Below, in pieces: positions 1-57,600 of a stretch of 57,600 nt of DNA (position 1 is its first letter; each line of letters opens with the position of its first letter). The stretch is from positions 11,982-69,581 of the forward strand of contig JAHDVX010000018.1 in assembly GCA_023382455.1 (NCBI GenBank), given 5' to 3'. A program made the translations under genes and the position numbers. Under the pieces are notes generated by a model. The model saw nothing but the letters and a program-made list of their open reading frames with translations. It was not told the DNA's origin and did no database searches. This DNA comes from Flavobacteriales bacterium (GTDB taxonomy: Bacteria > Bacteroidota > Bacteroidia > Flavobacteriales_F > PHOS-HE28).

Positions 1-32
1 GGGTCGCTGCGAAATGCGGGACAAGGAATTTC

Positions 33-57
33 GAGGTGTAGCGCAGCCCGGTAGCAC
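33..57 (+). other. tRNA-Pro-like 5' fragment
   Basis: The stretch reads like the 5' half of a bacterial proline tRNA: acceptor 3' part, D-stem and D-loop of the form GTAGCGCAGCCCGGTAGC. The anticodon arm, T-arm and 3' acceptor strand do not follow, so this is not a working tRNA. It could be a remnant of a tRNA used as an integration site, or a chance match; I cannot see the flank before the window. Confidence 0.4.
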
Positions 58-122
58 AACCCGCCTGCGGGCTGCTCCCAAATCCCTACGGGAAACACCG
101 TAGCAACCTTGGAGCGGGTTTC

Positions 123-130
123 TACATTTG
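123..130 (+). promoter_or_regulatory. Minus-7 promoter element TACATTTG
   Basis: Exact match to the Bacteroidota TAnnTTTG element, 12 bases before the ATG at 143. It overlaps the upstream in-frame TTG at 128, which argues that TTG is not the start of the peptidase gene. Confidence 0.6.
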
Positions 131-142
131 GCACCTCACCAC

Positions 143-2050
143 ATGAACCACATCCTCCGTTTCATTCCCATACTCTGCACCTGTGTGGCCTTTGCCGCCT
201 GCGTCCAGGCCGATCCTGTTCGCCACATGGCAGATGGACATGGCGGTGCCTCCCATTATACCATGGATCCCCACAGTTTCGCCCGCCCCGATGAAGCCGT
301 AGCCACCCACTTGAACCTGGACATCCATGTGGATATGGGGCGTCAACGCATCCACGGTACGGCCACTTATGACCTGAAGCGCCAAAGTGGTGACAGCGTG
401 GTGTTCGACACCTACGGGCTCTCCATCGAGAAGGTGACCTTGGGCGATGGCAGCGAGGCCAAACATGCCTTGGGCGACAGCAGTTCCATGGGCCGCGCAT
501 TGAAGGTGGCACTGCCCCCCGGCGCGAACAAGGTGGCCATCACCTACTCCACCGGCCCTGAAGCCAAAGCCCTGCAATGGCTATCACCGGGACAGACCAA
601 GGACAAGCAGCATCCCTTCCTGTTCACGCAGGGAGAAGCTGCCCTTACCCGAAGCTGGATCCCCATCCAGGACAGCCCCGGGATCCGCATCACCTACGAT
701 GCACACGTCACGGTGCCGCAGGAACTGATGGCCGTGATGAGCGCCACCAATCCCCAGGAGCGCAACAGCGAAGGCTCCTACCGGTTCCGCATGGACAAGC
801 CCATTCCCTCCTACCTGATCGCGCTGGCCGTGGGCGACATCCATTTCAAGGCCACGGGCAACCGGACCGGTGTGTATGCTGAACGCAGCATGGTGGACAC
901 CGCGGCCTGGGAACTGGCCGACATGGAGAAAATGGTGGAGGCCGCCGAAGCCCTGTACGGGCCCTACCGTTGGGGGCGCTATGACGTGATCATCCTGCCG
1001 CCCAGCTTCCCCTTCGGCGGCATGGAAAACCCCTGCCTCACCTTCGCCACGCCCACCATCATCGCGGGCGACCGCACACTGACCAGCTTGATCGCCCACG
1101 AATTGGCCCACAGCTGGAGCGGCAACCTGGTGACCAATGCCACCTGGAACGACTTCTGGCTGAATGAGGGCTTCACCGTGTACTTCGAGCACCGCATCAC
1201 GGAAGCCCTTTACGGAAAGGACTATAATGACATGACCACCGTGCTGGGCTACCAGGACCTGCTGAAGACCATCGCGGAGATCGATTCCGGGAAGCATCCG
1301 GAGGACAGCGCCCTGCACCTCGACCTCGCCGGGCGCGACCCCGACGACGGCATGACCGATGTGGCATACGAGAAGGGTTATGCCCTGCTGCGCCTGATCG
1401 AGAGCAAGGTGGGCCGTCCTGATTTCGATGCCTTCCTGCGCGGCTATTTCGACCACTTCGCCTTCCAGAGCATCACCACCGACACGTTCAAGGCCTACAT
1501 CCGAAAAGAGTTGCTGGGGCCGAAACAGGTGGACCTGAACCTTGATGAATGGATCGACAAGCCAGGCCTGCCGGCCAACGTCCTCGTGCCCACCTCGGAG
1601 AAGTTTGCAGAGGTGGATAAGGAACTTTCCAGGTGGTCGACCGGCGCACCGGCGAAAGGCACACCGGCCAAGCTCCTGAACACCCAAGGATGGAATACGT
1701 TCCAGTGGATGCACTTCCTGCGCCACCTGCCCCCCGGTGAAACCCCGGCGCGGATGGATGAACTGGATGCGGCCTTCCATTTTTCCGCTTCCGGCAACTC
1801 GGAGATCTTGGCCGCCTGGCTGGAGCAGTGCGTGAAGAACAACTATCAGAAAGCCTTTCCGAAGCTGGATGAATTCCTCACCACGGTAGGCCGCCGCAAA
1901 TTCCTGATCCCCCTGTACCAGGCGCTGATCGCCACAAAGGAGGGCCGGGAAAGGGCCTTGGAGATCTACGCCCATGCACGCCCCAACTACCACAGCGTGA
2001 GCGTGCGCACCATCGATGACCTGTTGCAATGGAAGGGGCCGCGCTCCTGA
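143..2050 (+). CDS. M1 family metallopeptidase, lipoprotein
   Basis: A 635-residue zinc aminopeptidase of the leukotriene A4 hydrolase/aminopeptidase N type. The substrate-binding motif GGMEN lies near residue 293, the zinc motif HELAH near 319-323, and the third zinc ligand Glu 18 residues later in NEGF. A Tyr in YEKGY near residue 409 suits the transition-state-stabilising tyrosine. The N-terminus is a signal peptide ending in the lipobox-like FAAC (Cys20), so the enzyme is probably anchored outside the cytoplasm and trims peptides. The start at 143 is chosen because it gives this signal peptide and sits behind a promoter element. The gene stands alone and ends at a strong bidirectional hairpin shared with the converging thioredoxin-like gene. 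Confidence 0.93.
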   Translation: MNHILRFIPILCTCVAFAACVQADPVRHMADGHGGASHYTMDPHSFARPDEAVATHLNLDIHVDMGRQRIHGTATYDLKRQSGDSVVFDTYGLSIEKVTLGDGSEAKHALGDSSSMGRALKVALPPGANKVAITYSTGPEAKALQWLSPGQTKDKQHPFLFTQGEAALTRSWIPIQDSPGIRITYDAHVTVPQELMAVMSATNPQERNSEGSYRFRMDKPIPSYLIALAVGDIHFKATGNRTGVYAERSMVDTAAWELADMEKMVEAAEALYGPYRWGRYDVIILPPSFPFGGMENPCLTFATPTIIAGDRTLTSLIAHELAHSWSGNLVTNATWNDFWLNEGFTVYFEHRITEALYGKDYNDMTTVLGYQDLLKTIAEIDSGKHPEDSALHLDLAGRDPDDGMTDVAYEKGYALLRLIESKVGRPDFDAFLRGYFDHFAFQSITTDTFKAYIRKELLGPKQVDLNLDEWIDKPGLPANVLVPTSEKFAEVDKELSRWSTGAPAKGTPAKLLNTQGWNTFQWMHFLRHLPPGETPARMDELDAAFHFSASGNSEILAAWLEQCVKNNYQKAFPKLDEFLTTVGRRKFLIPLYQALIATKEGRERALEIYAHARPNYHSVSVRTIDDLLQWKGPRS

Positions 2051-2065
2051 CACGTGCACAGGCTT

Positions 2066-2114
2066 GGCCCCCATGAAAAAGCCCCCGGGATCCGGGGGCT
2101 TTTTCATGGGGGCC
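2066..2114. terminator. Perfect 22-bp hairpin, bidirectional terminator
   Basis: Arms 2066-2087 and 2093-2114 are perfectly complementary with a five-base loop. The stem contains AAAAAGCCCCC and GGGGGCTTTTT, so on either strand it gives a G/C stem followed by a T run. It lies between two convergent genes and should stop transcription from both. Confidence 0.9.
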
Positions 2115-2124
2115 GTACCAAGGG

Positions 2125-2949
2125 TCAATGGGCGATCACGATCCGCTGGGCTTGACTGGTGCGGCCCGGTGATACGATCCGGCAGATGTACTGGCCGTCA
2201 CCAAGGTCACTGAGGTCCACCTGACGGGCAATGGCACCGTTGTTGGCCGCACCCAGGCTGATGGTCCGAACCTGCTGACCGAGGATGTCCATCACTTCCA
2301 GCCGAAGGGAACCCTTGCCCAGGTTGCCCCCTTCCACGACGATCATGCCATTGGAGGGCGACGGATGAATGGACAGGCCGCTGATGGCGTCCGCCTCGTG
2401 GATACCGGCTGGCATGCAAGGCGCGGTGGCGATCTCCCCGTTCGGGAAGGCGGCGACAAAGCTGCCCATGGAGGAAACCGGCCAGATGTCGTTCGCGATC
2501 ATCACATTGTCCGGGCCGATCAGGCAGTACGTGGGGAAGGCGCCCACCCCGAAATCGGTCGTAACCGCAGGACCGCCACCCTCATTGCTCACCGCCGGCG
2601 AATGCGCATAAGTGCCCCCGTAGGTGTTCTCATAGGCCATCACTTGGGCGTTGTTGTCGTAACCGTTGTTCATGGAGATGCAAAAGAGGTCGTGCGCATT
2701 GCACCCGTACGTCTCGTGCACCTGGTTGAAGTAGGGTTGCGTGGCTTGGCAAGGTCCGCAAGCCGCGAAGAAGAAGTCTACCAGGACATACTTCCCCTGG
2801 GCTGTGATGTCATACAGCGAATAGGTGTTGCCTGCAACGTCCGTCACGGTGAAGTTCGACACCGTGCTTCCATTGGGGTAATTGCTCGCCTGGGCCCAAA
2901 GCGTGGTACCGACAAGTAGCAAGCAAGGAAGGAGTAGTGTTTTTTTCAT
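2125..2949 (-). CDS. Secreted thioredoxin-like protein with T9SS sorting domain
   Basis: A 274-residue protein with a signal peptide (MKKTLLL...AQ, about 20 residues), a thioredoxin/TlpA-like fold with the redox pair C64-G-P-C67 inside FFAACGPCQ, and a C-terminal Por sorting domain in the last 80 or so residues (SIHPSPSNG...). Such proteins are exported by Sec, then moved over the outer membrane by the type IX system. The cargo domain probably reduces or isomerises disulfides, or is a peroxiredoxin-type thiol protein; substrate is unknown. The open frame continues upstream to 3435, but only the ATG at 2949 gives a signal peptide. Confidence 0.88.
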   Translation of the reverse strand: MKKTLLLPCLLLVGTTLWAQASNYPNGSTVSNFTVTDVAGNTYSLYDITAQGKYVLVDFFFAACGPCQATQPYFNQVHETYGCNAHDLFCISMNNGYDNNAQVMAYENTYGGTYAHSPAVSNEGGGPAVTTDFGVGAFPTYCLIGPDNVMIANDIWPVSSMGSFVAAFPNGEIATAPCMPAGIHEADAISGLSIHPSPSNGMIVVEGGNLGKGSLRLEVMDILGQQVRTISLGAANNGAIARQVDLSDLGDGQYICRIVSPGRTSQAQRIVIAH

Positions 2950-3002
2950 TGGGCTGGTTTTCACGAAAGTAAAGAAATCCGGATCGGTTGTGCAGCCCTG
3001 GA

Positions 3003-3656
3003 TCACCCGCCGCTTCCCATGGGGTCCATCACCTGCCTGAGGACCTGTCGGTCCAGGGCATGGTCGCCGGGGAAGCGGACCGTACGATGCGCCACGCCCG
3101 CATCCCTGAGCCGCGCCGAGGCCTGCGACAACACTTCCGCACCCACGATCTTGTCCTGCTCGCCATGCACCAGCGTTACGTGCAGTGTGCGCCAGTGGTC
3201 GTGCAACCGGGATGGCTCCAACTCCGGGGGCATCGACCCCGCCCAAAGCACCAGGCCTTTGATGGGCACTGTGGTCGTGGCCGCCCAGCGGCAGGCCGTG
3301 GCCACCCCTTGCGAGAAGCCCAGCACGTGCAAGGGCGCGCCCGCCGGGCATTGCGCCAAGAGCTTTTCCGCAAGGGCATTCAAGTACGTGCCCTGGTCGG
3401 CGATCTCCGCCTCGCGGTCCTCGCGCGTCATCCAAGTGGCGCCCACGCGGGAGTGGGCCTCATCGGTGTAGAAGCGGGAGAGGGCTTCGGGCGCGGCGAT
3501 CAACCGGCCCTGCTCCAAGCCCTCGAAGGGCCGCAGGAAGTAGCGGGCCAGCTGCCCATAGCCGTGCAGCACCAGCCACAATTCACCGGAGGTCGCGGCC
3601 TCCCCCAGCGTGTGGTAGCGGGCCGTGCGCGGTACGGTGATGTGGTGCTCTTCCAC
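3003..3656 (-). CDS. Alpha/beta hydrolase, phospholipase/carboxylesterase family
   Basis: A 217-residue serine hydrolase of the Abhydrolase_2 type. The nucleophile elbow GFSQG places Ser115, with Asp168 (GEQDK) and His199 (GDHA) completing the triad; the oxyanion region is LVLHGYG near residue 30. It should hydrolyse small carboxylic esters in the cytoplasm. I place the start at the GTG at 3656 because the amino-acid sequence from there (VEEHHITVPRTARY) is the part duplicated at 4255-4324, and because it matches the usual start of the family. An in-frame ATG at 3701 would add 15 residues of unlikely composition. The sequence upstream of the GTG belongs to an inserted DUF4160/DUF2442 segment. 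Confidence 0.85.
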   Translation of the reverse strand: MEEHHITVPRTARYHTLGEAATSGELWLVLHGYGQLARYFLRPFEGLEQGRLIAAPEALSRFYTDEAHSRVGATWMTREDREAEIADQGTYLNALAEKLLAQCPAGAPLHVLGFSQGVATACRWAATTTVPIKGLVLWAGSMPPELEPSRLHDHWRTLHVTLVHGEQDKIVGAEVLSQASARLRDAGVAHRTVRFPGDHALDRQVLRQVMDPMGSGG

Positions 3657-3659
3657 GGA
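3591..3659 (-). repeat. Direct repeat copy A (functional esterase 5' end)
   Basis: This 67-70 bp stretch, from the esterase GTG through about codon 23, recurs at 4255-4324 in the same orientation with 10 differences over 67 aligned bases (85% identity). The two copies bracket the DUF4160/DUF2442 pair. Confidence 0.85.
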
Positions 3660-3693
3660 GGGGTATTGGGAATTGCTCCTACAGGTAAGCCGT

Positions 3694-3951
3694 TCACGCA
3701 CCGGCAGATAACGTGGTGGACTTCAGGAAGAGGGTGTCCGGACACAAGTCCAGGCCGTTGTCCCAAACCACGGTGCCCAAAGCAGGTTTTGCCGTGCGGA
3801 ACAGGGCTTCATCCTGTAGTTCATGGAAGGCTCCCATGCCCAAGTACGGATGCATGTCAAAGCGCTTCACCTCTCCATTGGAAAAGGTCAACAACAGTTG
3901 GTACCCTGGTTCGGGGGCCACGGAAACGACACGTGGATTCAGTTCCTTCAT
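3694..3951 (-). CDS. DUF2442 domain protein
   Basis: An 85-residue protein starting MKELNPRVVSV with the DUF2442 pattern (YQLLLTFSNGEVKRFD, later DNGLDLCPDTLF). DUF2442 proteins are small, and are often encoded next to DUF4160 proteins in pairs that look like toxin-antitoxin modules; the biochemical role is not established. Its ATG overlaps the stop of the upstream DUF4160 frame (ATGA), so the two are translationally coupled. Base composition is less G+C-rich than the neighbours, which suggests acquisition. The start at 3951 rather than further upstream is set by this overlap and by the family N-terminus. Confidence 0.8.
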   Translation of the reverse strand: MKELNPRVVSVAPEPGYQLLLTFSNGEVKRFDMHPYLGMGAFHELQDEALFRTAKPALGTVVWDNGLDLCPDTLFLKSTTLSAGA

Positions 3952-4215
3952 TTGAGCGGTTCTATGCTGAACACCCGCTGGCCGCTGATGGCCAGTTGCC
4001 AATTGGCCATGAGCTCATCCTGGTGCAGTTCAATCCATGCATCAACCAATTTACGCTTTCCGCGAGGAAGTTCACCGCCAAGCACCGCCCCATCAGGGAT
4101 CCGAATCCGCTTCATGTTCGTTGTAGCGGACATGGATGTGCGGGAAATGGTGCTGGCTGGTATCCAAATAGTACATGGCCACGATAAGCCCATAGAACAT
4201 GGATATCACCGGCAT
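3948..4215 (-). pseudogene. DUF4160 protein gene, split by a frameshift
   Basis: Two overlapping reading frames together make one DUF4160 protein. The first (4215 to stop at 4093) reads MPVISMFYGLIVAMYY, then HHFPHIHVRYNEHEA, which is the conserved N-terminal half. The second, entered by an ATG at 4115, reads IPDGAVLGGELP through HQDELMANWQLA to SIEPLK, the C-terminal half. The expected join is near 4100-4112, where one frame must be left for the other. The gene is therefore broken, or translated as two pieces by restart at the internal ATG. The 3' end overlaps DUF2442 by ATGA. Family function is unknown; a toxin-antitoxin-like role is only an inference from its pairing with DUF2442. Confidence 0.78.
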
Positions 4216-4254
4216 GGCGTACAAATCAGTGGTGCCAAGGTACCATCATTATAC

Positions 4255-4324
4255 GGTCGCGGCCACGCCCAGCGTGTAATTGCGGGCCGTGTGCGGTACG
4301 GTGATATGGCGTTCCTCCACGACG
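4255..4324 (-). pseudogene. Direct repeat copy B: orphan 5' end of the esterase
   Basis: Read on the minus strand from a GTG at 4317 this encodes VEERHITVPHTARNYTLG and then runs into stop codons at about 4248. It matches the first 23 codons of the esterase at 3003-3656. It begins only 11 bases after the stop codon of the dehydrogenase gene, the place where the intact esterase would be expected to start. It is a duplicated, inactive gene start. Confidence 0.8.
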
Positions 4325-4327
4325 TGC

Positions 4328-6424
4328 TCAATAGGCGAGCAGTTCGCCGAGCACGGCACCCACCTTCTCCGCGTTGGGGATCATGGTGGCTTCCAAGGTG
4401 CTGTTCAGCGGGATGGCGGGCATGTCCACCGAGCCGATGAAGCGCACCGGCGCGTCCAGCTTGTCGAAGCAGGCATTGGCGATCTGCCCGGCCAGCGCCT
4501 GGGCGAAGGAATTGGAGATGGTCTCCTCCGTGACCACCAAGCAACGGCCATGGCCGCGCACGGCCTCCATCACGGCCTCTTCATCCCAAGGCACCAGCGT
4601 GCGCAGGTCGATGATGGTGACCCGGCCGGGGAACTGCTTCGCGGCGGTCTTGGCCCAGTACACGCCCATGCCGTAGGTAACGACCACCGCGGCCTCGCCC
4701 TTGGCCACCTGCGCGGCATCCGCCTGCAGCACCGTGCGCGCCTTGCCGAAGGGGATGATGTAATCGGCGGAGGGTTCGATGCTGCGCGCCTCCTCCGTGC
4801 CGGGCAGCTTGCTCCAGTAGAGGCCCTTGTGCTCCAGCATCACCACGGGGTTGGGGTCGTGGTAGGCGGCCTTCATCAGGCCCTTCAGGTCGGCGCCGGT
4901 GCTGGGGTAGGCCACCTTGATGCCCTTGATGTTGCACACCACGCTTTCCACGCTGCTGCTGTGGTAGGGCCCGCCAGCGCCGTAGGCGCCGGTGGGCACG
5001 CGCAGCACCATGCTCACCGGCCATTTGCCGTTGCTGAGGTAATTGCTGCGCGCCACTTCGGTGAAGAGCTGGTTCAGGCCCGGCCAGATGTAATCGGCGA
5101 ACTGCACCTCCACGAAGGGCTTCAGTCCTGCAGCGCTCATGCCCACGGTGCTACCCACGATGAAGGCCTCCTGGATCGGCGTGTTGAACACGCGGTCGGG
5201 GCCGAAATCGCGGCCCAGGGTGGCGGCCTCGCGGAAAACGCCGCCGAGGCGCGCGCCCACGTCCTGCCCGTAGAGCAGGCAGCGCGGATCCTCCTGCATC
5301 AGCTCGCGGATGGCGAAGAGGGCGCAGTCCACCATCAGGGTGGGCTGCTTGTCCGCCGGGGCGCGCTCGCCCTTTTCCTCCGTTACCGGCGTGGGGGCGA
5401 AGGCGTGGGTGTACAGGTCTTCCGGCCGGGGATCTTCCGCCTGGCGGGCTTCCTCGAAATCGGCCTTCACCAAGGCGATGGCCTTTTTCTCCAGTTCCTT
5501 CAGTCCTTGGTGCTGGATGCCCAGGTCCAGCAGTTGCTGGAAGAAGCGCGGTTGCGGGTCGCGCTTGCGGTGCTCGGCCAGGTCGGCCTCGCTGCGGTAG
5601 AAATCCATCCGCACGCCGCTGGTGTGGTGGTTGAGCAGCGGCACTTTGGCATGCACCAGGAAGGGTCGGCGCTCCTTGCGCACGGTGGCGATCACCGCCT
5701 CCAGCAAGGTGTAGCAGGCGGGGAAGTCCGTGCCGTCCACCTGGCGCATCTCCAGCCCCTTGAAGCCGCGGGCGAAGTGTGCCGCATCGTTGGCCCGTAT
5801 CTCCTGGGCCGTGGCGCTGATGTCCCATTCGTTGTCCTGCACCAGGTAGATGATGGGCAGCTGCTTGAGCGCGGCCATGTGGAGCGCCTCGGCCACCTCG
5901 CCCTCGGTCATGGCGGCATCACCGATGGAGCAGACCACCACGGGCGCATCCGGCCCGGCGGTTTCCATGCCGGTGCGTTCCTTGTACTGCACGCCCATGG
6001 CCAGGCCCGTGGTGGGGATGGCCTGCATGCCGGTGGCGCTGCTCTGGTGCGGGATCTTGGGCATGCCCTCGCGCCGCAGGCTGGGGTGGCTGTAGTAGGA
6101 GCGCCCGCCGCTGAAGGGATCGTCGCGCTTGGCCATCAGCTGCAGCATCAGTTCGTAGGGCCGCATGCCGATGCCCAGCAGGATGCTGTCGTCGCGGTAG
6201 TAGGGCGCCACCCAGTCCTGTGGCTTCAGTTGCAGGCCCAGCGCCAGTTGGATGGCCTCATGGCCGCGGCTGGTGGCGTGCACGTATTTGCTGGTGAACT
6301 TGAAGTGCTCCTCGTAGATGTCCGTCATCGCCTTGGCGGTGCACATCAGTTCCCATGCTTTCAGCAGGGTGGCTTGGCCGAGGTTCGGTTGCGGGTTCTT
6401 GGTCCGTGTGGAAGTGATGGGCAT
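4328..6424 (-). CDS. Fused alpha/beta E1 of a 2-oxoacid dehydrogenase complex
   Basis: A 698-residue thiamine-diphosphate enzyme in which the E1-alpha part (about 1-340) and the transketolase-like E1-beta part (about 370-698) are joined. The ThDP/Mg motif is GDAAMTEGE near 168 with Asn198 30 residues on. The beta half holds LLYGQDVG, NTPIQEAFIVG and VPTGAYGAGGPYHSSS. The fused arrangement is widespread in Bacteroidota, where the protein is annotated as branched-chain (2-oxoisovalerate) or general alpha-keto acid dehydrogenase E1. It decarboxylates the 2-oxoacid and passes the acyl group to a lipoyl E2; no E2 or E3 gene is in the window. The exact substrate cannot be read from sequence alone. 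It is transcribed towards the insertion at 4255. Confidence 0.9.
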   Translation of the reverse strand: MPITSTRTKNPQPNLGQATLLKAWELMCTAKAMTDIYEEHFKFTSKYVHATSRGHEAIQLALGLQLKPQDWVAPYYRDDSILLGIGMRPYELMLQLMAKRDDPFSGGRSYYSHPSLRREGMPKIPHQSSATGMQAIPTTGLAMGVQYKERTGMETAGPDAPVVVCSIGDAAMTEGEVAEALHMAALKQLPIIYLVQDNEWDISATAQEIRANDAAHFARGFKGLEMRQVDGTDFPACYTLLEAVIATVRKERRPFLVHAKVPLLNHHTSGVRMDFYRSEADLAEHRKRDPQPRFFQQLLDLGIQHQGLKELEKKAIALVKADFEEARQAEDPRPEDLYTHAFAPTPVTEEKGERAPADKQPTLMVDCALFAIRELMQEDPRCLLYGQDVGARLGGVFREAATLGRDFGPDRVFNTPIQEAFIVGSTVGMSAAGLKPFVEVQFADYIWPGLNQLFTEVARSNYLSNGKWPVSMVLRVPTGAYGAGGPYHSSSVESVVCNIKGIKVAYPSTGADLKGLMKAAYHDPNPVVMLEHKGLYWSKLPGTEEARSIEPSADYIIPFGKARTVLQADAAQVAKGEAAVVVTYGMGVYWAKTAAKQFPGRVTIIDLRTLVPWDEEAVMEAVRGHGRCLVVTEETISNSFAQALAGQIANACFDKLDAPVRFIGSVDMPAIPLNSTLEATMIPNAEKVGAVLGELLAY

Positions 6425-6528
6425 GGCGTGCTGGGGGAGCGGACCAAATTACGGATGAAGGGCCGTAGCGGCTGATGCGGATGCATCCTTCCGCCGCAAC
6501 TTTGTGCCGCACGAAGATCACAACGCAC

Positions 6529-7326
6529 ATGGAACGCAACGCACACGAGATCGACCACCGCATCCTGGGGGATGACATCCAATGCGTGGAGATCACCCTG
6601 GACCCGCACGAGACCGTGGTGGCCGAGGCCGGCACCATGATGATGCTGGACGACGGCATCGTGATGGAGACCATCTTCGGCGACGGCCGCGGGCAATCGC
6701 AAAGCTTCCTGGACAAGATGCTCAGCGCGGGCAAGCGGGTGCTCACCGGTGAAAGCCTCTTCATGACCACCTACACCAACCGCACCACGGGCCGGAGGGC
6801 GGCCTGGTTCGCGGCGCCCATCCCGGGGAAGATCCTGGCGCTGGACCTGCGCGACTTCGGCGGCAGGCTGATCGTGCAGAAAAACTCCTTCCTCTGCGCC
6901 GCAAAGGGCGTGAACATCGGCATCGCCTTCAACAAGCGGATCGGCACGGGCCTGTTCGGGGGCGAAGGCTTCATCATGCAAAGCCTGGAGGGCGACGGCA
7001 TGGTGTACGTGAACGCCGGCGGCACCCTGGTGCAGCGCGACCTACTGCCCGGTGAGGTGCTGCGCGTGGACACCGGCTGCCTGATGGGCATGACCGGCGG
7101 CGTGGACTACGACATCCAGTTCGTGGGCGGGATCCGCAACACGCTGTTCGGCGGCGAGGGCCTTTTCTTCGCCACGCTGCGCGGCCCCGGCCACGTGTGG
7201 ATCCAATCACTGCCCTTCAGCCGCCTGGCGGACAACATCATCGCCTCGGCCCCGAGCCATGGCGGATCGAGCCAAGGCGAGGGCAGCATCCTGGGCGGGC
7301 TGGGCCGCTTGATCGACGGGCGGTAA
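6529..7326 (+). CDS. AIM24/TIGR00266 family protein
   Basis: A 265-residue protein of the AIM24 family, recognised by [13 protein letters not shown] near the start, then [22 protein letters not shown] and [12 protein letters not shown] with [22 protein letters not shown]. Members form a beta-helical trimer-like fold of unknown biochemical role; the mitochondrial relative affects inner-membrane organisation. I see no signal peptide. Start at 6529 is preferred over an upstream in-frame ATG because it opens with [10 protein letters not shown], typical of the family. A promoter-like CAACTTTG lies at 6497-6504. The gene is divergent from the E1 gene and probably monocistronic. Confidence 0.85.
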
Positions 7327-7334
7327 GCCGGCCC

Positions 7335-7685
7335 CTACTCATCCCTGCTTCCGCCATCCAGCGCCAGAAGCAGGCCCTGCACGGCCCACATCACCACGCT
7401 GAAGGCCAGGGCCCACCAGAAGCCATCAACGGTGAAGCCCGGCACGATGCGCGCCGCCAGCAGCACCATGCCGGCGTTGATCACCAGCACGAAAAGGCCC
7501 AGCGTGAGGATGGTGACGGGCAGGGTGAGCAGCAGCAGCAAGGGGCGCACGAAGGCGTTCAACAGGCCCAGGACCACGGCCACCAGCAGGCCGGTCTTGA
7601 AGTCCGGGGCGTGCACGCCGGAGAGCAGCAGGTCCGCCACCAGCACGGCGATGGTGGAGAGCAGGATGCGGATGATGAGTTTCAT
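7335..7685 (-). CDS. Phage holin family IV-like small membrane protein
   Basis: A 116-residue protein with four predicted membrane segments (ILLSTIAVLVADLLL, TGLLVAVVLGLLNAF, TILTLGLFVLVINAGMVLLAA, FWWALAFSVVMWAVQGLLL). The LLNAFVRPLLLLLTLPVTILTLGLF core is the signature of the family called mycobacterial phage holin superfamily IV, which is common in bacterial chromosomes away from any prophage. No phage gene is nearby, so a holin role is not implied; the function is unknown. It ends nine bases from the converging AIM24 gene. Confidence 0.85.
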   Translation of the reverse strand: MKLIIRILLSTIAVLVADLLLSGVHAPDFKTGLLVAVVLGLLNAFVRPLLLLLTLPVTILTLGLFVLVINAGMVLLAARIVPGFTVDGFWWALAFSVVMWAVQGLLLALDGGSRDE

Positions 7686-7775
7686 TGGGGTGAAGGTAGG
7701 TTTCGGGCGTAGTTCGCAGGGCGTAGGGAATAGGCCCGTGACACGGCCTGCGTCCTACGCTCCACGAACGGCGAA

Positions 7776-8141
7776 CTATCCACCGCTGAACCGCTCCAAG
7801 TCCCGCCGGTCCTTCTTGGTGGGGCGTCCGGTTCCGGGCTCGCGGCTGGCCACGCGCACCTTGCGGGCGATCTCCTGCTTCTCCAGGTCCTCCCACGGCG
7901 TTATATCCTGCACCAGCTCCGGAACGAGCTTCGCCCCAACGCGTGCCGCCGGCAACACCTTCACCTCAAACACGCGCCAGATCGGCGCTTGGCGCACGGC
8001 CACCCGGTCACCGGGCTTCACCTCCGCCGCGGCCTTGCCTTCGCGCCCGTTCACCTGCACATGCCCGCGCTTGCATTCATCCGCGGCCAGGCTGCGCGTC
8101 TTGCACAGGCGTACACACCAGAGGAATTTGTCGAGGCGCAT
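7776..8141 (-). CDS. hslR: S4 domain RNA-binding protein, Hsp15-like
   Basis: A 121-residue basic protein starting MRLDKFLWCVRLCKTRSLA with an S4 RNA-binding domain over roughly residues 1-65 (CKRGHVQVNG is the second half of the motif) and a charged tail. Relatives include Hsp15, which binds 50S subunits carrying stalled peptidyl-tRNA. The gene symbol is by family resemblance only. The region just before its start codon carries the 31-bp repeat that faces the GxxExxY gene, so its promoter is probably altered by that element. Confidence 0.82.
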   Translation of the reverse strand: MRLDKFLWCVRLCKTRSLAADECKRGHVQVNGREGKAAAEVKPGDRVAVRQAPIWRVFEVKVLPAARVGAKLVPELVQDITPWEDLEKQEIARKVRVASREPGTGRPTKKDRRDLERFSGG

Positions 8142-8143
8142 GG

Positions 8144-8174
8144 TCTTGGACAGGATGAACAGGAGGGACAGGAT
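8144..8174 (+). repeat. Inverted repeat, right-hand partner of the 8663-8845 array
   Basis: Thirty-one bases here match, on the opposite strand, the stretch 8666-8696 at 27 of 31 positions. The shared core on the minus strand is GTTCATCCTGTC followed by an A-rich AAGA end. The two copies face each other across the GxxExxY gene. Confidence 0.75.
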
Positions 8175-8215
8175 AATGCGGTTGGAGCGATCCCGTCACG
8201 CGACAAATGCTTGCA

Positions 8216-8620
8216 TCAGGTGTCCGGGTCGTTCCCGTCTTCCGTCTTAGGCCGGTAGGTGCGGTGTTTGCGCTTGACCTGAAGCCGGTCGGACCCGAAG
8301 TTGAGCAAAAGTCCGATATCGACCCCGGTTGCCGTGAGGTAGTTGACCAACTGCACCTCATGTTTTGGGATCAAGGTCTGCACGGCCTTGTTCTCGATCA
8401 TGATCAGGTCCTCCACCATCATGTCGGCCTCGAAATCGCCAACGACCACATCGTCGTAGATCACTTGAAGGCGTTGTGAGCAGATCACATGCAGGCCCTG
8501 CTTGCGCAGTTCGTGCGCCAGCGCTTTTTGATAAACCGACTCCAGGAAGCCCGGCCCCAGTACCGAATGAACGGTCATGGCACATCCGATGATCTTTTCG
8601 CTCAACGCCTCGTGTTCCAT
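8216..8620 (-). CDS. GxxExxY protein (PD-(D/E)xK-like)
   Basis: A 134-residue protein with the name-giving motif GFLESVY at residues 24-30 and a nuclease-like core: Asp66 in FEADMMVE, then Glu76-Asn-Lys78 (the ExK of a PD-(D/E)xK fold). The family is small, patchily distributed and highly mobile; its biochemical activity is not established. The start at 8620 (MEHEALSEKIIG) is chosen over an upstream TTG. The gene is bounded by inverted repeats at 8144-8174 and 8663 onward, which suggests that it moves as a cassette. It lies immediately upstream of the S4 gene on the same strand, with a 74-base gap holding one repeat. Confidence 0.88.
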   Translation of the reverse strand: MEHEALSEKIIGCAMTVHSVLGPGFLESVYQKALAHELRKQGLHVICSQRLQVIYDDVVVGDFEADMMVEDLIMIENKAVQTLIPKHEVQLVNYLTATGVDIGLLLNFGSDRLQVKRKHRTYRPKTEDGNDPDT

Positions 8621-8662
8621 GTGCTTGATCGATCTCAAGTTGCTCCCTTCCGCCTCCGCCCA

Positions 8663-8845
8663 CCCATCCTGTTCATCCCGTTCATCCTGTCAAAGAAAAC
8701 TGATACTACCGCCCATCCTGTTCATCCTGCCCATCCTGTCAAAGAAAGCTGATACTACCGCCCATCCTGTTCATCCTGCCCATCCTGTCAAAGAAAGCTG
8801 ATGCTTTCATCCATCCTGTTCATCCCGTTCATCCTGTCTAAAGCT
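8663..8845 (+). repeat. Nested tandem repeat: about 3.7 units of 49 bp
   Basis: Units begin at 8663, 8712, 8761 and 8810, each 49 bases. A unit holds three copies of a 9-base subrepeat of the form CATCCTGTT, then a spacer TCAAAGAAAGCTGATACTACCG that is well kept in the first two units and decays in the third and fourth. It lies directly upstream of the GxxExxY gene, in what would be its promoter and leader. Short in-frame reads across it (HPVHPAHPV) are an effect of the 9-base period. The stretch 8621-8922 holds no other gene. Confidence 0.92.
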
Positions 8846-8922
8846 ACTCTGCTTCATCCGGTCTGCAGACCCGGCTGAAGGCCAGTCCTGCACTTGGCTA
8901 ACTTAGCCCGTCCCCAACGCTC

Positions 8923-9621
8923 ATGCTCACCCATTCCACCCTCAAGATCTTGGCCCTTGGCGCTGCATGGATGGTCATGTCCCCAACCTTGCAAGCGCAG
9001 GACACCGTGATCGTACCCTGCGATGGCGACACGGTTTTCGGCTCGTATTGTTACACGAACAACGACCAACACACCTGGTTCTGGCAGAGTGCATGTGGAG
9101 CGGCGGTTACCGTGCATTTCCAGTCCGGCGAAATTGAAGGAAATGCAAGCGATCAGATGCGGATCTACGATGGGGCGGACGCCATGGCCCCCCTGCTCTA
9201 TTCCAACCCGGCCAGCGACTTGGACCTCGCCGGCCTATCTTTTGTCGGCCTCAGCGGGATGCTCTACATGGAGATGACCTCCAACGCCACCAACTGCTGC
9301 GCCACCGGCAATTTTGTGGGCACGCAATGGGGGTGGTACTTGACCACCGACGGTGCCACCGGAATGAAAGAGCGGGATGCGACGGACTTCAGCATGTTCC
9401 CCAACCCCGCCGATGACCAGCTTCACATCGACCTGCCGGATGGGGCCTTGGGGAGAACCGAGGTACGAGTGGCAGATGCCCTGGGGCGCGTGGTGTACCG
9501 GGAAATGCTGGTGCCCGGACTGAACACGTTGGATGTTCACGGCTTGCGGAACGGCTCTTACACGGTGTTGCTCACCGCACCGGAAGGGTTGGTCACCAAA
9601 GGCCTGCACGTCATTCATTGA
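8923..9621 (+). CDS. Secreted CUB-like protein with T9SS sorting domain
   Basis: A 232-residue protein: signal peptide (to about residue 25, LQAQ), a beta-sandwich of CUB-like character with cysteines and the motif MRIYDGADAMAPLLYS near residue 80-95, and a Por sorting domain from about residue 155 (FSMFPNPADDQLHIDLPDG). The CUB-like part usually mediates binding at the cell surface; no catalytic residues are evident. A promoter-like TAACTTAG lies at 8899-8906. It ends before a hairpin terminator shared with the converging tRNA. Confidence 0.82.
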   Translation: MLTHSTLKILALGAAWMVMSPTLQAQDTVIVPCDGDTVFGSYCYTNNDQHTWFWQSACGAAVTVHFQSGEIEGNASDQMRIYDGADAMAPLLYSNPASDLDLAGLSFVGLSGMLYMEMTSNATNCCATGNFVGTQWGWYLTTDGATGMKERDATDFSMFPNPADDQLHIDLPDGALGRTEVRVADALGRVVYREMLVPGLNTLDVHGLRNGSYTVLLTAPEGLVTKGLHVIH

Positions 9622-9707
9622 CCGTTCCAAAGGCCACCGCGCCCCTGGCACACACCGAACAAAGGCTTGGCTGATCGGGGCTCCACGGCCTTTTCGGCAC
9701 ACCAACG

Positions 9708-9740
9708 AAAAAGGGGCGGACTTGATGTCCACCCCTTTTT
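9708..9740. terminator. Bidirectional hairpin between CUB-like gene and tRNA-Arg
   Basis: The arms AAAAAGGGG(C)GGAC and GTCC(A)CCCCTTTTT pair with a single C-A mismatch around a five-base loop. Each strand ends in a T run, so it can serve both the CUB-like gene and the tRNA. Confidence 0.8.
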
Positions 9741-9743
9741 CAG

Positions 9744-9817
9744 TGACCCCGCCAGGACTCGAACCTGGAACCAACAGAACCGGAATCTGTCATTCTATCC
9801 AATTGAACTACGGGGCC
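9744..9817 (-). tRNA. tRNA-Arg (CCG anticodon)
   Basis: A 74-base cloverleaf on the minus strand: acceptor GGCCCCG pairs with CGGGGTC (one G-T pair), anticodon stem ACAGA/TCTGT encloses the loop TTCCGGT with anticodon CCG, and the T-arm is CCAGG TTCGAGT CCTGG. The discriminator base is A. CCA is not encoded. It reads CGG codons. Confidence 0.95.
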
Positions 9818-9868
9818 GTTCGCTCGGAGCGGGCGCGAAGATAACCTGCGGACCTGCTGATTGGTGCC

Positions 9869-10780
9869 TCACCGGTTCGGCCTTGGGCGGGACCGTACCA
9901 GGTGCACCACGTCCCGGACCGTGGAAACGGCCGCCCACTTCCCGTGCAAGTCCGGCCCATCCAGGTTAAGGCTGTCCTTGGCGGAGGTATCGAGGGCCGC
10001 CCGCGCCGGGCCTTGGAAAATACTGTCCAAGGACATGGCAGGCCGCACCTCCTCCGCGTGCAGCGTGCCGCCGTTGGCCGTGGCCACCGCATCCAACCAC
10101 CGGACGGTACGGCCAAAGATTCCGCGCAGCCGTTCCGCCGGCCCGCTCCACACATGTACCGGCCCCATTCTGCCCGATGGCAGCTGGCGCGTCAAGCGGC
10201 CGCTCCCGTGGACGAACAGCAACATGAAGCGTCCGTTCTCCTCGGCAAATACCACATTCCCACCGCTGTCCAGGCCCCACCGGCCATAGGTCTCCGTTTC
10301 GCGCCCGTTCACCTGGGTGTAAATGGTGGCATCCCCGCCGGGCAGGAAAACCAGGTCCTCGGACCGAACCCCACCCGGCATCGGTATTTGAGCGGTGTAA
10401 GTACCGCTCAGGCTGTCCACCGGTACCGGCGGGCAGAACACATCGGGGTCCATGTGCTGGTAGGCCGTGGCCACCAGCACGCTGTCCCCCTTTCCGCCCT
10501 CCCCGGCCCGCAGGTAGCCCTGGCACCAGGTCTTGATCCATTGGCCCGGCACCATGCGCAGCCAGGAGTAGCGGCGCGAAAGGCTGTCCAAGCCGGGGCC
10601 AGTGATCCGCAGTGCCCGCCGGGCGCCACAGGGCATGAACGTGCTGTCGCCGGACAGAAGCCGCAGTTCGCCCTCCCAGTTCACCGGATCCGGCAGAACA
10701 GGCGGCGTTGCGGGAGGTGTGCAGCCCCAGCAGATCCCAATAAATATCAAGGCGAAGAGGCCGGAGCGGGCGTTCCTCAT
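9869..10780 (-). CDS. Lipoprotein of unknown function, weak NlpE-like region
   Basis: A 303-residue protein beginning with a lipoprotein signal peptide (IFIGICWGC, Cys about residue 20). The middle, [13 protein letters not shown] through [18 protein letters not shown], resembles the short beta-barrel of NlpE-type copper-stress lipoproteins, but the CxxC of NlpE is not visible and the match is weak. Nothing else is recognised. The long open frame continues upstream through the typA gene on the other strand; the ATG at 10780 is the only start giving a signal peptide. It stands divergent from typA with 126 bases between starts. Confidence 0.72.
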
Positions 10781-10866
10781 GCGCCGAATGTACCGGAAAG
10801 CGGGCGGGGGCGAAAAACCCATCCCGCAAGGGCCGAATAACCCGTCGACCGAAGCCCCGAAAGCCC

Positions 10867-10874
10867 TACCTTTG
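10867..10874 (+). promoter_or_regulatory. Minus-7 promoter element TACCTTTG
   Basis: Exact TAnnTTTG match 32 bases before the typA ATG. Confidence 0.6.
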
Positions 10875-10906
10875 CACGCTTTTTTCCAAAGCCCCCAGCA
10901 TCGCCC

Positions 10907-12724
10907 ATGACCGACCTGCGCAACATCGCCATCATCGCCCACGTGGACCACGGCAAGACCACGTTGGTGGACAAGATCCTCCACCAATGCCAGCTCTTCC
11001 GTGACAACCAGGACCAGCCGGACCTGCTGCTGGACAACAACGACCTGGAGCGCGAGCGCGGCATCACCATCCTGAGCAAGAACGTGAGCGTGCGTTACAA
11101 GGGGGTGAAGATCAACGTGATCGACACGCCCGGACACAGCGATTTCGGCGGCGAGGTGGAGCGCGTGCTCAACATGGCCGATGGCGTGATCCTGCTGGTG
11201 GACGCCTTCGAAGGGCCCATGCCCCAAACGCGCTTCGTGCTGGGCAAGGCCATTGAGATGGGCCTGAAACCCGTGGTGGTGATCAACAAGGTGGACAAGC
11301 CCAACTGCACGCCGGAGGAAGTGCACGAGTCCGTGTTCGACCTCATGTTCGAGCTCGGCGCCACCGAAGACCAATTGGACTTCCCCGTGGTGTACGGTAG
11401 CGGCAAGGGCGGATGGATGGGGCCGGACTGGAAGACGCCCACCCAGGACATCAGCTACCTGTTGGACGTGATCCTGGAAAAGATCCCCGCGCCGAAAAAG
11501 GCCGATGGCACCTTGCAGATGCGCATCACCAGCCTGGATTACAGCAGCTTCCAAGGCCGTATCGCCGTGGGGCGCATCTCGCGCGGAAGCATCCGGCCCG
11601 GCCAGCAGGTGACCTTGGTGAAGAATGACGGAACCAGCATCAAGGGCCAGGTGAAGGAGCTGATGGCGTTTGAGGGATTGGGCAAGGTGAAGGTGAAGGA
11701 GCCGGTGGAGTGCGGCGAGATCGTGGCCATCATGGGCCTGGAGAATTTCGACATCGGCGATACCGTGGCCGATGCCGAGAACCCCGAGGGCCTGCCCAAG
11801 TTCAAGGTGGACGAGCCCACCATGAGCATGCTCTTCACCATCAACAACTCGCCCTTCTTCGGCCGCGAGGGCCAGTACGTCACCAGCCGCCACGTGCGCG
11901 ACCGCCTGTACAAGGAGATCGAGAAGAACCTGGCCATGCGCCTGCAGGAGACCGACAGCCCGGACCGCCTGCTCGTGTTCGGCCGCGGCATCCTGCACCT
12001 GAGCATCCTGGTGGAGACCATGCGCCGCGAAGGCTATGAATTCCAGCTGGGCCAGCCCCAAGTGCTATACAAGGAGATCGACGGACAGCGGCATGAGCCC
12101 ATTGAGACGCTCACCGTGCAGGTGCCCGAGCAGTTCAGCAGCCGCGTGATCGACCATGTGACACGGCGCAAGGGCGAGATCGCCAACATTGAGCAGAAGG
12201 GCGACCGGGCCGTGCTGGACTTCAACATCCCCGCGCGCGGCATCATCGGCCTGCGCAATGCCCTGCTCACGGCCACCGAGGGCGAAGCGATCATCGCGCA
12301 CCGCTTCAAGGGTTATGAGCCGTTCAAGGGCGCCATCGCCGCCGCACGGCCGGGCTGCATCGTCAGCGCCGAGACCGGCACGGCCATCGCCTACGCCATC
12401 GACAAACTGCAGGACCGCGGCAAGTTCTTCATTGCCCCCGGCGAGGACGTGTACGCCGGCCAGGTGATCGGTGAAAGCCCCAAGCCCGGCGAGGAGCTTG
12501 CGGTGAACGTGATCCGCGTGAAGAAGCTCACCAACATGCGCGCCAGCGGCAGCGATGAAAAGACCAGCATCGCCCCTCCCGTACGCTTCAGCCTGGAAGA
12601 GTGCATGGAATACATCGCCGGTGACGAGTACCTGGAGGTGACGCCCAAGAGCCTGCGCATGCGCAAGATCCTCCTGGACGAGAACGACCGGAAGAAGGCC
12701 GCAAAAAAGCTGCAGGAGGCATAA
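10907..12724 (+). CDS. typA: Translational GTPase TypA/BipA
   Basis: A 605-residue ribosome-associated GTPase. The P-loop AHVDHGKTT is at 11-19, the switch I motif RERGITIL follows, G3 is [12 protein letters not shown] and G4 NKVDKP. Domains in order: G domain (1-200), beta-barrel domain II, domain III, the EF-G V-like domain and the BipA C-terminal domain. Length is normal. It acts on the 50S subunit during ribosome assembly and stress, including low temperature. Transcribed alone; the following gene converges with a 26-base gap and no obvious hairpin. Confidence 0.97.
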
Positions 12725-12750
12725 GGGGTGCCTCGAAGGTCTTTCCGCCC

Positions 12751-13830
12751 TCACGATCCGCCGAACACCCGGTTGCGCCTGGCGATCGAGGGCAGTTCCA
12801 CGCCGATGCGCTTCGCGATGTTCAGCCGGATGTTGCCCACGCTCCAGTAAAAGCTGTCGCGTTCGCCCATCACGTAGCCGATGTTCTCCTGGTTGATGGA
12901 GATCCCCGCGAAATACCGCTCGCTGTTGTAGCCCGCGCCGGCCCTGTACTGGCTATGCCAGCCCAAGCCCGCACTGGTCCTCAATTCCTCTTGCTCCGGC
13001 CCGGTGGACAAAGCGGCCCGCTGGGCGCTCAGCCCACCACCGAATACCAGGGAAGCGGTGATGAACCAGTGCTCCTGCACCACCAACGTGTACGCATAGC
13101 CCAAGCTGGCCCCCACGTCCATAAAGCCTCCGCGGCGCAGGTGAAGGCCCGTTTCATAGCGCTTGGCCAACACGTCGGGCACCAAGGATGAGTCGGCTTT
13201 CAGGTGGAAGTAGGTGAAATACCCGCCGACCAGCGGTGTGCCCTGGCTCTTGCGCTGCCAGGCATCCTGGTTGAACGCCGCCCGGTAGCTGAACCGGTCG
13301 TTGTTCAGCACATGCACGGTGCTTACGCCTAGATTGTACTGCACCAGGTCCGGGCGAGTAGGGTACCAAGTGGACTGCTGCCAGACCAGTTCCTCCTTGG
13401 TGTACGGCTCCAGGTAATAGCCTTGGAACCGCTGCAGGAACAGGTTGGTGGCCCACCGCTTGGTGTGGATGGTGGCCTGTGCATCCAGGTACTTGGTCTC
13501 CCCTTTTTCGTCCTGGTCCTTGTTCAACCCCGGTATGCCCACACCGATGTTCAGCGTGATCGAACGGTAGCTGGCGCCCAGGCCGAAATTGACCTTGTTG
13601 TTCGGCTTATACACCAATGCCGGAACCCCGCCCAGGCCGCCCAGCTTCAGCTTGTTGTACTTCGTGCTCACATAAAACCGGCCAGTGAGCATGTGGGAGT
13701 AGTCGTGCACATAGGCCGAATCGAAGCCGTCGGACCGGGAGCGGTCCTCTGCATGGCTCATCAAGCAGAACGACCACGCCGCGAGGAACAGGAAGAGGCG
13801 GAACAGCCCAACACGGCCACCAAGCAACAT
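12751..13830 (-). CDS. DUF4421 outer-membrane protein
   Basis: A 359-residue protein with an N-terminal signal peptide (LFRLFLFLAAWSFCLMSHA) and alternating beta strands throughout, including YKPNNKVNFGLGASYRSITLNIG and GETKYLDAQATIHTKRW, typical of the Bacteroidota DUF4421 family. It most likely forms an outer-membrane beta-barrel; the role is unknown. The ATG at 13830 is chosen because it opens the signal peptide and is preceded by CAACTTTG five bases upstream, an arrangement that predicts a leaderless message. It converges on typA and is divergent from the gene at 13934. Confidence 0.8.
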   Translation of the reverse strand: MLLGGRVGLFRLFLFLAAWSFCLMSHAEDRSRSDGFDSAYVHDYSHMLTGRFYVSTKYNKLKLGGLGGVPALVYKPNNKVNFGLGASYRSITLNIGVGIPGLNKDQDEKGETKYLDAQATIHTKRWATNLFLQRFQGYYLEPYTKEELVWQQSTWYPTRPDLVQYNLGVSTVHVLNNDRFSYRAAFNQDAWQRKSQGTPLVGGYFTYFHLKADSSLVPDVLAKRYETGLHLRRGGFMDVGASLGYAYTLVVQEHWFITASLVFGGGLSAQRAALSTGPEQEELRTSAGLGWHSQYRAGAGYNSERYFAGISINQENIGYVMGERDSFYWSVGNIRLNIAKRIGVELPSIARRNRVFGGS

Positions 13831-13933
13831 GGCCGCAAAGTTGCGCCTTGATCCACCTTGATAGGATACGCGGATTGAACGGCCGGCCCCGTGGTGTGTA
13901 CGGCAACCGGACACCACTTCAAACCAACGAACC

Positions 13934-15253
13934 ATGAAGAAGCCCTTCGTCCTTTCCATGGCCGGCATGCTGGCCGTCGCCGTTGCACTGCTTGCATTCC
14001 GCAGCACGCGGACCGGGCAGGATACCCATGCCCCGCATCACACCCTGGGTCAGGGTTGCGTCTTCAAGACCGTCTACGAAGGCGAAGGCCTGGACTCCAC
14101 CTTCATCCTGGAAACACCCGCCGCGGTGCTTCGTGCAGAGGAACGCGGCTTTGCCTGGCTGGTCACCGCGCAGAACCCCGATGGCGGCTTCGCGGCCGGG
14201 AGCCACGCACGGCAGCAAGTAATGGACCCCCACGCCTCCCCCAGCGATCCCGCCACCACGGCCATGGTGAGCATGGCGTTGCTGCGCTCCGGCAGCACCT
14301 TGACCAAGGGCCGCTTCGCCCCGGTGCTCACGCGTTCCACCGAATTCCTCCTGAATGCGGTGGAGCGATCCAATGAGGACGCACTCAACATCACCCCGCT
14401 CACCGGCACGCAGATCCAGGTGAAGCTCGGCGGAAACATCGATGTGGCCCTAACAGCCCAATACCTGAGCAATTTGTTGGGCGCCATGCCGGACAATGGG
14501 AACGACAGGGGCCGCTGGTTACGTGCCCTGAACACCTGCACCGCGAAGATCCAGCGGGCTCAAAGCGCCGATGGAAGTACGGTGGGCAGCGGTTGGGCCG
14601 GGGTGTTGCAGTCCAGCTTCGCGGCCAATGCCCTGGAAAGTGCCGAGCATGCAGGCGCCAAAGTGGACAAGGATGCCTTGGCGAAGGCGCGTGATTTCCA
14701 GCAGGGCAATTTTGATGCGAACACAGGCACCGTGGCCACCGATGCCGCAGCCGGCATCACGCTTTATGCCATCAGCGGCAGCACCCGCAGCAGCGCCAAA
14801 CAGGCCCGGCAGGCGGAGGAAGCGCTGCAGCGCGCCAAGCAGGAAGGGAAGGTGGCGCAAGCCGCCCCGATGGATGCCCTGACCCTTCAAAAGGCCGGCA
14901 TGAGCCGCGATGATGCGGAGAAGGCCGTGACCGCCTACAACGTTTACAATGCCGCCAAGGACCGTGCACAGGCCAACGAGGTGATCTCCGGCTTCGGCAA
15001 CAACGGCGGCGAGGAGTTCCTGAGCTTCCTCCAGACCGGCGAATCGCTCATCATCAACAAGGACCGGAGCTGGCGGAACTGGTACGAGGCCACCACCTCC
15101 CGCCTGGTGGGCATCCAAAACAACGACGGTAGCTGGAACGGCCACCACTGCATCACCAGCCCCGTGTTCTGCACGGCCACCGCCCTGCTCATCCTGGGCG
15201 TGAACAACGACATTGAAACCCTGGTGGCCCAAGGGGCTACCCGCCAAAACTGA
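13934..15253 (+). CDS. Secreted alpha/alpha-toroid (terpene cyclase-like repeat) protein
   Basis: A 439-residue protein with a membrane-targeting N-terminus and two or more prenyltransferase/squalene-oxidase-type repeats: WLVTAQNPDGGF near residue 75 and VGIQNNDGSWNGHH near residue 395. These QN-DG-(F/W) repeats build an alpha/alpha barrel found in terpene cyclases, prenyltransferases and complement-like proteins. The DxDD catalytic motif of squalene-hopene cyclases is absent, and the protein is exported, so hopanoid synthesis is unlikely. A region of about residues 285-330 is Ala/Lys/Gln-rich and probably helical. Function unknown. Confidence 0.72.
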   Translation: MKKPFVLSMAGMLAVAVALLAFRSTRTGQDTHAPHHTLGQGCVFKTVYEGEGLDSTFILETPAAVLRAEERGFAWLVTAQNPDGGFAAGSHARQQVMDPHASPSDPATTAMVSMALLRSGSTLTKGRFAPVLTRSTEFLLNAVERSNEDALNITPLTGTQIQVKLGGNIDVALTAQYLSNLLGAMPDNGNDRGRWLRALNTCTAKIQRAQSADGSTVGSGWAGVLQSSFAANALESAEHAGAKVDKDALAKARDFQQGNFDANTGTVATDAAAGITLYAISGSTRSSAKQARQAEEALQRAKQEGKVAQAAPMDALTLQKAGMSRDDAEKAVTAYNVYNAAKDRAQANEVISGFGNNGGEEFLSFLQTGESLIINKDRSWRNWYEATTSRLVGIQNNDGSWNGHHCITSPVFCTATALLILGVNNDIETLVAQGATRQN

Positions 15254-15277
15254 CGGTATCGGCAAGGGAAGCCAGGC

Positions 15278-15308
15278 GAAGGGCGCCGGAGCGGATCCGG
15301 CGCCCTTC
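15278..15308. terminator. Hairpin between convergent genes
   Basis: Arms 15278-15290 and 15296-15308 are perfectly complementary over 13 bp with a five-base loop. No clear T run follows, so its strength as an intrinsic terminator is uncertain. Confidence 0.6.
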
Positions 15309-15327
15309 CCGTTTCTGCTGAAGCTGA

Positions 15328-15921
15328 TCAACGAACGATCACCAACGTCATGACCGCAGGCCGCGCTTCCTTGTCCCCGATGACCTGAAGCCGATAACTG
15401 CCGGGCTTTACGCCGGATACATCAAGCACCTCGCCAAGCTCCACCGGCGAATCCAGCACCACCGCCCCGTTGTCCGCCAACAATCTGACGCGGCTGCCTA
15501 CAGGAAGGCCTTCCACATGCACAGCGCCGTTGGCCGGGTTGGGATAGAGCCGCATCGCCGGAGTGGCTGCAAGGCCGGCCATGCCGGTGCCACCCTCCAC
15601 AATGATGCGGCCTTTCATACCCATGGCCGCGTGCGGCACGCACACGTAGTAGTAGGTTCCCGGGTCATCAATGGCGAAAGTGACTTCACCAGTGAAATTG
15701 AATCCCCCGTTCGAGGTGTTCCCGTTGCTGTTCCAAGTGGCTTCATCCACCTCGGTGCAGGTGTGCGGGGCGGACAATACCAAATGGATGCTGTCACCGG
15801 CCTGCATGGTGATCAGGGCCGGGCTGAATGTGCTTCCCACATTGGTCAGTTCATGGGTGGTTTGCGCCTGTACGGTGGTTGCCAGCGCAACAGCGATGGC
15901 GAGGGTAGGCCGGATCTTCAT
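15328..15921 (-). CDS. Plastocyanin-like cupredoxin with T9SS sorting domain
   Basis: A 197-residue protein: signal peptide of 20 residues, a cupredoxin domain to about residue 110, and a Por sorting domain (LYPNPANGAVHVEGLP). The type 1 copper site is complete: His53 in APHTC, then Cys94-x2-His97-x4-Met102 in YYVCVPHAAMGM. It should carry single electrons at the cell surface or outer membrane. The redox partner is unknown. A multicopper oxidase with an intact type 1 site lies 12 kb away. Start at 15921 is set by the signal peptide. Confidence 0.88.
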   Translation of the reverse strand: MKIRPTLAIAVALATTVQAQTTHELTNVGSTFSPALITMQAGDSIHLVLSAPHTCTEVDEATWNSNGNTSNGGFNFTGEVTFAIDDPGTYYYVCVPHAAMGMKGRIIVEGGTGMAGLAATPAMRLYPNPANGAVHVEGLPVGSRVRLLADNGAVVLDSPVELGEVLDVSGVKPGSYRLQVIGDKEARPAVMTLVIVR

Positions 15922-16023
15922 GTGCGATCGGATTGACGGGTTTGCCGGAAGACGGGCCATCCGGTCTTCCGCGTTGCCGCACCGATTAAAAAAAACGGGA
16001 GTCGCCCCTGGGCGGGGCCTGCC

Positions 16024-16671
16024 TCAGAGAAGGTCCACCTTGGCCGCTTCCTTGCGGCGTGGCTCCTTGGGCATGGTGCCGAAGATGTAATCCCAGAACG
16101 GGGAGCTCACGCCAAATGCACCTCCGTCATTGACGTAATGATGCAGGTTGTGGTGTTTCCAGATCACACCCAGGAAATTCTTGGGCGACTTGTAGATGTG
16201 CACCGCGTAGTGCGCCAACAAGTAGGTGCTGTAGCCGAACAGAAACCCGCCGCCGAAAGCATAACCTTCCGCCCCCATCAAGGCGCGGAACAGGCTGATG
16301 AACAACGTGGCCAGCACGATGCTCAACAGGGGCGGCATGGCCAGTCTCGCCTTGTCCCTGGGGTGGTCGTGGTGAACGCCATGGATCACATACTGGAAGC
16401 GCTTGCTTTTCTCGGTCCGGGCCGGAATATGGTAGAGGAACCGGTGCATCAGGTACTCCACCAAGGTGAACAGCGCGATGCCACCAAGGAAGAAAATGGT
16501 GGCCGTGCCCCAATGGATGCCCAATTCGGCGATGGAATACCAAAGCGTGATCGCTCCGGCCGACCAGAACAAGGTCAATGGGATGGAAATGTGGGTCTTG
16601 GTAAGCGCCTCCAGCACTGGATTCTTGAAGATGCGCCCCCCGCTGGTAACCGGTTTGGTGTTCGCTCGCAT
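16024..16671 (-). CDS. Fatty acid hydroxylase / sterol desaturase family protein
   Basis: A 215-residue membrane di-iron enzyme. The histidine clusters are in order: HRFLYH (76-81), HGVHHDH (97-103), H154 and H158 in AHYAVH, and HHNLHH (173-178). Hydrophobic segments surround residues 30-70 and 115-155. The pattern resembles fatty acid 2-hydroxylases, which act on sphingolipid acyl chains; Bacteroidota make sphingolipids, so that role is plausible but not proven. A perfect TAACTTTG promoter element lies 29 bases upstream of the start. Confidence 0.87.
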   Translation of the reverse strand: MRANTKPVTSGGRIFKNPVLEALTKTHISIPLTLFWSAGAITLWYSIAELGIHWGTATIFFLGGIALFTLVEYLMHRFLYHIPARTEKSKRFQYVIHGVHHDHPRDKARLAMPPLLSIVLATLFISLFRALMGAEGYAFGGGFLFGYSTYLLAHYAVHIYKSPKNFLGVIWKHHNLHHYVNDGGAFGVSSPFWDYIFGTMPKEPRRKEAAKVDLL

Positions 16672-16700
16672 CTGAACGGGAATATCGAATCTCGGAAGGG

Positions 16701-16708
16701 CAAAGTTA
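16701..16708 (-). promoter_or_regulatory. Minus-7 element TAACTTTG
   Basis: Exact TAnnTTTG match on the minus strand, 29 bases before the hydroxylase start at 16671. Confidence 0.6.
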
Positions 16709-16905
16709 ACGCTCCCTGCCTGAATGTCCTCCCATCAAGCCTGCCCGCCATCCGCCAGGAATCGGGACCACTAGGTCAAAGCGAGGCAGCGAACGGATTG
16801 CTTTCGGCACCCGGCATCTACCGCGCTTCAAACCATCGCCCCCCGACGGAGAGTCCCCCCTTCCCGGTATCACCCGATGCAACACGCTCAATGGGCGCTG
16901 CGGGT

Positions 16906-16913
16906 TACATTTG
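16906..16913 (+). promoter_or_regulatory. Minus-7 element TACATTTG for tRNA-Val
   Basis: Exact TAnnTTTG match 28 bases before the tRNA-Val 5' end. The space between it and 16709 holds no recognisable gene. Confidence 0.55.
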
Positions 16914-16941
16914 CCGCCCTCAAAGGCGAAGTTCTTCGGAA

Positions 16942-17016
16942 GGGCGTTTAGCTCAGTTGGTTCAGAGCACTACCTTGACAGGGTAGGGGTCACTGGTTCG
17001 AATCCAGTAACGCCCA
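16942..17016 (+). tRNA. tRNA-Val (GAC anticodon)
   Basis: A 75-base cloverleaf: acceptor GGGCGTT pairs with AACGCCC, anticodon stem CTACC/GGTAG encloses TTGACAG with anticodon GAC, and the T-arm is CTGG TTCGAAT CCAG. Discriminator A; no encoded CCA. Confidence 0.95.
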
Positions 17017-17153
17017 CAACAATGCATCAGCCGTTGGCGCCTCGCCGATGGTTCACGCACGGTGCCAGACCCGATTGTCTGCCGTAGCACCACATGACAG
17101 GTCCGCTTTTCAACCCCTCGAACGGCCCGATCGGCCACTCCCAATTCAAGACC

Positions 17154-18128
17154 ATGAACAAGTTCATTTTTACCGTGGCGTTGTTCGCAGCCGGCACTAT
17201 CAGTGCCAACGCCCAGGAAGACAAGGCGGAGCGCGATGCCGCCGCAGCCAGCATGCAGGCCAAGACGGCCGCCGACACCACCGGGAAGCTGTGGACCAAA
17301 GGTGGAACCATCCAGATGAACATGAGCCAGGTGAGCCTCACCAATTGGGCAGCCGGTGGTTTCAGCTCCGTGAGCGGCATTGCCCAGTTCAACGGCTTCG
17401 CCAACCGGAAGAAAGGCCGCCATTCCTGGGACAACTCAGCCGCCTTGGCGTACGGCCTGCTGGCCCAGGACGGACAGGAAGCCTTGAAGACGGACGACCG
17501 CATCGAGCTGAACACCAAGTACGGCTATGAACTGAAGAAAGCCTGGTACCTCGCCGCCCTCGCCCAGTTCAAGACCCAATTCACCGAAGGTAAGGACGCA
17601 AAGACCGGAACACGCATCTCCGACCTGATGGCCCCCGGATACCTGGTCCTCGGTCTTGGTGCGGATTACAAGCCGAATGACCATTTCTCCGCCTTCATCT
17701 CCCCCGCCACGGCCAAATTCACGTTCGTGGGCGTGCAGGAACTGGCCGACGCCGGTGCCTTCGGCGTGGATGCCGCCACCTACGACACGCTGGGAAACAA
17801 GCTCACCAACGGCAAGAACAGCCTGTTCGAGTTCGGGGGATACGTTAAGCTGATGTACACCCATGACCTGGCCAAGAACATCAATTTCCTTACCCGCGCC
17901 GATTTCTTCAGCAACTACCTGAGGAACCCGCAGAACATCGACGTGAACTGGGAAACCCTGTTCACCTTCAAGGTGAACGACTGGTTCGCCGCCACCCTGA
18001 GCACGTTGCTGATCTACGACGATGACACCCAGATCCTGAAGAAGTGGAATGACACGGAGCAGCTCTACGTCGGCAAAGGCACGCAGTTCAAGGAAACCAT
18101 CGGCCTGGGCATCACGATCAAGCTCTGA
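17154..18128 (+). CDS. DUF3078 family outer-membrane protein
   Basis: A 324-residue protein with a signal peptide (MNKFIFTVALFAAGTISANAQ) and the DUF3078 pattern: WTKGGTIQMNMSQVSLTNWAAGG near residue 50, NTKYGYELKKAWY, and the closing FKETIGLGITIKL. Bacteroidota proteins of this family are predicted outer-membrane beta-barrels; their role is unknown. The ATG at 17154 opens the signal peptide; the frame is open from 17094. It follows tRNA-Val and ends at a strong terminator. Confidence 0.88.
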   Translation: MNKFIFTVALFAAGTISANAQEDKAERDAAAASMQAKTAADTTGKLWTKGGTIQMNMSQVSLTNWAAGGFSSVSGIAQFNGFANRKKGRHSWDNSAALAYGLLAQDGQEALKTDDRIELNTKYGYELKKAWYLAALAQFKTQFTEGKDAKTGTRISDLMAPGYLVLGLGADYKPNDHFSAFISPATAKFTFVGVQELADAGAFGVDAATYDTLGNKLTNGKNSLFEFGGYVKLMYTHDLAKNINFLTRADFFSNYLRNPQNIDVNWETLFTFKVNDWFAATLSTLLIYDDDTQILKKWNDTEQLYVGKGTQFKETIGLGITIKL

Positions 18129-18147
18129 CCGAGGTAGCCGAAGTACG

Positions 18148-18188
18148 AATCCCGCCCTTCATTACTGGAGGGCGGGATTTGCTTTTTA
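18148..18188 (+). terminator. Intrinsic terminator after the DUF3078 gene
   Basis: An 11-bp perfect stem (18148-18158 with 18169-18179) and ten-base loop, followed by TGCTTTTT. Confidence 0.88.
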
Positions 18189-18222
18189 GTGGATTTGAGA
18201 GGGAGGTTGGTGGCTCCGAGAT

Positions 18223-18252
18223 GTTAATCCGATACGTGCATGGCCATGCAAG
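18223..18252. repeat. Palindrome unit 1: GTTAA-N9-TGCATGGCCATGCAAG
   Basis: The 14-base perfect palindrome TGCATGGCCATGCA (18237-18250) is preceded by GTTAA at a 9-base distance. The same arrangement returns at 18363. It could be a paired regulator-binding site, or a small repeat family. Confidence 0.7.
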
Positions 18253-18362
18253 CAAGAATAGGATGACCGATGGTTTTGAAGCGGTTACTTGGCGTGGAGG
18301 CGGGAGGATCATCACGGTTGACGCGGCTTTGTGCTGCCCCGAATACCTTCTAGACTGTATTT

Positions 18363-18392
18363 GTTAAAATCTCATTTGCATGGCCATGCAAG
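18363..18392. repeat. Palindrome unit 2: GTTAA-N9-TGCATGGCCATGCAAG
   Basis: Second copy of the 14-base palindrome (18377-18390), 140 bases after the first, with the same GTTAA-N9 lead and trailing AG. It ends 32 bases beyond the stop of the MarR gene. No gene is visible between the two copies. Confidence 0.7.
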
Positions 18393-18423
18393 TATTCTGA
18401 GAACAGGACTTACTAAACCCGCC

Positions 18424-18858
18424 TCACCTGTACTTCCGCAGCACCTCATCCGCTTTGGCGGTTTTCTCGGCCAGCCATCTGGCTTCACCCTCCCCCAGAA
18501 GCAGCCGGTACTCCAGTTGAAGATTCTGCCAAGCGCTTTCCGCCTCCGCCGCTTTCCGTTCGCCATCCGGTGTCAGAAACACCTGCACCACTTTCGCCTC
18601 GTTGGCGCGAACGATGTATCTGTCCGCGGCCAGCTTGTCCACGGCCCGGGATATGGTGGAGCTGTCCAGCAAGTGCACGGTACCCAGGTCCGTGATGCTG
18701 ACACCGGGAGCCACTCTCGCCGTCAGCAGAATGAACCCCATCGTCGGGGTGATGCCGACCGGGTGGAAATGCGCGACCGCAAGGCGGTGGAGGGAGCGGG
18801 CCAAGGCGGCGCCCGCATGGTAGAGACAAGAGTTGTATTCGCTACGCAGGTCTGCCAT
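18424..18858 (-). CDS. MarR family transcriptional regulator
   Basis: A 144-residue winged-helix regulator: helical dimerisation ends and a central DNA-binding region (GVSITDLGTVHLLDSSTISRAVDKL) with wing KVVQVFLTPDGERKAAEAE. A cysteine at residue 11 in NSCLYHAGAALARS is at a position comparable with the redox-sensing Cys of OhrR-type members, but the surrounding residues are not decisive. Its targets are not known. The twin palindromes lie downstream of its 3' end rather than in front of it. The next gene in the same direction upstream starts beyond 18935, so it is separated from the GT39 operon by 76 bases. Confidence 0.88.
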   Translation of the reverse strand: MADLRSEYNSCLYHAGAALARSLHRLAVAHFHPVGITPTMGFILLTARVAPGVSITDLGTVHLLDSSTISRAVDKLAADRYIVRANEAKVVQVFLTPDGERKAAEAESAWQNLQLEYRLLLGEGEARWLAEKTAKADEVLRKYR

Positions 18859-18934
18859 GGGCGAAACAAGGTAGGCGGGAATGAGCGGAATCCAATATCT
18901 CCGGCTATCGCCCCCGAAAACCAGGATGAACCCG

Positions 18935-20911
18935 TCAAGGGTAGATCAACGGTCCTTTCAGCGGCTGAAAAAGGCCGTAGAGCCAAGGGTTTCCCGACCG
19001 GACACGAGCTTCCAGGGACGCCACTTGTGCGGGATTCCCGCCTTCATTCCAGACGTACACGCGAAGGCGTTGACCTTGCCCGTGGCCGGGCAGGTCTGCA
19101 AAGGGGATGGCCGTGATCAACGTACCGGCTCCCATGCGCACCGGGCAGGGTTGGCTGCGGTAGAACGTGGTGGTCTCCCCTTCCCGGAGCTCCGCCACCA
19201 GCTTCAGCCCACCACCGGAAACACCCGTGGCATCCATGCGCACCTCCAACACATCATTGTCGCCCTTGGCCACTTCGTACACCGGCTTTTCAAGGAGGAT
19301 ACCGAACTCCCGGCCTGTGAAATCCCAGCGCCGGGGTGCATGGCCGGTGCTGTCCTGCAGCAGTGGCAGATCCGCGTCGACCGACCAATCCTCCCCTTTT
19401 ATGGCATCCGGAGCGACGCGGCTGCTCCATGCATGGTCGTCCAGCCGCTTGGTGGAAGGTCCGGCACCGAAGAGGAATGTTTGGCCTTCCTCCACATCAT
19501 GCCGTTCCAGCAGGAAGGGGAACATGGCCTGGATGCGGGCCGCCCGCTCCGGCTCCGCTCCTGCCGTGGCGCCCAGGAAAACCTCCGAGGCTGAGGACGC
19601 ATGCAGCAGGCTGTCCAATCGTTCCACGGGCATACCACGCAGCTCGGCATAGGACAACTTGGCCTTGTCCACCTTCCAGAGGTCCAGGTAAAAGCCGATC
19701 ACCTCGCCCGGACCGTCGTAGAGGGCCATGCGGCCCGGCACGGATGAGGCCGCAATGATGCCTTGAGCGGCCAATTCGTACCGCGACCGGTAGAAGATCT
19801 CATAATGCTTCCGCACGGTGATCAACGTACCGGCACCCAGTGCAGCAACCGTGCCCACCACGGGGAGGGCCCATCCCGGCCGCAGGTGCCGCAACCCCGC
19901 AAGCGCACCGATCAGCATGTACGGGAAGGAAAACAGCACCACCGAATACTGCAATACCGGTGCCCACCAGACCGAATAGGCGTAGCCGATGGCCAGGGGA
20001 AGAATGCCCCAAGCCAAGGAGATGGCCCATAGCGGCCCCACGCTGCCCCGGTTCCGGATGCGCAACGCCGCGGAAGTCAAAAGCAGCAAGCTCAATGCCC
20101 CGGCGAACACCACCGAGCAGTGTGCGATCCACCAGAGGTAATCCGGCAACCAGTGTACCGTTGGAGGGGCCAGCCAAGCCGTGAGGCCCTTCACATCCAG
20201 CTGCCGGAAGAAATTGGGGACGTTGGGCAGGTAGGCCAAGGCCGCCACCCCGCCAGCGACCAGATAGGCTTTTCGGCTTTCCGCACGGACGAGGAACAAA
20301 CCGGTCACCGCCATGATCGCGGCCAACAGCAATGAGAAATGGTGCGTGTAGGCTGAAAGGACGGCGGCCAGGGCCATGCCGGCCAAGGCACGCCGCGAGC
20401 CTGACCCGAGGTATCGCGTAAGTTGGTCCGCCAGCAGGGCCGTGGTGAAGAAACCCGCCGCATAGGGCCGCGCGATCTGGCCGTACATCACGGTGTACTG
20501 GAGTACCGCCAGCAGGGCCGTGGTGACCAGGGCCACCGTGCCACCGCACCAGGCGAAGGCAAACCGGTACAGCAGGAACAAGGCCGCCACCGACATCAGG
20601 ATGAAAGGCAGCTTCACGGCCGCCTCCCCCATGCCGAATAAGCGGGTCCAGGCCCATTCGAAGAGTTGGACACCGGGCGGATGCGCATCGATCTCCACCA
20701 CCACATTGCGCAAAGCATCCAGAAAGCCGGGCCTCAACCGCACCAACGCGCTGATCTCGTCGTGGGTGTACGGAATGCCCGGCAGGTTCCACAGGCGGAG
20801 GGTGGCGGCCAGCACCAGCAAGGCCAACAGGCCCCAGCGTTCCATGGTGGTGCCCGGCACCTTCACCAAGGCCGATCGCCTCACTTGTTCCCGCCACGTT
20901 CCGGTGCTCAT
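18935..20911 (-). CDS. GT39-like membrane glycosyltransferase
   Basis: A 658-residue protein with about ten or more membrane segments in the first 400 residues and a periplasmic C-terminal part. The acidic pair THDE (Asp51-Glu52) in the first extracytoplasmic loop is the catalytic feature of the ArnT/PMT (GT-C) fold, which takes sugars from polyprenyl-phosphate carriers. The acceptor is unknown. The ATG overlaps the smpB stop as ATGA, so the two are coupled. The soluble end (residues 420-658) has no motif I recognise. Confidence 0.8.
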   Translation of the reverse strand: MSTGTWREQVRRSALVKVPGTTMERWGLLALLVLAATLRLWNLPGIPYTHDEISALVRLRPGFLDALRNVVVEIDAHPPGVQLFEWAWTRLFGMGEAAVKLPFILMSVAALFLLYRFAFAWCGGTVALVTTALLAVLQYTVMYGQIARPYAAGFFTTALLADQLTRYLGSGSRRALAGMALAAVLSAYTHHFSLLLAAIMAVTGLFLVRAESRKAYLVAGGVAALAYLPNVPNFFRQLDVKGLTAWLAPPTVHWLPDYLWWIAHCSVVFAGALSLLLLTSAALRIRNRGSVGPLWAISLAWGILPLAIGYAYSVWWAPVLQYSVVLFSFPYMLIGALAGLRHLRPGWALPVVGTVAALGAGTLITVRKHYEIFYRSRYELAAQGIIAASSVPGRMALYDGPGEVIGFYLDLWKVDKAKLSYAELRGMPVERLDSLLHASSASEVFLGATAGAEPERAARIQAMFPFLLERHDVEEGQTFLFGAGPSTKRLDDHAWSSRVAPDAIKGEDWSVDADLPLLQDSTGHAPRRWDFTGREFGILLEKPVYEVAKGDNDVLEVRMDATGVSGGGLKLVAELREGETTTFYRSQPCPVRMGAGTLITAIPFADLPGHGQGQRLRVYVWNEGGNPAQVASLEARVRSGNPWLYGLFQPLKGPLIYP

Positions 20912-21357
20912 CGCATGCGCTCCAGGTCGCGTTTCACATCCTTTGCCTTCAAGCTCTCGCGCTTGTCGTAGGTCTTCTTGCCCTTGGCCACGGCGATCTC
21001 CACCTTCACCATGCCATTCCCGGCGAAGAAGGCCCGGACCGGAATGATGGTCACGCCCTGGTCCTTCAGCTTTCGCTGCAGTTTCTTCAGCTCCTTGCGG
21101 TGCAGGAGCAGCTTGCGGTCGCGGACGGGCTCATGCGCGAAATTCTTGGCCTTGTCGTACGGCTGGATGGTCATGTTGCGCAGGAACAGCTCCTCGCCGA
21201 TGAAGGCACAGAACGCCTCGGCGATGCTTGCCTGCCCTTGCCGCAGGCTCTTCACCTCGCTGCCCACCAGCACGATCCCGCACTCGAACGATTCCAGCAG
21301 GAAGTATTCGAACGCGGCACGGCGGTTCTTGATCTCGGGCATCACCGGGGCGGCCAT
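20908..21357 (-). CDS. smpB: SsrA-binding protein SmpB
   Basis: A 149-residue tmRNA partner for rescue of stalled ribosomes. Core motifs: NRRAAFEYFLLESFECGIVL, GSEVKSLRQGQASI, FLRNMTIQPYDKAKNFAH and the basic C-terminal tail KKTYDKRESLKAKDVKRDLERMR, which enters the mRNA channel. Length is normal. Predicted leaderless or nearly so: CATCTTCG lies four bases before the ATG. The tmRNA gene itself is not in this window. Overlaps the GT39 gene by four bases. Confidence 0.97.
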   Translation of the reverse strand: MAAPVMPEIKNRRAAFEYFLLESFECGIVLVGSEVKSLRQGQASIAEAFCAFIGEELFLRNMTIQPYDKAKNFAHEPVRDRKLLLHRKELKKLQRKLKDQGVTIIPVRAFFAGNGMVKVEIAVAKGKKTYDKRESLKAKDVKRDLERMR

Positions 21358-21384
21358 GGTGCGAAGATGGGGAATGGAACCGGC

Positions 21385-22251
21385 TCAGCTTTTCCCCTGC
21401 TCTCGAGGCTGGTCACCGCCGGTCCAGGTGATGCCCTCCTCCTTGATGAGCACGAGGTGGGCCTTGTACAAGGCGCCCAACGCCTGCTTGAATGCCTTCT
21501 TGCTGATGCCGAAGGCCTGATAGATCTGCTCTGGCGGGCTCTTGTCCGTAAGGGGCAGGAACCCATCGTGCTCCTTCAGCCGTTTGGCCAGCAGGGCCGC
21601 GTTGGCATCGTTGTAGTGCCGGTAGCCCGGTGCCTGCAACGTGATGTCCAGCTTCCCGTCGGGGCGCACGTGTTTCACGTGGCCGGTGATCCGGTCACCG
21701 AGATTGACCGGCCGGTACACCTCATTGGCATGCAGGAGGCCTTGATGCCTGCCGTTCACCACCACCGACCAGCCGAGCTCGCTGCGGCGATACACCAGCA
21801 GGTCCACGGCCTCCCCCGGGCCCACGGCCAGGTCGGTGTTGTCCAGGTACTTGGCGATGCGCGTGCTGCCGAAGAGCCGGTCGGTCTTTCCGTCCAAGCC
21901 CATGTGGACCACATGCCATTCCTCCGGCCCCAGCTTCTGTTCCTGTTCACTGAAGGGCACCAGCAGATCCTTCTCCAGGCCGATGTCCACGAAGGCCCCC
22001 AGCCGCGTGGCGGCGCTCACCTTCAACCATGCAAAGCCCCCCAGTTCCACCTTGGGCATGAGCGTGGTGGCCACTTGGCGGTCCTCCGAATCGCGGTACA
22101 CGAAAACCCGCAGCCGGATGCCCTGGTCATGCATCGGCGGAACGTACTTGTTGGGGAGCAGGACCTCATTTCCCCCGCCATCGCCCAGGTATAGGCCCAC
22201 GCTGGTGCTGCGCAGCACTTCCAGCTCCTGTATGCGGCCGGTGTGGATCAC
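21385..22251 (-). CDS. cvfB: CvfB-like S1 RNA-binding protein
   Basis: A 288-residue protein with several S1-type OB folds (GAFVDIGLEKDLLVPFSEQ; LGDRITGHVKHVRPDGKLDITLQ) and a C-terminal winged-helix part (SPPEQIYQAFGISKKAFKQALGALYK). This is the arrangement of CvfB/YitL. It binds RNA and affects gene expression. The start is a GTG at 22251 whose bases overlap the stop of the upstream antiporter gene (GTGA), so translation is coupled. The frame stays open to 22578, but those residues overlap the antiporter and do not fit the family. Confidence 0.88.
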   Translation of the reverse strand: MIHTGRIQELEVLRSTSVGLYLGDGGGNEVLLPNKYVPPMHDQGIRLRVFVYRDSEDRQVATTLMPKVELGGFAWLKVSAATRLGAFVDIGLEKDLLVPFSEQEQKLGPEEWHVVHMGLDGKTDRLFGSTRIAKYLDNTDLAVGPGEAVDLLVYRRSELGWSVVVNGRHQGLLHANEVYRPVNLGDRITGHVKHVRPDGKLDITLQAPGYRHYNDANAALLAKRLKEHDGFLPLTDKSPPEQIYQAFGISKKAFKQALGALYKAHLVLIKEEGITWTGGDQPREQGKS

Positions 22252-24437
22252 GGTGCCGGGGGATTGGGCTGGTCCACGGATTCCTCCGCAGCTTCCTTCT
22301 TGAAGATGTTGCCGATGGTCCTGCCGATCCGGTGAACGGCATCGATACCGATGTGCAACGGCTCCGCGTTGAAGTCGGAATAGTCCTCGATGCCCCGGTG
22401 ATCGTTGAACTGTTGCGGATAGATCACTACCCGGTTGTTGGCGGCAAAGTACTTCTCCAGCTTGGCGGGTATGTGCTCCAGTTCGCTCAGGTACGAGGTG
22501 GCGCCTTTGCGCGCCGAGACCAGGACAAAGAGGTCGTTCTCGCGCACGTTCCGTGAAAGGATCAGGAAGTCCTCCCAATCGGTGAACGGGGAAATGGTCA
22601 GCGGTGCATTGGACTTCGTGCGATCCGTGATGCGCAGGATGGCCTTGCCCGTGGTGGCGTTGCAGTGCAGCACCACCGGCACGGTGAGCTCCTGTGCCAA
22701 CTTCATCACCTTGGCGATCCAGATCTCGAAGCCTTTCTCGTACTCCGCCAACGGCGGCACGGCGCAGACGATCCGCTTATGGGCCACCAGCGGCTGGCTG
22801 AGGTGGCCCACCAGCACGGTCTTGTCCACGTTCTGCAGAATGGTGGCGAGCTTGTCGCCGAGGAAGCGGTCAAAGAAGCCTGCACGCCGGGGCCAACCCA
22901 GCACGATGATGTCGGCCGGGAGCTCGCGCGAAGTGCGCACGATGCCGCTGGCCGCGTTGTGGTCGATGGTGGTCACCACCTTCAGCTTCATTTCCGAGGC
23001 TGCCGCCTGCTTCACCAACCCGTCCAGCTTGCTGCGCGCCTTCCGGATGTTCATCTCGGCCTCGTCGTTGTTGGACACCACGGTGAGCACCGAAATAGGC
23101 TTCGGCGACCGTTTGTCCTTGATGTACATGGCGAACTCCAGGAGTTTTTCCATACCGGTGTCGGCCGTGCTGGGCACCAGGATATGCTCCTCGGGCTGGC
23201 CGCTGGAGGGCAACAGGTCGCTGCCGTCGTCCGGCGATTCCACCACCACTTTCTTGGCGGCTTTCTCCGTGGCGAAGGAGGCGACCATGCACGTGATCAA
23301 GATCAGCAGGATGGTGCCGTTGAGGATGCTGTCATCCAGGATCTTCTCCCGGTAGCCCACCATGATCACGGCCAAGGTGGCCGCGGCATGCGCCCCGCTA
23401 AGGCCGAAGATCAGCCCGCGTTGCGCACCGGTGTACTTGAACACGAGCTGGGTGAACAAGGCGGCGAGCCATTTGCCGCAGATCGCCACCACCGTAAGCG
23501 TACCGGCCACGATCAACGCCATGGGGCCTTGGGTGAGCACCCGCACATCCACCAGCATGCCCACACTGATCAGGAAGAAGGGGATGAAGAGCGCATTGCC
23601 GATGAACTCGATGCGGTTCATCAGCGCGGACGAATGCGGGATCAGCTTGTTGAGCGCAAGGCCCGCCACGAAAGCGCCGATGATGGCCTCCACACCGGCC
23701 AGCTCCGCCAGGAAAGCCGCGAGAAAGACCACCGTGAGCACGAAGATGTAGTGCGAGTGCTTCTCGTTCTCCAGCTTGCGGAAGAACCACTTGGCCAAGC
23801 GCGGGATCACCAGGAACATGAACGCGGAGAAGATCGACAGCGAGATCCCCAGGCGGATCCAGAAATCCATGCTCAGCGTGCCGTGACTGTTGCCGATGAT
23901 CACGGCCAGGATGATCAGCACCGCCGTGTCCGTGAGGATGGTGCCGCCCACGGTGATGGCCACGGCCTGGTTCTTCGAAACGCCCAGCCGGCTCACGATC
24001 GGGTAGGCCACCAGGGTGTGCGTGGCGAACATGCTGGCGGTGAGCAGGCTGGCATTGAAGTCGTAGCCCAGCAGATAGTGCATCACCGGGAAGCCCAGCG
24101 CCAAGGGAATGCTGAAGGTGAACAGGCCGAAAGCAAGACTCTTGTTGCGGTTGGCCTTGAACTCGTTCAGGTCCAACTCCAGGCCGGCGATGAACATGAT
24201 GTACAGCAGGCCGATGGTGGAGAAGAGCTGGATGGCGGAATTGTTGTCCAGCACGTTCAGCCCGTGCGGGCCGATGGCCACCCCGGAGATGATCAGGCCG
24301 ATGATGCCCGGGATGTTCAGGCGCTTGAGCAGGATGGGCGCCAGCAGGATGATGGTGAGGATCAGGGCGAACACCAGCACAGGGTTCTGCAGCGGCAGTT
24401 GGAACTCGTGCAGGATGTGCGGGAGGTATTCTTTCAT
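22248..24437 (-). CDS. CPA2 cation:proton antiporter with C-terminal cytosolic domain
   Basis: A 729-residue KefB/NapA-type Na+(K+)/H+ antiporter. Residues 1-390 hold about twelve membrane segments (LLAPILLKRLNIPGIIGLIISGVAIGP; GLELDLNEFKANRNKS; FGLSGAHAAATLAVIM). From about 420 the protein is soluble and resembles tandem universal-stress-type folds (HILVPSTADTGMEKLLEFAMYI; ELPADIIVLGWPRRAGFFDRFLG) in place of a TrkA-N domain. It probably exchanges monovalent cations for protons under control of this domain. A promoter-like TACCTTTA on the minus strand lies at 24524-24531. Confidence 0.87.
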   Translation of the reverse strand: MKEYLPHILHEFQLPLQNPVLVFALILTIILLAPILLKRLNIPGIIGLIISGVAIGPHGLNVLDNNSAIQLFSTIGLLYIMFIAGLELDLNEFKANRNKSLAFGLFTFSIPLALGFPVMHYLLGYDFNASLLTASMFATHTLVAYPIVSRLGVSKNQAVAITVGGTILTDTAVLIILAVIIGNSHGTLSMDFWIRLGISLSIFSAFMFLVIPRLAKWFFRKLENEKHSHYIFVLTVVFLAAFLAELAGVEAIIGAFVAGLALNKLIPHSSALMNRIEFIGNALFIPFFLISVGMLVDVRVLTQGPMALIVAGTLTVVAICGKWLAALFTQLVFKYTGAQRGLIFGLSGAHAAATLAVIMVGYREKILDDSILNGTILLILITCMVASFATEKAAKKVVVESPDDGSDLLPSSGQPEEHILVPSTADTGMEKLLEFAMYIKDKRSPKPISVLTVVSNNDEAEMNIRKARSKLDGLVKQAAASEMKLKVVTTIDHNAASGIVRTSRELPADIIVLGWPRRAGFFDRFLGDKLATILQNVDKTVLVGHLSQPLVAHKRIVCAVPPLAEYEKGFEIWIAKVMKLAQELTVPVVLHCNATTGKAILRITDRTKSNAPLTISPFTDWEDFLILSRNVRENDLFVLVSARKGATSYLSELEHIPAKLEKYFAANNRVVIYPQQFNDHRGIEDYSDFNAEPLHIGIDAVHRIGRTIGNIFKKEAAEESVDQPNPPAP

Positions 24438-24523
24438 GGATGTGCTTTCAGCTGCCGGGCGTGCCGTCGCCTTTCACCCGAGGGCAGGCCATGGGGGCCC
24501 GGCCCCCCGGCCGCCAATGGGGC

Positions 24524-24531
24524 TAAAGGTA
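24524..24531 (-). promoter_or_regulatory. Candidate minus-7 element TACCTTTA
   Basis: One mismatch to TAnnTTTG on the minus strand, 86 bases before the antiporter start. The same 149-base gap holds a G/C-rich inverted sequence near 24493-24508. Confidence 0.35.
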
Positions 24532-24586
24532 GCCGCCGCACTGTCCACCCCACCGCCCCGTTTGATGTTTTTTGTGGACCCGTCGG

Positions 24587-26455
24587 CTACTTCACCACCA
24601 GTACGGGCACCTTCACGCGGTGGCGCACGGCATCCACGGTGGCACCGAACAGCAGGTCCTTGAGGCCGCGGTGTCCATGGGACCCCATCACCAGCAGCTC
24701 CGCCCCATGGTCATTCACCAATTGGGGGATGGCCGTCACCGGGCTGCCATGGCCGATGAGGGCCTCCGCCCGGTAGCCGGCCGCGCGGAGCTTTACCGCG
24801 TACTGCTCCAGGTTCCTGCGGTCGTCCATGGATTCACGGTCGTGCGTCATCGCCCCCAGATAACGGGCTGCCGCGCTCTCGGTGACGTGGACCAACTTGT
24901 ACAGGGCCTGCGTCCCACCTTGGGCCAGTGCGGCATTGATCACCCGCTCATCCATGGGGCGGAACTCCACCGTGATGGCCACCACCAGGGGTGTTCCCAA
25001 CTGCAGTACATGCAGCTCCGGCATGGCGGCATCAATGTGGCGCTTGGCGGGCCGCAGTTTGGCGAAGAACGGCTTCACGGTGATGTAGGCCAGCAGCACC
25101 GCCGCCAGCAGTACCAAGGGCACCACCAGCATCTTTACCCAGACCACATGTGGGCCGTCCGTGGCCAGCCAGCCCGAGATCTCCTCCACCACCAGCTTCG
25201 CGTTCAACGACACGATGATCAGCGCCGCCGCCCAAGCGAGCCCCTGCATCCAGATGGGGATGGCCAGCTCGCCCATGCGTTTGCGGTCCGAGGTGAAATG
25301 GATCAGCGGGATCACCGCGAAGCCGAGCTGCAGGCTGAGCACCACTTGGCTGAGCACGAGCAGCTCGCCCAATGAATCCTGGCCGAACCAGAGGATGCTG
25401 ATCACGGCGGGCACGATGGCGAACAGGCGCGTCATCAGGCGCCGCAGCCACGGCCGGATGCGCAGGTTGAGGTAGCCCTCCATGACGATCTGCCCGGCCA
25501 ACGTGCCCGTGATGGTGCTGCTCTGCCCGGCACCGATCAACGCCAAGGCGAACAGGGCCGGCGCCATGGTGCCGAACAGCTCGCCCAGCAGCTCATGGGC
25601 CTGATCGATCTCCGCCACATCGTAGTGGCCGGCCGTGTGGAACGCCGCCGCCGCCAGAATGAGGATGGCCGCATTGACGAAGAAGGCCAGGTTGAGGGCG
25701 ATGGTGGTGTCCAGGAAGTTGAAGCGGATGGCCTCGCGCATGCCGTTGACGTTGCGCTCAAACCGCCGCGTTTGTACCAGTGAGCTATGGAGGTAGAGGT
25801 TGTGCGGCATCACCGTGGCGCCAATGATGCCGATGGCGATGTACAAGGCCTTGTCCGACAGTGCGGAGGGCACGAACCCCGACAACACATCGCTGACCTC
25901 CGGCTCCACGATGAACATCTCGGCCACGAAGGCCATGCCGATCAGTGATACGATGGCAATGATGAACGCCTCCATCAACCGCACGCCCTTGTTGAGCAAG
26001 GTGAGGATCAGCAACGTGTCCAGGCCGGACAACAGCACGCCCCAGATCAACGGCAGGCCGAAGAGGAGGTTGAGGCCGATGGCCAGGCCGATCACTTCCG
26101 CCAGGTCGCAGGCCGCAATGGCGACCTCCGCCAGGATGTACAGCGGGATGTTCACGATGGGCGGATAGGTGTGGCGGCTCGCCTGGGCCAGGTCCAGGCC
26201 GCGAACGATGCCCAGCCGGGCACTGAGGCTTTGCAACAGCAGGGCCATCAGGTTGCTCATCAGCAACACCCAGATGAGCTGGTAGCCGAAGGCGCTGCCC
26301 CCGGCGATGTCCGTGGCCCAGTTGCCCGGGTCCATGTAGCCCACGCTCACCAGGTAAGCCGGGCCCAGGAAGGCCAGGATGCGCTTCCACCCCTTCGCCT
26401 TCGGGATGTTCACGCTGGAATGGGCCTCGCCCAAGGAACGGTGGTCGGTGTTCAT
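24587..26455 (-). CDS. mntH: Nramp divalent metal transporter fused to a Usp domain
   Basis: A 622-residue fusion. Residues 1-460 are an Nramp/MntH transporter: DPGN (42-45) and A-x-x-MPHN (213-219) supply the Mn/Fe ligands, followed by YLHSS. Residues 475-622 form a universal-stress-protein domain ending GSHGHRGLKDLLFGATVDAV, with the ATP-binding-type glycine pattern. It imports Mn(II) and/or Fe(II) by proton symport. The regulator gene overlaps it at ATGA, so expression is tied to metal status. Such Nramp-Usp fusions occur in several bacteria; what the Usp part senses is unknown. Confidence 0.93.
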   Translation of the reverse strand: MNTDHRSLGEAHSSVNIPKAKGWKRILAFLGPAYLVSVGYMDPGNWATDIAGGSAFGYQLIWVLLMSNLMALLLQSLSARLGIVRGLDLAQASRHTYPPIVNIPLYILAEVAIAACDLAEVIGLAIGLNLLFGLPLIWGVLLSGLDTLLILTLLNKGVRLMEAFIIAIVSLIGMAFVAEMFIVEPEVSDVLSGFVPSALSDKALYIAIGIIGATVMPHNLYLHSSLVQTRRFERNVNGMREAIRFNFLDTTIALNLAFFVNAAILILAAAAFHTAGHYDVAEIDQAHELLGELFGTMAPALFALALIGAGQSSTITGTLAGQIVMEGYLNLRIRPWLRRLMTRLFAIVPAVISILWFGQDSLGELLVLSQVVLSLQLGFAVIPLIHFTSDRKRMGELAIPIWMQGLAWAAALIIVSLNAKLVVEEISGWLATDGPHVVWVKMLVVPLVLLAAVLLAYITVKPFFAKLRPAKRHIDAAMPELHVLQLGTPLVVAITVEFRPMDERVINAALAQGGTQALYKLVHVTESAAARYLGAMTHDRESMDDRRNLEQYAVKLRAAGYRAEALIGHGSPVTAIPQLVNDHGAELLVMGSHGHRGLKDLLFGATVDAVRHRVKVPVLVVK

Positions 26456-27132
26456 GGCGCGCGGCGCTCACGTGGTGATGCCGGCTCCACCCAGAGGTGT
26501 GCGGCGGCTTTTGCAGACAAGGTGAGGTGGATACCGTCGGCCGCGACCAGCTCCAGGCTCTGGTCGAAATCCTGCCGATCCCTCACCGTGAAGACCTTCC
26601 CGATGCCGATTCCCTTTCGCCCCAAGAGCTGCAACAGGGCGTCGCTGCCATCCTTCACGGCGGCCACGCGCACCCGCTCGCCCGTGCCCACCGCGGGCAG
26701 CGGCCTCATGTTGCGCGCCGTGATGCGCCCATGGCGGTCGGGGATGGGATCGCCATGGGGATCGAACGCCGGATCGCCGAGGTACTCGGCCAGGTGATCC
26801 GTGAGCTTCTCGCTGCGCACGTGCTCCAGTTGCTCGGCCACCTCATGCACCTCATCCCAGCCAAAGCCCAGCCGCTCCACCAGGAAGGTCTCCCACAGGC
26901 GGTGCTTGCGCACCAGCTTCAGCGCCTCGGCCCGGCCCTTCGCGGTCAGCTTCACGCCGTGATAGGGCTCCAGCTTCAGCAGGCCCTTGTCGGCCAGTTT
27001 CTTCAGCATCATGGTGACGCTGCTGGCCTTGGTCCCCATGCGTTCCGCCACATCCTTGTTGGCCGCGGAAGCGCCGCCCTCCAACAAGGCGTGCACGGCC
27101 TTCAGGTGATCCTCCTCGCTCCGGGTCAACAT
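26452..27132 (-). CDS. mntR: DtxR/MntR-family metal-dependent repressor
   Basis: A 226-residue regulator: winged helix (1-70, with TKASSVTMMLKKLADKGLL as the recognition part), a helical metal-binding and dimer domain (RKHRLWETFLVERLG; EQLEHVRSEKL), and a C-terminal SH3/FeoA-like domain from about 140. Asp8, the His in KHRLWE, and Glu/His in LEH align with metal ligands of MntR. It should repress the overlapping Nramp gene when Mn or Fe is plentiful. A perfect TACATTTG element is only five bases before the ATG, predicting a leaderless message. It is divergent from an outer-membrane protein gene across 64 bases. Confidence 0.92.
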   Translation of the reverse strand: MLTRSEEDHLKAVHALLEGGASAANKDVAERMGTKASSVTMMLKKLADKGLLKLEPYHGVKLTAKGRAEALKLVRKHRLWETFLVERLGFGWDEVHEVAEQLEHVRSEKLTDHLAEYLGDPAFDPHGDPIPDRHGRITARNMRPLPAVGTGERVRVAAVKDGSDALLQLLGRKGIGIGKVFTVRDRQDFDQSLELVAADGIHLTLSAKAAAHLWVEPASPRERRAP

Positions 27133-27137
27133 CGCGG

Positions 27138-27145
27138 CAAATGTA
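27138..27145 (-). promoter_or_regulatory. Minus-7 element TACATTTG, five bases before mntR ATG
   Basis: Exact TAnnTTTG on the minus strand. The start point of transcription would fall at or next to the ATG at 27132. Confidence 0.6.
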
Positions 27146-27153
27146 TGGATGAA

Positions 27154-27192
27154 CTTTTATTTTAGCCTCATCTAATTTTTATTTTACACTTG
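27154..27192. promoter_or_regulatory. A/T-rich divergent operator with TTAG-N6-CTAA dyad
   Basis: This A/T-rich island sits in otherwise G+C-rich DNA between the regulator and the outer-membrane protein. It has a dyad TTAG-N6-CTAA at 27162-27175, which resembles DtxR-family half sites, and two copies of TTTTATTTTA around it. TACACTTG at 27185-27192 may be the promoter element for the gene at 27197. A likely MntR site that would control both genes. Confidence 0.5.
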
Positions 27193-27196
27193 CAGC

Positions 27197-27955
27197 ATGC
27201 GCCTCGCCGTTCTCGTACTTCTCTGCTGCCCTGTCCTGGTGGCCGCCCAACCGGAAAAGCTCGCCGTGGACCGGCCGGACCAATCGGAATCAGCAACCAC
27301 CATCCCCGCAGGCAGCTTCCAAGTAGAGAGTGGCTTTGCGGTGCTGCCGGCCGGGAACGGTCCTGCCGGACTGGACCTCCCTGCCGTGACGCTACGGCTT
27401 GGCCTGGGCGACCACGTCGAGTTCCGGGCGGAAGGCGGCGCCTCGCGCACTTACGATCAGGAGCGTGGGGAGGATTGGGCCATGAACACGCCGGAGCTCG
27501 CCCTGAAGGTGGGCATGGGCGAAGGCGGCGGCACCGGCATCACCACCGCTGTGCTGGCCAAGGCCGGCATACCCGCATGGGCGGATGCCGGAACCACGGG
27601 GCTTTGGCCTTCCCTCTTGTTGGCCGCGGACCGCGACTTCGGCGAGCGCTTCGGCCTGGGCACCAACGTGGGCATGGCCTGGGAAGAGGCGGCCTCCACA
27701 GCGTTCTGCTCCCTGAGCGGGGGCTTGGACGTTTCCCCCAAACTGGGCGTCTTCGCGGAGCTGTACAGCGCCTTCCCGGAAGATGGGGAGGGCGACCACC
27801 GCTGGGATTGCGGGGCCTTCTGGGCCGTGGGCGACCGCATGCTCATGGACGCCAGCTTCGGCAGCGGCTTCCAAGGGCAGGGTTGGTTCGTGGGGGCGGG
27901 CTTCTCCTTCCGGGTGGGCCTGTGGAACACAAGCCCGCCTACTTCAGGGCCCTGA
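27197..27955 (+). CDS. Predicted outer-membrane barrel, transporter-like
   Basis: A 252-residue protein with a signal peptide (MRLAVLVLLCCPVLVAAQ) and short amphipathic beta strands. RPDQSESATTIPAGSFQVESGF and LRLGLGDHVEFRAEGG are the pattern of the MetA-pathway-of-phenol-degradation outer-membrane family (PF13557-like). Its position divergent from mntR, across a likely operator, suggests that it helps metal or siderophore-type passage across the outer membrane, which is inference. Transcription continues towards the multicopper oxidase 104 bases later. Confidence 0.75.
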   Translation: MRLAVLVLLCCPVLVAAQPEKLAVDRPDQSESATTIPAGSFQVESGFAVLPAGNGPAGLDLPAVTLRLGLGDHVEFRAEGGASRTYDQERGEDWAMNTPELALKVGMGEGGGTGITTAVLAKAGIPAWADAGTTGLWPSLLLAADRDFGERFGLGTNVGMAWEEAASTAFCSLSGGLDVSPKLGVFAELYSAFPEDGEGDHRWDCGAFWAVGDRMLMDASFGSGFQGQGWFVGAGFSFRVGLWNTSPPTSGP

Positions 27956-28059
27956 GCATCCGACAGGAGGCCCTTGTACTTTTCCGGCCACATATATGAT
28001 GCAAGTCATAGTCTGGTCGGGGCGCGCAGGGGAGTTTCGCTTCGGCAAACCCCACGCCC

Positions 28060-29712
28060 ATGAAGAAGGCTTTACCCCTGCTCTCCTTGCTGGTTTCCAC
28101 GCCTCTCTTTGGCCAGAACCCATTGGCCATCCCTCCCTTGGTCACGGCCGATACCTTCCACCTCCATGTGGCACCGTCGACCGCGGAATTCTATCCGGGG
28201 GTGGTCACCAACACGTACGGCATCAATGCGCCTTACCTTGGTGCCACGCTGGAACTCCAGTACGGCGACACGGCGCGCTTCCGCGTGTACAACGACCTGA
28301 CGGAGATCACCACCATGCACTGGAACGGCATGGAAGTGCCGCCGGTGTACGATGGCAGCCCCCCGCGCGAGGTGATGCCCGGCACATCCTGGGATGTGAA
28401 GTTCAAGGTGATCGACAAGGCGAGCGTGTACCTGTACCACCCGCACACCATGGACCTGATCGGGCCGCAGGTGGGCAAGGGTGCGGCCGGGCTCATCATC
28501 GTGCGCGACCCCGAGGAAGCGGCCCTGCCCCTGCCGCGCCAATACGGCATCGATGATTTCCCCGTGGCCGTGCAGGACAAACGCTTCACTCCCGCCGGGC
28601 AGTTCCTGTTCGCGCCCTTGGGCGACAGCATCCTGGTGAACGGGACCGTGGACCCCTTCCTGGAGTGCCCGGCACAGGTGGTGCGCATTCGCCTGCTCAA
28701 CGCCTCCACCGCCCGCTACTACAACTTCGGCTTCGCGGACAGCACCGTCTTCCACGTGATCGCCGGTGAGAACGGCCTGCTCGATGCACCCGCGCCCATG
28801 ACCCGCCTGATGCTCGCCAGCGGCGAGCGCGTGGAACTGCTCCTGGACCTGGGCGGCATGGAAGGCGATAGCCTGCAGCTGATGAGCTTCGGCACCGAAC
28901 TGCCCCTCACCGTGCCGGGAAGCGGCAACCTCCTGTTCGAGCACAGCGAACTCAACGGCATCGACTTTCCGATCCTGAAGATCCGCGTGACCGCGCCCGC
29001 CGCCAACCCGATCACCTCCATCCCGGCCAATTTGGTCGACCTGCAGCCCTACCCCGCGAGTTCCGCCAACCGCACCCGCACCAAGGTGATCGCCGGCAAC
29101 GGCATGGTGGGGCACATGGGCATGTTCACCATCAACGGGGAGGACTGGGACATGGATGTGATCAATGACACCGTCCTGCTGGGCAGCACCGAGATCTGGG
29201 AGTACATCAACACCTCCAACATGGCGCACCCCATGACCATGCACGGCGGGGTCTTCTACATCCTGGATCGCAACGGCGAGCCGCCGGCCCCCTGGGAGAC
29301 CGCCCCGAAGTCCGTGGTCAACGTGGATGTCGGCGACACCGTGCGGGTGATCATGCGCTTCGCCAACTACACCACGGACGGCTGGCCGCTAATGTACCAT
29401 TGCCACAACCTGGCCCACATCGACCGCATGATGTGGCAGTTCATCGTGGTGGACCCCACCACGTCCGTGGCCGCCGAAATCCCGGACGTGGTCAAGGTCT
29501 TCCCCGTTCCGGGCGAGCAGGTGAACTGGCAAACGCCGTCGCCGATAACGGCCATCCGCGTGCTGGACATGGGCGGAAGGGAGGTGCTGCAGCTGCCCGG
29601 GGCCGGGCGCACCACGGGTTCGATGGACCTCTCCTCCCTGGCGCCCGGCAGCTACATCGTGCACTTCACCGGGCTGGGGCGCCACGCCCGGGCCATGGTG
29701 CTGCGGCCTTGA
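28060..29712 (+). CDS. Multicopper oxidase with altered trinuclear site and T9SS-like tail
   Basis: A 550-residue three-cupredoxin protein with signal peptide and a C-terminal sorting-type domain (about 470-550). Copper motifs: HWNG at 87-90 instead of HWHG; HPH at 127-129; HPMTMHG at 390-396 instead of HPxHxHG; HCHNLAHIDRMM at 447-458. The type 1 site is complete (His390, Cys448, His453, Met458), but one type 3 and one type 2 ligand position are Asn89 and Thr393. It may oxidise a metal ion or organic substrate with reduced or changed oxygen chemistry, or act as an electron-transfer protein. Relatives: CueO/CotA/bilirubin oxidase. Confidence 0.88.
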   Translation: MKKALPLLSLLVSTPLFGQNPLAIPPLVTADTFHLHVAPSTAEFYPGVVTNTYGINAPYLGATLELQYGDTARFRVYNDLTEITTMHWNGMEVPPVYDGSPPREVMPGTSWDVKFKVIDKASVYLYHPHTMDLIGPQVGKGAAGLIIVRDPEEAALPLPRQYGIDDFPVAVQDKRFTPAGQFLFAPLGDSILVNGTVDPFLECPAQVVRIRLLNASTARYYNFGFADSTVFHVIAGENGLLDAPAPMTRLMLASGERVELLLDLGGMEGDSLQLMSFGTELPLTVPGSGNLLFEHSELNGIDFPILKIRVTAPAANPITSIPANLVDLQPYPASSANRTRTKVIAGNGMVGHMGMFTINGEDWDMDVINDTVLLGSTEIWEYINTSNMAHPMTMHGGVFYILDRNGEPPAPWETAPKSVVNVDVGDTVRVIMRFANYTTDGWPLMYHCHNLAHIDRMMWQFIVVDPTTSVAAEIPDVVKVFPVPGEQVNWQTPSPITAIRVLDMGGREVLQLPGAGRTTGSMDLSSLAPGSYIVHFTGLGRHARAMVLRP

Positions 29713-29726
29713 CCACACCAAGCCGC

Positions 29727-30956
29727 TCAATGCGGCGACACCAGCCCGGCCCGGCCCGCACCCGTGCCGGTGCGCAGCTTCACCAGGGCGATGGCGGCCA
29801 GCAGGCCGAACACCGGCATCCACCGGCCCCCGAGGTCGTACAGGCCGCCTGCCAGGAACGGGCCTGTGGCGGCCACCAGGTAGCCGACGGACTGCACCAT
29901 GCCCGAGAGTTCCGTGGCAGTGGCGGCATCCGCCGCGCGCGCCCCGATCAGGAACAGTGAAAGGCTGAAAGCCCCGCCCAGCGTAAGGCCGAGCAGGAAG
30001 ACCCAGGGCGCCACCGGCCCGAAGGCAGGAAAGGTGAGACCGGCCAAGGCCAACAGCTCCAGGGCCACCACCACGCGCACGATGATGCGCTGGTCCGGGA
30101 TCCGGCCCGCCCACAAGGGGATCAGCAGGGAGCCCACCGCGCCGGTGATCTGTGAGAGGGAAAGCATCCAGCCGGCATACGCCGCCGATGCCCCGCGTGC
30201 CTGCACCATGTCCGGCAACCACGCCAGGAACACATAGAAGGTGACCGATTGAAGACCCATGTACAGCGCCACGTTCCAGGCCAGCCGCGAGCGCCCCAGA
30301 TGGCGCATGACCTCCCCGAAGTCCCGGCCTTCACCACGACCCCGAAGCCGCGCCAGTTGGGGCAACCAGAGCACCAGCGCCACCAAGGCCAACAGGGCCC
30401 AAGTGGCCAGGGAGCCGCGCCAGCCCAGCGCCGTGGCGGCCAACGGCACGCTGATGCCCGCCGCCACCGATGCCCCCACGCTCATCATGCTGCTGTACAG
30501 GCTGGTCATCAATCCGTAGCGTCGGGGGAACTGTGCCTTCACCAGGCTCGGCATCAGCACGTTGGCCAAGGCGATGCCGATGCCCAGCACCAGTGTGCCG
30601 CCCATCAAGGCCCATGGACCCGGGGCCGAGCGCATGCCGATGCCCGCCGCCAGCAAGGCCATGGCGCCGGCCATGGTGGCCGCCATGCCATAGCGCCGCG
30701 TGAACAGCGGCGTGGCCATGGAGACCGTGCCGAACGCGATCAACGGCAACGTGGTCAGCAGGCCCACCACGGAACTGGACAGGCCCATCGCCTCGCGGAT
30801 CATGCCCGCCACCGGGCCCACGGCCGCCATCGATGGCCGAAGGTTCAATGCGATCACCAGGACACCGGCCACCAGCAACGCCTTGCCTCCGCCCGCGGAA
30901 AGACCGCTGCCTTCCCCGCCAGTCAACGCCCCCTGCTGCTTGCGTATCCCTGCCAT
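29727..30956 (-). CDS. MFS transporter, CynX/NimT-like
   Basis: A 409-residue, twelve-segment transporter of the major facilitator superfamily. Early helices read ALNLRPSMAAVGPVAGMI and GLSSSVVGLLTTLPLIAFG, as in the cyanate/nitroimidazole (CynX/NimT) branch. RRYGLMTSLYSSMMSVGASVAAG marks the middle. Substrate unknown. The ATG at 30956 is chosen; the frame extends to 31085 but overlaps the trxB promoter region. It converges on the multicopper oxidase with a 14-base gap. Confidence 0.85.
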   Translation of the reverse strand: MAGIRKQQGALTGGEGSGLSAGGGKALLVAGVLVIALNLRPSMAAVGPVAGMIREAMGLSSSVVGLLTTLPLIAFGTVSMATPLFTRRYGMAATMAGAMALLAAGIGMRSAPGPWALMGGTLVLGIGIALANVLMPSLVKAQFPRRYGLMTSLYSSMMSVGASVAAGISVPLAATALGWRGSLATWALLALVALVLWLPQLARLRGRGEGRDFGEVMRHLGRSRLAWNVALYMGLQSVTFYVFLAWLPDMVQARGASAAYAGWMLSLSQITGAVGSLLIPLWAGRIPDQRIIVRVVVALELLALAGLTFPAFGPVAPWVFLLGLTLGGAFSLSLFLIGARAADAATATELSGMVQSVGYLVAATGPFLAGGLYDLGGRWMPVFGLLAAIALVKLRTGTGAGRAGLVSPH

Positions 30957-31052
30957 GGCCGGCGAATGTACTCGGCCATCACCGGCGCTACGTGGACATT
31001 GAGCGTCCTGATCCTGGATCCCTCCGTGATGATCGTCACCCGGGTGCCGGGT

Positions 31053-31060
31053 TAACTTCG
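31053..31060 (+). promoter_or_regulatory. Minus-7-like element TAACTTCG for trxB
   Basis: One mismatch to TAnnTTTG, 12 bases before the trxB ATG at 31073. Confidence 0.45.
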
Positions 31061-31072
31061 CGCCGCGAAACC

Positions 31073-32023
31073 ATGAGCCAAACACCCGAACTCCTCAAGT
31101 GCCTGATCATCGGATCCGGGCCCGCCGCCTATTCCGCAGCCATCTACGCCGCACGCGCCGACCTGAAGCCCGTGATCATCGAGGGACCCGTTCCGGGCGG
31201 GCAGCTCACCCAGACCACCGAGGTGGACAACTACCCCGGCTATCCCGAAGGCCGCACCGGGCCCGACATGATGGAGGACCTGAAGAAGCAGGCACAGCGT
31301 TTCCATACGGAGATCCGCAGCGGCTGGGTAACGAAGGTGGATTTCACCGGGCCCGTGCACAAAGTGTGGGTGGACGACAAGGTCGAGATCCACGCCCGCA
31401 CCGTGATCATCGCCACGGGCGCGAGCGCCAAATGGCTGGGCCTGCCCAATGAAGCACGCCTGCGCGACATCGGCGGCGGCGTTACCGCCTGCGCCGTGTG
31501 CGACGGCTTCTTCTACAAGGGCCAGACCGTGGCCCTGGTGGGCGCCGGCGACACCGCATGCGAGGAGGCCACCTACCTGGCCAAGCTCTGCCCCAAGGTA
31601 TACATGCTGGTGCGCCGCGACGAGTTCCGCGCCAGCAAGGCCATGGTACACCGCGTGGAGAACACCCCGCAGATCGAGGTGCTCTTCAACACCGAGGTGA
31701 AGGACGTGCTGGGCGAACATGCCGTGGAGGGCATCATCGCCGTGAACAACAAGACCGGCGCCGAACGCAAGCTGGACGTCACCGGCCTGTTCGTGGCCAT
31801 CGGCCACAAGCCCGCCACCGACCTCTTCAAGGGCTGGCTGGACATGGACGCCAACGGGTACCTGAAGCATGACCCGGACCGCACCAGCACCAAGATCCCC
31901 GGTGTTTTCGTGGCCGGCGATGCCGCGGACCATGTGTACCGCCAGGCCGTGACCAGCGCGGGCACCGGCTGCATGGCCGCCTTGGATGCCGAGCGTTGGC
32001 TGGCTGCACAGGGGCTGCATTGA
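31073..32023 (+). CDS. trxB: Thioredoxin-disulfide reductase
   Basis: A 316-residue flavoenzyme that moves electrons from NADPH to thioredoxin. FAD motif IIGSGPAAYSAAIYAAR (12-28), redox pair C140-A-V-C143, NADPH-site motif GAGDTACEEATYLAK near 155, and the second FAD motif GVFVAGDAAD near the end. All essential features are present and the length is normal. The frame is open upstream to 30833 but the family start is MSQTPELLKC. The window has no other cytoplasmic thioredoxin gene. Confidence 0.97.
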   Translation: MSQTPELLKCLIIGSGPAAYSAAIYAARADLKPVIIEGPVPGGQLTQTTEVDNYPGYPEGRTGPDMMEDLKKQAQRFHTEIRSGWVTKVDFTGPVHKVWVDDKVEIHARTVIIATGASAKWLGLPNEARLRDIGGGVTACAVCDGFFYKGQTVALVGAGDTACEEATYLAKLCPKVYMLVRRDEFRASKAMVHRVENTPQIEVLFNTEVKDVLGEHAVEGIIAVNNKTGAERKLDVTGLFVAIGHKPATDLFKGWLDMDANGYLKHDPDRTSTKIPGVFVAGDAADHVYRQAVTSAGTGCMAALDAERWLAAQGLH

Positions 32024-32187
32024 GGGGGAGTTGTTTGGGTGTCGGCTGGTCGTTGTTCGTTGGCCGCGACAAGGCTTCAGCTCCATGCTCCACCATAGCG
32101 GCTTCGTGACAGCCAAGGCTGTGCCACGGTTCGAACTTTCGCACCTTCCGATTTCAGCTTTCACCTTTCAACCGTAGTCCCCCGCGG

Positions 32188-32195
32188 TAACTTTG
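32188..32195 (+). promoter_or_regulatory. Minus-7 element TAACTTTG, five bases before ATG
   Basis: Exact TAnnTTTG, followed by five C bases and the ATG at 32201. It predicts a leaderless or near-leaderless message. The 164 bases before it hold no recognisable gene. Confidence 0.6.
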
Positions 32196-32200
32196 CCCCC

Positions 32201-33697
32201 ATGAAATCACTTGCACGCTCGTTGTTCCTGGTGCCCTTGGGGTTCTTACTGAACGTTGGCGCACAGGCCCAATACACCACGCCCAACACCGGCCAGACCT
32301 ACAGCCTCGACGACCTGGTGACCCTCTCCGGCGGCGTGTTCACCGCCACCTCCGGCACCAGCTATTTGCAGAACGCTGATCTCACGCTGGCGGCGAACGA
32401 CACGCTGCTGATCGACCAGGATGTGACCTGGGCCGTGGCTTCCGCGGCTTCCATCAGCATCGCCGGGACCTTCATCGCCACACCGCCGGTGCAGGCGGTG
32501 CTCACCGCCGAGAACGAGGCGCTGCACCACCAAGGCATCCGGTTTGAGCAGGGATCGCATGTGGACCTGCAACGCGTCGCCATCACGCACGGTGGCGGCA
32601 TCAAATGCCTGACGGCCGACCTCGTGCTGGACCACTGCACCATTTCCGACCAGGAATCCAACGCCACCACCGGGGCCGCGCTGGAGCTGCCGAGCGGCAA
32701 GGTGTTCATCAGCCATGTGACGTTCGAGGGGAATGAGCAAGCGGCCATCTCCTCCGCCGCCAATGGCCAAGCCGCCCCGCAGATCACGGACTGCACGTTC
32801 CTCTACAACGGCACGGCCAACTCGAACCGCCCGCAGATCAACCTGGGGCCCTCCGGCACGGACACCACGCTGATCCGCAACAACACCGTGATCGGCGACC
32901 CGGCACATACCATGGTCGGCGGCATCGCCTTCTCCTCGCTGCTGGGCGGGGAGGGCCATGTGGTGATCGACGGCAACCTGGTGCAGGACAACCGCTACGG
33001 CGTCACCATCACCGGCAACAACATCACCGCGTTGATCACGAACAACTTCCTCACGGACAACAACACCCAGGGCGACCCCATGCTGGGCGGCAGCGGCATC
33101 AACCTGTACGGCGGCAACACCAACGTCACCATGGCATACGGCAACCGCATTTCCGGGAACCTTTGGGGCGTGACCCTGCAGAGCGCGGCCATCGCCAACT
33201 TCGGCGATACGGCCATCGCCACCCTCAACCCCGGCGGCAACTCCTTCGCCAACAACGGCAATGGCGGCGTGACCTACGCGCTGTACAACAACACGCCCAA
33301 CCCCTTGCCGGCCATGAACAATTGCTGGGATTTCGAGCAGCCCATGACCGACCCGGATTCCATTGCCGCCGTGATCTTCGATGCGGCCGATGATGCCTCG
33401 CTCGGGGAGGTCTTCTACCTGCCTTTCTCCACGTGCGACATCCCCACCGGGGTGGCTGCACAGCAAGCGGCAGATGTCCTGACGGCCTACCCGAACCCTG
33501 CGCACGGCGTGATCCATGTGACCAGCATGCAAGCCGTGGAGCGGTATGCGCTCTTCAACATGCGCGGTCAACTCGTGCAATTCGGGCATTGGCCCAAGGA
33601 TGGCCGGATCTCCATCGGCTCCTTGCGTACCGGCCTGTATCTGCTGAAGGCATCCGGGAAAACGGCGGAGTACAGCACGCGGATCGTGGTGGAGTAA
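32201..33697 (+). CDS. Secreted right-handed beta-helix protein with T9SS sorting domain
   Basis: A 498-residue protein: signal peptide (to about residue 25), a long run of short beta coils rich in Asn and Gly (IRNNTVIGDPAHTM; NLVQDNRYGVTITGNN; NRISGNLWGVTLQ) typical of a parallel beta-helix of the pectate-lyase or polymer-binding type, and a Por sorting domain from about 415 (LTAYPNPAHGVIHVTS). No catalytic triad is identified. It probably binds or cuts a polysaccharide at the surface. Confidence 0.83.
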   Translation: MKSLARSLFLVPLGFLLNVGAQAQYTTPNTGQTYSLDDLVTLSGGVFTATSGTSYLQNADLTLAANDTLLIDQDVTWAVASAASISIAGTFIATPPVQAVLTAENEALHHQGIRFEQGSHVDLQRVAITHGGGIKCLTADLVLDHCTISDQESNATTGAALELPSGKVFISHVTFEGNEQAAISSAANGQAAPQITDCTFLYNGTANSNRPQINLGPSGTDTTLIRNNTVIGDPAHTMVGGIAFSSLLGGEGHVVIDGNLVQDNRYGVTITGNNITALITNNFLTDNNTQGDPMLGGSGINLYGGNTNVTMAYGNRISGNLWGVTLQSAAIANFGDTAIATLNPGGNSFANNGNGGVTYALYNNTPNPLPAMNNCWDFEQPMTDPDSIAAVIFDAADDASLGEVFYLPFSTCDIPTGVAAQQAADVLTAYPNPAHGVIHVTSMQAVERYALFNMRGQLVQFGHWPKDGRISIGSLRTGLYLLKASGKTAEYSTRIVVE

Positions 33698-33790
33698 GCG
33701 ACCAGCCCCTCCGATCGTCCTTGGTGGCCGGGCAGGGCAGCCCATCGCTGGTGCTGCATGCCACGTTGCGCCCGTATTCCCGCGCGATAG

Positions 33791-37028
<3,238 letters not shown>

Positions 37029-37072
37029 TGACGGTTGTTGCACCCGTCGATCAATGCACTGCCCGCGGCGTG

Positions 37073-38245
37073 TCAGACCAGCTTGTGCTTCTCGTATACA
37101 CGGCGTGATACGGCCCAATAGATCCCCAGCGCCAGCAACGCGAGCATGCCGGTGAACAGGAACATGTTGGCGAAGTCCACCTGCTCCACCAGCCAGGCCC
37201 CCGCCAGCATGCCGATGCTGATGCCCAGGTCGAAGCCTGTGAGGTAGGTGGAGTTCGCGGTGCCTCGCTGCGCCGCCGGCGCCATGTCCACATAGATGGA
37301 TTGAAGGGCCGGGAAGAGGGAGCCGTAGCCCAGCCCGATCAGCAGGGAGGAGAGCAGGAAGGGCACCAACCCGTGCAGCAGCGCGAAGCCCGCGAAGCCC
37401 AGCGCGATCGCCACCATCGAAACGGCCATTACCGCGTGCAGCCAGCCCCGGTCCACCAGCTTGCCCGAAACCACCCGCGAAAGCACGATGCCACCGGCCA
37501 GGTACAGGAAGAACACACCCGGGTTGCTGATGCCCAGCTTCATGGCGTACAGCACGGAGAACGCCACCAGCGTGCCCCACCCGAAGGCCAGGAAGAGCTG
37601 GTTGAACAGGATGGGCAGGGCCTTCACCAGGATGAAACGGTCCAGCGAGACCGGGCCGCGGGCCACCACCAGGGGCCGCTTGGGCAACCGGATCATGGCC
37701 GCCGCCGCAATGGAAAGCACGCCCATGGCCAACGCGGCCGTCACCAGCGCCGGAAAGCCCCTGCCGTGGTAGATCTTCACCCCGATATAGGGAGCCAGTG
37801 CCATGGCCACGTTCATGTTCACCCCGAAATAGCCGATGCCCTCCGTGCGCCGTGCCGAGGGGATCACATCAATGGCCACCGTGTTGGCGGAAACCGTGGC
37901 CAGCCCCCAGAACAGGCCATGCACGAACCGCAGGGCGATGAAGAACACCACGGTGAAGGCGAAATAGTAACCGGTGAACGCCAGCACGAACATCAACGTA
38001 CTGAGCAGCAGCATCGGCTTGCGCGGCCACCGGTCCACCATGTAGCCGCTGAAGGGGCGGACCAGCAGCAGCGCGAACACGTAGGAGGAGAGCACCACGC
38101 CGATGCGCGTGGTCTCCACGTGCAGCTCCTCCTGCAGGAAGATCGGGATGGTGGGCACCAGCAGGCTGAAGGAGCACGCCACCAGGAAATAGCTGAGGCT
38201 GGCGAGGATGAAATTGCGGCTCCACAGCCGCTCCCGGGTTGCCAT
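37073..38245 (-). CDS. MFS transporter
   Basis: A 390-residue twelve-segment transporter. The first helix pair is FILASLSYFLVACSFSLLVPTIPIFL, the loop 2-3 motif is GYMVDRWPRKPML (RxxRKP type), and FLYLAGGIVLSRVVSGKLVDRG marks the second half. The pattern suggests a drug or small-molecule exporter of the YhhS/arabinose-efflux type, but the substrate cannot be read from the sequence. It converges on the beta-galactosidase gene with 44 bases between stops. Confidence 0.87.
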   Translation of the reverse strand: MATRERLWSRNFILASLSYFLVACSFSLLVPTIPIFLQEELHVETTRIGVVLSSYVFALLLVRPFSGYMVDRWPRKPMLLLSTLMFVLAFTGYYFAFTVVFFIALRFVHGLFWGLATVSANTVAIDVIPSARRTEGIGYFGVNMNVAMALAPYIGVKIYHGRGFPALVTAALAMGVLSIAAAAMIRLPKRPLVVARGPVSLDRFILVKALPILFNQLFLAFGWGTLVAFSVLYAMKLGISNPGVFFLYLAGGIVLSRVVSGKLVDRGWLHAVMAVSMVAIALGFAGFALLHGLVPFLLSSLLIGLGYGSLFPALQSIYVDMAPAAQRGTANSTYLTGFDLGISIGMLAGAWLVEQVDFANMFLFTGMLALLALGIYWAVSRRVYEKHKLV

Positions 38246-38364
38246 GCGTCAAGGCCGCGGTCCGCCGGCGGCCATGCAAAGGAACATCAACCATGGCCGC
38301 AATGGCCGGGACCCATGCGCGAAGTGAACGGAACTGCATGCGTAGGTCCGGCCAACGCGGGGTG

Positions 38365-39015
38365 CTAAGGAAACTGCGGGCCGGAAGCCACGGCCGGTGC
38401 CGGCACGAAGTCCTCCCGCGTGGTGAAATACTCCACGACCAGGACCAAGGACATGGAACACAACGCCGATACCTTCTGCATGATGGCCAGCAAGCCCCAA
38501 TTGCCCCAGCCGTAGAGGAACAAGGTGAAGTAGAAGACCAGCATGCATGCGACACACAGGACCTTCAGCCCATGCCGTTTGGACTTCAGGACGAAGACGG
38601 TGATGTAGAACAATCCCAAGAGCCCGAGGGTGCTGGAGACGGTGACCATGGGGTCGTGCAGCGGGGTGGCGATGAGGAAGTTGAAGGCGATGTTGGCCGC
38701 ACCGATGATGCGCAGCACAAGAGCCGCGTGGCGCGAGGGCATCTTATTGGCCGCGCGAAGGAAAAAGATCCCCTCGGCCAGGGAATGGAAGGCCATGCCG
38801 ATCACAGCCCAAGGCCTCCCCGGGTTCTCGGCCCCGTTGAGCGCCTTCGGCAGGAAGAGGTTGCTGAAGAAGTTCCGCGTCCAGTCGAACCCCACCGAAT
38901 GCGGATCGGCCAGTGAACCGCCCGGGTAGAGGCGGATGGCCACCCCGACAAGCACCATGGAAACGGCCATGCACAGCAGCACGGAATGGTCCTTGAGCCA
39001 TTGCGGAAGTTTCAT
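38365..39015 (-). CDS. Six-helix membrane protein, DUF998-like
   Basis: A 216-residue protein with six predicted membrane segments (VLLCMAVSMVLVGVAIRL; WAVIGMAFHSLAEGIFFL; AALVLRIIGAANIAFNFLIA; SSTLGLLGLFYITVFVL; LKVLCVACMLVFYFTLFL; VSALCSMSLVLVVEYF). The layout and the DWTRNFFSNLFL loop are reminiscent of DUF998 integral membrane proteins. Function unknown. The ATG at 39015 is chosen because it starts directly before the first segment. Confidence 0.68.
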   Translation of the reverse strand: MKLPQWLKDHSVLLCMAVSMVLVGVAIRLYPGGSLADPHSVGFDWTRNFFSNLFLPKALNGAENPGRPWAVIGMAFHSLAEGIFFLRAANKMPSRHAALVLRIIGAANIAFNFLIATPLHDPMVTVSSTLGLLGLFYITVFVLKSKRHGLKVLCVACMLVFYFTLFLYGWGNWGLLAIMQKVSALCSMSLVLVVEYFTTREDFVPAPAVASGPQFP

Positions 39016-39094
39016 CGGAACTTGTTTGCTGCCGGGAAAAGTAGCGCGGGATCCCGCTTCCATGCAGGGGATCCGGCCTTCCCCACCGCCACGT

Positions 39095-40069
39095 TCACCC
39101 CCTCACGCTGACCACATCGTGCACCAGGAAGGCCAGGGCCTTGCCCACAATGCGCCCTTGCGACGGGGTGTTGGGCGCGGCCTCCGGGAGATGCACGTAA
39201 TGCACATGCCGTGGGCTGGCCATGACCTTCCGCAGGTAGGCGCGGGCATCCTCCAGCACCATGCCGCTGGGGCTGAAGGCTGAGCTGGGCATGTGGCGGA
39301 TCACGTCCATGTCCAGCTCCACGCACAGCGGCGTTGCCTCCTTGCCGAGGAAGGAATCAACGTCGCGCTGGAACAGGCCGGGCTCCAGCATGTACTCCGC
39401 GAAGAAGGTGTGGTGCACGTTGTGCCGATCCAAGAATTGCAGGATGGCCTCGCTATTGCGAGCCCGGTGCAGGCCGAACACGGCATAGCTGCGCAGGTGT
39501 CCCTCGGTGATCGCATAACTGAAGGAATTGCCACTGTGCCTTCCCTCCAACGGACGGCAATCGGCGTGCGGGTCCAGGTTGATCACATCCACCGGGGAGC
39601 CCTGCACCGCGGCGGCTGCCTTGATCAGCGGGTAGGCATTGTTGTGCCCGCCACCGATCACGATGGGCAGCTTGCCCGCTTCCATCAGCGGCTGCACCAC
39701 CGCCTGCACCAGCTCGTCCAGCTCGGCCACACGCTCCCGCATGGTGGCCTGGTCCAGCGGCGTGTCCGCGTCCGGATGGTCGATGGTGCCCAGGATGTGC
39801 AGCGCCCCTGCCGGGAAGAAACGGTTGGCCTGCATGTTCAGGAAGTTGGGCAGGAAGGCATCGAAGGCATTGCGCGCCCCGCCCAGCCCGTTGTTGGCCC
39901 GGGGGCCGATATCCTCGCGGATGCCGAGCAGCACGTAGCGGCATTCCGGATCACGCCAGTCGGCGGCCAAGGCCTCGCCCAGCTTGGTTTCGCCGTCGCG
40001 CCGGTGCACCAGGGGCAAGAGTTCGGCCGGGGTTATGGCCCGGAAGATGAAGTGGGGAGTGGAGGACAT
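39095..40069 (-). CDS. Arginase/ureohydrolase family, formimidoylglutamase-like
   Basis: A 324-residue binuclear manganese hydrolase. Metal-binding stretches: GGGHNNAYPL, NLDPHADCRP and ELDMDVIRH. GGGHNN in place of GGDHS is common in Bacteroidota proteins annotated as formimidoylglutamase, the last step of histidine breakdown (formimidoylglutamate to glutamate and formamide). No other histidine-degradation gene is near, so the substrate is uncertain; agmatine and arginine are alternatives. Start at 40069 (MSSTPHFIFRAITP) fits the family. Confidence 0.85.
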   Translation of the reverse strand: MSSTPHFIFRAITPAELLPLVHRRDGETKLGEALAADWRDPECRYVLLGIREDIGPRANNGLGGARNAFDAFLPNFLNMQANRFFPAGALHILGTIDHPDADTPLDQATMRERVAELDELVQAVVQPLMEAGKLPIVIGGGHNNAYPLIKAAAAVQGSPVDVINLDPHADCRPLEGRHSGNSFSYAITEGHLRSYAVFGLHRARNSEAILQFLDRHNVHHTFFAEYMLEPGLFQRDVDSFLGKEATPLCVELDMDVIRHMPSSAFSPSGMVLEDARAYLRKVMASPRHVHYVHLPEAAPNTPSQGRIVGKALAFLVHDVVSVRG

Positions 40070-40124
40070 GAGGATGATCAATGATTGGTGATCGGGGGAT
40101 CCGGATCGGAGGCTTTTCGGCCGC

Positions 40125-41072
40125 TCAGGGCACGAGCCAATCGCTCAGCTGCAATTGGAAGCGCACAAGCTCCCGTTTATGGAGGGGGATGTCCCAATCG
40201 CCATCGTACCGGATGAAGGTGGGCACCAGCTCGCTGCCGGAAAGCAGGTTGTCCACCCGGATCCGGATGTCGAAGTCCAGCGGTATGGACGCATGGGCGA
40301 TGCGGTATTCCCGGGCGATCACCTGCATGCCCCGCTGGTCGAACCAGGTGTGCATGGTCTTGATCACGGTGGCATCCGGGTCGGCACGGCGGCCGTTCAG
40401 GCTGTCCTTGGCCACCGCGCTGAACACCCAGCAGGACCGGCCATTGCGGAAGCCCTGCGCGATGGTGTAGTCGTACCACGGCGTCATCCGCGGGTCGAAC
40501 AAGGCCAGCTTGTCGCCGATGAAGGGGACGCTGGCGATCTCCTCACCGGGGTTGAACATGAATTTCTTCAGCTCTTCCTTGTAGCGCTCCAGCCGCCCCT
40601 TGCCGCGCATGCCCCGCCGGTAGGTGGCAACGGTGTTGTCAGCCTTCCAGGAACCCGTGGGCCAGAACAGGTCCTCGTACAGCTCGGCCGTGAGGTAGCG
40701 CATGTTTCCCTTGCGGTCGCGCAGCTTGCCGCTTTCCGCCGTGCTGTCCACGCGCAGCTCCGCCAGGGTGCCCTGCCGCAGCAGCCGCCCGCTGCGGTAC
40801 ATCGCCGCCGTCTCCTTCTCGCCCTTGTTGCGCACGTGCAAGCTGCCTTCCACGGCATGCGGCCAATGGCGCATGTTCAGGAAGGCGTGGAGGAAACTGG
40901 TGTCCTGCTTCACCTGCTGCATGAAGCCTTCCAGGTCCAGGCCCTGGGCCCGGCCGCGGATCACCAGGTCGCCCAGTTGGTACACGTTCACGATGGTGTC
41001 CGTGTCCGGCTGGGCCTGCACCGCGATGCCGCCGTGCAGGCAGGCCAGCAACGGCAGAAACAGCCGCTTCAT
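40125..41072 (-). CDS. Secreted protein of unknown function
   Basis: A 315-residue exported protein with signal peptide (MKRLFLPLLACLHGGIAVQAQ). No domain is recognised. Motifs include NVYQLGDLVIRGRAQGLD near the start, FNPGEEIASVPFIGDKLALF and DPRMTPWYDYTIAQGFRNG in the middle. Its ATG overlaps the stop of the upstream regulatory-domain protein by one base (TGATG), so they act together. The pair looks like a small envelope operon. Confidence 0.75.
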   Translation of the reverse strand: MKRLFLPLLACLHGGIAVQAQPDTDTIVNVYQLGDLVIRGRAQGLDLEGFMQQVKQDTSFLHAFLNMRHWPHAVEGSLHVRNKGEKETAAMYRSGRLLRQGTLAELRVDSTAESGKLRDRKGNMRYLTAELYEDLFWPTGSWKADNTVATYRRGMRGKGRLERYKEELKKFMFNPGEEIASVPFIGDKLALFDPRMTPWYDYTIAQGFRNGRSCWVFSAVAKDSLNGRRADPDATVIKTMHTWFDQRGMQVIAREYRIAHASIPLDFDIRIRVDNLLSGSELVPTFIRYDGDWDIPLHKRELVRFQLQLSDWLVP

Positions 41073-41788
41073 CAGTGTTGGCGGGTGGGCCCCAGGCTGG
41101 TGTAGAGCTGGTACTTCTTCTTCACGTACACCAGGAAGTCGTACTGGGAAAGCCCCTTGATCACGTCATCCGGCACGTTGCAGAAATCGATGAAGTCATC
41201 AAAGCTCTCATCGCTGAGGTTGATGATGCCGTAGTCCGCGTATTGCTGCAGCAGTTCGCGCAGCAGCTCACGCTTCCTGTCCTCGTTCTCCAGTTGCGCC
41301 ACGGTCCTCCGGCTGCGTTCCCGCCGGCTGAACTCCTGGTACAGGAACGTGATCGGGTTGTGGAAGGCGTCCACCCCCACCGCCCGGTAATCCTTCTCGT
41401 TGTAGCCCAGCTTGGCAATGTCCGCCTGGATCTCCTGCAGGGTGCGCTGCGGCAGCACGGCCACCGGCTTCAGGTCGATGCTCCACGGACGCAGCACGAT
41501 CCGCAGCCGGCCCAGCTCCTCATCGGGGAACTCCTCCAAGGCCAAGGTGCGCGTCACGTACCCGCCCGCGCCGATCAACAAGGTGTCGTTGCGCTGCGCC
41601 TGCACCGTGAAGCTGCCGTCGGTATTGCCGAAGCTGCCGGTGCGCGTGCGCCGGTTCACGATCATCAGGTCGTAGAAGACGTGCTCGCCGTCACCGCCGG
41701 AAACCGTGCCCTTTACGGTGACCTGCTGCTGGGCGAGCACCTTCGGGCCGAACAGCAACAGGAGCGGAAGCAGGGGCAACAGGCGCAT
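41072..41788 (-). CDS. Secreted carboxypeptidase-like regulatory domain protein
   Basis: A 238-residue exported protein with signal peptide (MRLLPLLPLLLLFGPKVLAQ) followed by a beta-sandwich of the carboxypeptidase-D regulatory-like type: VTVKGTVSGGDGEHVFYDLMIVNRRTRTGSFGNTDGSFTV, the pattern seen before the plug of many Bacteroidota proteins. The rest (about 115-238) is helical, with FLYQEFSRRERSRRTVAQLENEDRKRELL. No barrel follows. TACTTTCG lies six bases before the ATG, so it may be near-leaderless. Function unknown. Confidence 0.75.
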   Translation of the reverse strand: MRLLPLLPLLLLFGPKVLAQQQVTVKGTVSGGDGEHVFYDLMIVNRRTRTGSFGNTDGSFTVQAQRNDTLLIGAGGYVTRTLALEEFPDEELGRLRIVLRPWSIDLKPVAVLPQRTLQEIQADIAKLGYNEKDYRAVGVDAFHNPITFLYQEFSRRERSRRTVAQLENEDRKRELLRELLQQYADYGIINLSDESFDDFIDFCNVPDDVIKGLSQYDFLVYVKKKYQLYTSLGPTRQH

Positions 41789-41864
41789 GGGAGGCGAAAG
41801 TAGCAAGGGCCGGGGCGCCGACCATCTAATGCGAATGGCCATGCACATGTCCGTGGAATCGGGC

Positions 41865-41872
41865 TAACTTCA
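41865..41872 (+). promoter_or_regulatory. Candidate minus-7 element TAACTTCA
   Basis: Two mismatches to TAnnTTTG, 19 bases before the ATA that opens the signal peptide of the next gene. Confidence 0.3.
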
Positions 41873-41891
41873 CTGCTGCAAATCCCAAAGC

Positions 41892-42725
41892 ATAACGCCC
41901 ACCTTCCGGACCGTTTTTCCCTGCCTCCCGCTGCTTCTCTTGGGCCAAGGTCTTCAAGCCCAGATCAATGAGGTTGGAACAGCCTCTGGCGGGCTGTTCG
42001 TGGTACGCTCGCTCCCCACGGCGGGCGTTAAGCTCTACCGCAATTTGGCTACGTCCATGACCCTGTACAATCTGGACCTGACAGTATTCAGCACGATCAC
42101 TTACCCCGCCTTGCCCCCCGGTTATTTCTACTTCGACGTGGTTTACATCACGGAAAGCACCTTCGATACCGACCCGTCGACCATTGAGCTAATGATGTTG
42201 ACGCGGGACACGAACTATGTAATGGGCACACGGGTGATCAGGGATGATGGAACCATCTTGTTCGATGAACTTGGCCTGGGCCTCTCCACGCAAGGAGCAT
42301 TGAGCGAGCTTAATGCAAAGCCGCCGTTGTTCACCGGGGAAGACGGGACGACATACCTGCTGCTCTATGGGTCCACGGGCTCACACCTGTACCAGTTGCC
42401 GGGCACTCTTCCCTGCATGGATTGTTCAAGTGAACCCGGCATGGGGCTCCAAGAAACCGTCGCAGTACCGGAGGAAGGACAGCTGGCCCTGTTCCCCAAC
42501 CCGGCCTCAGACCGGATCCAAGTGAATTACTCGCTTCCGGCCCGCGCCAGCAAGGGGCACCTGATGGTATCCGATGCGCGCGGCCGCTTGGTCGCGAACG
42601 TTCCCGTGGATGCATCCGGCAAAGCCTCCATGCTACTGGCCGGCCAATCGAACGGCCGGTACACCTGCAATTTGGTGGTGGAGGGACGCATCATCCGGAC
42701 CCGCCAATTTGAATTGGTGCGTTGA
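41892..42725 (+). CDS. T9SS-sorted secreted protein, no canonical start codon
   Basis: The mature protein (about 250 residues) ends with a Por sorting domain (LALFPNPASDRIQVNYSLPA) and has a beta-rich N-terminal part of unknown fold. Reading back in frame, the sequence TPTFRTVFPCLPLLLLG then QGLQAQ forms a normal signal peptide, but its first codon is ATA at 41892, and no ATG, GTG or TTG precedes it before the stop at 41865. A TTG at 41940 would lose most of the signal peptide. Either ATA is used, or the start has been mutated or misread. The gene is less G+C-rich than the neighbours. Confidence 0.7.
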   Translation: MTPTFRTVFPCLPLLLLGQGLQAQINEVGTASGGLFVVRSLPTAGVKLYRNLATSMTLYNLDLTVFSTITYPALPPGYFYFDVVYITESTFDTDPSTIELMMLTRDTNYVMGTRVIRDDGTILFDELGLGLSTQGALSELNAKPPLFTGEDGTTYLLLYGSTGSHLYQLPGTLPCMDCSSEPGMGLQETVAVPEEGQLALFPNPASDRIQVNYSLPARASKGHLMVSDARGRLVANVPVDASGKASMLLAGQSNGRYTCNLVVEGRIIRTRQFELVR

Positions 42726-42772
42726 TCCACCGGGACCCCGCAATTCCCCTCCAACGCTCAACGGTCCAAATA

Positions 42773-42802
42773 AAAGGCCCCGACGTTCCCGCCGGGGCCT
42801 TT
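42773..42802. terminator. Bidirectional hairpin between T9SS gene and rnpB
   Basis: A ten-base perfect stem (AAAGGCCCCG with CGGGGCCTTT) and ten-base loop between convergent transcripts. Confidence 0.8.
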
Positions 42803-42813
42803 CGCCATTAAGG

Positions 42814-43212
42814 CCCGCGCACCTATAAGCCGGATCCTGTCCCTGCATGTTGCCATGCAGGGCTCCGCCATTTATCTGGGATGCCGCTCGCGCGGCACCT
42901 CGATCAGCCTACCCGCCGGGATCGGACGGGCCGCCCTTATCCCGCCCGAAGGCGGGAACCCCGGCCTATTTGGCCTTTCAGCCCGTAGGGTTTGCCGAGC
43001 CACCGCGCTCGCACGCGGTGCTGGTGGGCCCTTGCCCCACCCTTTCACCCTTGCCTGTGCCTTGCGGCCATCGGCGGTCTGCTCTCTGTTGCACTTTCCG
43101 TGACGCCGCCGTCACCAGCGGCGCCCCTTCCCGTTAGGAAGCACGGTGCCCTTTGCTGCCCGGACTTTCCTCCCTTGCCCCGAAAGGCAAAGGCGACGGA
43201 GCGGTGCGCGGG
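42814..43212 (-). ncRNA. rnpB: RNase P RNA, class A
   Basis: About 399 bases. On the minus strand: GAGGAAAGTCCGGGC near the 5' end, AACAGAGAGCAGACCGCC, GGCAAGGGTGAAAGGGTG, and CAGGATCCGGCTTATAG near the 3' end are the conserved regions of bacterial RNase P RNA. The 5' and 3' termini pair in P1 as CCCGCGCACC with GGTGCGCGGG. It is the catalytic part of the ribozyme that trims tRNA 5' ends. Frames read through this region are not genes. Confidence 0.97.
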
Positions 43213-43243
43213 ATGTCAAGGAACGGAACGACCCGCGTGCGGG

Positions 43244-43834
43244 TCAGTAATGCAGGATCTCGATGGCCGTGGCGCCGTAGCCGTAGCGCCTCGGGTCGGC
43301 ATCGTCGAAGCGGACGCCTTCATAGAACTGGAGTGCCTTGCGCACCTCCTCGCGCAGCACACCCTCCCCCACCCCGTGGATCACGATCACGCGCCGCTTC
43401 CGCTCCCGGATCGCCGCGTTCAACCGCCGCTCGAAAAAGGCCAGCTGGAAGCTCAGCTTCTCATCATCGCTCAACCGGCTTTCGTCCTCCACCAGCTTAT
43501 GCAGGTGCAGGTCCACCTCCACCACCGAGGGGTCCTCCACCGGCACATGCGCCCGCCCCCCGTTGGCCACCGAGGCCCCACGGCCCTTGTCCCGCTCAAT
43601 GCGTTCGGCCAGGCGGTCGTTGCTGGCGCGCAACTGTGCGTGGTGGTCGCTCACCGTGCGGCTTGGGTCCACTTCATTCAGTACCAGCTCCCGTAAGGGG
43701 TAGACCAGTTCGAAGCCGTCCAGCGTGCGCACCTTGGCCCGGTCGCGGCCCACCAACCCGAGCACCGTGCCGCCGCCCACCTCATTGAGGAAGGAGACCT
43801 GGTCGCCGGGAACCGGTTTGCGTTGGCTGAACAT
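43244..43834 (-). CDS. Smr-domain protein with DUF2027-like N-terminus
   Basis: A 196-residue protein. Residues 1-55 form a small beta module (GDQVSFLNEVGGGTVLGLVGRDRAKVRTLDG), as in DUF2027 proteins; residues 105-196 are an Smr domain, with VDLHLHKL near the start (the HxH-type motif) and IHGVGEGVLREEVRKAL near the middle. Smr domains cut branched or structured nucleic acids or bind RNA. Shorter than the usual 330-residue DUF2027 proteins, because the central part is reduced. TAAATTTG lies four bases before the ATG, so the message is probably leaderless. Divergent from the TonB-type gene with only 18 bases between starts. Confidence 0.83.
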   Translation of the reverse strand: MFSQRKPVPGDQVSFLNEVGGGTVLGLVGRDRAKVRTLDGFELVYPLRELVLNEVDPSRTVSDHHAQLRASNDRLAERIERDKGRGASVANGGRAHVPVEDPSVVEVDLHLHKLVEDESRLSDDEKLSFQLAFFERRLNAAIRERKRRVIVIHGVGEGVLREEVRKALQFYEGVRFDDADPRRYGYGATAIEILHY

Positions 43835-43838
43835 GTTG

Positions 43839-43846
43839 CAAATTTA
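43839..43846 (-). promoter_or_regulatory. Minus-7 element TAAATTTG, four bases before Smr gene ATG
   Basis: Exact TAnnTTTG inside the 18-base gap between two divergent start codons. Confidence 0.6.
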
Positions 43847-43852
43847 CAGGCC

Positions 43853-44623
43853 ATGAACCGATACCTGCTGTTGCTGCCTGCCGCCCTCCTGCTGTTCACC
43901 ACCCGGGCTGGCGCCCAAAGCTTTGCCGCACCGGAGCCCTTGGGCGGAAAAAAGGCCGTGGAATGGCTGCTGGACCAGGAGCAGCAGTTCCCGCCGGAAG
44001 CCCTGGCCGCCGACCTGAAGGGGGACGTGGTGGTGGCCTTCAAGGTGTTGGCCGACGGAAGCATCGGCAACCTCCGCGTGCAGATCCCGCTGGAGCCCGC
44101 CTGCGACAAGGAAGCCCTGCGGCTGGCCGCCATGATCCGGTGGAAACCCGCATCCGTGGGCGGTACCGCGCTGGACACCGACCACTCCATCGCGATCCCC
44201 TTCAATGCCAAACGTTACCGGAAGCTGCATGAGAAAACCGCCTCGTGCCCACCCCAGTCGGGCAACATGCCGGCAAGCACCACCGGCGACCTGGTCGCGG
44301 ACCGTGACCTGGACAGCTTGGCCGCACCGCGCATCAAGGGCGGCCTGCGGATGCTGCCGCAGTACCTGGCCGAAAACCTGAAGTATCCGCCCGAGGCCTA
44401 CCGGCTGGACATCCAAGGCAAGGTGAGCATTGAATTCGTGGTGGAGACCAGCGGCGCGGTGAGCAACCTGCGCACCTTGAATTTCCTGGGCGGCGGCTGC
44501 GACGATGAGGCCATGCGCCTGGCCCGCACACTGTGCTGGCGACCCGCGGTGAAGGACGGCCAGTTCGTGCGCAGCGTGATGAAGCTCGATATCCAGTTCC
44601 GGCTGGATCCCTCCAGGCGCTGA
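43853..44623 (+). CDS. Exported protein with two TonB C-terminal-like domains
   Basis: A 256-residue protein with a cleavable-looking signal peptide (MNRYLLLLPAALLLFTTRAGAQ) and two copies of the TonB C-terminal fold: PEALAADLKGDVVVAFKVLADGSI...LRVQIPL near 45-80, and YPPEAYRLDIQGKVSIEFVVETSGAV near 178-205. Each is followed by a Cys-Asp-(K/D)-EA(L/M)RLA segment. Unlike classical TonB it has no transmembrane anchor with a proline-rich spacer, so it probably contacts outer-membrane proteins from the periplasm instead of powering them. Role inferred from domain only. Confidence 0.8.
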   Translation: MNRYLLLLPAALLLFTTRAGAQSFAAPEPLGGKKAVEWLLDQEQQFPPEALAADLKGDVVVAFKVLADGSIGNLRVQIPLEPACDKEALRLAAMIRWKPASVGGTALDTDHSIAIPFNAKRYRKLHEKTASCPPQSGNMPASTTGDLVADRDLDSLAAPRIKGGLRMLPQYLAENLKYPPEAYRLDIQGKVSIEFVVETSGAVSNLRTLNFLGGGCDDEAMRLARTLCWRPAVKDGQFVRSVMKLDIQFRLDPSRR

Positions 44624-44641
44624 CGCGATGCCGCCCAGGCG

Positions 44642-44649
44642 CATCTTTG
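44642..44649 (+). promoter_or_regulatory. Minus-7-like element CATCTTTG, four bases before NUDIX ATG
   Basis: One mismatch to TAnnTTTG, followed by four bases and the ATG at 44654. Confidence 0.45.
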
Positions 44650-44653
44650 CCGC

Positions 44654-45214
44654 ATGAAGAAGCGCGGCCCCTGGACCACCCTGAGTGAACGATTGGCCTA
44701 CGAAACACCGTGGATCGCCGTGTCGCACCACGAGGTGATCGATCCCGGCGGCAAACAGGGCGTGTACGGCGTGATCCATTTCAAGAACCTGGCCGTGGGT
44801 GTAATTCCCCTGGATGATGACATGAACACCTGGATCGTGGGGCAGTACCGCTACCCCCTGGAAGCATACAGCTGGGAGATGCCCGAAGGCGGCGGCAAGC
44901 GCGACATCCCGGCCATCGAAAGCGCCAAGCGCGAACTGCGCGAGGAGGTGGGCATCACGGCCGAGCGCTGGACCGAGGTGCTGCAGATGGACCTGAGCAA
45001 CAGCGCCAGCGATGAACAGGCGATCATCTTCGTGGCGCAGGGCCTCACCTTCCACGAGCCGGAGCCGGACCACGACGAAGAGCTGGAGCAGCGCAAGCTG
45101 CCCTTCGAGGAGCTCTATCAAATGGTGTTGCGCGGCGAGGTGCGAGACAGCCTCACCGTGGCCGCCGTACTGAAGGTGAAGCTGATGCTGCTGGAAGGAA
45201 AGCTCCCAGGTTGA
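44654..45214 (+). CDS. NUDIX hydrolase, ADP-sugar pyrophosphatase type
   Basis: A 186-residue enzyme with the Nudix box ending RELREEVGI (93-101), giving the catalytic and metal-binding glutamates. The first Glu of the classical box (G-x5-E) is replaced by Ile. Upstream, WIVGQYRYPLEAYSWEMPEGGG is the ADP-ribose pyrophosphatase-type substrate loop. It should hydrolyse ADP-ribose or a similar nucleotide sugar in the cytoplasm. It follows the TonB-type gene by 30 bases and has its own promoter-like element, so it may be both co-transcribed and independently started. Confidence 0.9.
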   Translation: MKKRGPWTTLSERLAYETPWIAVSHHEVIDPGGKQGVYGVIHFKNLAVGVIPLDDDMNTWIVGQYRYPLEAYSWEMPEGGGKRDIPAIESAKRELREEVGITAERWTEVLQMDLSNSASDEQAIIFVAQGLTFHEPEPDHDEELEQRKLPFEELYQMVLRGEVRDSLTVAAVLKVKLMLLEGKLPG

Positions 45215-45314
45215 CGGTCATCAGCTTGTGACCGGCCGGCCTTTCCAGACTTGCTTGTACGCTCCCGCCCGGGCGGGCTTGTAGCGGCGGGGGTATCACC
45301 CAATCCACCATCCG

Positions 45315-45698
45315 ATGGCTCTCAAGCATTTCCTCCTTTGGCTGCCGATGATCGCCCTTGCCTTCGCCAATGCCACCCTGCGCGAACTGGTGCTGGTGAA
45401 ACACTTCAATCCCCTGCAAGCCCATCAGCTTTCCACCATCACGCTCATCGCATTGTGCGCTGTCTATGTATGCTCCGTATCGGGCGTGCTGGCCTTCCAG
45501 GATGCCCGGCAGGCATGGCTCACAGGCCTGGCATGGATGCTGCTTACGGTGGCCTTTGAATTCACGCTGGGCCGGCTGATGCACAAACCATGGAGTGTGC
45601 TATTCGCCGACTACCATGTGCTTGCCGGGCGTATCTGGCCGTTGTTCCTGGTTTGCCTCATGATCCTGCCCTACCTCTGCTGGAAGCCCCGGCACTGA
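45315..45698 (+). CDS. Small four-helix membrane protein of unknown function
   Basis: A 127-residue protein with four predicted membrane segments (FLLWLPMIALAFANATL; STITLIALCAVYVCSVSGVLA; AWLTGLAWMLLTVAFEFTLG; IWPLFLVCLMILPYLC). ATLRELVL near the first helix and FGLGRLMHKPW-type sequence before the last helix may be conserved, but I do not recognise the family. It lies 100 bases after the NUDIX gene, with a G/C-rich inverted sequence in the gap. Confidence 0.65.
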   Translation: MALKHFLLWLPMIALAFANATLRELVLVKHFNPLQAHQLSTITLIALCAVYVCSVSGVLAFQDARQAWLTGLAWMLLTVAFEFTLGRLMHKPWSVLFADYHVLAGRIWPLFLVCLMILPYLCWKPRH

Positions 45699-45746
45699 CC
45701 GCTTCCAGCCGTGTGGCAGCAACTCCCTGCATCCGGGCACCGCCGA

Positions 45747-45946
45747 TCAGATCTTGGCCAATACGCTGCCCTTGTGTGCGGCGACTTGGTCGGTCTTGCC
45801 GTTTACGTGCTCCGGATCACCCGGCGTGGCGTATCGCCTGTGCCCTTGGTAATCGAAGTCGGACTGGTGGACCTTGAATATCGCCCCCAAGGCCAAGCCG
45901 CCTCCGGGATCCATTGCACATGGTCGCCGATGCCGAACCGCTATGC
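45747..45946 (-). pseudogene. Decayed HVA1/TUDOR (DUF2945) gene
   Basis: On the minus strand one frame reads IFKVHQSDFDYQGHRRYATP, then GDPEHVNGKTDQVAAHKG and SVLAKI-stop at 45747: the C-terminal two-thirds of the hypervirulence-associated TUDOR (DUF2945) family, which usually ends HKGSALKKI. In the adjacent frame just upstream the missing start is visible as RFGIGDHVQWIPEA (about 45897-45940). A frameshift lies between the two near 45890, and the expected start codon is a TAG. The gene is therefore inactive. The rest of the 45699-46020 interval holds nothing I can recognise. Confidence 0.75.
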
Positions 45947-46020
45947 CTTCGCCGATTCCAGGTGGCATCCGATCTCCACGGCGATAACCAGCGGACGGCC
46001 GATCCGGCTCTGCGAACGCC

Positions 46021-48516
46021 CTATTCCAAAACGACCATACGGCGCGTCATGCCCTGCAGGCGGCCTACCACTTCCACCACGTAACTGCCGGAGGCCAATC
46101 CACCGAGGTTGATCGATCGGCGGTGCGCACCCGCACTGAACGGGCCTTGGAACAACGTGTCGACCACCTGGCCCTTGGCATCGATCAGAACGGCCGTCAG
46201 GTCATCGGCCTCCCGCAACTCAAACTGCACCGTGGCCTCCCCCTTCGCGGGGTTTGGCATCACCTCCAGCAAGAGCGCTCCGCTCCCATCGGCCTCCTGC
46301 ACCGAGGTCGGCGCCTCCCAATGGTCCGCGCCGTGGGTGAGCCAGTCCAGGCTGAAGCGCGCGAAGTAGAGCTGATAGGTGTCGTACTCGCCGTTCTCGT
46401 AGAAGCAACCGATGGTGCCGTCGTCGAGCACCGTCAGGCTGGAGTAGGCGGACAGGCCCGTGTAGATCGTTCGGGACACCGGCCACGTGGCGCCCTCGTC
46501 ATAGCTCAGGAAGATGGTCAGGTTGCGGCGCACCGACGGGTCCGCGGCGATGGAGAACAGCAGGCGGCTCTGGTCGTATCCATCGAGCACGGAGGTGTAG
46601 CGGATCAACTCGCCGTTGACGAAGGGATCGATCAGTTCCTGCTGGAAACTCGGGGGACTCCAGGAATCACCGCCGTTTGTGGAGGTGACGATCCGCCTCC
46701 GGTCCGGCGTCTGGTTGCGGATGTTCATCATCAGGTCGCCGTTGTCCAGCTCCGCGATCTTGGCCTCGTCGCCCACGCTGGAGGCCACGGCAGGCTTGTA
46801 GTTCCAGGTGTCCCCACCGTCGTCGCTGTAGATCATGAAGTTGCTGATGGCGTTGCCGGAAGTTTGCCGCACGCCCACCGCGCCCACTATCCGCCCGCTG
46901 CGCAGTTGGCAGGCATTGCCCGAAGCGATCCACGCCGCTTGCCACGTCGGTGCATAGATCTCCGAGGTGTGTTCCGTGGGCGCACTCCACGTGATCCCGT
47001 TGTCCTGGCTACGCGCCACCTGGAAGCGGATGGGGTTGGCGTGCGTGGACTGGAACAGGCCCACGTGTGAACCGAACAGGCAGAGCAGGTCGCCCGTGCT
47101 GCGGTCCAGCACCAGCGCTGCGTCGGCGGCACCGGCCGTGCCGAAATCCGCGATGGTGACGGGCTCCGACCAGGTATCACCCTGATCGGTGCTGCGGCGC
47201 GCCACCAGGTCGATGTCGTTGGGCAGGTCGCCGGGACCGTTCCACCGCTTGTCCGCCACCGCCACCAAGGAACCGTCCGCTGCGCGGATGATGGCGGGAA
47301 TGCGCCAGTTGGCCGCACCGTAGTCGCCACTGGAATACAGCAGCTTGTGCTCCAGCAGGATCATGCGTTGATCATCGGTGGAAGTAATGGCGGGCGTGTA
47401 GTCCTGGCCCACGCCGGTAACGGAGACCAGCTCGCCCTTGATCACATGGCCTTCCTGGGCATCTGCGGACACGGTGCAGGTGACCCAGAAATAGTTGTCG
47501 CCTTCCTGCAACTCCTGGAAGCCGCTGACCTGGATGGTCCCGGCCGCTGCCGGCACCGTGCCGAACGGCATGTCGGTGGTCATGCGCGGACTGCCGCCGG
47601 TGTAGAACACCTCCACGGATCCCAGGTCCGCCAGGTCGGTGGTGCCGTTGAGGTTGAACGAAACGTCCGAGACCGACAGCGGCATGCCCTGGCCGGTGGT
47701 GCTGATGCGGATGCCGATCACGCGCTCCGCCTGCTCACCGATGCCCACCGGCACGCTGGTGGCGATAACGTTGCTTCCCGTGAAGGACATGTCCCCGCCC
47801 GGCATCACCACGGAAGCCCCGCCCAGCAACGTGCCGGGGTGTGCGCCAAGAACATCGGGCACGGTGGTGCCGTTCACGTTCTCAAAATCCCAGGCGGCCA
47901 CCAGGTCCGGTGTTGAACCATCCACGGTCGCCGTCATGTCCGCCGCCACTTGGGCCGCGCTCAGCGCTGTTTGCCATACGCGCACATCATCCATGGACCC
48001 GTTCAGGTGGAAATTGCCGTCCACGTTCGTGCCCAACAGCAGGTCCGTGGCCGTGGCGAAGCTTTCCGTGCCGATGGCCGCCGAGGTGCCGGCCTGTTCC
48101 AGGTTGCCGTCCACATAGATGCTGGCACTGCCACTGGCCGCGTTCACCACCATGGCCAGATGATGCCAGGATCCATCGGTTACGGACGTGGTGCCGAAAG
48201 GCGGCCCGGCATTGGTGCCCGCCGTGCTGCGCAGGTTGATGCCAAACGCACCGGCACCGGACTGCGTGATCATCTCGTAGCCGGCGCCGCTTCCCGCTTC
48301 CCGCTTGCTCACCACCCGGAAGTAGTCCGCGTTCTGTGCGGTCTTCATCCAGAGGGTGATGGAGAAGCTCTCCCCGGCATCGATGTCGAGCGCGTCGGCA
48401 TCGGCCACCTCCATGCGCCCGTCCACGCCGTTCAGGTTGAGCACCTGGCCGGATTGGGCCACGGCGCTTCCGGCCAGGCCGATCATGGCCGATATCCACA
48501 ATACGTGCAGCTTCAT
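46021..48516 (-). CDS. Secreted sialidase (GH33-type) with LamG domain and T9SS tail
   Basis: An 831-residue protein: signal peptide (to ...AVAQ), a LamG/concanavalin-like lectin domain over about 25-200 (LNLNGVDGRMEV; DGSWHHLAMVVN), a short linker domain, and a six-bladed sialidase fold from about 375. NWRIPAII is the RIP motif, and Asp boxes are STDQGDTW, SQDNGITW, SDDGGDTW, STNGGDSW and SYDEGATW. A Por sorting domain ends it (VMPNPAKGEATVQF). It should release sialic acids or related nonulosonic acids from glycans at the cell surface. Start at 48516 is set by the signal peptide. Confidence 0.9.
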   Translation of the reverse strand: MKLHVLWISAMIGLAGSAVAQSGQVLNLNGVDGRMEVADADALDIDAGESFSITLWMKTAQNADYFRVVSKREAGSGAGYEMITQSGAGAFGINLRSTAGTNAGPPFGTTSVTDGSWHHLAMVVNAASGSASIYVDGNLEQAGTSAAIGTESFATATDLLLGTNVDGNFHLNGSMDDVRVWQTALSAAQVAADMTATVDGSTPDLVAAWDFENVNGTTVPDVLGAHPGTLLGGASVVMPGGDMSFTGSNVIATSVPVGIGEQAERVIGIRISTTGQGMPLSVSDVSFNLNGTTDLADLGSVEVFYTGGSPRMTTDMPFGTVPAAAGTIQVSGFQELQEGDNYFWVTCTVSADAQEGHVIKGELVSVTGVGQDYTPAITSTDDQRMILLEHKLLYSSGDYGAANWRIPAIIRAADGSLVAVADKRWNGPGDLPNDIDLVARRSTDQGDTWSEPVTIADFGTAGAADAALVLDRSTGDLLCLFGSHVGLFQSTHANPIRFQVARSQDNGITWSAPTEHTSEIYAPTWQAAWIASGNACQLRSGRIVGAVGVRQTSGNAISNFMIYSDDGGDTWNYKPAVASSVGDEAKIAELDNGDLMMNIRNQTPDRRRIVTSTNGGDSWSPPSFQQELIDPFVNGELIRYTSVLDGYDQSRLLFSIAADPSVRRNLTIFLSYDEGATWPVSRTIYTGLSAYSSLTVLDDGTIGCFYENGEYDTYQLYFARFSLDWLTHGADHWEAPTSVQEADGSGALLLEVMPNPAKGEATVQFELREADDLTAVLIDAKGQVVDTLFQGPFSAGAHRRSINLGGLASGSYVVEVVGRLQGMTRRMVVLE

Positions 48517-48533
48517 TGCAGGTGATCTACTGG

Positions 48534-49412
48534 CTAAAAATACAGCCAGTGCCCGCGCACGCCACCATTGTCGCGAAGCTCCAGCGTGGGCGCAGGCATC
48601 TTCAGTGCGTCGAGCAGGAAGAAGAAGGTGCGCAGGAACTTGCTGCCGGTGTGGATGCGCGAGAAGGCGATGTCCGGCGCCAGGTAGAACTGGCGGAAGG
48701 AACCGGGGGTGTGCCGCGCGTTGATCATGCCCTCCGCGCCCATGCCCGCCGCGATGTTGAGCCAAGGCGGCAGCGCCTTCCAGCCGAAGGAGCGAAGGTT
48801 GGCGCTGAGCCACACCGTGCTGCCGTTGTAGTCCTTCAGCAAACGCTCAGGCACGGTTCTTCCCAGCACATCAGGCCGCAAAAGCGCATGGTCCGTGAGG
48901 TGCGCCGACCACTTCAGCAGCATGCGCTGTTCCTTCCAGCCCAGCTGCTGGCCGATGAAGAGCGCGGTGCCCACGGCGTTGGCACCCATATCCCACCAAC
49001 TGAAACCGTAGGCCGAGGAAAAGCCGTCGAGGTATTCAATTCCGGTGAGGTAGATGAAGCCGACCGAACCGCCCAGCCACACCGAAGTGCGTTCGTTGAA
49101 GCCGGCCCAGGCGAACGCGGCGTGTCCGGCCCGTCCCAACTGGAAGGCGCTGTGCGCATGGCCCAGCTTGTCCACCTGGTACCATTCATCGCCGTCGTCG
49201 AAGGAGTGGAAGCCGATACGGTCGTGGCCCTGGTACCACGCGCGGTCCAAGGCGAAGAGCGAACCCGCCATGGAGGCCGCGGTGCCGCCCGCCACCAGCC
49301 AGGCCCGTCCGGGATCCAACGTACGGTTGCCGGTGGAATCCAACGGTTGCGCGTGGGCCACAATGGAGCACAGGGCAAGCAGGAACCCGATCACCGTCCT
49401 TCCGCACACCAT
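48534..49412 (-). CDS. DUF2279 family protein
   Basis: A 292-residue exported protein with a signal peptide (MVCGRTVIGFLLALCSIVAHAQ). YQGHDRIGFHSFDDGDEWYQVDKLGHAHSAFQLG and FSSAYGFSWWDMGANAVGTALFIGQQ are DUF2279 features; the family is a small periplasmic or outer-membrane-associated group related to YfiM. Function unknown. It lies 25 bases after the phosphohexomutase gene on the same strand and 17 bases before the sialidase, so the three may be one operon. Confidence 0.82.
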   Translation of the reverse strand: MVCGRTVIGFLLALCSIVAHAQPLDSTGNRTLDPGRAWLVAGGTAASMAGSLFALDRAWYQGHDRIGFHSFDDGDEWYQVDKLGHAHSAFQLGRAGHAAFAWAGFNERTSVWLGGSVGFIYLTGIEYLDGFSSAYGFSWWDMGANAVGTALFIGQQLGWKEQRMLLKWSAHLTDHALLRPDVLGRTVPERLLKDYNGSTVWLSANLRSFGWKALPPWLNIAAGMGAEGMINARHTPGSFRQFYLAPDIAFSRIHTGSKFLRTFFFLLDALKMPAPTLELRDNGGVRGHWLYF

Positions 49413-49437
49413 GGCCACCCGGCTTGCCCTTACGGGA

Positions 49438-50844
49438 TCAGGCACCGATGGTGGCGCGGCAGGCCTCGAGGATCTTCACCGCGTCGTTCATGGTGGTGCC
49501 GCCGGCATAGAGGCGCAGCACCGGCTCCGTACCGCTGGCGCGGATCATCAGCCATTCCTCGTTGTCCAGGAAGAACTTGAAGCCGTCCAGGGTATCCACC
49601 TTGCGCACGGCGTACGTGCCGAACTGCTTGTAGGTGTTGGCGGCGCAGGCCTTCAGCACCTGTTGCTTCAAGGTCTCGGTGATGTGCAGGTCGTTGCGCT
49701 CGTAGGCGAAGGGGCCCACGATGGCGTACACCTCCTGCACCAGGTCATCCAGGCTCTTGCCGCTCTTGGCCATGAATTCCCAGATGGTGAGGCCCATCCA
49801 GATGCCGTCACGCTCGGGGATGTGGCCCTTGATGGCGATGCCGCCGCTCTCCTCGCCGCCCAACAGCACGTCGTCGGTGATCATGATGCCCGCGATCCAC
49901 TTGAAGCCGATCTTGGTTACCTGGTACTCCAGGCCGTAGTGCCGGCACAGGTTCTCCACCTTGGGCGTGGTGCTGGTGGCCACCACCACCTTGCCGGTGA
50001 ATTGCTTGTACTTCACCAGGTAGTGGATCAGCAGCAGGATGATGTGGTGCGAGTCCACGAACTCCCCTTTGCCATTGTACAGGCCGATGCGGTCGGCGTC
50101 GCCGTCGGTGGCCAGGCCACAGGCCAGTTTCTTCTCCTTGATCAGGTTGGAGAAGGGGATCAGGTTGCGGTGGATGGGCTCCGGGGCCTGCCCGTGGAAG
50201 CCCGGGTTGTGGTCACAATGGAGCAGCGTGGTCTCGGGCAGCACCTGCGGGATCACGCGCTGGCCCGCGCCGTACATGGCGTCGTAGCCCAGCTTCAGGC
50301 CGCTCTTGCGGATGGCCTCGAGGTCGAAGCTCTTGCGCACATGCTCCACATACATGCCCTCCAGGTCGATGTCCAGCAACAGGCCGTCCGCCTTGGCCTT
50401 GGCCAGATCAATGGCGGCGAGATCCAAACCGTGCTGCTCCGGGATCAGGTCCTCCACTTCCTGCACCTGCTCGGGGATCAGCGGCCCGCCATGCGGCCCC
50501 TTCAGCTTGTAGCCGTTATAGCTCGGCGGGTTGTGGCTGGCGGTGATGATCACCCCCATGCCGGAGGTGGTGCGCAAGGTGCCCAGCGACACCATCGGCG
50601 TGCTTACGAAGCCCTTGGCCAGGTGGACCTTGATGCCGTGGTGCACCAGCACTTTCACGGTGGTTTCCGCAAAGAGTTCACCGGCAAAACGGCAATCATG
50701 CCCCACCACCACGCTGGTGCCTTGGGGGTATTTCCGCTTCAACCAGGAGGCCAGCCCAACGGTGACCCGCGCCACGTTATCCACGGTGAATTCCTGTGCG
50801 ATGATGGCACGCCAACCGTCGGTGCCGAACTTGATCTTGCTCAT
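49438..50844 (-). CDS. Phosphoglucomutase/phosphomannomutase family protein
   Basis: A 468-residue alpha-D-phosphohexomutase. Catalytic Ser103 in TASHNPP, metal loop TDGDADR with Asp247, Asp249 and Asp251, sugar-binding loop GGEESGG, and phosphate-binding RASGTEP near the end. It interconverts hexose 1- and 6-phosphates for glycan or cell-wall precursors. The exact sugar cannot be read from the motifs. A TACTTTCG element on the minus strand lies at 50867-50874, 22 bases upstream of the start. Confidence 0.93.
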   Translation of the reverse strand: MSKIKFGTDGWRAIIAQEFTVDNVARVTVGLASWLKRKYPQGTSVVVGHDCRFAGELFAETTVKVLVHHGIKVHLAKGFVSTPMVSLGTLRTTSGMGVIITASHNPPSYNGYKLKGPHGGPLIPEQVQEVEDLIPEQHGLDLAAIDLAKAKADGLLLDIDLEGMYVEHVRKSFDLEAIRKSGLKLGYDAMYGAGQRVIPQVLPETTLLHCDHNPGFHGQAPEPIHRNLIPFSNLIKEKKLACGLATDGDADRIGLYNGKGEFVDSHHIILLLIHYLVKYKQFTGKVVVATSTTPKVENLCRHYGLEYQVTKIGFKWIAGIMITDDVLLGGEESGGIAIKGHIPERDGIWMGLTIWEFMAKSGKSLDDLVQEVYAIVGPFAYERNDLHITETLKQQVLKACAANTYKQFGTYAVRKVDTLDGFKFFLDNEEWLMIRASGTEPVLRLYAGGTTMNDAVKILEACRATIGA

Positions 50845-50866
50845 GGATCCGAATTAGGTGAAGGCG

Positions 50867-50874
50867 CGAAAGTA
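50867..50874 (-). promoter_or_regulatory. Minus-7-like element TACTTTCG
   Basis: One mismatch to TAnnTTTG on the minus strand, 22 bases before the phosphohexomutase ATG. Confidence 0.45.
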
Positions 50875-50878
50875 GGGG

Positions 50879-50955
50879 GCTTCGGCTTCGCTCAGCACAG
50901 TGTGGTCTGGACATGATCAGCACAACGTGCTTCGGCTTCGCTCAGCACAATGTGG
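50879..50955 (+). repeat. Two copies of CTTCGGCTTCGCTCAGCAC, 50-bp period
   Basis: Copies at 50879-50905 and 50929-50955 differ at one base over 27 positions. This kind of CTTCG-CTCAGCAC sequence recurs in intergenic DNA of many Bacteroidota. It lies between the phosphohexomutase start and the mltG stop. Confidence 0.75.
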
Positions 50956-50970
50956 TTATTTACCGCTGGG

Positions 50971-51999
50971 TCAGCGGTAGATCCCCCGCTTGTTCAGTGC
51001 CTGCTGGTAACGGTGCGCATTCACCATGTGCTGCTGGTAGGTGGTACTGAAGTTGCTGTAGCCGCTGAGGTCCTCCCGGGCGCAGAAGTAGAGGTAGTCG
51101 GTCTGTGCGGGATTGAGCACGGCATCGATGAATCGCGGCTCGGGCAGGTTGATGGGGCCCGGCGGCAGGCCCGTATGCGTGTAGGTGTTGTAGGGTGAAT
51201 CCACCTGCTTGTCGGCGTGCAGCACGCGGTTCAGGCTGTCCAGACCGAGGGCGTATTTCAGCGTGGGATCGGCCTGCAATGGCATGCCAATGCGCAGGCG
51301 GTTGAGATAGACGCTGGCGATCTTCGGCGCATCGCTGGCCTTGCCCGTTTCCGCCTGCACGATGCTGGCCAAGGTGCTCACCTCGCTTTGCGACAGGCCC
51401 AGCTTGCGCGCCGCGGCCAGGCGGTCCTCGGTCCAGAAACGCTTGTATTCCCTGGCAAATCGATCAATCAACTCCTCCGGGGTCACCGTCCACCAGACTT
51501 CGTACGTGTTGGGCAGGAAGAGCGAAATGATGGTCTCCCGCGTGAAGCCCAAACGCTTGACCGTGGAGGGATCGAGGATCGCATCGAGCACCTCCAAGGA
51601 ATCGGCCTCGATGTAGGAGGCCACCCTGCCGGCCAATTGCGGCAGATTCTTGATGTTGGTGAAGGTGATCCGCACGGGGTCCTGCTCCCCGCTGCGCAAT
51701 TTGTTCACCAGGTCGTTCATGGACATGCCCGAAGGCACCACGTACCGCCCCGGTCGGATCCGTTTCCCATAGCCTTTACGCTCCGCCACCCAGTGGAACG
51801 CTTTCAGGTCCTTGATGATGCCACCCGCCTCCAGGCTGTCGGCCACTTGGTCCAGGTCGGCCCCCCTGGGGATGTACAGCACGCGCTGCCCTTCGTCGAA
51901 ACGGTTTCCAGGGCCGAAGATCTCCTTCCAGGCGTGCCAAGCCACGTATCCGCCCACGGCAAGGGCAAGCACCAGCAAGAGGAGCAGGAACTTTTTCAT
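50971..51999 (-). CDS. mltG: Endolytic peptidoglycan transglycosylase MltG
   Basis: A 342-residue inner-membrane enzyme with one N-terminal membrane helix (FLLLLLVLALAVGGYVAW), a LysM-like module near 40-90 and the YceG/MltG catalytic domain, with ASIVQAETGKASDAPKIASVYLNRL carrying the catalytic Glu and PLQADPTLKYALG. It cleaves nascent glycan strands and sets their length. Its ATG overlaps the dapF stop (ATGA), which joins precursor synthesis and strand trimming in one operon. Start at 51999 is set by that overlap. Confidence 0.94.
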   Translation of the reverse strand: MKKFLLLLLVLALAVGGYVAWHAWKEIFGPGNRFDEGQRVLYIPRGADLDQVADSLEAGGIIKDLKAFHWVAERKGYGKRIRPGRYVVPSGMSMNDLVNKLRSGEQDPVRITFTNIKNLPQLAGRVASYIEADSLEVLDAILDPSTVKRLGFTRETIISLFLPNTYEVWWTVTPEELIDRFAREYKRFWTEDRLAAARKLGLSQSEVSTLASIVQAETGKASDAPKIASVYLNRLRIGMPLQADPTLKYALGLDSLNRVLHADKQVDSPYNTYTHTGLPPGPINLPEPRFIDAVLNPAQTDYLYFCAREDLSGYSNFSTTYQQHMVNAHRYQQALNKRGIYR

Positions 52000-52781
52000 C
52001 CCACCCCGATCTCTCCGTGAAACACTTCCTTCACCGCCCCTTGCAAGGAGATGGCCCGGAAGCCGCCACCGGACGCCTCCGCCCGTACACGAAGCTTGCC
52101 GCCCGGGGCCTGCACGGCGCACTCCGGTGCGGCCAACCCGCGATGCATGGCGCTCAATGCCGCAGCAGTGACGCCCGTGCCGCAGCTCAAGGTTTCGGCC
52201 TCCACGCCCCGCTCGTAGGTGCGCATCTCCACCTGGCCGCCATGCCAGCGGACGAAGTTCACGTTCACGCCATCCTTGGCGAAGCGGGGCCCATAACGAT
52301 ATCCATGCGCAGCAGGCACGATGTCCATGGCGACGGGATCTTCCACGTACACCACCAGGTGCGGCGAACCGGTGTGGATGAAGTCGACATGCTCGTCCAA
52401 CCGCTCGATCGCCTGTACATCCCGCATGGAGACCTCCACCTCACCGTTGGTCCATTGCGCCGTGTGCATGCCGTCGATGGCGGTGAAGCGCGCGGCTGAT
52501 CGGTCGCCGAGCAGCGTACTGCGGAAAGCGAAGGCGCAGCGGCTTCCGTTGCCGCAGAAGCTGCGGCTCCCGTCCGGATTGAGGAAGTCCATGTGGAAAT
52601 CCGTCCCGGTTTCCCGCGGTTGCTGCAACAGAATCAAACCGTCGCTGCCCACACCGAAGTGACGATCGCACAGCCGGCGGGCCAAGGCGACCGGATCAGC
52701 CGCCAACGTCCCCGCCCGATCATCCACCAGGATGAAATCGTTGCCGGTGCCTTGCCACTTGGAGAAAGGGAGGATCGCCAT
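51996..52781 (-). CDS. dapF: Diaminopimelate epimerase
   Basis: A 261-residue cofactor-free racemase. Both catalytic cysteines are present: Cys76 in SFCGNGSRCA and Cys200 in LSCGTGVTAAAL. KWQGTGNDFILVDD opens the protein. It converts LL- to meso-diaminopimelate for lysine and peptidoglycan synthesis. It overlaps mltG by four bases. GATATTTG on the minus strand lies about eight bases before the ATG and may be its promoter element. Confidence 0.96.
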   Translation of the reverse strand: MAILPFSKWQGTGNDFILVDDRAGTLAADPVALARRLCDRHFGVGSDGLILLQQPRETGTDFHMDFLNPDGSRSFCGNGSRCAFAFRSTLLGDRSAARFTAIDGMHTAQWTNGEVEVSMRDVQAIERLDEHVDFIHTGSPHLVVYVEDPVAMDIVPAAHGYRYGPRFAKDGVNVNFVRWHGGQVEMRTYERGVEAETLSCGTGVTAAALSAMHRGLAAPECAVQAPGGKLRVRAEASGGGFRAISLQGAVKEVFHGEIGVG

Positions 52782-52955
52782 TTCGTCAGCAAATATCGGC
52801 TTGGCATGCTACTGGATGGCGCCATGAAGACTTGCGCAGGCCGGCGGTCGGCGATCAACAGTTGTTAACAGCAACGGCGTGAACAAGGGCGGCGGCACTG
52901 CGTTTCCAAAGCGGACAACAAGCGACCAGATCGAATGGGCAACAAGGGTTCAACC

Positions 52956-54407
52956 ATGAAACGGACACTCGGTTATTTCGCCATGGCATTGGCGGGGGGA
53001 TTGATGGCCACCTTCCTCCAGGAGGGGCTGCGCAAGGATGACGGCGTGGTGCATGCGGCCGTCGACAGCACGGTGCGGCCGGCGGTGCAGCTGGTGAACA
53101 TGCCCTCAGCGTCCGGCATGGCCATGGAATCGTTGGATTTCACGGGGGCGGCGGCCAAGAGCATCGATGCCGTGGTGCACGTGACCACCGAGGCCACCGT
53201 GCAGCAGGCCCCGATGTACAATTTCTTCTGGGGCTACCAGCAACGTGCGCCGCAACAGGTACGCGGGGCCGGCAGCGGGGTGATCATCAGCGATGACGGC
53301 TACATCGTGACCAACAACCACGTGATCGAGAACGCCGACAAGATCCAGGTGATCCTGAACGACAAGCGGAAGTACGACGCCACCGTGATCGGCCGGGACC
53401 CCAGCACGGACATCGCCCTGATCAAGGTGCAGGCGGATGGCCTGCCCACCATGTCCTTCGGCAACAGCGACGATGTGAAGGTGGGCCAATGGGTGCTGGC
53501 CGTGGGCAACCCCATGAACCTCACCAGCACGGTCACCGCAGGCATCGTGAGCGCCAAGGCGCGGAACATCAATATCCTGCAATACGACCCGGCCAAGGAC
53601 ATCTTCCCCATTGAAAGCTTCATCCAGACCGACGCGGCCGTGAACCCCGGGAACAGTGGCGGCGCCTTGGTGAACACAGCGGGCGACCTGATCGGCATCA
53701 ACAGCGCCATCGCCAGTACCACGGGCAGCTACACGGGCTATGCGTTCGCTGTGCCGTCCAACATCGTCAGCAAGGTGACCCGCGACCTCATGGAATTCGG
53801 CCAGGTGCGCCGCGCCTACCTCGGGGTCACCATCAGCGACATCGACCAGGACATGGCCAAGAGCCTCGACCTCTCCCGCCTGAACGGCGTGTACGTGAAG
53901 GAGGTGCTCGACAAGGGCGCAGCCAAGGCCGCGGGCCTCAAGGGCGGCGACGTGATCGTGAAGGTGGGCGCCGTGCCCGTGGACAACGTGCCGGAACTGC
54001 AGGGGCAGATCGGCAAGTTCAGCCCCGGCGACAAGGTGGCCGTCACCTTGGTGCGAAACGGCCAGGAAATGGTGAAGGACCTGACCCTGCTGGCCCGCAG
54101 CGGGGATGAATTCACGGCCGAGGCCAAGGAGATCAGCTTGCCCGGGCTGGGGGCCGAACTGAAGCCGGCCGGTACCGATGAACTGAGGGCCCTGAAGCTG
54201 GAAAACGGCGTGAAGGTGATGCGCCTGAGCGGCGGCAAGCTCCGCAGCATCGGCATCCGCGAAGGCTTCATCATCACCAAGATCGACCAGGTGCCGATGC
54301 GGAGCCCCAAGGACATCCAACAGGCACTGGATGGCAAGCGCGGCGGTGTGCTGATCGAGGGGGTCTATCCGAACGGCATGCGGGCCTATTACGGGCTCGG
54401 CGTGTAA
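52956..54407 (+). CDS. HtrA/DegP-type periplasmic serine protease
   Basis: A 483-residue protein with an N-terminal membrane or signal segment (LGYFAMALAGGLMATFLQEG), a trypsin-like domain with His122 (TNNHVIE), Asp152 (STDIALIK) and Ser234 (NPGNSGGAL), and two PDZ domains (RAYLGVTISDID... and LRSIGIREGFIITKID...). It degrades or refolds damaged envelope proteins. Length and order match the Do family. The start at 52956 is preferred over the frame opening at 52935. Confidence 0.95.
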   Translation: MKRTLGYFAMALAGGLMATFLQEGLRKDDGVVHAAVDSTVRPAVQLVNMPSASGMAMESLDFTGAAAKSIDAVVHVTTEATVQQAPMYNFFWGYQQRAPQQVRGAGSGVIISDDGYIVTNNHVIENADKIQVILNDKRKYDATVIGRDPSTDIALIKVQADGLPTMSFGNSDDVKVGQWVLAVGNPMNLTSTVTAGIVSAKARNINILQYDPAKDIFPIESFIQTDAAVNPGNSGGALVNTAGDLIGINSAIASTTGSYTGYAFAVPSNIVSKVTRDLMEFGQVRRAYLGVTISDIDQDMAKSLDLSRLNGVYVKEVLDKGAAKAAGLKGGDVIVKVGAVPVDNVPELQGQIGKFSPGDKVAVTLVRNGQEMVKDLTLLARSGDEFTAEAKEISLPGLGAELKPAGTDELRALKLENGVKVMRLSGGKLRSIGIREGFIITKIDQVPMRSPKDIQQALDGKRGGVLIEGVYPNGMRAYYGLGV

Positions 54408-54483
54408 CCACCTGACCCCGTGTCACTTACAAGCTTCACACCTCAGCCCGATATAGGCCCTTGCCCCGTGCAAGAGGCGGTCT

Positions 54484-54491
54484 TACCTTCG
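54484..54491 (+). promoter_or_regulatory. Minus-7-like element TACCTTCG for rpoD
   Basis: One mismatch to TAnnTTTG, 107 bases before the rpoD ATG, giving a leader of about 100 bases. Confidence 0.4.
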
Positions 54492-54598
54492 CGGCCTGAG
54501 CGAACCATGCGCATGCACCGGGTGTTATTCCCGGGGCGCAACGCCAAGAAGAAACCTTCTTCCACCACCAAATACCCCCGACGACCGTGACTAGCAGA

Positions 54599-55462
54599 AT
54601 GCGCCAACTGAAGATCACCAAGTCGATCACCAACAGGGAGAGCCAGTCGCTGGACAAGTACCTGCAGGAGATCGGCAAGGAAGGACTGATCAATGCGGAG
54701 ATGGAGGTCGAGCTCGCCCGGAAGATCAAGAAGGGCGACGGCGCGGCGCTGGACAAGCTGGTGAAGGCCAACCTGCGTTTCGTGGTCTCCGTGGCCAAGC
54801 AGTACCAGAACCAGGGCCTGAGCCTGCCGGACCTGATCAACGAGGGGAACCTCGGCCTGATCAAGGCGGCGCAGCGCTTCGACGAGACCCGCGGCTTCAA
54901 GTTCATCAGCTACGCCGTGTGGTGGATCCGCCAGAGCATCCTGCAGGCCTTGGCCGAGCAGAGCCGGATCGTGCGCCTACCGCTGAACCAAGTGGGCTCA
55001 CTGAACAAGATCAACAAGGCCTTCGCCAAGCTCGAGCAGGAGTATGAGCGGCCGCCCAGCGCCGACGAACTGGCCACCCTGCTGGAGCTGCCCCCCGAGA
55101 AAGTGGCCGACACCATGAAGGTGAGCGGCCGCCACATCAGCATGGACGCCCCCTTCGTGGAAGGCGAAAGCAACAGCCTGCTGGACGTGCTGCCCAACAA
55201 CGACAGCATGCCGGCCGACCGCGTGCTGATCAACGAAAGCCTCTCGAAGGAGATCGACCGTGCCTTGAGCACCCTCACTGAACGCGAACGCGACGTGGTG
55301 AAGCTCTTCTTCGGCATCAACATCAACCACGGGCTCACCCTGGAGGAGATCGGTGCCAAGTTCGACCTCACCCGCGAGCGCGTGCGCCAGATCAAGGAAA
55401 AGGCCATCCGCCGCCTGCGTCACACCAGCCGCAGCAAGTTGCTGAAAGCCTACCTGGGCTGA
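54599..55462 (+). CDS. rpoD: Primary RNA polymerase sigma factor (sigma-70/RpoD)
   Basis: A 287-residue sigma factor. Region 1.2 begins at once ([21 protein letters not shown]); region 2 has [57 protein letters not shown]; region 4 has [30 protein letters not shown]. Region 1.1 is absent and the length is short, as is normal for Bacteroidota housekeeping sigma factors. It reads the TAnnTTTG promoters seen through this window. Start at 54599 ([12 protein letters not shown]) matches the family; a GTG lies 12 bases before. Confidence 0.96.
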
Positions 55463-55497
55463 TCCTGCCGTCAACCTCTTTTCCCTAACAACCGATC

Positions 55498-56949
55498 ATG
55501 GAGACCTTGGAAAAAAAGGCCCGCTATGAAGCTGGGCTGAAGGATTATGTAGGCCGCGAACGCTCCGCGGTGGACCTGTTGAACTCGGTGGGCCAGCTGA
55601 TGTACGGCCAAGGCGTGGAACTCGTGTTCTTCCGCAACCACCTGCTCGACATCAACACCTCGGAGGTGATCAAGCTGTTCGACTATGCGGACGCCGTGGT
55701 GCACAAGCCCATCGACATCGCCACCAGCGCCGAGGTGGCCCGCAACCTGCTCACCTTGGACCTCGCTCCCAGCAAGATCGACCTCGGCCGCCTGACCCAC
55801 GAGTTCCAGGCTTCCGGCCAACCGATCAACGACTTCCTCCGCACTGCGCTCGCTGGTTTCATCGGCCAGGACAAGCACACCTTCAACCCGCAGGACGTGG
55901 TGCTCTACGGCTTCGGCCGCATCGGCCGCGTGGCCGCCCGCGAACTGGTGAAGCAGGCCGGCAAGGGCCAGCAGCTGCGCCTGCGTGCCATCGTGCTGCG
56001 CAAGCTGAACAATGAGGAGATCGTGAAACGCGCCGCCCTGCTGCGCAACGACAGCGTGCACGGCGCTTTCAAGGGAACCGTGGTGGAGGACCTGGAAAAC
56101 CAGGCCCTGATCGTCAACGGCCAGCGCGTGCAGCTGATCGCCGCCAACAACCCGGAGGACATCGACTACACCGCCTACGGCATCCATGACGCCATGGTGA
56201 TCGACAACACCGGCGTGTTCAAGGACCGCGAGGCGCTCAGCCGCCACCTGAAGTCAAAGGGCGTGAAGCAGGTGCTGCTCACCGCCCCGGGCAAGGAGAT
56301 CCCCAACATCGTGTACGGCATCAACCACAAGGGGCTCGACCTGGAAAAGGAGCACATCTTCAGCGCCGCCAGCTGCACCACCAACGCCATCGCCCCGATC
56401 CTGAAGGTGGTGGAGGATAGCCTGGGCATCGAGAAAGGCCACATCGAAACGGTGCACGCCTACACCAACGACCAGAACCTGCTGGACAACTACCACAAAG
56501 GCACCCGTCGCGGACGCAGCGCGGCGATCAACATGGTGATCACCACCACCGGTGCAGGCAGTGCCGTGAGCAAGGCCATCCCCAGCCTGAAAGGCAAACT
56601 GACGGCCAATGCCGTGCGCGTGCCCACCCCCAACGGTTCGCTGGCCATCATGAGCCTCACGGTGAACAAGGACATCACCCGCGAGGAGATGAACAACCTG
56701 GTACGCCAGGCCGCCCTGCAAGGCGAACTCGTGAATCAGATCCACTATCAGGTGGACCCCGAGCTGGTGAGCAGCGACATTATCGGCGACACCTGCTGCA
56801 GCGTGTTCGACAGCAATGCCACCATCGTGAGCGAGGACAAGCGCAACGTGGTGCTCTACACCTGGTACGACAACGAGTTCGGCTACACCAAGCAGGTGAT
56901 CCGCCTGGCCAAGCACATCGCCAAGGTGCGCCGCCTGGTGTACTACTGA
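55498..56949 (+). CDS. Glyceraldehyde-3-phosphate dehydrogenase, long form
   Basis: A 483-residue enzyme. The usual catalytic core begins near residue 132 (NAD motif GFGRIGR at 138-144; catalytic Cys293 in SCTTN; VHAYTNDQNLLDNYHKGTRRGRSA), preceded by an extra helical stretch of about 130 residues. Long-form GAPDHs occur in Bacteroidota alongside a short form and may work in gluconeogenesis. It converts glyceraldehyde 3-phosphate and 1,3-bisphosphoglycerate. The extra part has no motif I recognise. It follows rpoD by 35 bases and ends at a strong hairpin. Confidence 0.93.
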   Translation: METLEKKARYEAGLKDYVGRERSAVDLLNSVGQLMYGQGVELVFFRNHLLDINTSEVIKLFDYADAVVHKPIDIATSAEVARNLLTLDLAPSKIDLGRLTHEFQASGQPINDFLRTALAGFIGQDKHTFNPQDVVLYGFGRIGRVAARELVKQAGKGQQLRLRAIVLRKLNNEEIVKRAALLRNDSVHGAFKGTVVEDLENQALIVNGQRVQLIAANNPEDIDYTAYGIHDAMVIDNTGVFKDREALSRHLKSKGVKQVLLTAPGKEIPNIVYGINHKGLDLEKEHIFSAASCTTNAIAPILKVVEDSLGIEKGHIETVHAYTNDQNLLDNYHKGTRRGRSAAINMVITTTGAGSAVSKAIPSLKGKLTANAVRVPTPNGSLAIMSLTVNKDITREEMNNLVRQAALQGELVNQIHYQVDPELVSSDIIGDTCCSVFDSNATIVSEDKRNVVLYTWYDNEFGYTKQVIRLAKHIAKVRRLVYY

Positions 56950-56969
56950 GCGCTACCGTGAAACCATCC

Positions 56970-57000
56970 AGGAAGGCCATCCCAAGCGGGTGGCCTTCCT
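56970..57000. terminator. Hairpin between GAPDH and the T9SS gene
   Basis: A ten-base stem (AGGAAGGCCA with TGGCCTTCCT) with a further C/G pairing inside the loop, between convergent genes. Only a short T run follows. Confidence 0.75.
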
Positions 57001-57022
57001 GTTTCCGGGCCTGTACCCGCCG

Positions 57023-57600
57023 CTATTGCACCACCAGCCGTTGGACCAGGAACCGGTCGCCCGATCCCAACCGGGCCAAGTAGGTGCCCCGCACCATCCC
57101 GGCAGGCAAGGCCACCGGCCCGGCTTGGCCCTCCGTGCCGAGGGTCACGGCTGCGCGGTATACCAGGCGGCCGGTCACATCCCGGATCTCCAGCTCCATT
57201 GGTCCACCCCGCTCAACCCATGACCCGGCATCCACATACAGCACACCGATGCCGTTGGGGTTCGGATAGAGCAAAGGCTCCGTGGCACCACCGCCGTGGG
57301 TCGCGATGCCGACTTGGATCAACCCTTCGCAAGTGCAAGCCGCAGTGATCGTATCGTTCACCGTGGCCGGATCTCCGTCATCACAGGGATCGCCCACATT
57401 GTACAGGGTGACGCTGGTGGTGGTGCTGAACCCCGCACATCCGTTGCCCGCCGCGATCACATAGGCCACCGTATATACACCGGCCGCGCTCGTCACCAGG
57501 TTGATGGTGCCCGTATTCGAATTCACCACCAGGCCCGCAGGGCTCGCGCTGTACGTGCCGCCGCCCGTGCCCGTGCGCGTCACCGTGGCCGTGCCGCTGC
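57023..57600 (-). CDS. C-terminal end of a T9SS-sorted secreted protein (partial)
   Basis: Only the last 192 residues are inside the window; the gene continues past 57600. The visible part holds an Ig-like repeat module (TRTGTGGGTYSASPAGLVV, then AAGVYTVAYVIAAGNGCAGF) of the kind that is often repeated many times in Bacteroidota surface proteins, followed by a linker and a Por sorting domain (LLYPNPNGIGVLYVDAGS). The N-terminal domains cannot be seen. No function beyond surface location is supported. Confidence 0.85.
   Translation of the reverse strand, partial: SGTATVTRTGTGGGTYSASPAGLVVNSNTGTINLVTSAAGVYTVAYVIAAGNGCAGFSTTTSVTLYNVGDPCDDGDPATVNDTITAACTCEGLIQVGIATHGGGATEPLLYPNPNGIGVLYVDAGSWVERGGPMELEIRDVTGRLVYRAAVTLGTEGQAGPVALPAGMVRGTYLARLGSGDRFLVQRLVVQ

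Follow-up and report, generated by a model that had tools for sequence, protein, structure and literature searches.

A DhiTA toxin–antitoxin cassette at a duplicated esterase start is one case of small-cassette gain at the ends of conserved genes in a Flavobacteriales genus

The window analysed here is a stretch of 57,600 nt from a Flavobacteriales genome of 3.43 Mb in 51 contigs (G000), which was compared within a genus sample of 45 genomes, mostly draft assemblies; a search at the level of the order yielded the same 45. On the minus strand of the window, a dehydrogenase E1 gene that holds the alpha and beta parts as one gene (4328–6424; PF00676, PF02779 and PF02780) is followed by a second copy of an esterase start (4255–4321), a DUF4160 gene (3948–4215, with the ATG at 4215; PF13711), a DUF2442 gene (3694–3951; PF10387, 44.6 bits) and an esterase of the carboxylesterase type (3003–3656, with a GTG start; Abhydrolase_2, PF02230, 35.5 bits). 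A self-BLAST search places a direct repeat at 3591–3657 and 4255–4321, in the same orientation and with 57 of 67 bases identical (85 %, E 5e-16), which bears out the claim of a first-pass annotation that the esterase start is present twice in one direction. The copy at 3591–3657 covers esterase codons 1–22, aligns with the esterase starts of relatives and opens the intact gene. The copy at 4255–4321 is a dead stub, as had been proposed; its reading frame spans 22 codons within the repeat and stops one codon further on, thus meeting stop codons after 23 codons. Seven bases separate the dehydrogenase stop (4330–4328) from the GTG of the stub (4320), where 11 had been counted. The insert between the copies (3658–4254, 597 bp) has a G+C content of 53.8 %, compared with 68.7 % in the esterase and 66.3 % in the dehydrogenase, and within it the DUF4160 and DUF2442 genes overlap by ATGA, both features agreeing with the earlier description. 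Likewise, the reported lack of an integrase holds: Pfam matches on the reading frames of the insert were to DUF4160 and DUF2442 only, and no recombinase, transposase or integrase was among them.

The DUF4160/DUF2442 pair is the known DhiTA toxin–antitoxin (TA) module. In Dickeya dadantii, cells that overproduce the product of the first gene are inhibited in growth, whereas those that overproduce both products are not; the operon regulates its own expression (PMC8198452). In Thermus, the pair raises plasmid persistence, and a plasmid without the second gene gave zero transformants (PMC12724237). The gene order in the window, DUF4160 then DUF2442 with a short overlap, is that of the Dickeya operon (PMC8198452), with the difference that the toxin gene of the window is frameshifted. 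PF13711 is matched there in two frames, by profile positions 1–27 and 28–65, so that either the DhiT-type toxin is broken or the assembly contains an indel at that point. The DhiA-type antitoxin gene is intact. As the toxin frame is not intact, the window pair is referred to as a decayed DhiTA member, assembly error being possible.

Homologs of the esterase were found in 40 of the 45 genus genomes, and the gene directly upstream of it in relatives is the dehydrogenase E1. The dehydrogenase–esterase region was compared in these 40 genomes; one is G000 itself and another (G003) has a contig without the dehydrogenase end, which leaves 38 relatives with both genes readable. In 31 of the 38, the esterase lies at most 16 bases from the dehydrogenase stop. 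A second esterase start was detected in none of the 38 (tblastn, E ≤ 1e-3), only in G000. This empty site in relatives shows that an insertion has taken place at the esterase start. The comparison had been suggested in the first-pass annotation, which expected the esterase of relatives without the pair to adjoin the dehydrogenase, as it does in those 31, and to have a single start copy, in agreement with the 38, in none of which a second one was detected; the opposite outcome, both copies in relatives without the pair, was thus not observed.

The seven exceptions (G034, G018, G019, G033, G020, G042 and G017) carry other inserts at the same junction, which is an insertion hotspot. The G018 insert (L032:1072-2876) consists of genes for a C5-cytosine methylase and a restriction enzyme of the Eco29kI family; after them comes a lone DUF2442 gene that occupies the same place as that of the window, directly upstream of the esterase. 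Among the loci compared, the product of this gene is also the closest relative of the window DhiA (76 % identical, the next best being 56 %), as exchange at the same locus would give. The G033 junction holds a seemingly degraded version of the G018 insert together with an Mrr-type nuclease. In G033 (L035:7832-7864) the first 10–11 codons of a DUF2442-like protein are fused directly onto the esterase frame and are likely a remnant of the antitoxin gene. In G042 (L037:4168-5483), a small gene without a Pfam match lies between two copies of a 346-bp dehydrogenase tail (88 % identity), the stub of which is still a conserved reading frame. The junction inserts of the remaining exceptions are small genes without certain names.

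The ancestry of the two window copies was examined by taking G034, the nearest relative, as the outgroup. They diverged from each other later than G034 branched off, and since then the functional copy has gained 2 changes and the stub 8. Their identity of 85 %, well short of complete, might be taken to mean that the stub is left over from another esterase paralog instead of being a duplicate, an explanation that is scarcely credible: nearly all genomes with any esterase match have a single one, G000 itself has one esterase plus the stub, the best match of the stub among the loci of the 40 genomes is the adjoining esterase, and the outgroup distances point the same way. An origin of the copies from different paralogs would have counted against the interpretation of the first-pass annotation; no such origin is found, the split of the copies postdating G034.

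Flanking direct repeats were then sought around other TA loci (blastn on both sides, E ≤ 1e-6, period ≤ 1600, flank up to 1.5 kb). Long direct repeats flank 20 of 43 genus loci with DUF4160 and/or DUF2442 (44 loci, one set aside for a short flank), in reply to the suggestion that such loci be searched for duplications of a neighbouring gene. Random 450-bp features were flanked in 2 of 600 cases within 342 kb of genus DNA drawn from 32 sources, and the window locus is itself one of these two cases; on one G024 contig, 23 of 1500 random features were flanked. A chance origin of the window repeat is excluded by the 2 in 600 among random features. ParE-type loci, which are unrelated to DhiTA, were sampled as the best-scoring locus of each of 30 genus genomes, again with one set aside for a short flank, and 16 of 29 are flanked. 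Counted as separate host sites, 15 of 23 for DhiTA and 9 of 17 for ParE have at least one flanked member, the clustering having taken all 30 ParE loci. In the rest of the phylum, 4 of 28 DhiTA and 9 of 30 ParE loci are flanked, or 2 of 28 and 6 of 30 when repeats of at least 45 bp are considered; the random controls come from genus DNA, and the DhiTA count leaves out L307, a locus with a short flank that was flanked in an earlier scoring. The lower counts in the phylum indicate that the habit is stronger in the genus, though shared outside it. A partial tandem duplication of the esterase region, with the space between the copies filled or deleted by unrelated later events, would likewise yield two copies in the same direction; this order of events is very improbable, in that TA cassettes are many-fold enriched between repeats and chance filling would not enrich them.

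Wherever the host was identified, it is a conserved gene with one of its ends repeated: one copy makes the gene complete, and the other remains as a stub. Duplicated starts are those of the esterase in the window, an LD-carboxypeptidase (L047) and a PHP-domain protein (L220). Duplicated tails are those of a class II tRNA synthetase, methylmalonyl-CoA mutase, 2-oxoacid dehydrogenase E2, enoyl-CoA hydratase, RNase E/G, a PcrA/UvrD-type helicase and others. The class II tRNA synthetase is read here as glyS and the PHP-domain protein as dnaE; these names, as well as pgk, fabD and rmlB, are our reading of the sequences. Most identified hosts are thus duplicated at the 3′ end, which does not fit the gene-start targeting that had been proposed. 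The duplications measure 36 to 435 bp across sites, and some copies are near-identical (L211, 60/60; L224, 98.75 %; L068, 97.4 %). The ParE modules of ten genomes lie in one host region (L201, L205, L209, L212, L214, L215, L216, L217, L223 and L230); seven of these loci have flanking repeats. Six of the seven contrast with L217, a locus with an enoyl-CoA hydratase gene, whose repeat is different.

Among the 36 flanking repeats, mutual matches occur only inside groups that share one host site, which removes a common repeat carried by the cassettes as an explanation. Terminal inverted repeats were found at p ≤ 0.05 in 2 of 36 inserts, about the number expected by chance. A DNA transposon or insertion sequence is rejected on the same count, together with the repeat length, which varies from 36 to 193 bp at the loci with DUF4160 and/or DUF2442, and the lack of a transposase or integrase in the window insert. 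A dedicated recombinase acting in trans, with gene ends as its recognition sites and long duplications as a by-product of cassette insertion, could account for the high frequency in one genus compared with the 4 of 28 and 9 of 30 elsewhere in the phylum, and for the repeated use of the same gene ends, as at glyS (below). It is nevertheless improbable: terminal inverted repeats do not exceed chance, no common motif was seen by eye in ten inserts, the repeats of different host sites are unrelated, and the duplication length varies from 36 to 435 bp.

The cargo is varied. A scan of 1.15 Mb of G024 gave 91 repeat pairs within the length and gap limits, of which 24 were picked for inspection, with hosts and cargo assigned partly by eye. 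On visual inspection, 13 of the 24 were classed as insertions in which a gene end or border is repeated, and the other 11 are paralogs, within-gene repeats, dispersed repeats or ambiguous. TA-type cargo is present in 5 of the 13 insertions, namely DhiTA, DUF433, a RelE-like protein scoring slightly below the Pfam cut-off, HepT with a nucleotidyltransferase, and ParE. One further insertion contains a CdiI_3 immunity gene, and the remainder secreted-protein-like or unnamed genes. TA modules are therefore a common cargo, with other cargo besides. Also in G024 (L287:13735-15809), three copies of the pgk gene end enclose two inserts, a ParE module and a gene of 292 aa, so insertions can stack. At the 3′ end of glyS, 5 of the 40 genomes with a true glyS match carry extra tail pieces (L408, L409, L410, L411 and L412), with different cargo, sometimes stacked, and with up to four glyS pieces. 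By-eye names for this cargo are DhiTA and a membrane-protein-like gene in G034, DUF433/DUF5615-like in G036 and peptidase-like in G029.

The ParE loci, the varied cargo and the use of gene tails mean that the pattern is neither DhiTA-specific nor start-specific. Mobility peculiar to DhiTA is ruled out, since ParE loci behaved the same. The window is one case of a genus-wide gain of small cassettes at the heads and tails of conserved genes. The suggestion that the pair forms a new kind of cassette is accordingly not supported, the pair being a known module and ParE (16 of 29) and other cargo behaving alike.

The evidence gives about even odds that the DhiTA cassette came to lie between the dehydrogenase and the esterase through recombination anchored in the esterase start. 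A short DNA fragment, comprising a gene end and neighbouring cargo, would arrive from the same or a related species and join the chromosome through one homologous exchange inside the gene end, either as a circularised fragment in a single crossover or with an illegitimate joint at the other end of the fragment. The product would be gene end, cargo, gene end, with one copy completing the gene and the other left as the stub; at the window, the recipient's own esterase start would remain as the stub. A cassette moving in this manner would not need a recombinase of its own. We infer that a crossover took place, in what form the DNA arrived, and that this route was used at the window in preference to a target duplication from a staggered cut.

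The main rival to homology-driven capture is a true long target duplication, in which the esterase start is nicked at two distant points or undergoes a replicative step, after which the cassette is captured and the gap filled. Both copies would then be born identical and only the stub would decay. The window is consistent with copies identical when formed: they split after G034, and changes in the stub outnumber those in the functional copy about fourfold (8 vs 2). The near-identical copies at L211, L224 and L068 fit as well, and there is a precedent in restriction–modification genes, for which duplications on the order of 100 bp have been described (PMC3874152). Conversely, 3 of 7 glyS stubs are distant from their own gene in ancestry, the G042 dehydrogenase copies differ mainly at third codon positions, no recombinase is among the reading frames of the window insert, inverted repeats are at chance level, and Ku was not found in G000. 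On balance, target duplication is possible but rather unlikely, and capture is somewhat likelier, because some stubs descend from lineages other than that of the adjoining gene. The earlier proposal of an insertion that left a target duplication and healed the gene thus stands as regards the insertion, the duplicated start and the intact esterase; the duplicate itself may be either a true target duplication or the gene end of a donor.

The ancestry of the stubs is mixed. For the two glyS stubs of G033 and the one of G029, the functional end of the same genome ranks 30th, 33rd and 20th of 40 as a match. The own gene end is the best match for 4 of the 7 glyS stubs (G034 twice, G031 and G036) and for the fabD stub of G024; with three pgk stubs, the rank of the own gene is first, second (in a tie) and third. 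Stubs that match their own gene best are what target duplication predicts likewise; capture allows them if donors are often close kin. Codon positions were counted in the true frame for the G042 dehydrogenase and the window, frames taken from the longest open reading frame being shadow frames in this G+C-rich DNA. In the G042 duplication, third codon positions account for 27 of 41 differences, and the two copies tend towards different relatives. The informative sites of these copies form a mosaic without a single clean switch, which counts against capture as a rule.

A stub could also look foreign through later exchange of the functional gene, so that identity at formation is contradicted by the three distant glyS stubs unless the gene was later exchanged. 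glyS does seem to recombine between species, judging from the genes of G023 and G025 (L337 and L340), in which blocks of about 80 % identity and of 95–100 % identity alternate along the gene. The functional glyS tails of the 5 stub-bearing genomes are not more divergent from relatives than those of 34 other genomes (p = 0.26), and this comparison does not support the idea that functional tails at glyS are generally imported. A copy of donor allele is thus favoured by glyS in G033 and G029 and by the G042 dehydrogenase, and not by the tail test; at the window, where the copies were near-identical at birth, a foreign donor is invisible. Ku was found in 4 of the 45 genus genomes (L458) and not in the other 41, including G000, and Ku-dependent end joining as a requirement is likewise unsupported.

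Several known systems resemble this pattern in part. Restriction–modification genes are reported to insert with long, variable target duplications of about 100 bp, and citing papers credit this to Nobusato et al. (2000) and Furuta et al. (2010) (PMC3874152, PMC3031569, PMC1643837), which also weighs against a new kind of cassette. The likeness lies in a small selfish module, a long variable host repeat and no need of a mobile element, and the window has both the long flanking host repeat and, at the empty site of relatives, the single copy. The differences are that the cargo here is TA and other small genes at gene heads and tails, that about half of the tested genus TA loci are involved, and that some copies are of mixed ancestry. 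For the effector–immunity arrays of the Vibrio cholerae type VI secretion system (T6SS), homology-facilitated illegitimate recombination has been proposed; there too a conserved stretch anchors incoming DNA, native leftovers persist and events stack, whereas effector genes are displaced and immunity genes kept (PMC5361080). In the present genus, the conserved genes remain intact, and what persists is a stub of the gene end. In E. coli, single crossovers produced lacZ-end duplications of 109–950 bp, with the gene end duplicated on either side of the inserted DNA, under plasmid-borne selection in the laboratory (PMC3240628), unlike the natural cassettes considered here.

Integrases that restore a gene end upon insertion, as SXT does at prfC and others at tRNA sites, also duplicate the gene end and leave the gene whole. 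They differ in that here many host genes are used and the window insert has no integrase.

Of the small variable segments surveyed across three bacterial species, 10–18 % were flanked by direct repeats, most of them below 30 bp (PMC2884548), and thus short flanking repeats are not unusual and long ones are. A TA review, where it cites Nobusato et al., does so only for restriction–modification systems, as having addiction and apparent mobility in common with TA (PMC2654758). No report of TA modules with long target duplications or direct repeats was found in titles and the openings of abstracts, few of them from subscription journals.

The present findings bear on how chromosomal TA modules can move in the absence of transposases or integrases. 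They extend the route of restriction–modification genes to TA modules and show how a cassette can enter at conserved genes without breakage. As about half of the tested loci, in two unrelated TA families, bear an entry scar, the donor, site and age of an insertion become measurable from sequence, and the gene-end scar offers a simple search rule for small cargo genes. More speculatively, and doubtful at present, small addiction cassettes might constitute a class of mobile DNA free of recombinases, with the ends of conserved housekeeping genes as the address and with release and re-entry as a circle. If so, the two gene-end copies would recombine to give a circle with one copy, which would enter the same gene end in another cell or species; the toxin would punish loss of the cassette, and the window, with its broken toxin, would be a dying example.

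A scan of the window as overlapping 6-kb pieces revealed no further direct repeat whose copies lie more than 100 bases apart at E ≤ 1e-7. A near-tandem 84-bp repeat (83 % identity) is present at 8660–8841, within a short reading frame rich in AHPVHPAHPV-like words.
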